Source: Pseudomonadota bacterium (lineage in GTDB: Bacteria; Pseudomonadota; Alphaproteobacteria; Rickettsiales; SXRF01). From it: a stretch of 33,074 nucleotides of DNA. The notes beneath the pieces were generated by a model. It saw only the letters and a list, made by a program, of their open reading frames with translations, did no database searches and was not told the origin of the DNA. This document shows, one piece after another, positions 1 through 33,074 of the stretch. Location: contig CAUJIB010000049.1 in NCBI GenBank assembly GCA_963205245.1, positions 1-33,074 of the forward strand, read 5' to 3'. The first letter of the stretch is position 1; the number at the start of each line of letters is the position of its first letter. Position numbers and translations under genes: made by a program.

Positions 1-1
1 G

Positions 2-292
2 GCAGCTTTTACCAGCACCACCGCTATGGTGATTCTTGGTGCCGCGGCATTATTTACAGCTATTGCCATTGGCTCACGCTTTATGGCATCTAAGCATTTT
101 CATACTGCTAATTTTAACTCTACTGAAATAAACGCCCAGCATACCGCTAAATACATAGCTCAGGAATTAAAAACACAAGCTGCCTGCGTTACTCAGGAAC
201 ACCCAGAAAATACCCGTGCAGACGGCAAGCAATGGGCACAAGTAATACAACCAAAAGAAACCTCTAGCTCCGTCTCTTTTGCCAGACATTAA
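2..292 (+). CDS. Hypothetical membrane-anchored protein, 5' truncated by the window edge
   Basis: Frame is open from base 2 with no stop before the track's ATG at 26; hydrophobic N-terminal segment AAFTSTTAMVILGAAALFTAIAIG. Confidence 0.5.
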   Translation, partial: AAFTSTTAMVILGAAALFTAIAIGSRFMASKHFHTANFNSTEINAQHTAKYIAQELKTQAACVTQEHPENTRADGKQWAQVIQPKETSSSVSFARH

Positions 293-319
293 AAATCTTC
301 AACTTAAAAGGATTAGAAA

Positions 320-700
320 ATGCAACTTTCTGCAGATAACATATACATATCCAATATAGAAAACGATCAAAATGCATTAAAACGCGATTCTTTTCCTCAA
401 GGAGCTTTATCCAAAGAGTTAAAAACCTCGCTAAAAACTGCCTTAGCAAACATGAGCGACAAGGAATTTACAAAATTTTGGGAAAAGCATAAAGACGGCC
501 TACATCCTAAAAAGCAAACTCTACAAACCCTATCTTCATGGGTTGGCATTGGTGAACACCCTAATGAACAAGGTACTTTTACTGCCATAATGAGCGAAGA
601 ATTGGTAACCCGACAAGCCCGTCCAATAAAAGCATCTCCAGAAGTAGCCAATGTAACAAGTTCTGGAACAAAATCATCACTAAACATAGCAAAAGCTTAA
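320..700 (+). CDS. Hypothetical protein (126 aa)
   Basis: ORF 28 nt after the previous one; AAAAGGATT Shine-Dalgarno-like sequence upstream; no recognised family. Confidence 0.6.
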   Translation: MQLSADNIYISNIENDQNALKRDSFPQGALSKELKTSLKTALANMSDKEFTKFWEKHKDGLHPKKQTLQTLSSWVGIGEHPNEQGTFTAIMSEELVTRQARPIKASPEVANVTSSGTKSSLNIAKA

Positions 701-2562
701 TCACTACCACCGTGGAAATGCCGGTAAATGGCGGCGGCTTTTTCTTTGCTGATTCCTTCTACACTTGCGATTTCTTCAATGCTTGCTGCGGCTACTGCCC
801 GCGCTGAACCGAAATGATGGAGCAAGGCTTTTTTACGCGCCGCGCCGATTCCCGTTATAACATCCAGCTCTGAAACCTGCATGGATTTACTGCGCTTGTT
901 GCGGTGCGCGCCAATAGCGAAGCGATGCGCCTCATCCCGCAACCGCTGCAAATAATGCAGCACCGGATCATTCACAGGCAGTTGAAAAGCCTCCCTGCTG
1001 GTCATAAAAAAATGTTCGCGTCCAGCATTCCTATCTTCACCTTTGGCGATGCCTACATATATAATATCACTAATTCCAAGCTCTTCAAAAACCTGTGTAG
1101 CAATGCTTAACTGCCCTGCCCCGCCATCTATTAATACAAGGTCAGGCTTGTTGTCTTTTTCTTCCTGCAAGCGCTTGAAACGCCTAGTAAGAACTTCACG
1201 CAACATGGCATAATCATCACCGCCTACCGTATCAGCTCTTTTTATGTCAAACTTACGATACTGATTTTTGATAAAGCCATTTTCTCCGGCAACTATCATT
1301 GCCCCTACAGAATTGGTACCGCTGATATGGCTGTTATCATAAACTTCTATGCGTTTTGGAATATCATCCAAGCAGAATAATTCCTGTACAGCCTGCAATG
1401 CTTTCTTTTGTGATACACTACTTGCCAGATGGCGAACCAGTGCTTCTTTTGCATTACGCAAAGCCTGTTCCATTAATTCACGCTTATCACCGCGCTGTGG
1501 AAAAACTATATTAACCATGTAATCGTTACTAAGGCGTAATGCTTCTTCCAAAAGTTCTGTATCATCTAATTCTTCGCTCACTAAAATAAGTTTTGGCACT
1601 GGCTGCGATTGATAAAACTGTCCGATAAAGCTGGATATAACTTCACTAGATTTATGCTCATGGGTATTACTTGGAAAATAATTTTTACTGCCGTAATTAC
1701 GTCCGCCGCGAAAACTGAAAATCTGCACACAACAATTATCACCATCACGGGCAATGGCAATTAAATCTGCATCTTCTATTGTGCTGCTGTTTAACTTACT
1801 TTGTTGCTGCACCTGAGTGATTGAGCGGATACGGTCACGGATTGTCCCAGCTTTTTCATAATCCATTGCTATGCTTGCAGCCTGCATCTGCTGCAATAAT
1901 TCTTCCTGAATCTGCCTGCTTTTTCCTGATAAAAAATCCTGTGCCTGACGATTAAGGTCGGCATAATCTTCCTTGCTGATATAATTTACGCAGGGAGCAG
2001 AACAGCGTTTTATTTGATACTGCAAACATGGGCGCGTACGATTTTTGAAAATATTATCACTACAATTTCTAAGCAGGAATGCTTTTTGCAATAGGGTAAT
2101 TGTTTCATCAACCGCACCGGCAGAAACAAACGGACCGAAATATTTTTCTTTGCTTTCTTTTGCCCCACGATGCTTATATATCCTAGGAAAATCATGAGAA
2201 ACAGAAAGAGCTATATAAGGAAATGATTTATCGTCTTTGAGCAAAATATTATAACGCGGCGAATATTTTTTTATCATATTCGCTTCCAGCAATAACGCTT
2301 CTGCTTCCGAGCGTGTAGTAATAATTTCCATTTTGACTGTCATGGAAATCATCCGCTGCAAACGTGTGTTAAGGGCAGAAGTATTTATATAATTCATCAC
2401 CCGATTTTTTAGACTCTTCGCTTTACCAACATATAAAGTATCATCATTCGCACCAATCATACGGTACACGCCAGATGAATGGGACAATCCATTCGCGTAA
2501 CTTTTTATAATTTTACGTCCGCTTGAAAGAGATTCCTCTGATGACATTCTTTGTATTTCCAT
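697..2562 (-). CDS. uvrC: Excinuclease ABC subunit C
   Basis: N-terminal GIY-YIG region (GVYRMIGANDDTLYVGKAKSLKNRV), UVR region (MDYEKAGTIRDRI), UvrC RNase H-like region (IEVYDNSHISGTNSVGAMIV, DLVLIDGGAGQL) and C-terminal HhH (ITGIGAARKKALLHHFGS). Confidence 0.98.
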   Translation of the reverse strand: MEIQRMSSEESLSSGRKIIKSYANGLSHSSGVYRMIGANDDTLYVGKAKSLKNRVMNYINTSALNTRLQRMISMTVKMEIITTRSEAEALLLEANMIKKYSPRYNILLKDDKSFPYIALSVSHDFPRIYKHRGAKESKEKYFGPFVSAGAVDETITLLQKAFLLRNCSDNIFKNRTRPCLQYQIKRCSAPCVNYISKEDYADLNRQAQDFLSGKSRQIQEELLQQMQAASIAMDYEKAGTIRDRIRSITQVQQQSKLNSSTIEDADLIAIARDGDNCCVQIFSFRGGRNYGSKNYFPSNTHEHKSSEVISSFIGQFYQSQPVPKLILVSEELDDTELLEEALRLSNDYMVNIVFPQRGDKRELMEQALRNAKEALVRHLASSVSQKKALQAVQELFCLDDIPKRIEVYDNSHISGTNSVGAMIVAGENGFIKNQYRKFDIKRADTVGGDDYAMLREVLTRRFKRLQEEKDNKPDLVLIDGGAGQLSIATQVFEELGISDIIYVGIAKGEDRNAGREHFFMTSREAFQLPVNDPVLHYLQRLRDEAHRFAIGAHRNKRSKSMQVSELDVITGIGAARKKALLHHFGSARAVAAASIEEIASVEGISKEKAAAIYRHFHGGSD

Positions 2563-2946
2563 GACTTATATCTAATAGGTAACAGTTAATTTTCAACCTT
2601 ATAAAATAGCCCACATTTTCTGTGGATAACTCTGTGAGCAAGCATAAAAATTATACAAGTTACTAAGGCTAATCCTAGCATTTTTCCCAATTGCCTAAAA
2701 AATAGGCAGTTTTACAAACCATTGTTTTACATGAATATTATTTAATTCGTTACCGTAATATTCCCTCAATTTACAATTTATTTACCAATACCTAGAATTA
2801 ACTTTTATGCTGTGTACAAAAACCTCAATAAAACCCTTCCATTGTAAGTGGCTAGGAAATTTTTGCCTACTGAAAATAGAGCGTTTCTGACAGTTAAAAT
2901 CTTATATAAATTTCATTTTTTTTTAATGCTTAATTGATAGCATATA

Positions 2947-2966
2947 CATATCAGTCATTTGATATG
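2947..2966. promoter_or_regulatory. Dyad-symmetric site CATATCA-GTCATT-TGATATG, possible operator
   Basis: Perfect 7-bp inverted repeat with 6-nt spacer, about 92 bp before the TadG-like start codon. Confidence 0.3.
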
Positions 2967-3057
2967 CTGAGAATACGTACTTTCTAAGTGTTAATATAGC
3001 TGATGAAATAATTTATTACAAACTATAGTACAATTATTAAATCATCACATTAATTAT

Positions 3058-4323
3058 ATGAAAATATACCGTAAATTTCCAATTGAATATAGAAAGCTGC
3101 AAGATTCGCAACAAGGCTCGGTTATGGTGCTGTGGGCTTTGACGTTGTCTGCAACAGTAGGGATGATAGGTATAGGCTTGGAAACCGGAAACTGGTATCT
3201 TACCAAGCGTAACCTTCAATCATCAACAGATGCAGCAGCAATAGGTGCAGCATATGAAAATAATTCAACAGCGCGTACCTCAAGTGCCAGTACGGAAATG
3301 ACACGTAACGGTTTTGGCAGCAGCGCAGGAGTTACGGTCACCGTAAACAATCCTCCGTTAAATGGCAGCTATACCACCAATAGCAACGCTGTTGAAGTCA
3401 TCGCTTCACAACCACAACCTACAATGTTTTCCGCCGTTCTTATGTCACAAACTCCGGTTATAACAGTTCGATCTGTTGCCGTTCGTCAAACGGCTGGTAA
3501 TGCCTGTGTACTAGCTCTAAATAGCCTGTCTGCCGATACATTATTAGCAAGCGGCAGTGCTATACTTAATATGCCCAACTGTATGATCGCCGCCAATTCC
3601 ACTAATAACGGCGCTATTGACATCAAGGGTAATAGCACCGTTACAGTTCAGGGATTATATACACCCGGTAGTTATAGCGTAAACGGCTCGGCAGTCCTAA
3701 CCAGTTCTACAACCCCTGTTACTGATGGTAATCCATTGCCAGACCCGTATTCCAGCTTAGCTATCCCCTCATATTCAGGATGTGATTACAATAATTACTC
3801 TACCAACAACACTATCACAATAAATCCTGGTGTATATTGCGGCGGATTCTCACTTAATGCCCATGCCGATGTTACTATGAACCCCGGCGTTTACATTATG
3901 GATAGTGGAAGTTTTAGCATAAACGGGCAGGCCACTCTAACCGGTACAGGTGTTACCATTATCTTAACCAGCAGCACTGGCAGCAGCTACCCTACAGTTA
4001 GTATTAACGGTGGTGCGGAAGTAAATTTAACAGCCCCTACCAGTGGCACATATTCCGGCATGGCATTTTACCAAGATAGAAATGCACCCCTCAATAATTC
4101 TAATAGCTTTAATGGCGGCTCTACTATGAATATTAATGGCTCTGTTTATTTCCCTAAAGGTCAGACCACATTTAATGGAGGAAACTCTATAACAACTCCA
4201 TGTACACAAATTGTGGCCTATACTATAACTTTTAACGGCAATAACACCACGTCAATCAATTGCCCGACCAGCAACAGTATAACTCCAATAACAATACCAG
4301 CTTCTGTGACGTTAGAGGAATAG
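3058..4323 (+). CDS. TadG-like (Tad-domain) protein with repetitive Asn/Gly/Ser/Thr-rich C-terminal region
   Basis: N-terminal QQGSVMVLWALTLSATVGMIGIGLETGNWYLTKRNLQSSTDAAAIGAA is typical of TadG/Tad-domain proteins; C-terminus repeats motifs such as FSLNAHADVTMNPGVYI and FSINGQATLTGTGV. Confidence 0.8.
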   Translation: MKIYRKFPIEYRKLQDSQQGSVMVLWALTLSATVGMIGIGLETGNWYLTKRNLQSSTDAAAIGAAYENNSTARTSSASTEMTRNGFGSSAGVTVTVNNPPLNGSYTTNSNAVEVIASQPQPTMFSAVLMSQTPVITVRSVAVRQTAGNACVLALNSLSADTLLASGSAILNMPNCMIAANSTNNGAIDIKGNSTVTVQGLYTPGSYSVNGSAVLTSSTTPVTDGNPLPDPYSSLAIPSYSGCDYNNYSTNNTITINPGVYCGGFSLNAHADVTMNPGVYIMDSGSFSINGQATLTGTGVTIILTSSTGSSYPTVSINGGAEVNLTAPTSGTYSGMAFYQDRNAPLNNSNSFNGGSTMNINGSVYFPKGQTTFNGGNSITTPCTQIVAYTITFNGNNTTSINCPTSNSITPITIPASVTLEE

Positions 4324-4327
4324 CGAT

Positions 4328-4783
4328 ATGTTATTTATATTTAGGAAAAAACTAAAAGCATTTTATTCTGATTGCCAAGGCTTGGCGGCATTAGAGATGG
4401 CTCTTATTATAAGTGCTGTATTTGCCGCCACACCGCTTATTTTTGATCTGGCAGCAATAATTAATGCCTCTAATACTCTTGGGGGTGGCTTACGCGCCGG
4501 TGTGCAGCTTGCTACTTTTCAACCAAGTAACACTTCTGGCATAACTCAGACTATACAAACAGCCAGTGGTTTTGAAGCTAATTCAGTAACCGTCAGCACA
4601 TCTGAATTTTGTGAATGCTCTGGAGTTAGTGCCACTTGTGGCGTTGCTTGTTATGGGGGAGCTAATCCATATAAATATATAACTTTAACCGCCAATTATT
4701 CTGTCCCAGTTCTTCTAAAATATCCGGGATTTGACAATGCAACTTATCCAATAAGCAAATCCATAACCGTTCGTACCCAATAA
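4328..4783 (+). CDS. TadE/TadG-like pilus-assembly protein
   Basis: Short charged leader, then CQGLAALEMALIISAVFAATPLIFDLAAII; lies 4 nt after the TadG-like gene. Confidence 0.75.
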   Translation: MLFIFRKKLKAFYSDCQGLAALEMALIISAVFAATPLIFDLAAIINASNTLGGGLRAGVQLATFQPSNTSGITQTIQTASGFEANSVTVSTSEFCECSGVSATCGVACYGGANPYKYITLTANYSVPVLLKYPGFDNATYPISKSITVRTQ

Positions 4784-4787
4784 AATT

Positions 4788-5186
4788 ATGCAAAACAAAC
4801 TAAAAAAACTTTGGAAAAACAATGAAGGTTCAGAAGCCATAGAGATGGCCTTTGTGCTTCCTGTTTTCTTATTATTTGTACTTGGCATTATTGAGTTCGG
4901 TAGAGCATACTGGATTATGCATTCTATGCAGCTTTCTATAGATGAAGCAGGAAGATATGCAATGCTGAATACAACAGCAAGCGATACGCAAATAGTTTCC
5001 ACGGCAAAAGGCAACCTTTATGGATTAAACTCCAATGATTTTACTGTAACATCTACATCGCAAACTATAAGTGGGGTAAATTATAAACGCATTGTCGCAA
5101 CTTATGTTTTTTCATTTACTGTACCGAATCTTTTACCATTTGGTAATTTAACCCTTACCCGTCAAACTACAGTTCCGCTTTTATAG
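4788..5186 (+). CDS. TadE-family pseudopilin-like protein
   Basis: NNEGSEAIEMAFVLPVFLLFVLGIIEFGRAYWIMHSMQLSIDEAGRYAM is a classic TadE-like N-terminus. Confidence 0.85.
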   Translation: MQNKLKKLWKNNEGSEAIEMAFVLPVFLLFVLGIIEFGRAYWIMHSMQLSIDEAGRYAMLNTTASDTQIVSTAKGNLYGLNSNDFTVTSTSQTISGVNYKRIVATYVFSFTVPNLLPFGNLTLTRQTTVPLL

Positions 5187-5263
5187 ATCATATATCCTTC
5201 ATAATAAAATATTTTACTTATAGCCCCTTGCATATTCATATATAAACAAGTAGTTTATCCGTC

Positions 5264-6067
5264 ATGAGACGTTACAAAACAAACAACTGTTTTTTTGCTA
5301 TGGGTTTAAGCGTAGCATTGCTTTCAGGTTGCGACCAGATAGAGAGTTCACAAGAAAACCCTAAAACTGAAATTGAAACAGAATTACTCCGTAAAAATGG
5401 CAATAATCTGGTTGAAAGCGGAAAAGCAGAGGAGGCTGTTATTGTCTTCGATAAAATACTGGAATCAGATCCTAAAAATATTTTGGCTTATAACAGTAAA
5501 GCTATAGCTTTTGATCATGGAGGCAACCATCTCGCAGCACAGGATATTTATCAAGCTGCGCTATCAATAGATCCTGAATCACTTCTTATTAAAAATAATC
5601 TGGCTATGTCTCTTATCCTTAATCAACAGGCAAAACAGGCAATTGAAGTTCTTGAACCTATAGTAAAAGATGCTAAGAACAAAAAATCTCCGCACGTATC
5701 CATTATACGCCATAACCTTGCCTTAGCATACGGTGTTTCCGGACAACAGGAAAAAGCGACAAAACTGAACCTACAGGATATGAACAAAGAGCAAGCACAA
5801 GAAAATATTGTATTTTATGAAAAATACAGCAAGATTTACAATAAGCCAAAATCAAAAGACAATAGTGACAAGGAAACAAGTTCTTATAATTCAAAAAACA
5901 ATATTGGCTTTATAACTACTCCCCCACCTCCTCCGCAGATGCTCAAAAAACCAGATGTACCTGTAAAAATCTCCACAAAAAATACTGTAAAACCTGAATC
6001 TAAAACCACAACCATAGAGGATTCCACATTTTTTGGTAAGGATACGGTTTATAGCTACCCCAAATAA
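5264..6067 (+). CDS. TPR-repeat lipoprotein (TadD-like)
   Basis: Lipobox ALLSGC; TPR-like repeats (LRKNGNNLVESGKAEEAVIVFDKILESDPKNILAYNSKAIAFDHGG); proline-rich C-terminal tail. Confidence 0.75.
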   Translation: MRRYKTNNCFFAMGLSVALLSGCDQIESSQENPKTEIETELLRKNGNNLVESGKAEEAVIVFDKILESDPKNILAYNSKAIAFDHGGNHLAAQDIYQAALSIDPESLLIKNNLAMSLILNQQAKQAIEVLEPIVKDAKNKKSPHVSIIRHNLALAYGVSGQQEKATKLNLQDMNKEQAQENIVFYEKYSKIYNKPKSKDNSDKETSSYNSKNNIGFITTPPPPPQMLKKPDVPVKISTKNTVKPESKTTTIEDSTFFGKDTVYSYPK

Positions 6068-6077
6068 TTCTCCATTA

Positions 6078-6105
6078 TTGACTTAATTTAACAAGAGCCT
6101 ATAGT
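6078..6105 (+). promoter_or_regulatory. Putative sigma70-type promoter of the kdp operon
   Basis: TTGACT (6078-6083), 16-nt spacer, TATAGT (6100-6105); 33 nt ahead of the first micro-ORF. Confidence 0.5.
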
Positions 6106-6137
6106 GTGCTTTCGTAATCAACAAACAAGAGAATAAA

Positions 6138-6224
6138 ATGTTTTCATTTTTTGTGCTTGGTACATCATTCTTTATCATAACCTATGCTTTTATATGGCTA
6201 TGTGATTCCTTGAAGGAAGAGTAA
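6138..6224 (+). CDS. 28-aa membrane micropeptide upstream of kdpF (not in supplied ORF track)
   Basis: ATG...TAA translates to MFSFFVLGTSFFIITYAFIWLCDSLKEE; one predicted TM helix; AGAGAA upstream; 2 nt before kdpF. Confidence 0.6.
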   Translation: MFSFFVLGTSFFIITYAFIWLCDSLKEE

Positions 6225-6226
6225 TT

Positions 6227-6316
6227 ATGGAGCTTTATATTATAGTTGGAATTATAGCTTTAGTTCTGTTTGTATATCTTGTTGTTGCGACCATTAAACC
6301 AGAAATTTTTCCATAG
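6227..6316 (+). CDS. kdpF: K+-transporting ATPase subunit KdpF (not in supplied ORF track)
   Basis: Translates to MELYIIVGIIALVLFVYLVVATIKPEIFP, matching the KdpF pattern (single TM helix, ...YLV..ai.PE.F); GGAAGAG Shine-Dalgarno; directly before kdpA. Confidence 0.9.
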   Translation: MELYIIVGIIALVLFVYLVVATIKPEIFP

Positions 6317-6331
6317 AATTTTCTTAAAATT

Positions 6332-8083
6332 ATGCCTACATACATTCATATTATATTATGTTTAGCTATTGTCACATTTAGTATAAAACCCCTTGGTATC
6401 TATATAGCTAATGTGTTCATGGGAAAACGAACCATATTAAGGAAATTACTTGGCTGGCTGGAAATATTAATTTACAAAATATGTAGTATAAATAACAAAG
6501 AAGAGATGGATTGGGTGCGCTATGCCAGCTCCATGGTTTTATTTGGTTTTTTAGGCTTTGCATTATTATTTTTTATTTTAATTTTTCAAAATTTCCTTCC
6601 CTTAAATCCACAGAACTTTGCAGGCGTTGCCCCAGACATTGCTTTTAATGCTGCCATAGGTTTTGTTACTAATGGTAACTGGCAGAGTTATGCTGGAGAA
6701 AACACCCTAAGTAACTTTTCACAAACTATCGGTCTTGCTGTACAGAATTTTGTGTCAACTGCCACCGGAATGGCAGCTTTTGCTGCTCTTGCCCGCGGTT
6801 TTTCCCGCAGGCAAACCAAAAATATAGGTAATTTTTATGTAGATGTAGTACGCGGCACTTTATACATATTCCTTCCTTTATCCTTTATTTTTGCTGTTTT
6901 TTTAACTTCCCAAGGGGTCATACAGAATATCTCCCCATATATTGAATATGCACCTCTTGAAAATTCCATTGCCGTAAATAATGATAACGAATCACACCCA
7001 AAATTAATTCCACAAGGAGCAGTCGCTTCACAGGTTGCAATCAGAACCATAGGTAGCGGCGGCGGAGGTTTTTTTGCGGTAAATGGTGCTCATCCTTTTG
7101 AAAACCCTACTCCCCTTACTAACTTTTTCCAGATCATAGCTATTTTACTAATACCGACTGCTATTATTTATGCTTTTGGTGTTATTATAGGTGACAGAAG
7201 GCAAGGCTGGGCATTGCTTGCAGTTATGTCTATAATCTTTATTCCGTCTCTTATAACCACAATTATATACGAGCAAAGCCCTAATCCATTATTCAATGAA
7301 AAAATAATTGATAGTTCTGCTGGCAATATGGAAGGTAAAGAAGTCAGATTCGGGACAGCTAACGCCTCTCTAAGGGCAACCGTAGCAACTGCTACATCTA
7401 ACAGCTCTCCTAATTATATGTTGGATTCTTTTTCACCACTTGGAGCACTAGCACCTATTATCCTGACCCAATTCAGTGAGGTTATTTTCGGCGGTATCGG
7501 AAGTGGTCTTTATAATATATTGGCATTTGTGATTCTTACTGTATTTATAGGCGGTCTTATGGTTGGTCGTGCGCCTGAATATATGGGCAAAAAGATAAGT
7601 ACATTTGATATAAAAATGGCATCAGTTATTATAATAGTTCCAGCAATGGTTGTATTATTTGGAACCGCTATAGCGGTTTCTACCGAGGCAGGTAAGGCTG
7701 GAATTTTTAATTACGGCGCACAAGGTTTTACCGAGATACTATATGCTTTTTCTTCTGCTGGAAATAATGATGGCGGTTCATTCGCCGGTCTAAAAACCAA
7801 TAGTGAATTTTATAATATCGCTCTTGCTATATCCATGTTCTGCAGTCGTTATTTTGTAATAACCTCTGCTATTGCTATTGCCGGTTCTTTTGCGAGTAAG
7901 AACATTTCTCCCATAAACGCGGGAACTCTGCCAACCCATACACCTAGTTTTGTATTCCTGCTGACTTGGATACTTATTATGGTGGGTATATTAACTTATA
8001 TTCCGTCAATTGTTTTTGGTCCAATTGCAGAACATCTTCATATAGAAAACCTAAAAAACAATAATATGATGACAATAAAATGA
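6332..8083 (+). CDS. kdpA: K+-transporting ATPase subunit KdpA
   Basis: Motifs [72 protein letters not shown]. Confidence 0.97.
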
Positions 8084-10149
8084 GCAGCCATAAAGTACAA
8101 CCTAAAACTATTAATATTACCAGATCTATAATTCAGGCATTTGTAAAATTGTCACCTGTGGTGCAATTACGAAATCCCGTAGTATTTGTTGTATATCTCG
8201 GGACTATTGTAGTTTCTGGGTTATATGTCGCGCAATTATCTGGTATGAAAGTTGGTAATGAACCAGCGTGGTTTACTTTATCAGTTGCGATATGGTTATG
8301 GATTACAGTTTTATTTTCCAATTTTGCCGAAAGTCTTGCTGAAGACAGGGGAAAGACGCAGGCGGAAAGCCTGAGAACATTGAGGAAAGAAGTAAATGCA
8401 AAAAAAATCCGCAATATAGACAAAAAGGAAGATTATGAAACAATTCCAGCATCGAGGCTGTGTAAGGATGATTTAGTTCTGATAGAAGCAGGAGACCCTA
8501 TTCCTAGCGACGGGCAAGTAGTTTATGGTATTGCTTCAGTGGATGAAAGTGCAATAACTGGAGAATCAGCCCCTGTTATCCGCGAATCAGGAGGTGATTC
8601 AGATGCAGTTACCGGCGGAACGCGTGTTCTTTCTGACTGGATAATAATAAGGATAACAGCCAATGCCGGAGAAAGTTTTATTGACCGGATGGTATCACTT
8701 GTAGAAGGTGCAAAGCGGCAAAAAACTCCTAATGAAATTTCCCTTTCTGTTTTTCTTGCCATGCTTACAGCTACATTTCTTATTACAATAATAACCCTTT
8801 TACCTTTTTCCATTTTCAGCGTTGAGCAAAACGGTACGGGACAGGTAGTTAGTTTAACTGTTTTGGTGGCGTTGCTTATCTGCCTTTCTCCAACAACTAT
8901 TGGCGGGCTTATTTCTACAATAAGTATCGCTGGGATGAATCGCCTGCTTAAAGCCAATGTTATTGTTTCATCAGGGCGTGCCGTAGAAGCAGCAGGAGAT
9001 ATAAACTGTATCCTACTTGATAAAACAGGAACAATTACCCATGGCAACCGCCAAGCAGAAGAGATTTTTCCTGCTGCTGGCATAAATATTGAAGAAGTAG
9101 CAAAATCTGCGCAATTATCTTCTTTTATGGATCAGACACCGGAAGGTAAAAGCATATTGTCACTGGTACGTTCAAAATATTATTTTCCAGATATTACCGT
9201 CGGTCCAGAGGGTAGTGAATTTATTGAATTTAGTGCTGAAACACGTTTAAGCGGTATAAAAATCGGTAACCGCCTTATCCTTAAAGGTGCATCTGATTCT
9301 ATAGAAAAACAATTACAGCTTACTGGTTCTAAAATCCCTGAAGATTTACGCCGCAAGATTGATGATATATCCCGTCTTGGCGGCACAGCTTTGGTGTTGA
9401 TGGATAACGGACGGGCATTAGGTGTTATTTACTTAAAAGATATAATTAAGACGGGAATAAAAGAACGTCTTGCCGACCTCCGCAAAATGGGTATCAGGAG
9501 CATAATGATTACTGGTGATAACCCTCTTACCGCCGCGGCTATTGCAGCTGAAGCAGGGGTTGATGATTATCTGGCACAAGCAACGCCTGAGCAAAAACTC
9601 AAGCTGATACGTAAAATGCAGACAAGTGGTGAGCTGGTCGCTATGGTTGGTGACGGTACGAACGATGCCCCTGCACTTGCCCAATCAGACGTAGCAGTAG
9701 TTATGAATAGCGGCACGCAAGCTGCTAAAGAAGCTGGAAACATGATAGATCTGGATTCTGATCCTACTAAAATTATTGAAATTGTAGAAATCGGCAAACA
9801 ACTACTCATGACACGCGGTTCAATGACAACCTTTTCTATAGCTAACGAAGTTGCCAAATATTTTACGCTGATTCCTGCTTCTTTTATCAGCACATATCCC
9901 GAATTAAATTATCTGAATATCATGCACTTGACTTCACCAATTTCTGCGATTTTATCAGCAATAATTTTTAATGCTCTGGTTATAATCGCCTTTATACCGC
10001 TAGCACTTAGAGGGGTTACCTACCGTCCTGTAAGTGCAGCGGCTCTTTTACGCCACAACTTGCTTATATATGGATTAGGAGGACTATTAGTGCCATTTAT
10101 TGGAATTAAGGTGATTGACATTATACTTACTATTATAGGGGCTGTATAA
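8080..10149 (+). CDS. kdpB: K+-transporting ATPase subunit KdpB (P-type ATPase)
   Basis: [11 protein letters not shown] phosphorylation site, [73 protein letters not shown] overlap with kdpA. Confidence 0.98.
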
Positions 10150-10150
10150 T

Positions 10151-10753
10151 ATGAACGGTAAAAATGATATTAAAAGCCTAATCGCCTCTGTCCGTACTGC
10201 ACTTAGCCTCCTTGTTGTGCTAACCATTCTCTTGGGTGTAGTTTATCCTTTAGTAGTGACTGTAATTGCAAAAATATTTTTTGCAGACGCGTCGTCAGGC
10301 AGCCTTATTAGCAGGGACGGGAAAATAATCGGTTCACACCTACTTGCCCAGAATTTTACTGATCCTAAATATTTTTGGGCTAGACCATCACAGAATAATT
10401 ATAATGCCATGGATTCCGCAGGAACTAATTTAAGCCCTGCAAACCCTAAACTATTGGAAGCGGTTTCTGCCCGCACTCAAACCTTGCAAAAAGCTGATCC
10501 TGATAATAAGGACAAAATACCTGTTGATTTGGTTACCGCCTCTAGCAGCGGTCTTGATCCGCATATAAGTGTTGCTGCTGCTAAGTATCAGTCTTCCAGA
10601 ATCGCCAATGCACGCAAAATAAAACTGGAAGAAGTTCAGGTGTTGATAGATGGTAACACAAATTGGCAAAGCCAGTTTTTTGGTGAACCATATGTAAATG
10701 TCCTAGAACTGAATCTGGCACTTGATGAATTAAAGAATGAAGAAAAAAATTAG
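10151..10753 (+). CDS. kdpC: K+-transporting ATPase subunit KdpC
   Basis: N-terminal TM with LLGVVYPLVVT; YFWARPS, SSSGLDPHIS motifs; 1 nt after kdpB. Confidence 0.97.
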   Translation: MNGKNDIKSLIASVRTALSLLVVLTILLGVVYPLVVTVIAKIFFADASSGSLISRDGKIIGSHLLAQNFTDPKYFWARPSQNNYNAMDSAGTNLSPANPKLLEAVSARTQTLQKADPDNKDKIPVDLVTASSSGLDPHISVAAAKYQSSRIANARKIKLEEVQVLIDGNTNWQSQFFGEPYVNVLELNLALDELKNEEKN

Positions 10754-10767
10754 GGAATGCTTCTTTA

Positions 10768-11340
10768 TTAACGGTCAAGTATTGCTGATTTGAAATGCTC
10801 GCCTATACCGATTCTTTTAGCATATTCCATTCTGTTATCTACGATATCAGCGTCTAAGTCCCTAAATATTTTTACTATTTTATCTTTATTCGTATCAGAA
10901 AAAATTGCGCGCACAGCAAATATCTCTTTAACATCTGAAGATATTGTATTTTTATCGCATAAATTATCAACATGGTTTTGTATAGTTACCCAATTTTCTT
11001 CTAGGTATTTTGCCATTTGCCTAAAAATCCCAGTATTATTAAACTGTTTTACCAACTGGTCTTTTTTATCCTGCTTGCTGATAAATGATTTTGAATAATA
11101 ATTATCACCACTAATCTCGGCAATCCGTGCGGCAAGATCTTTATGTTCTAAAAAAGGATTGATTTTTGACTCACCACCTATAGTTTTTATATCAGGTAGA
11201 ATTTCAAGGACTGATTTTATTGATTGCAGGTTTTCTATAATCTCCGGATTATCAATTAATAATTTTTTGCTCTTAAAAATTCTTGCAACTTCTTTAACTT
11301 TATTAATAGTATCTGAGATCGGGGTTTTGATCATTGTCAT
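10768..11340 (-). CDS. Hypothetical protein (190 aa), apparently third gene of the amidase–PBP1A operon
   Basis: Starts 11 nt after the PBP1A stop; AAGGA Shine-Dalgarno overlaps that stop region; no recognised family. Confidence 0.7.
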   Translation of the reverse strand: MTMIKTPISDTINKVKEVARIFKSKKLLIDNPEIIENLQSIKSVLEILPDIKTIGGESKINPFLEHKDLAARIAEISGDNYYSKSFISKQDKKDQLVKQFNNTGIFRQMAKYLEENWVTIQNHVDNLCDKNTISSDVKEIFAVRAIFSDTNKDKIVKIFRDLDADIVDNRMEYAKRIGIGEHFKSAILDR

Positions 11341-11351
11341 AATTTTTATCC

Positions 11352-13979
11352 TTAATATAAACCACCTGTGCCAACTAAAGGCCGAGACTCATCAGGCTCT
11401 TCCATATAGTTATCGTCTTCCGAAGAATGGATAAGCGGCGGTTGAGTTTCTGAATCAGGTGGATTTATCACTATACTTGCTTCTGGGTTAGAACCATTAA
11501 TATTATCTGTTTTTCTTTCATACGGTACAAAAACCGGTGCGCCAACTATAAATGCTTCCTCAATAATTTTAGCATCCGGAGGCTCTGTGCCATCAAGCGG
11601 TAATCCTGTATGTAGATCTATTTTTACAAGCTGGATACCCCTTGGCACGCGAAATGGTTTATTAGGTACATCTTTGAGCGCATCTTTCATAAAAGCGATG
11701 AAAGCTGGAAGTGCAACCGAACCGCCAGTTTCTTTTCTACCAAGTGTACGTGGTTTATCGTATCCTACAAAAACTCCAACCACCAGATCCGGTGTAAAGC
11801 CTACAAACCAAGTATCAAGGCTGTCATTGGTTGTACCAGTTTTTCCAGCTACTATTTTGCCTATTTCCTTAGAACGGGCTGCCGTCCCCCTTACTGCAAC
11901 TCCTTGCAGCATTGAAGTTATCTGATAGGCAATGCGCGGATCAGCAACCTGATCACGGTTATCTCTCAATTCCGGCGGAAGAGTCTTTTCATTTATCATA
12001 CCAGCATCTGCAACAAGGCAAGCACTGCAATCCCTATTATCACGACGATAAATAATTTTTCCATGCCGGTCATCAATACGCTCTATAAGTGATGGAACAT
12101 TTTTTTTGCCCCCGTTAGCAATCATCCCGTAAGCATTCACTAACCTTAGCAAGGTTGTTTCCATTGAACCTAAAACAATTGAAAAATGTTCTGGCGGGTC
12201 ATCATAAATACCGAAGCGTTTGCCGATTTCTAAAACTTTATCAAGCCCCATTGCCTGAGCAATCCGCACAGTCATAGTATTACGGGATTTTTCAAGACCT
12301 ACCCGCATGGTAGTAGGACCTAAATATTCATTATGATAATTAGAAGGTTTCCATGCTGACATGCCTCTGCCCTGCGACATTTCTACTGGAGCATCTAAAA
12401 ATACATCCGAAGGCTTAAAGCCATTTTCAAGTCCTGCCATATAAACAAACGGCTTGAATGATGAACCGGGCTGGCGTTTGGCTTGGGTGGCACGGTTAAA
12501 TTCTGTGCCACCGTAAGCATACCCACCCGACATAGCCAGCACCCGTCCGGTATGCGGATCAAGTACCACCATCGCCCCATTTATCTCCGGAACTTGCGCT
12601 AGGTTCCATATTTTTTTTATATCAACCATATCGGCTGATTTTTTATCAGTAGTTTTTTTACCGGTTACAGGTTTCCTAGGATTTACAATTTTTTCTTCAT
12701 CATCATTAAGTTCGGAAGCAATTATAACATCTCCAACTTTTAATATATCCGCTGGTCTTTTCACTTCCGCACCAAGCTTACCATCCGCTATAATACGGCG
12801 AGTCCATTTCATAAGAGAAAACGGGATATAACCTCGTTTATCATCCTCAAACATAATTTGAGCTTTGTTTTCATCCAATGAAAATACCACAGCTAATTTC
12901 TGGTTATCCAGCAAATGATAGGAATGTTCCTTGCTAAGGGTAGCAAGGTTGGATTTCCATTCTTTTTCACTATTTATATGTGCAATTGCACCGCGATAGC
13001 CACGCCTTTTATCATATTCTATCAAAGCTTTACGCAAAGCATTATCAGCTGTTTTCTGAATTTCAGGCTCAAGGGTGGTTTTTACCACTAAACCACCACC
13101 ATAAAGCACGTCTGAACCATACATATCCGCTAGGGAACGCCTCACTTCTTCGGCAAAAAAATCCGCCCGCGCTATTTCTGTCATATCCCTATTACGCAGG
13201 GTAATAGGTGTGTTTTTAGCTGTTTTTGCCTGCTCACCGGTAATATATCCATCTTCATTCATACGGTCTATCACCCAATCACGGCGTATCTTAGCTGCGT
13301 CATAATTTTTGCGCGGATTATATTGTGCCGGAGCTTTAGGTTCAGTGGCAAGCAATGCCACTTCTTCTACCGTAAGTTCATCAAGTGATTTATTAAAATA
13401 ATTTTGGGCAGCAGCAGCTACTCCATAAGAACCAAGTCCTAGATAAATTTCATTCAGGTATAATTCTAAAATTTTATCCTTGCTGTACACCTTGCTGATA
13501 CGCATCGCAAGAATTGCTTCTTTAATTTTTCTCTCAAATGATTTCTCATTAGTAAGCAGGAAATTCTTTACTACCTGCTGCGTGATTGTTGAACCGCCAA
13601 CCAGAGATTTTCCCTGTCCGTAATTTACCACATTATCACGCACAGCACGTGCAAGACCTGTAAAATCAATTCCGGTATGTTTGTAAAAATTTTTGTCTTC
13701 TGCAGCTAAAAAAGCATTTATAACTGATTTAGGGATTGCCGAAAGCGGTACGAATACCCGTTTTTCCGTGGCATATTCTGCCAATAACTTTCCATCAGCG
13801 GCATAAAGACGGGTAAGTGTAGCAGGGTCATATTTTTCCAATTGGCTATAATCGGGTAAATCCTTGGCGTAATAATTAAACATGAATACGCCAACCATTG
13901 CTCCAAGAACAGTGAGAGTAAAAGCAATAGAAAACAGCCAGCCTAAAAGCCCGATAACATTACTAGATATTTTATTCAT
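11352..13979 (-). CDS. mrcA: Penicillin-binding protein 1A (bifunctional glycosyltransferase/transpeptidase)
   Basis: GT51 motifs AAEDKNFYKHTGIDFTGLARA, GGSTITQQVVKNFLL, KEAILAMRISKVYSKDKILELYLNEIYLG; transpeptidase SSFK, SRN, GKTGTTND. Confidence 0.97.
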   Translation of the reverse strand: MNKISSNVIGLLGWLFSIAFTLTVLGAMVGVFMFNYYAKDLPDYSQLEKYDPATLTRLYAADGKLLAEYATEKRVFVPLSAIPKSVINAFLAAEDKNFYKHTGIDFTGLARAVRDNVVNYGQGKSLVGGSTITQQVVKNFLLTNEKSFERKIKEAILAMRISKVYSKDKILELYLNEIYLGLGSYGVAAAAQNYFNKSLDELTVEEVALLATEPKAPAQYNPRKNYDAAKIRRDWVIDRMNEDGYITGEQAKTAKNTPITLRNRDMTEIARADFFAEEVRRSLADMYGSDVLYGGGLVVKTTLEPEIQKTADNALRKALIEYDKRRGYRGAIAHINSEKEWKSNLATLSKEHSYHLLDNQKLAVVFSLDENKAQIMFEDDKRGYIPFSLMKWTRRIIADGKLGAEVKRPADILKVGDVIIASELNDDEEKIVNPRKPVTGKKTTDKKSADMVDIKKIWNLAQVPEINGAMVVLDPHTGRVLAMSGGYAYGGTEFNRATQAKRQPGSSFKPFVYMAGLENGFKPSDVFLDAPVEMSQGRGMSAWKPSNYHNEYLGPTTMRVGLEKSRNTMTVRIAQAMGLDKVLEIGKRFGIYDDPPEHFSIVLGSMETTLLRLVNAYGMIANGGKKNVPSLIERIDDRHGKIIYRRDNRDCSACLVADAGMINEKTLPPELRDNRDQVADPRIAYQITSMLQGVAVRGTAARSKEIGKIVAGKTGTTNDSLDTWFVGFTPDLVVGVFVGYDKPRTLGRKETGGSVALPAFIAFMKDALKDVPNKPFRVPRGIQLVKIDLHTGLPLDGTEPPDAKIIEEAFIVGAPVFVPYERKTDNINGSNPEASIVINPPDSETQPPLIHSSEDDNYMEEPDESRPLVGTGGLY

Positions 13980-15181
13980 AATGCTGCCGCACCCAATACT
14001 GTTTCTTTCCTGCGGAAATATGCCTCAATTCCTGCGATAATACCAGATGTTACTTTTTCACGATATGTTTTTGATTTAATTTCTTTCTCCTCCTGCGGAT
14101 GCGACAGGAATCCTATTTCAATTAATACTGATGGTATATCCGGTGCTTTAAGCACGGCAAAACCGGCGAATCTATGAGTATTCGGCAAAGTCCTTACCCT
14201 GTTATCCAGATTAGCCACCAGAAAATCTGCAAACATGGCTGAATTATTTTTAGTTTCACGTTGTGCAAGTGAAATTAAAATATCTGCAACTTCCGCCCGC
14301 TCGTCCGACAAATCCATTCCACCGATAATATCCGATTTATTTTCCCGCGCCGCCAATGCCTCCGCTTCTTTATCGGAAGCGTTTTCTGATACGGTATAAA
14401 CTGAAAGCCCTCTCGCCTCCTCTTCTTCTGCTGAATCAGCATGAAGGGAGATAAACAAGCTAGCCCCTGCTTTTCTGGCGATCTCCACCCTTTTTCTTAA
14501 CATTATAAACTCATCTTCCGAACGGGTAAGCTGTACACGGTATTTATTCAGTTTGAGAAGTTTAGTTTTAAGTGCCAGAGCATATCCCAACACCACATCT
14601 TTTTCCTGAGTACCACCATCACCAATCGCACCGGGATCAACCCCACCATGCCCTGCATCTATAATAATAAGTGGTGGCAAATTAGATTTATATTTTTTAG
14701 GTGACTTAAAGTTTTTTATATTTTTTTCGGATTTTTTTCCATTATTTTTGGAAATGGTTTTTATTTCTTTTTTTACCAGATTTTCATTAGAACTATTTGT
14801 AGTGCTGCCAATAATATCTATAACAAGTTTATTCCCCTCAAGCCTCTGGGAAGAAACTTTGATAGCCTGCTCTAAATCAAAAACAAACCGCGAAGTTTTA
14901 GGGTCAAACTGCCCAAACCTTACCGCTTTTATCAATTTTCCGCTATAATCGTCAGGAAGAGCAACCTTATATTTCCCCGCTACTGATGGTACATCAACCA
15001 CCAACCGTTCTGGATTGGGAACTGTAAAAATTTTTTTCTTTTCAACATTAGCCACAGAAATAATGATTATCTCTTTGCCGTTTTTCTGCTCAAAGCGTAC
15101 AATATCAGCCGCAGAAACAATGCCGCAGAAAAACAGGCTAGCAATAAACACATATAGAAAATATAAGTTTTTTTTCATCAA
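13976..15181 (-). CDS. amiC: N-acetylmuramoyl-L-alanine amidase (AMIN plus Amidase_3)
   Basis: LIIIDAGHGGVDPGAIGDGGTQEKDVVL, FISLHADSAEEEEARGLSVYT, VLIEIGFLSHPQEE; N-terminal signal peptide and AMIN-like region; 4-nt overlap with the PBP1A gene. Confidence 0.95.
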   Translation of the reverse strand: MMKKNLYFLYVFIASLFFCGIVSAADIVRFEQKNGKEIIIISVANVEKKKIFTVPNPERLVVDVPSVAGKYKVALPDDYSGKLIKAVRFGQFDPKTSRFVFDLEQAIKVSSQRLEGNKLVIDIIGSTTNSSNENLVKKEIKTISKNNGKKSEKNIKNFKSPKKYKSNLPPLIIIDAGHGGVDPGAIGDGGTQEKDVVLGYALALKTKLLKLNKYRVQLTRSEDEFIMLRKRVEIARKAGASLFISLHADSAEEEEARGLSVYTVSENASDKEAEALAARENKSDIIGGMDLSDERAEVADILISLAQRETKNNSAMFADFLVANLDNRVRTLPNTHRFAGFAVLKAPDIPSVLIEIGFLSHPQEEKEIKSKTYREKVTSGIIAGIEAYFRRKETVLGAAAL

Positions 15182-15327
15182 AAATAGTCACGGCAAAAGC
15201 TACGGGTTGCTTGAACTAAGCTCTTCTATGACAAATAACACGTCTTTTGAATAAGAAAATCATCTTTTTTATAGATATATTTATCTAGTCACTAAAATGT
15301 AACTACAATAAAATATGATTATCCAGC

Positions 15328-15819
15328 TTACTGACCACGACCTTGCCCAGCAGAAATAGCATGCACCACTTCAGGAGAAGCCGTCTGACTAGCCCCAGCG
15401 AAAGTATTATTATAAGCATTTTTTAGCTTATTCAGTACATCCTTCTGACCACCAGAAATTTCAAGAAAAATTTCTAAATCACCAGCATGCTCTAATGCTT
15501 TACTTTTCAAAACCGAATCTAAATGACCAGCGTTAACAGTATCAGCTAAAGCACCAGCAACAACAGAACGGAATCTGTTTCTTGCGTAACCTTTTAGACC
15601 TTCACCATTACCTTCTCTAAGCTCAATAAGAGAACCTAGACCCATCTCCTCTTTTGCTCCGCTCAAGGCAGCACTAAGGCCAGACAAAGCTCCATCCACA
15701 CCTGATTTATCATTTGCAGCTTGTTTTAATTTATCAGCAGCCATCCTGACCACTTCAACAATTCCATCTGTTTTTTCTTTATCCATTAAATTATTCTGTG
15801 GTAAATTTTGATCTGACAT
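15328..15819 (-). CDS. Hypothetical protein (163 aa)
   Basis: Complete ORF with GGGAGATAAACTT upstream of the start on the minus strand; no recognised family. Confidence 0.65.
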   Translation of the reverse strand: MSDQNLPQNNLMDKEKTDGIVEVVRMAADKLKQAANDKSGVDGALSGLSAALSGAKEEMGLGSLIELREGNGEGLKGYARNRFRSVVAGALADTVNAGHLDSVLKSKALEHAGDLEIFLEISGGQKDVLNKLKNAYNNTFAGASQTASPEVVHAISAGQGRGQ

Positions 15820-16271
15820 AAGTTTATCTCCCTAAATAATATATATTATCAATATATTAATGACTAAAATTATGAAGATTCTAAACTTTTTATTATAAAA
15901 ATCAAATAATTTATTACGCTAATTTTATTTTTGGACAAATATTTTATTTAACCACGTTAATGTTGCTGCAAAAACGCCATCCCAGTTATAAAAAAATTAT
16001 GCATTAATACATAAGTTCATTGTATATTTCCTTTTTAGAAGTTATAGTGATTATGTTGATTACCGATAGTTTTAATTTATTCGTTATTTAACAATGGAAT
16101 AAGGGTAGTTGTTATTTTCCCCGCCTGCTTCAAAGTCTGTAAGAAAGCTAGCGGATGTTATGAAAATAGCGGTTATCTTGCAGTTTTTTCTAATTTTATT
16201 TATATAAACCACGACCTTATGGTTCGGTATGTCAGTTATTTTTATTGATTTGTTATTTAGCATTTTTTCAC

Positions 16272-16295
16272 CACCACTCGCAAGGAGAGTGCGTG
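16272..16295 (+). promoter_or_regulatory. Hairpin in RNase E leader: CACCACTC-GCAAGGA-GAGTG(C)GTG
   Basis: 8-bp stem with a 1-nt bulge; purine-rich GCAAGGA loop. Confidence 0.4.
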
Positions 16296-16363
16296 CCCCT
16301 ATTTACGTGAATTACCGTTTGCCTAATTATATATCGCCAAAAACCTGATCTGCTGCACTATAG

Positions 16364-16384
16364 GGCGACCAAAAGGAGTTCGCC
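16364..16384 (+). promoter_or_regulatory. Hairpin presenting the RNase E Shine-Dalgarno in its loop
   Basis: GGCGA (16364-16368) pairs with TCGCC (16380-16384); loop CCAAAAGGAGT holds AAGGAG; ATG follows at 16388. Confidence 0.45.
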
Positions 16385-16387
16385 GCT

Positions 16388-19042
16388 ATGGTAAAACGTA
16401 TGTTGATTGATGCGCTACACCCAGAAGAGACAAGGGTTGTTATCGCTGATGAAACCCAAATTTATGATTTTGATTTTGTAAGCACTGCCAAAAAACAGTT
16501 AAAAGGTAATATTTATCTTGCTAAAATCACACGGGTTGAGCCGTCGCTACAAGCTGCTTTTGTAGAATATGGCGGTGGCAAACAAGGCTTCCTTCCTTTT
16601 GCCGAGATCCACACTGATTATTACCAGATTCCGGTTTCTGACCGTAAACGCCTATTGGAAGAAGCAGCACAAGAAACCGAAGGGTCTGAACAATCTCAGA
16701 ATAAAGATTCTGGGCAAAGCAATGAAGAAATTGCCGCTACCACCGCTGAAACACAAAATGACATTGAATTTCCACCATTAAATGAATCTATGGAACCAAT
16801 ATCCATAGAAGAAGATATGGAAAAAGTCAGTGAAGAGCGTCCGGCTTACCTTATGAATAGCGCAATTGATTTATCAATTAGCGAAGAATTGTCGCTATCT
16901 GAATCAATTCCTGTAGATATTGGCACTAGCAGCTCTAACGATATAGACAGTAATGCCAGCATTGATAATTTACCTACTACCCAGCCTAGTGAAGATCTAT
17001 TCGGTAATAATATTCCTGCTTCTGACAATATGGAAACACCGGCTACCGCAAGTCCTGATTCTGAAAATGAGGAAGTTGAGACACTTTCTAACGATGAAGA
17101 AGTGGTGCGCGACAAACGCAACCGTAATGTGTTTATGCGCCGTTATAAAATACAGGAAGTTATACGTCGCGGACAAATTGTTTTAATTCAAGTTATTAAA
17201 GAAGAACGCGGCAATAAAGGTGTTTCCCTTACTACTTACCTGTCACTTGCCGGTCGTTATTGCGTACTAATGCCTAACTCCCCTAAAGATGGTGGTATTT
17301 CACGTAAAATTGCCAGTGCTGAAGACCGCAAACGCCTTAAAGCTATTTCAACAGAATTCCGTTTAGCAGAAGGGATGAGTGTAATTATCCGCACAGCAGG
17401 AATGGATCGCACACATGCAGAAATAAAACGTGACTTTGATTATCTGGTAAAACTTTGGAATAATATAAGGGAAGATACCTTGAAATCCAATGCCCCTGCC
17501 CTGATTTATGAAGAAGGAAACATAGTAAAACGTGCTATTCGTGATCAATATAGCAATGATATTGAGGAAATTATTGTAGAAGGTGACAGTGCCTGCAAAT
17601 CTGCACGTGAATTTATGAAATTGCTGCTCCCCAGCCATTTACCTAAAATCAAACAATATTCAGCGCAAACTCCTCTTTTCTATGCTTATAATATTGAAGA
17701 GCAACTTCTTTCCATGCACGACCCTGTGGTAAAAATGAAATCGGGAGCATATCTGGTTATCAACCCGACCGAAGCCCTGATTTCCATTGACGTAAACTCA
17801 GGACGGGCAACCGGTGAACGCAATATTGAAGAAACCGCCCTTAAAACCAATCTTGAAGCGGCAGCAGAAGTAGCAAGACAATTGCGCCTGCGTGATTTAG
17901 CAGGGCTAGTGGTAATTGATTTTATTGACATGATGGAGTCACGCAACCGCCGTGCAGTAGAAAAAGTGCTTAAAGATTCCATGAAAACCGACCGTGCCAA
18001 AATCCAACTCGGCCGTATCAGCCCTTTTGGCTTGTTGGAAATGTCACGCCAACGTCTGCGCCCTAGTATTTCTGAAACCAATATGACCCAATGCCCTCAT
18101 TGCGTTGGTCGTGGTGTAATCCGGTCGCATGAATCAATGGCAATTCAAATAATCCGTGCTATTGAAAAAGAAGCCAGCAACCAACATACAGGTGTGATAA
18201 AAATTAGTGCTCCTCAGGTTATAGCCTTACACCTGCTTAATTCCAAGCGCGAAGCTTTGCGTGAGCTTGAAAAGCGGCATAATGTTATTATACAGATTGC
18301 TATAAATCCTGAACTTGCCGCTTCAGAATTCAATGTTGAAAAAATCCGTCGTAACAATGTGGAAAGAGCAGAAAACAACGAACAACGCCGTCCAAAACGC
18401 ACAGATAGGGAGCGTGATAACCGTCCACAACGTGTGAATGAAACTACAGGCGATACCTCCCCAGAAGGAAACATCTCTGACGTGCCTGAACCAACCGCAA
18501 GGGAAGCGGAGGTAGCAGAAGGTAAAAATCCGCGCCGTGGAAATCGCCGCCGTGGCGGACGTAACAAACGTGGTAACTATGACTCTGCAACAGAAAATGC
18601 TGACAACACAAACAGTGAAGCAAGCGATAATGTTATAGAATTTGCTCCGTTAAAATCTGAAGACGGGACAGAAGAAAACTTATCTTCTACTGAGGACAGC
18701 AAGGAGTCTGGACAAAAACGCCACCCACGCGAACGTGGTCGTGGCCGTCGTAAATGGCGTGATCGCGGCGAGCAAAGCAGCGATACCAAAAATACAGGGC
18801 AGGAAGCAAATGAAGACATTCCAACTAGCTGGAATGGTGGTGCAGCAGAATTAGTAGATGGCAATACTCTTCCTGCCTTTGCTTCTGACATGCGCCCTGC
18901 AGCTGAACCAGCTCCTCCTACTTACAAAGCTTTTCATGATTACAAACAAGAGGAAACAGTTAAACAACGTCAATCAGAAAATGAGCCTGCTTCTCCACCT
19001 AAACGTGGCTGGTGGCAGAAAATGATAAGCTTGGATGATTAA
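16388..19042 (+). CDS. rne: Ribonuclease E/G family
   Basis: MVKRMLIDALHPEETRVVIADETQIYDFDF...NIYLAKITRVEPSLQAAFVEYGGGKQGFLPFAEI; SGAYLVINPTEALISIDVNSGR; VVIDFIDMMESRNR; MSRQRLRPS; zinc-link TQCPHCVGRG; Arg-rich tail. Confidence 0.97.
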   Translation: MVKRMLIDALHPEETRVVIADETQIYDFDFVSTAKKQLKGNIYLAKITRVEPSLQAAFVEYGGGKQGFLPFAEIHTDYYQIPVSDRKRLLEEAAQETEGSEQSQNKDSGQSNEEIAATTAETQNDIEFPPLNESMEPISIEEDMEKVSEERPAYLMNSAIDLSISEELSLSESIPVDIGTSSSNDIDSNASIDNLPTTQPSEDLFGNNIPASDNMETPATASPDSENEEVETLSNDEEVVRDKRNRNVFMRRYKIQEVIRRGQIVLIQVIKEERGNKGVSLTTYLSLAGRYCVLMPNSPKDGGISRKIASAEDRKRLKAISTEFRLAEGMSVIIRTAGMDRTHAEIKRDFDYLVKLWNNIREDTLKSNAPALIYEEGNIVKRAIRDQYSNDIEEIIVEGDSACKSAREFMKLLLPSHLPKIKQYSAQTPLFYAYNIEEQLLSMHDPVVKMKSGAYLVINPTEALISIDVNSGRATGERNIEETALKTNLEAAAEVARQLRLRDLAGLVVIDFIDMMESRNRRAVEKVLKDSMKTDRAKIQLGRISPFGLLEMSRQRLRPSISETNMTQCPHCVGRGVIRSHESMAIQIIRAIEKEASNQHTGVIKISAPQVIALHLLNSKREALRELEKRHNVIIQIAINPELAASEFNVEKIRRNNVERAENNEQRRPKRTDRERDNRPQRVNETTGDTSPEGNISDVPEPTAREAEVAEGKNPRRGNRRRGGRNKRGNYDSATENADNTNSEASDNVIEFAPLKSEDGTEENLSSTEDSKESGQKRHPRERGRGRRKWRDRGEQSSDTKNTGQEANEDIPTSWNGGAAELVDGNTLPAFASDMRPAAEPAPPTYKAFHDYKQEETVKQRQSENEPASPPKRGWWQKMISLDD

Positions 19043-19052
19043 CTCTAAAATC

Positions 19053-19547
19053 ATGTGTATGAAATTACGGTTCATTTTAATAACGGGCATTTTATGTTGC
19101 AGTGCTATGGCTCGTGCAGATGAACCTCTGCCAACACCAATAGATTATATTGTATATTCTTCTAACAAACAGTGTTCTGCACATGCAAAACTAAATACCA
19201 ATAGTATAATTATTTATCGTTTAGATGATAAAAAACAGGAAAAATCATGGATCATCCCAGATTGGAAGCGCAACATATACCTATCTAATAATTGTGATTT
19301 ATTATTTTCTATATATGATGGGCAAAATTTATTAGCTGAGAATGACAAAAAACCATCTACTATTATTGTTTATGTTTTTAGAAAAGGAAAAGAAAGTAAA
19401 AAAATAACTCTAGGAGATATCTACCCTAACCTAGATATACTTCCAAAAACCATGTCAAACTTTATCCTATACAAACAAATTAAATGGGATGGGGAATTTC
19501 TAAGATTAATAACAGTTGATGATCGTGAAATTAATTTTGATCTATAA
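19053..19547 (+). CDS. Hypothetical secreted protein
   Basis: Signal peptide MCMKLRFILITGILCCSAMARA. The track start at 19035 would overlap rne; ATG at 19053 or 19059 looks more plausible. Confidence 0.6.
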   Translation: MCMKLRFILITGILCCSAMARADEPLPTPIDYIVYSSNKQCSAHAKLNTNSIIIYRLDDKKQEKSWIIPDWKRNIYLSNNCDLLFSIYDGQNLLAENDKKPSTIIVYVFRKGKESKKITLGDIYPNLDILPKTMSNFILYKQIKWDGEFLRLITVDDREINFDL

Positions 19548-19558
19548 AAGGGCATAAT

Positions 19559-20926
19559 ATGTTGTTTAATTTCAAAACAATTTCTTATTTTCTCTGTTTT
19601 TTGTTAATCAGCAATCAAGTCTTTGCTGTCCCATTGATAAGAGATGCAGAGATTGAACATACCCTCCGAACTTATGCTGACCCTATTTTTAAGGTTGCCG
19701 GAGTGAACAGCAAGGCAGTTAGGATTTTCATAGTAAATGACGATACCCTTAACGCCTATGTTGCCGGTGGCGCAAATATGTTTATCAATAGCGGGCTGAT
19801 TATGGCTTCTGATACTCCAGATATACTGATTGGGGTAATGGCTCATGAAACCGGACATATAGCTGGAGGTCACCTAGCGCAAGGTACAGAAAAAATTAAA
19901 AATGCCCAGATCGGTACGGTTCTTACCTTTGTTCTGGGAGCGGCTGCGGCGGCAGTTTCTAAAAAACCGGAAGCAGCGGCAGCAGTTATTACAGGTGGAC
20001 AAACCGGTATAATGCGTAATTTCCTTTCTTATACCCGCGCCAATGAGCAAGCAGCTGATCAATCTGCTATCACCAGCCTTAACAAACTGGATATTTCTGC
20101 CAGCGGTATGCTAAAAATGTTTGAAATGCTAAGGAGGAATGAGCGTAAACAGTTTGGCTCTCCTGACCCTTACATGCTTACCCATCCTCTTACCAATGAA
20201 AGGATCGAATTTGTCCGCAATAACGTTGAAAAATCTAATATTCCCGAAGGGCAACATCCAAAATCTTATGATGAGTTAAACCAAAGGATGATAGCAAAGC
20301 TTTACGGTTTCATAAAAACACCAGAACAAACTTTGCAGAAATATCCAAGAACCAATAAAACTGTCCCTGCCCGACTGGCGCGCGCTGTTGCTTATTATAA
20401 AATGCCAGAGCTGGACAAAGCTTTAGAAGAAATGGATTCGCTGATTGACGAATCACCAAATGATCCTTTTTTCTACGAACTTAAAGGACAGATTCTATTT
20501 GAAAATGGGCGCATTGATGACGCACTCACCGCCTACAAAAAATCTATCAAATTGCTTCCTAATTCTGCTTTAATACTCTCTGATTTAGCAAAAGTTGAAA
20601 TAACCGACAAGTCACCATCATCTTTGCAATCTGCTATCACCCATTTAGAAAAATCTGTAAGTATAGATAATAGCAATGCCACTTCATGGAGGCTGCTTGC
20701 TACAGCATACGGCAGCACTGACAATATGCCTATGTCAAATCTTGCTCTAGCAGAAGAAGCCTTGTTACAGAATGACACAAAAACAGCTATCCAGATGTCC
20801 AACCAAGCATTAAAAAACCTAAAAAAATCATCGCCAGCATACAGGCGGGCGCAGGATGTAAAAAACAAGGCTGAGGAAATTAAAAAACAGAATGAAAAAG
20901 ACGGTATAGAAGATGATGACCGCTAG
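19559..20926 (+). CDS. M48-family metalloprotease with C-terminal TPRs (BepA/YfgC-like)
   Basis: Signal peptide; GVMAHETGHIAGGH (HExxH); YTRANEQAADQSA; C-terminal TPR motifs. Confidence 0.93.
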   Translation: MLFNFKTISYFLCFLLISNQVFAVPLIRDAEIEHTLRTYADPIFKVAGVNSKAVRIFIVNDDTLNAYVAGGANMFINSGLIMASDTPDILIGVMAHETGHIAGGHLAQGTEKIKNAQIGTVLTFVLGAAAAAVSKKPEAAAAVITGGQTGIMRNFLSYTRANEQAADQSAITSLNKLDISASGMLKMFEMLRRNERKQFGSPDPYMLTHPLTNERIEFVRNNVEKSNIPEGQHPKSYDELNQRMIAKLYGFIKTPEQTLQKYPRTNKTVPARLARAVAYYKMPELDKALEEMDSLIDESPNDPFFYELKGQILFENGRIDDALTAYKKSIKLLPNSALILSDLAKVEITDKSPSSLQSAITHLEKSVSIDNSNATSWRLLATAYGSTDNMPMSNLALAEEALLQNDTKTAIQMSNQALKNLKKSSPAYRRAQDVKNKAEEIKKQNEKDGIEDDDR

Positions 20927-21010
20927 ATTTCGGGATTATTTGCTATACTTTCCTAAAAATAATGATAGACTTAACAACCTGATTTTTTATTAAAAACTAT
21001 GGAGTAATTC

Positions 21011-21775
21011 ATGCTTTCATCTCGTATTTTTGCTACCTTCTTATCAATCGTTTTCATCGCTGCAATTCCTACTTTTGCCCAAGCTGCGGCTGTTGATGAA
21101 AACACCCCTATAACCCGCAAACAGCTTCCTGCCCTCATTAAAGAGGCTTTGATTAATGATCCGAGCATCCTTAATGAAGCTGTAGAAAAAATGCAGATAG
21201 CCCAAGAGGAAGAAGTTGCAAAAAAATCTAAAGAAGGTATTATAAAAAACAAAGCGGAACTTATTTCTGATCCTTCTTCACCATCAGTTGGTCCAGCAGA
21301 TGCTGATGTTACCATTGTAGAATTTTTTGATTATCACTGCGGATATTGCAAGCAAGCTCTAAAATCAGTAAGCCAAGTTCTTGAAAATGATAAAAAAGTT
21401 AAAGTTGTTTTCAAAGAATACCCTATATTGAGCGAGGAATCTATATATGCTTCACGTGCAGCTCTTGCTGTAAGCCGTATCGCCAAGGATAAATATTTTG
21501 ATTTCCACAAAGCAATGTTTGCCACTACAGGTGCTATGAATGAGCAGGTTGTTCTGGCAGAAGGAAAAAAACTAGGCATAGACCCAGAAAAATTAAAAGC
21601 AGAGATTGCAAAACCGGAAATTCAGCAAATATTGGATAAAAACCGTAAACTTGGTGCTGAGATTGGAGCACAAGGTACTCCTGCCTTCATTATTGGTGAT
21701 AATTTTTATCCGGGCGCAATGCCTTATGAGGCAATTGCAAAATCTATAGAAGAAGTACGCAAAACCAAAAAATAA
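21011..21775 (+). CDS. DsbA-family thioredoxin-like oxidoreductase
   Basis: Signal peptide; EFFDYHCGYCKQALKSV (CxxC); QGTPAFIIGDNFYPGAMPYEAI. Confidence 0.93.
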   Translation: MLSSRIFATFLSIVFIAAIPTFAQAAAVDENTPITRKQLPALIKEALINDPSILNEAVEKMQIAQEEEVAKKSKEGIIKNKAELISDPSSPSVGPADADVTIVEFFDYHCGYCKQALKSVSQVLENDKKVKVVFKEYPILSEESIYASRAALAVSRIAKDKYFDFHKAMFATTGAMNEQVVLAEGKKLGIDPEKLKAEIAKPEIQQILDKNRKLGAEIGAQGTPAFIIGDNFYPGAMPYEAIAKSIEEVRKTKK

Positions 21776-21813
21776 TCTATAAAAACCCATTTTTGTGCAG
21801 TGCAACATTTTTC

Positions 21814-21842
21814 TTGACTTGCTGTTTTTCATGTAGTAGATT
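21814..21842 (+). promoter_or_regulatory. Putative sigma70-type promoter of the phasin gene
   Basis: TTGACT (21814-21819), 17-nt spacer, TAGATT (21837-21842). Confidence 0.4.
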
Positions 21843-21899
21843 GCGCGCCTAATTGAGTTATTTATTTGTTTTATTTTTGTAATTTTTAGGAGAGATACT

Positions 21900-22313
21900 A
21901 TGTCATACAACCAAGCATTTTCTGATATGTTCAAAAATTCTTTGGACTTTAATCAATTCATTTCTACCGGTCGCCGCAACATGGAAGCTCTTTCTGCTGC
22001 TAACCAAGTAGTAGTTGAGAGCGCGCAAGCAATTACCCGCCGTCAAGCAGAAGTAGCCCGTGCTAATATTGATAACGCTATCAAAGTTTCTAAAGACCTT
22101 ATGACCAGCGGAACACCAGAAACCAGCATCAGCAAACAATCTGATTTGATGAAAGCGTTTTTTGAAAACACTCTTAACAATCTTCGTGAAGTTAGCGAAC
22201 TTGTTACCAAATCAAGCTTTGAAGCTTTTGACGTTCTTAACCGTCGTACTGCTGAAAGCCTAGAAGAAATCAGCTCTGCTTCTGCTACTGCTTCTAAAAA
22301 GAAATCGGCTTAA
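21900..22313 (+). CDS. Phasin-family protein
   Basis: Helical sequence with GRRNMEALSAANQVVVESAQAITRRQAEVARANID, typical of phasin_2 proteins; AGGAGAG Shine-Dalgarno. Confidence 0.88.
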   Translation: MSYNQAFSDMFKNSLDFNQFISTGRRNMEALSAANQVVVESAQAITRRQAEVARANIDNAIKVSKDLMTSGTPETSISKQSDLMKAFFENTLNNLREVSELVTKSSFEAFDVLNRRTAESLEEISSASATASKKKSA

Positions 22314-22328
22314 TTGCTCTGTTAACCG

Positions 22329-22365
22329 AAAAAAGCCCTGAATGGAAACATTCGGGGCTTTTTTG
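22329..22365 (+). terminator. Rho-independent terminator after the phasin gene
   Basis: AAAAAAGCCCTGAATG-GAAA-CATTCGGGGCTTTTTT, strong stem with T-tract. Confidence 0.9.
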
Positions 22366-22393
22366 TTGCGTAAATATAATTTATACAAAATGT

Positions 22394-23230
22394 ATGAACT
22401 TCACCAACCCATATCTCAGACTTATGCGCCTACACCAGCCTGTAGGTATCTGGTTATTATTCTGGCCATGTGCATGGGCCATTATACTTTCTTCTTCCGG
22501 TACATTAGAGACAGGCAAGCTATTATTATTTTTTATCGGTTCAGTATTAATGCGCGGTGCTGGTTGTATAATTAATGACCTTGCCGATAGTGACATTGAT
22601 AAAAAAGTAGAGCGCACAAAAATTAGACCACTTGCCAGCGGTGAGTTGAATATAAAGCAAGCCATGATTTTTTTATCCATACTACTCACTATTTCCCTCA
22701 TAATAGCCGTTATACTTGGTTTACAGGTAATCATGTGGGCTGCATTAGCCATGATACCTGTATCTATTTATCCATTTATGAAACGCATCAGCTGGTGGCC
22801 ACAATTATTTTTGGGATTAGCTTTTAACTGGGGCACAATCATGGGCTGGGTGGCGGTACGAAATCAATTAGAATTACCCGCAATCTGGTTATATATAGGC
22901 GGAATTTGCCTGACGCTTGGCTACGACACTATTTATGCACATCAAGATAAAATTGATGATGCACGTATCGGTGTCCGTTCCACCGCTTTACGGCTGGGAG
23001 AAAAAACCAAATTTTTTGTTACAATAATGTATTTTCTAGCGATGATTTTCTTCACTATTGCTACTGGAAATATTTCAAATATCATATTCTTTATTCCAGC
23101 TATAATACACTGCATCTGGCAGATAAAATTACTGGATATTAGCAAGCCAGAATCAGCAAAACTGGTATTTATGTCAAATTCCTACTTGGGATTTATTATA
23201 GCGTTAAGCTTATTTTTCAGCCTGTTATAA
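22394..23230 (+). CDS. ubiA: UbiA-family prenyltransferase (4-hydroxybenzoate octaprenyltransferase-like)
   Basis: RLHQPVGIWLLFWPCAWAI; NDLADSDIDKKVERTKIRPLASG; YDTIYAHQDKIDDARIGVRSTAL. Confidence 0.95.
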   Translation: MNFTNPYLRLMRLHQPVGIWLLFWPCAWAIILSSSGTLETGKLLLFFIGSVLMRGAGCIINDLADSDIDKKVERTKIRPLASGELNIKQAMIFLSILLTISLIIAVILGLQVIMWAALAMIPVSIYPFMKRISWWPQLFLGLAFNWGTIMGWVAVRNQLELPAIWLYIGGICLTLGYDTIYAHQDKIDDARIGVRSTALRLGEKTKFFVTIMYFLAMIFFTIATGNISNIIFFIPAIIHCIWQIKLLDISKPESAKLVFMSNSYLGFIIALSLFFSLL

Positions 23231-23406
23231 ATATATAAAAATAAATATTTTTGAGCGTTTTCCAAAGGTAACACTCTATTTACCATTTAAGCATAGAATG
23301 AAAGGGTTAATGTAAAAAAATAATGATAAAAACTGAATAAAATGCTGGATAAATCTGATATAATTTTCGCAACATATTATTAGGTTAGTCATCATAGAGA
23401 GAAGAA

Positions 23407-24810
23407 GTGGCTATAGATCAGAAAATGTTATTTAAGAATGACACATCAACAGAGCCTGTTTTTAGTTTAGCCGCAGGACAGCACCACGCTGTTGGTGATG
23501 CTTCTATACCTAATATTGACACACCGGAAATGGTAGCACCCCCTCCAACATATCCCGGTTCTAATTTCTATGCTGCTGATTTTGTCAATATGCTGGAAAC
23601 CTCTATTCACAGCGTTATAAATAATCATACCTCCGGAGCATTACTGCTACTTTCCATAAGCAACCTGTCCATGATTATCAATGCTTATGGGCATGACACT
23701 TCGGAAATTGTAATCCATGATTTAACTAACATGATTAAATCACTTTTATCCGAAGGCGACACTGTACAACGCCTACAGCGCGACCAGCTTGGAATTATCT
23801 TATCTTCCAGCTACCCAGAAGATACAGCAAGAATGATGCAGCGTATCCATACCTTGGTTCAAAATTTCGGTCGGGATAATTTTGAAACCGCATCATTATA
23901 TATAATCGGAGTTATCGGCAGCGTTTCTTTTCCACAGGAAAGCGCGGATGCACATGACGCACTGGACAAAGCCTATATTACCGTAAATAGTATGCAGAGC
24001 AATCAACAGCGCACTTATGAATCTACCCGTCAGGAAGCAGATCAATGCCGCCAGCAAATGGGGCTTGCCAATTATTTTTTCAAAGCCGTTAAGGAAAAAC
24101 GCCTGCGTATGGCCTATCAGCCAATAGTTGACAGTGCTAGTGGTAGAATAGCTCATTATGAAGCGTTGCTTAGAATAGTTGGTCAATCAGGAAAAATCAG
24201 CTCTGCCGGCGCGCTTATCCCTATTGCTGAAAAAATGGGTCTGATTGATGTGATTGATACGCTGGTTATGGAAATGGTGATTGATGAATTACGCAATTCC
24301 AACGATGTTACCCTTGCCTTCAATGTATCAAATATGACCACAGAGAACGCGGCATGGCTGGATAATTTTGAGAACAGAATTAAAGAAACACCGGAAATTG
24401 CCCAGCGTGCTATTATAGAAATAACTGAAACTGCTGCCCACCGCGACCTGCGCCGGACAGCATTTTTTGTTGCTTCACTCCAAGATTTAGGCTGTCAGGT
24501 CGCACTTGATGATTTTGGTTCAGGATACACTTCATTCCGCCAGCTTAAAGCCCTTTCCGTTGATATGGTAAAAATAGACGGGGTTTTTATAAAAGACCTT
24601 GCCCAAAGTGCAGACAACCAATTCTTTGTAAAAACCCTGCTTGATTTTTCGCAGGGATTCGGACTTAAAACAGTAGCAGAATTTGTGGAAACCGGAGATA
24701 GTGCTAAAATCCTTATGAAAATGGGGGTTGATTATATGCAGGGCTATTATTTCGGCAAACCGGAAAACCACCGCAGCTGGCTTGATGAAGGTGAATATAA
24801 AAAAGAATAA
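23407..24810 (+). CDS. EAL-domain protein with degenerate GGDEF-like N-terminal domain
   Basis: EALLR, FNVSNMT, EITETA, DDFGSGYTSF, VKIDGVFI, AEFVET, MQGYYFG; GGDEF position reads RDQLG; GTG start. Confidence 0.92.
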   Translation: MAIDQKMLFKNDTSTEPVFSLAAGQHHAVGDASIPNIDTPEMVAPPPTYPGSNFYAADFVNMLETSIHSVINNHTSGALLLLSISNLSMIINAYGHDTSEIVIHDLTNMIKSLLSEGDTVQRLQRDQLGIILSSSYPEDTARMMQRIHTLVQNFGRDNFETASLYIIGVIGSVSFPQESADAHDALDKAYITVNSMQSNQQRTYESTRQEADQCRQQMGLANYFFKAVKEKRLRMAYQPIVDSASGRIAHYEALLRIVGQSGKISSAGALIPIAEKMGLIDVIDTLVMEMVIDELRNSNDVTLAFNVSNMTTENAAWLDNFENRIKETPEIAQRAIIEITETAAHRDLRRTAFFVASLQDLGCQVALDDFGSGYTSFRQLKALSVDMVKIDGVFIKDLAQSADNQFFVKTLLDFSQGFGLKTVAEFVETGDSAKILMKMGVDYMQGYYFGKPENHRSWLDEGEYKKE

Positions 24811-24899
24811 TAGCTTACTTGCTATATTTTACGTATATTGTTAGAAACTGCTCAGTTTAAGCTTTCATGATTATAAATTCATATTTATATTTCTGGCAT

Positions 24900-24976
24900 G
24901 GGGTCGTAGCTCAGCAGGATAGAGCGGCAGTTTCCTAAACTGTAGGTCGGAGGTTCGATTCCTCTCGATCCCACCA
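24900..24976 (+). tRNA. tRNA-Arg (anticodon CCT), CCA encoded
   Basis: GGGGTCG/CGATCCC acceptor stem, GCTC/GAGC D stem, GCAGT-TTCCTAA-ACTGT anticodon arm, GGAGG-TTCGATT-CCTCT T arm, ACCA end. Confidence 0.97.
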
Positions 24977-25039
24977 CTTTCAAACAAATATCTCTTTGCA
25001 ACTTGTTATTTTTTCAAAAAATCCATATAGTGATTATCT

Positions 25040-26236
25040 ATGGAACATTCCCTTATAAATACAATTATTGCGAGCATCGTGGTTGCTTTTATTTTTGGCA
25101 TGATTGCCAAAAAACTTAATTTACCAGCTATTTTTGGCTACCTGCTGGCCGGCGTCGCCATTGGCCCTAATACTCCGGGTTTTGTTGCTGACGTATCCCT
25201 TGCCAAACAGCTGGCTGAGATTGGCATAATACTATTGATGTTCGGGGTCGGGTTACATTTTTCCCTCAAAGAATTATTTGAAAGCAGAAAAATTGCTATA
25301 CCCGGCGCAATAGTACAGATGGCTTTTGCCACTGCTACCGGCAGTGCTGTTGCCGTTTATCTGGGATATGAACTGATACCTTCGCTTATTTTCGCTTTCT
25401 CCCTTTCGGTTGCCAGCACTATTGTTTTAATACGCTCATTGGAGCAGCGCGATATGCTGGATAGCAATATCGGGAAAATTGCAGTTAGCTGGCTTATTAT
25501 AGAAGATATAGCAATGATTATGGCACTGGTTATGCTGCCGGTTATTGCCAATATTTATAACGGCAATGAAACTGCATCTTTTCAATTAATTGCAGAAATT
25601 ATACTGGGAGTATTTTTCAAACTGGGCGGTTTTTTCATATTCATGATAATTATCGGCAAAAGACTACTTCCGTGGCTTTTACATAATATCACAAAAATGG
25701 AATCGGCTGAATTAACTTCGCTCGGTATATTGTCTATAGCATTTGGCTTTGCTTCAATCGCCTATGTGATTTTTGATTCTTCTTTGGCACTCGGAGCTTT
25801 ATTTGCAGGGGTTATACTAAACGGCAGCGATATCGGGCGCAAATCAGTAGATACTTATATTCCTATGCGCGATGCCTTTGGGGTATTATTTTTTGTATCC
25901 GTTGGCATGCTGTTTGATCCAACCACGTTATTAACGCAGCCTTTTGCCGTACTTATGACCTTTTTAATTATAGTCGTCGCTAAAAGTGTAGCAGCTCTTT
26001 CTATAACAAAACTATTCAAGCAACCACGAGAGGTTAGCTATGCTATCGCTATAAGCTTGGCACAAATAGGTGAATTTTCTTTTATAGTTGGCAGTTTCAG
26101 CCTGACAAATGGCCTAATTTCCCAAGACTTATATAATCTTATTTTGGCTGGTGCTATGTTGTCTATAGTAATGAATCCATTTTTATTCAAACTATACGAT
26201 CTGCTAATCATTAATAAAGAGGTCAAGGCTAATTAA
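25040..26236 (+). CDS. CPA2-family cation:proton antiporter (KefB-like membrane domain only)
   Basis: LNLPAIFGYLLAGVAIGPNTPGF, LAEIGIILLMFGVGLHFSLKEL, FFVSVGMLFDP; ends after the TM domain with no TrkA-N domain. Confidence 0.93.
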   Translation: MEHSLINTIIASIVVAFIFGMIAKKLNLPAIFGYLLAGVAIGPNTPGFVADVSLAKQLAEIGIILLMFGVGLHFSLKELFESRKIAIPGAIVQMAFATATGSAVAVYLGYELIPSLIFAFSLSVASTIVLIRSLEQRDMLDSNIGKIAVSWLIIEDIAMIMALVMLPVIANIYNGNETASFQLIAEIILGVFFKLGGFFIFMIIIGKRLLPWLLHNITKMESAELTSLGILSIAFGFASIAYVIFDSSLALGALFAGVILNGSDIGRKSVDTYIPMRDAFGVLFFVSVGMLFDPTTLLTQPFAVLMTFLIIVVAKSVAALSITKLFKQPREVSYAIAISLAQIGEFSFIVGSFSLTNGLISQDLYNLILAGAMLSIVMNPFLFKLYDLLIINKEVKAN

Positions 26237-26237
26237 T

Positions 26238-26903
26238 TTAGCCTCTCTCCCCGAATAATGCAGTACCAAGGCGGACACAGCTAGACCCCATCCTTATAGC
26301 CACTTCATAATCATTACTCATGCCCATACTAAGTTCTGACAAATTGTTCCGTAGAGCAATTTCCCTAAGTAAGGCAAAATGCGGTGCAGGCGGCTGATCT
26401 GCTGGCGGCACACACATAAGTCCAACCACCGGCAATTCCAACCTACGGCAAAATGCGATAAATTCATCAGCTTTTTCAGGAAAAACTCCTGATTTTTGTA
26501 GTTCTTTTCCTGTATTTACCTGTATATAGAATTTTTTTTCCTGAATAGCTAATCCTGAATCTCTAATCTCTGCAATTGCTTCCGCCAGAGATTCCCTATC
26601 TAATGTCTGAATCACATCAAACATGAGTAAAGCCTGTTTTACCTTATTAGTTTGCAATGTCCCAATCAGGTGCAATTTTATATTGGGATATTCCCGTCTT
26701 AAAACCATCCATTTTTCCTGAGTCTCCTGAACACGGTTTTCCCCAAAATTAATTATTCCCGCCTCTATTGCCTGTTTGATTACCTCCACTGGTTGGGTTT
26801 TACTGGCGGCAAGCAAGGTAACATGCGCCGAAGAAACCGGTGATTGCTTGCGCGCTTTCTCTATAGATTCTGTGATTATTTGTGATGTAGCTGCGATATT
26901 CAT
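26238..26903 (-). CDS. yggS: YggS/PROSC-family PLP homeostasis protein
   Basis: LLAASKTQPVEVIKQAIEAGIINFGENRVQE; LHLIGTLQTNKVK; LSMGMSNDYEVAIRMGSSCVRLGTALFG. Confidence 0.96.
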   Translation of the reverse strand: MNIAATSQIITESIEKARKQSPVSSAHVTLLAASKTQPVEVIKQAIEAGIINFGENRVQETQEKWMVLRREYPNIKLHLIGTLQTNKVKQALLMFDVIQTLDRESLAEAIAEIRDSGLAIQEKKFYIQVNTGKELQKSGVFPEKADEFIAFCRRLELPVVGLMCVPPADQPPAPHFALLREIALRNNLSELSMGMSNDYEVAIRMGSSCVRLGTALFGERG

Positions 26904-27159
26904 AGATATATCATTACCTTAAATATTAAAAAATGATTAAAAAATTTAACTTCTAAACCCCAGATTGTTGCTATATTACCACATATGAGGGCGAAAACAT
27001 CATATTTAATGCCTTATATCGTGGTTACGGCTTGCAAGGGGGGCATGTTTGCACAATAACTAACCTCAGGTAAAGTCATGAAGCGTCCAAAAATGCTTTA
27101 TGTAGCCTAGAGTGTTCTTCTAGTCACAGATTCTTAAAACTCTTAATAAGGAAATAATT

Positions 27160-28284
27160 ATGAAAAAAATTCTTCTTGGTACATCTGCCCTTATCGGTGC
27201 TGCTGCGCTAGCTTCTGCTGCTAACGCTGCTGAAACACCAAAAATCACCCTTGGTGGTTTCTCAACTTTCCAAGCTGGTTTCACCGGTGAAGATCAAGAT
27301 ACCAACCTTCGCGCTGGCGCATTCCGTTCTGATAACGTGATCACTGTTCGCGTTAACGGTAAAAGCGATGCTGGCCTTGGTTATGGTGCTGGTATTGATC
27401 TTGAAGCTGATACTTCAGACAACGCTGATTCAGCTGGTGTTAATGCTGAACGTACTTATGTTTATGTTGATGGCAAATGGGGTAGACTACAAGGTGGTTC
27501 TGACCTAGGTGTTGCTAAAACCATGAAAGTTGATGCTTCTTCTATCGCTCGCGCTTCTGGCGGTATTGATGGCGACTTCTCATACTTCATGACCTCAACT
27601 TCTGGTTCAGTTATTGCTACTCCTGATCTAATCCTAGATTACGGTGCGACTCAACTTGGTGATGAATCCTCACAAGTTATCAACAAACTTAGCTATTACA
27701 CCCCTCGTTTCTCTGGTTTCCAAGCTGGCGTAAGCTACCTGTTTGACACCACTGGCAGCGATCGTGGTCAATTGTTAAGCCGCGCTGACAACACTTCTGG
27801 TGAAGCTGAAAACGTAATCATCGGTGCTTTGAACTACCAAGGTAAATTCAGCAACGTTGGTGTAGAAGTTGGTGCAACTGGTGAATGGGGTAACTCTGAA
27901 GTTAGCACCCGTAACGATCTTCGCACTTATCAACTTGGTGCTAAATTTGACTATATGGGCTTCTCTCTTGCTGGTTCTTATGGCAACTGGGGTGATAGCT
28001 TACAGCTTAAATCTACCGGTAGCGACAGCGCGACCCGTTTCTGGACTGTTGGTGCTGCTTATGAAACCGGTCCTTTCGGCGCTAGCGTAACCTATCTTGA
28101 CAGCCGTTTTGATAGTGGTGCTACCCATAACGATTTCAGCAACCTTTCTTTCGGTGTTGATTACAAACTTGCAGCTGGTCTAACTCCATATGCTGAAGTT
28201 AACGTAATTCAACTAGATCCAACTGGTACTGCTAACGACAACGATGCTACAGTTGTTCTTGTTGGTACTCAGCTTGCTTTCTAA
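27160..28284 (+). CDS. Gram-negative porin
   Basis: Signal peptide MKKILLGTSALIGAAALASAANA; beta-barrel pattern; GRLQGGSDLG motif; terminal Phe (LVGTQLAF). Confidence 0.93.
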   Translation: MKKILLGTSALIGAAALASAANAAETPKITLGGFSTFQAGFTGEDQDTNLRAGAFRSDNVITVRVNGKSDAGLGYGAGIDLEADTSDNADSAGVNAERTYVYVDGKWGRLQGGSDLGVAKTMKVDASSIARASGGIDGDFSYFMTSTSGSVIATPDLILDYGATQLGDESSQVINKLSYYTPRFSGFQAGVSYLFDTTGSDRGQLLSRADNTSGEAENVIIGALNYQGKFSNVGVEVGATGEWGNSEVSTRNDLRTYQLGAKFDYMGFSLAGSYGNWGDSLQLKSTGSDSATRFWTVGAAYETGPFGASVTYLDSRFDSGATHNDFSNLSFGVDYKLAAGLTPYAEVNVIQLDPTGTANDNDATVVLVGTQLAF

Positions 28285-28304
28285 TCTGAAAGTTAGTTAA
28301 AAAT

Positions 28305-28338
28305 AGAAAGGGCGGTGTAAAAACCGCCCTTTTTTTTA
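28305..28338 (+). terminator. Rho-independent terminator after the porin gene
   Basis: AGGGCGGT-GTAAAA-ACCGCCCT followed by a T8 tract. Confidence 0.92.
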
Positions 28339-28560
28339 TATCTATTTTCCAATTATTTCATTTTATCAGTAAAAAAGGAATTAAACTCTACAATAACATT
28401 ATGTTAGGCGTATAATATATAGTGTAAAAAACAAATGGGGAAACTTCACAAAATTGTAATAAAACTTTTTGAAATACTATGATATTCTTAGAACACACAG
28501 GGTATTGCAGCTAAAAACAGACCTGAAAATTTAGTTGTTCCTAACTTTGAAGGGCATATT

Positions 28561-30096
28561 GTGGCGATTTATAAAAATACAGATGAAAAATCTATATTTG
28601 CGTCGATTGATTTTGACAGCACCAACAATACCGCATTTTTCTTTGTAAAAAGCGAAGCTGATGTAGAAAAAGCCAGACATATACTTGAGCAGTCCGGTGA
28701 AACTTTTGTCGCTAAAAGTTATGTAAAAGGACAGACTGTAATCATCGCCCAAAGTCAGGAACTGTGCGAACATACCTTAAAAAAGATTTCTTCCCTTGAT
28801 ACAGGGGAATTTGTACCTGAGCTAGAACAGAAACAAACTTCTCTGCAATTTATAAAAGAACATGGCTGGAAGATGCGTGGTGGTTCTAGCATTGCCGGAC
28901 AATCACTAACATTATTTTCTGCTTTGCGTACCCCAACCGGCGAAATCAAGGATGGTAAACTTCTAACCAAATTTGATCCGGCGAATGGTGCGTTTGCGGT
29001 TTTGAACCTAGCAGCTAATTTTATCAATCTTGTATTTGGCGGACAAAAAGAAGAAGATATACACGGGCTGGAAAAATTTGATAAAATTATTGCCGATGAA
29101 GTAAATCATTATCTGCCAACAGATAAACATAATAAAATATCTCCGGCTGATGTCCGCAAACTCTCTTACATGAGTGATGAAGAGTTTGAAGAACACAATA
29201 AAGACCGTAGTGCAATGGGACTACTCAAACGAAATTCTGTACGCCTCGGTGAAGTTGGGCTTAGAACTCTTGGTTCAGTGTTTTTGGTAATAAATTATAA
29301 AACAATTGGACAAGGTTTTTCTAAATTAATGAAAGGCAATATTAAAGAAGCTTGGGATGTTGCAAAAACCAAGGATAATTTTACCCGCACCGCAGGATAT
29401 GGGATGGTTGCAGGTAAGGCTATGGGGTTACTTTCTGAAACATATGATCCGAATAACCCTCCTAAAACTTATTGGCAGGAGATAAGGCAAAAAGTTCTAT
29501 GGCCGGTCAGTTCTTTTACAGAAATGGTCTCACAAAGTTCTTTTGTTTATGATAAGGCAAAAAATAAAAAGATAGTACTTGGTAATAAACTGCAATCTGA
29601 TTATGTCGGGTCTGCCGGTAACGTACTGTTGACTGTACCTCCATACCCTGCCCGCCTTGTACTTCCTTATGGGCAGAAAAATCTGGATGTGGATGAGGTT
29701 CATGCCCGCCTGCTTGATGAATTACACAAATTACCTGAAGATAAAATTCCTGAAGTTGCAGCGCGGGTTACATCACGGATGGTAGAACATATGCGTGGCA
29801 ATGCGCCTGATTTCAGTGTGCTTTATAGAAAACTTATGAGCAAGCTTGATAAATATCATGACATTGATGTTCTTCCGCATGGTGTTGATCCTATGGCTGG
29901 TGCAAAAGACGCAGCAGGAATGGCAGCAAAACCTTCTGATGCGATGGCATCTTTTTCTGAAAAACCTCAATCTCAGCCAGAAAAAAAATTCACTGATAAA
30001 ATAAAAACCAAAACTGCTGATGATTTGGTAAAAGATATGAGTATGGTTGGTAAAGTTTCTAACGCGGATATTTCCGAAAACGTAATGGCGCGCTAA
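28561..30096 (+). CDS. Hypothetical protein (511 aa)
   Basis: Long ORF with GTG start and GAAGGG Shine-Dalgarno; no domain recognised. Confidence 0.75.
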   Translation: MAIYKNTDEKSIFASIDFDSTNNTAFFFVKSEADVEKARHILEQSGETFVAKSYVKGQTVIIAQSQELCEHTLKKISSLDTGEFVPELEQKQTSLQFIKEHGWKMRGGSSIAGQSLTLFSALRTPTGEIKDGKLLTKFDPANGAFAVLNLAANFINLVFGGQKEEDIHGLEKFDKIIADEVNHYLPTDKHNKISPADVRKLSYMSDEEFEEHNKDRSAMGLLKRNSVRLGEVGLRTLGSVFLVINYKTIGQGFSKLMKGNIKEAWDVAKTKDNFTRTAGYGMVAGKAMGLLSETYDPNNPPKTYWQEIRQKVLWPVSSFTEMVSQSSFVYDKAKNKKIVLGNKLQSDYVGSAGNVLLTVPPYPARLVLPYGQKNLDVDEVHARLLDELHKLPEDKIPEVAARVTSRMVEHMRGNAPDFSVLYRKLMSKLDKYHDIDVLPHGVDPMAGAKDAAGMAAKPSDAMASFSEKPQSQPEKKFTDKIKTKTADDLVKDMSMVGKVSNADISENVMAR

Positions 30097-30102
30097 AATA
30101 TC

Positions 30103-30185
30103 TGTCATCCTGAATGATGTATGAGGGATCTTATCTTTATAAATTATAATGAAAATATTCCTTAGCTACGCTCTAAATGATAACA
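30103..30185. repeat. Degenerate dispersed inverted-repeat element
   Basis: Left arm TGTCATCCTGAATGATGTATGAGGGATCTTATC; right arm reverse complement TGTTATCATTTAGAGCGTAGCTAAGGAATATT; both resemble the TGTCAT(C/T)CTGA...GAAG(G/A)ATCT arms of repeats common in bacterial intergenic DNA. Confidence 0.6.
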
Positions 30186-30282
30186 TCTGGAATAATAGAT
30201 AAAATACCATATTAAATTAACAACTGGTTAATTAAGCTTTGTTATTATATAATTTGTAATACATAAACTATGGGAAGATTAT

Positions 30283-30678
30283 ATGTCCACCGCTATAGGT
30301 TCTGCTCTTTCTGGTCTTTCTGCTGCAAGCAAGCGTATTGAAGTCGCGTCTTCTAACCTTGCCAATCAATCCAGCACGTCCACACAGATAGGCGGAGTTA
30401 CAACCAACAAACCATATATACCTAAAGACGTGGTTCAGGTTTCCCTTGGTGCAGGCGGAATACGCTCTGACATACGTGATGTTTCTACTCCAACCGTAAA
30501 ATATTATGATCCTGAAAGCCCGCAAGCCGATAGTGAAGGATTAATAGAAACCCCAAATGTTGATCAGGCGGAAGAATTAGTAAAAATGCAAATCGCTTCT
30601 TATGATTATAAAGCCAATCTTAAATCTATAAAAATAGCAGATCGGATGGCGCAGAATTTATTAGATATGCTTAGTTAG
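30283..30678 (+). CDS. FlgC-like flagellar basal-body rod protein
   Basis: IGSALSGLSAASKRIEVASSNLANQSS; YDPESPQADSEGLIETPNVDQAEELVKMQIASYDYKANLKSIKIADRM is typical of FlgC. Confidence 0.85.
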   Translation: MSTAIGSALSGLSAASKRIEVASSNLANQSSTSTQIGGVTTNKPYIPKDVVQVSLGAGGIRSDIRDVSTPTVKYYDPESPQADSEGLIETPNVDQAEELVKMQIASYDYKANLKSIKIADRMAQNLLDMLS

Positions 30679-30701
30679 TTTTTTTGTTCTTCTATATTTT
30701 T

Positions 30702-30737
30702 ATACCACCGCGCTTAATCGCCGGTGGTATTTTTTTG
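30702..30737 (+). terminator. Rho-independent terminator after the FlgC-like gene
   Basis: ATACCACCG-CGCTTAATCGC-CGGTGGTAT followed by a T-tract. Confidence 0.9.
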
Positions 30738-30834
30738 TCAGTTTTACATTGAATTTCTATATATAGCAGTTTAGAAATAATCATTATAACTTGCTACATA
30801 ATTAACCAAGTACCAATTAACCGAGAATAAAAAT

Positions 30835-32826
30835 ATGTTTGAAAAAATCCTTATTGCTAACCGTGGTGAAATTGCTGTTCGTATTATCCAGACTTGCAGG
30901 CGGATGGGAATAAAAACTGTAGCTATTTACTCCGAGGCTGATACCAGCGCGCTACATGTAAAAGAAGCCGATGAAGCGGTGTATATCGGGCCATCTCCAT
31001 CTATCAAAAGCTATCTGAATATTGATAACATAATGAATGCTATTGACCATAGCGGGGCACAGGCAGTACATCCTGGTTATGGATTTTTATCAGAAAATGC
31101 TGAATTTGCCCGCAGGCTACAAGAAGCGGGTATTGTATTAATAGGGCCAAACCCTAACGCCATTAAGCGCATGGGTGATAAAATTGAATCTAAAAAAATT
31201 GCGGTTAAAGCTGGAGTTTCCACAGTTCCGGGGAATCTTGACGTTGTTTCTTCCGATGCTGATGCTCTAAAAGTTACCAAAGAAATTGGTTTTCCGGTGA
31301 TGATTAAAGCTGCTGCCGGTGGTGGCGGTAAAGGTATGCGTGTTGCCCGTAATGAAAAAGAATTGCTTGATGGCATAAAATATGCCGCGTCAGAAGCAGC
31401 AAGCAGCTTCAAAGATGGTCGTGTATTTATTGAGAAATTTTTTGAAAACCCGCGCCATATAGAAATCCAGATATTAGCGGACAAGCATGGCAATACATTA
31501 TGGCTTGGTGAGCGTGAATGCTCAATCCAGCGTCGCCATCAGAAAGTAATTGAGGAAGCTCCGAGTAGTTTCCTTAATGCAGAAATCCGCAGGCAGATGG
31601 GTGAACAATCGGTAGCACTGGCACGTGAAGTTGGTTATTCGTCCGCCGGCACTGTAGAATTTATTATGGATAGTAACGGAAAATTCTATTTCCTAGAAAT
31701 GAATACTCGCTTGCAAGTGGAACACCGCGTTACAGAATTAATAACTGGAATTGATCTGGTTGAGCAAATGATCCGCATCGCTGCGGGTGAAGAATTATCT
31801 TTCAAACAGGAAGATGTAAAATTTGAAGGCTGGGCAATGGAAGCCCGCCTTTATGCAGAAGACCCAAAACGTGGTTTTCTACCATCAACAGGTCGTATCA
31901 CCCGTTACCTTGAGCCGGAAAATATAGACAACATCCTTATAGATACAGGTGTTTATGAGGGTGGTGAAGTAAGCATGTTCTATGATCCGATGATCGCCAA
32001 AGTATGCTCTTATGGTGAAAACCGGAAATCCGCTATTGAAACCTTAAAGACAGGTCTTTCTGCCTTTATTATTGAAGGTGTTTCACATAATGGCAGTTTT
32101 CTGGAAGCAATACTTGCACATCCACGCTTTGAAGCAGGCGATATTTCTACCAATTTTATTGAACAGGAATATCCTGAAGGATTTATTGGAGCAGAGCTTA
32201 CCTCGGAAACCACAAAAATCTTCTTGGGAGCAGCCGTTACAATATTCCTGCGTGATGCAGAAAGAGCTGCAAAAATAAGTGACCAGACTCCCGGACGTGA
32301 GAGAGCAATCGGCGCACGTTGGGTAGTAAATGTTGATGGGGCAGATTATAACATTTATGTTCGTCCTGATCAGGATCATGGCTATTTTATTACCCATAAC
32401 CGCCGCCTTATTGCGGTTAAAACCCAATGGAAACTTGGTCGCCGTCTATTTCAGGCAACTATCAACGGTAAAACTGTTTCTGTGCAGATTAAACATCTGG
32501 AGGAAGGTTATGTACTGACTTATGGTGGTTCAGATGTAGTGGTACGTGTTCGTTCTCCTCGCGTGGCAGAACTTGCCCAATTTATGCCAAAGCCACACAA
32601 TAAGAATAAACATGACCAGCTGGTTGCTCCAATCGCTGGGCTTATAATCGGTCTCAAGGTAAAAGAAGGAGAAAAGGTCACACGCGGTCAGGAACTTTTG
32701 GTAATTGAAGCAATGAAAATGGAGAACGTAATCTACGCTGACCATGAAACAACTGTTACTAAAATCCATATATCAGAAAAAGAAATAGTAGCTGTTGATC
32801 AAATTATGATTCAGTTTGCTGCGTAA
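30835..32826 (+). CDS. pccA: Biotin-dependent acyl-CoA carboxylase alpha subunit (propionyl-CoA carboxylase-like)
   Basis: MFEKILIANRGEIAVRIIQTCRRMGI; AAAGGGGKGMRV; EMNTRLQVEHRVTE; C-terminal biotinyl site VIEAMKMENVI. Confidence 0.94.
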   Translation: MFEKILIANRGEIAVRIIQTCRRMGIKTVAIYSEADTSALHVKEADEAVYIGPSPSIKSYLNIDNIMNAIDHSGAQAVHPGYGFLSENAEFARRLQEAGIVLIGPNPNAIKRMGDKIESKKIAVKAGVSTVPGNLDVVSSDADALKVTKEIGFPVMIKAAAGGGGKGMRVARNEKELLDGIKYAASEAASSFKDGRVFIEKFFENPRHIEIQILADKHGNTLWLGERECSIQRRHQKVIEEAPSSFLNAEIRRQMGEQSVALAREVGYSSAGTVEFIMDSNGKFYFLEMNTRLQVEHRVTELITGIDLVEQMIRIAAGEELSFKQEDVKFEGWAMEARLYAEDPKRGFLPSTGRITRYLEPENIDNILIDTGVYEGGEVSMFYDPMIAKVCSYGENRKSAIETLKTGLSAFIIEGVSHNGSFLEAILAHPRFEAGDISTNFIEQEYPEGFIGAELTSETTKIFLGAAVTIFLRDAERAAKISDQTPGRERAIGARWVVNVDGADYNIYVRPDQDHGYFITHNRRLIAVKTQWKLGRRLFQATINGKTVSVQIKHLEEGYVLTYGGSDVVVRVRSPRVAELAQFMPKPHNKNKHDQLVAPIAGLIIGLKVKEGEKVTRGQELLVIEAMKMENVIYADHETTVTKIHISEKEIVAVDQIMIQFAA

Positions 32827-32842
32827 GATAAAAATAGGGATT

Positions 32843-32898
32843 TGGGATTTATGGCTAGTGATTTAGGAATTATATTCTTAACCAAGCCATAAATCCCA
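32843..32898. repeat. Long two-stem hairpin (perfect 14-bp outer inverted repeat plus 8-bp inner stem)
   Basis: TGGGATTTATGGCT (32843-32856) pairs with AGCCATAAATCCCA (32885-32898); inner TTAGGAAT (32863-32870)/ATTCTTAA (32874-32881). Confidence 0.75.
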
Positions 32899-33074
32899 TG
32901 ATATTATAGTCCCTCTACACGTGGTTAGCAGTGTCTGTCATACCAAATGCCGCAATGAATGTGGAAAAATATTTTTACCATTTTTTTTTCAAAATCCCCC
33001 TTCCCGTCCATTTAATTTGGTATTTATAATCATTTTGTGGTCAGAGACATTCCATGGAAAGCCGCATCTAGGTC

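Follow-up and report, generated by a model that had tools for sequence, protein, structure and literature searches.

A conserved single-helix peptide encoded ahead of kdpF as a candidate accessory component of the KdpFABC potassium pump

The short open reading frame that precedes kdpF in the stretch of DNA analyzed here (the window, 33,074 nucleotides) is a real gene for one member of an ancient family of single-helix membrane proteins, about 27 residues long, that belong to the kdp operon. We refer to this family, and to its member in the window (ORF1), as P; by its conservation P is the translated gene of an ancient family, its translation being indicated by the selection that acts on it. 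In the explanation that we favor, to which we assign a probability of roughly 0.6, the P helix would be oriented N-out/C-in and pack against the membrane helices of KdpFABC as KdpF does. P would be made together with KdpF through translational coupling and act as an accessory subunit or stabilizer of the potassium pump, and enterobacteria and pseudomonads would either have lost P or have lacked it from the start. This reading is preferred because P is linked to kdp, is under selection nearly as strong as that on KdpF, and is similar to KdpF in size and topology, although the linkage to kdp would suit a regulator too. The mechanism and the structures of KdpFABC, a textbook system for high-affinity potassium uptake, were worked out on the E. 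coli complex. Since E. coli KdpFABC works without P, the basic pump does not need the peptide, and the loss or original absence of P in enterobacteria would account for its absence from the E. coli structures.

The original prediction placed two tandem micro-ORFs, 2 nt apart, between a putative promoter and kdpA. Their coordinates, spacing and translations were reproduced here (Table 1). The second micro-ORF, a single-helix ORF 15 nt before kdpA, had been called KdpF. It scores 22.8 bits against the Pfam KdpF family PF09604 and so passes the cut-off of 21.2, though its 24.8 bits against TIGR02115 fall slightly below the cut-off of 26.85; on these profile scores we identify it as KdpF. Because the last codons of ORF1 are Shine-Dalgarno-like for kdpF, the two genes are probably translationally coupled. 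The promoter was borne out in part: the TTGACT-16-TATAGT element is present, but it is weak: chance alone should produce matches of this kind in an AT-rich stretch, and two sites were found against 2.8 expected from shuffles.

Table 1. Features of the kdp operon in the window.
Feature	Positions	Strand	Remarks
Promoter-like TTGACT-16-TATAGT	6078-6105	+	Upstream of ORF1; 10/12 matches; weak
Shine-Dalgarno-like AAGAGA	6127-6132	+	5 nt 5' of the ORF1 ATG; read from sequence
ORF1 (P)	6138-6224	+	28-aa single-helix membrane peptide; translation MFSFFVLGTSFFIITYAFIWLCDSLKEE
AAGGAAGAG, the final three codons of ORF1 (AAG GAA GAG)	6213-6221	+	Shine-Dalgarno-like for kdpF; read from sequence
ORF2 (kdpF)	6227-6316	+	29 aa; translation MELYIIVGIIALVLFVYLVVATIKPEIFP; PF09604 and TIGR02115 scores in text
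kdpA	6332-8083	+	PF03814, 677 bits; TIGR00680
kdpB	8080-10149	+	TIGR01497, 960 bits
kdpC	10151-10753	+	PF02669; NF001454

Several features of the surrounding DNA were recorded. On the same strand, positions 3058-6067 hold three ORFs that by eye resemble Tad/TadE-type pilus-associated genes, together with a TPR lipoprotein-like gene; the latter ends 70 nt before P, and readthrough into kdp is therefore possible. KdpA of this genus is divergent, with 677 bits in the window against 740-840 in relatives. Its filter-like motifs depart from consensus, including the TNTNWQxYSGE and SAANNNGSAFAG motifs, and these departures are partly common to one genus mate (L019) and much less so to another (L018). 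The kdpDE genes are not found 3' of kdpC (10151-11340), where a 190-aa ORF on the minus strand (10768-11340) converges with kdpC and had no convincing family match in Pfam and NCBIfam searches. A KdpD-domain gene lies on a separate contig both in this genome (G000, contig C38:12564-13193) and in a genus mate (G003, contig C20), unlike many relatives, in which it is adjacent to kdp.

Selection on P was estimated from 52 disjoint pairs of loci picked by the nucleotide identity of P. The dN/dS ratio in the P frame was 0.29, near the 0.23 obtained for KdpF from the same pairs; the other two frames of the same DNA gave 1.03 and 1.66, and the spacer upstream of P gave 0.86-0.96. These values point to purifying selection on P in its own frame alone, and no frameshifts were found in relatives. 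Short ORFs are frequent in AT-rich DNA, and ORF1 might on that ground be a chance ORF without function. Conservation and frame-specific selection rule this out, the whole-genome profile scans described below also speak against it, and we give it negligible weight.

Members of the P family are 26-34 residues long, with one helix and the consensus MxD-hydrophobic-FF-...-Y-xxx-C[DE][RK]L. Among 209 unique sequences, F14 is conserved in 86%, Y20 in 56%, C24 in 72%, D/E25 in 75% and R/K26 in 79%, and the final residue is L, I, V or M. An acidic position 3 is a common, not universal, feature of P: D3 occurs in 88% of these sequences, and no acidic residue is present there in the window peptide or its two genus mates. 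The window peptide scores 46.9 bits against the seed profile, in which it is itself included. It has F at alignment position 14 and ends in CDSL, with S in place of R/K. The Tyr...Cys-Asp-Ser-Leu end singled out in the original prediction is the local form of the C-terminal C[DE][RK][LIVM] motif, in which the Cys is only 72% conserved. The N-terminal tails of the 209 sequences contain 176 acidic residues and 1 basic residue, and the C-terminal tails 330 basic and 217 acidic residues. Because the N end is acidic and the C end basic, the positive-inside rule predicts an N-out/C-in topology; judged from charge, the N terminus is most likely periplasmic and the C[DE][RK]L end cytoplasmic.

In loci that bear the motif, all six arginine codons and all four codons for D/E are in use, and it is therefore the peptide, not a DNA signal, that is conserved. 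Conservation of a ribosome site for kdpF at the DNA level was considered as a source of the pattern and set aside, as it covers the AAGGAAGAG end in the window and not C[DE][RK]L, with its varied codons. A related possibility is that ORF1 serves only as a leader: its translation would open the ribosome-binding site of kdpF, whatever amino acids it encodes. Consistent with this, the last codons of ORF1 are Shine-Dalgarno-like, and P overlaps kdpF at an ATGA (gap -4) in 39 loci; both make coupling likely in addition to whatever the peptide does. The amino acids of P are nevertheless under selection at the level of KdpF, and D3, F14, C24, [DE]25 and [RK]26 are conserved across phyla. The gene order is swapped to kdpF-P-kdpA in three loci (L118, L119, L175), and in two others (L281, L282) P lies directly before kdpA with no recognizable KdpF between them. 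Because selection acts on the amino acids of P, a leader-only role is very unlikely, and coupling may be an added effect.

The distribution of P was surveyed by locating kdpA in relatives of the window genome, in its class and phylum, in annotated plasmids and in 80 named genomes that span many phyla. Further samples came from Clostridia and from the phyla of a Coriobacteriia and a Melainabacteria genome; Bacteroidota and Planctomycetota were left out of the sampling. The DNA upstream of kdpA was fetched, and its short ORFs were listed and scored with profiles built from the loci. KdpF was recognized in 258 of 295 distinct loci. In 206 of these 258, P immediately precedes kdpF, at gaps of -4 to +54 nt, a count that is not independent because many of these loci also went into training the profile; manual reading of the off-position list added nine loci with another arrangement of P near kdpA. 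The suggestion in the original prediction that some other kdp operons carry a similar short peptide ahead of kdpF was correct, and the peptide is conserved in related operons.

P is spread over at least nine phyla. Its carriers in Pseudomonadota include Rhizobium, Bradyrhizobium, Mesorhizobium, Methylobacterium, Sphingomonas, Acetobacter, Paracoccus, Sinorhizobium meliloti and Chromobacterium. Elsewhere it occurs in Acidobacteriota, Chloroflexota (Ktedonospora), Gemmatimonadota, Myxococcota, Melainabacteria, Coriobacteriia and Deinococcus radiodurans and, at weak scores, in Paenibacillus and its relatives in Bacillota. In Clostridia (L316, L318-L322, L329-L333) a P-like variant that precedes a 25-aa KdpF ends in WC[EGQ]KQ or FCSKQ, not in C[DE][RK]L. 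The kdp leader of E. coli K-12 contains no P-like ORF, and P was not found in loci judged to be from Enterobacteria or Pseudomonas by their KdpF sequences, nor in most of the lactobacilli or photosynthetic cyanobacteria sampled. In Providencia, one Lactiplantibacillus, one Enterococcus plasmid and Halobacterium, kdpF has no P before it, and in the phylum of the Melainabacteria genome most loci lack P and KdpF is unrecognized as well. Enteric ORFs before kdpF, such as MPFLYFFYTPP, were rejected as P: they come from a T-rich tract, which we take to be the KdpE site, and the motif is missing. On a KdpA tree (FastTree, 211 proteins), the presence and absence of P requires 13 changes, compared with 42.8 in shuffles, a count that is blind to gain versus loss, and P occurs on both sides of the midpoint root. 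This distribution fits an old gene that would have been lost several times.

Linkage of P to kdp was also assessed across whole genomes, 27 of which were searched with a profile of 40 sequences (A2). In the window genome the window peptide was the sole match (E 2.7e-8), in relatives the stronger matches sat at kdp, and those of the 27 genomes that lack kdpA gave no match stronger than E 0.07. One strong match, in genome G014, fell on a contig without a known kdpA; it proved to consist of P, KdpF and the first KdpA codons at the contig end. As tests of P, the scan of whole genomes and the G014 case suffer less from circularity than the locus count does. The two strands of the loci together gave 14,228 ORFs, and only 3 profile matches above 8 bits lay away from the kdp leader region.

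Searches against Pfam and NCBIfam matched ORF1 to no curated family, 40 of its relatives matched neither a family nor KdpF in the same databases, and a profile search of the PDB with P returned no homologue. FixS, PetM, BcsF and PsaJ gave weak matches, with E values of 0.016 or worse, that resemble P only in having a single helix, and they were discarded. Descent of P from a duplicated KdpF is not supported by profile comparison, with an hhalign probability of only 24% over 18 hydrophobic columns. P shares with KdpF its operon, a similar length (26-30 aa), one hydrophobic helix, a basic C-terminal end and purifying selection of similar strength. The conserved residues differ, MxD..FF..C[DE][RK]L in P as opposed to Y-L-x-x-A-L-x-x-P-E-x-F in KdpF, and the two genes are neighbors in most loci. 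By every sequence test made P is not KdpF, and its family is absent from Pfam, NCBIfam and the PDB.

The annotation of P was followed in plasmids by tblastn, in which a Rhizobium-type P matched 164 records and a Methylobacterium-type P had no match. P is almost always without a feature in annotated plasmid records; among the matches listed (60 of 164) "hypothetical protein" appears in three, and the gap is slightly overstated because PLSDB gene tables are incomplete. Two of the three calls are on the opposite strand of Rhizobium plasmids, and the third, in Azospirillum lipoferum, is P itself, called as a gene but left unnamed. The description of the peptide as unannotated agrees with these records of relatives in annotated collections, to which the comparison was confined. 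In the two Rhizobium plasmids (L174:754-930 and L345:226-402), the opposite-strand call adjoins or overlaps the start of P, and P is uncalled. Two small-protein or ribosome-profiling papers on S. meliloti and C. crescentus make no mention of kdp in the main text. A 5' UTR of ~100 nt, described as "highly structured", precedes kdpF in Caulobacter crescentus (PMC8552747). By length alone, this is comparable to the P gene, and P may bear on stretches treated as untranslated leader. A single P profile would fill the annotation gap in many genomes.

Together, conservation, coding selection, linkage to kdp and the lack of a curated family agree with the original suggestion that ORF1 may be an overlooked accessory subunit or regulator; the choice between the two falls to the readings weighed here. 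The main rival to a pump subunit is the idea that P acts in the membrane to regulate the sensor kinase KdpD, so that the operon would feed back on its own control and P would leave the pump untouched. There is precedent in MgrB, which acts on PhoQ, and more generally in small regulators of sensor kinases that consist of a single helix. A KdpD-domain protein is present in 57 of 58 P-bearing genomes tested, a co-occurrence that cannot part subunit from regulator because KdpD is almost always present. E. coli, however, has KdpD without P, and enterobacteria and pseudomonads retain KdpF without P. One P-bearing genome rated 100% complete (G481, locus L150) has no PF02702 match, KdpD frames are short (245-438 aa) in P-bearing genomes G704-G706, and only the N-terminal half of kdpD has been reported in D. 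radiodurans (PMC5716572). Where KdpD is short there would therefore be no full sensor for P to regulate, and we regard a KdpD-directed role as unlikely. Alternatively, P could be an assembly or insertion factor for the folding or joining of KdpF, KdpA or KdpC that does not stay in the finished pump. Its place as the first gene of the operon, its fixed position and its small size would agree with such a role, and the present evidence does not separate assembly from stable membership; we consider this reading improbable.

If P is an accessory subunit or stabilizer, as we prefer, E. coli KdpFABC as studied would be a reduced form of the complex, and a non-enteric Kdp complex would offer a concrete target for cryo-EM. 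The broader proposal, that in most bacteria the Kdp pump has five components and that its ancestral second single-helix subunit was lost in the E. coli and Pseudomonas lineages, stands in our view at even odds. A fifth component could have been overlooked for decades because work centered on the four-subunit E. coli complex; in a 2023 review, P1A pumps are presented as four-subunit complexes (PMC10654040).

The only prior hint of P that we found is in the kdp operon of Clostridium acetobutylicum. In 1997 Treuner-Lange et al. reportedly described its orfZ and orfY as small ORFs for hydrophobic peptides and are said to have claimed no wider family for them. The operon is written kdpZYABCXDE, with two genes before kdpA (PMC5401905). 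The orfZ/orfY pair (kdpZ, kdpY) resembles P/kdpF in standing ahead of kdpA, a likeness of gene order. In the Clostridia loci L316, L318, L320 and L321, a P-like ORF ending in WC[EGQ]KQ stands ahead of a short KdpF, and this pair is possibly orfZ/orfY of C. acetobutylicum. Beyond kdp, CydX, AcrZ and the FXYD proteins are tiny helices that tune or stabilize a large membrane complex, with which they are encoded or to which they bind. None of them is linked to kdp and no sequence kinship with P is expected; the likeness is one of mode of action only, in that P would serve KdpFABC as these helices serve their own complexes.
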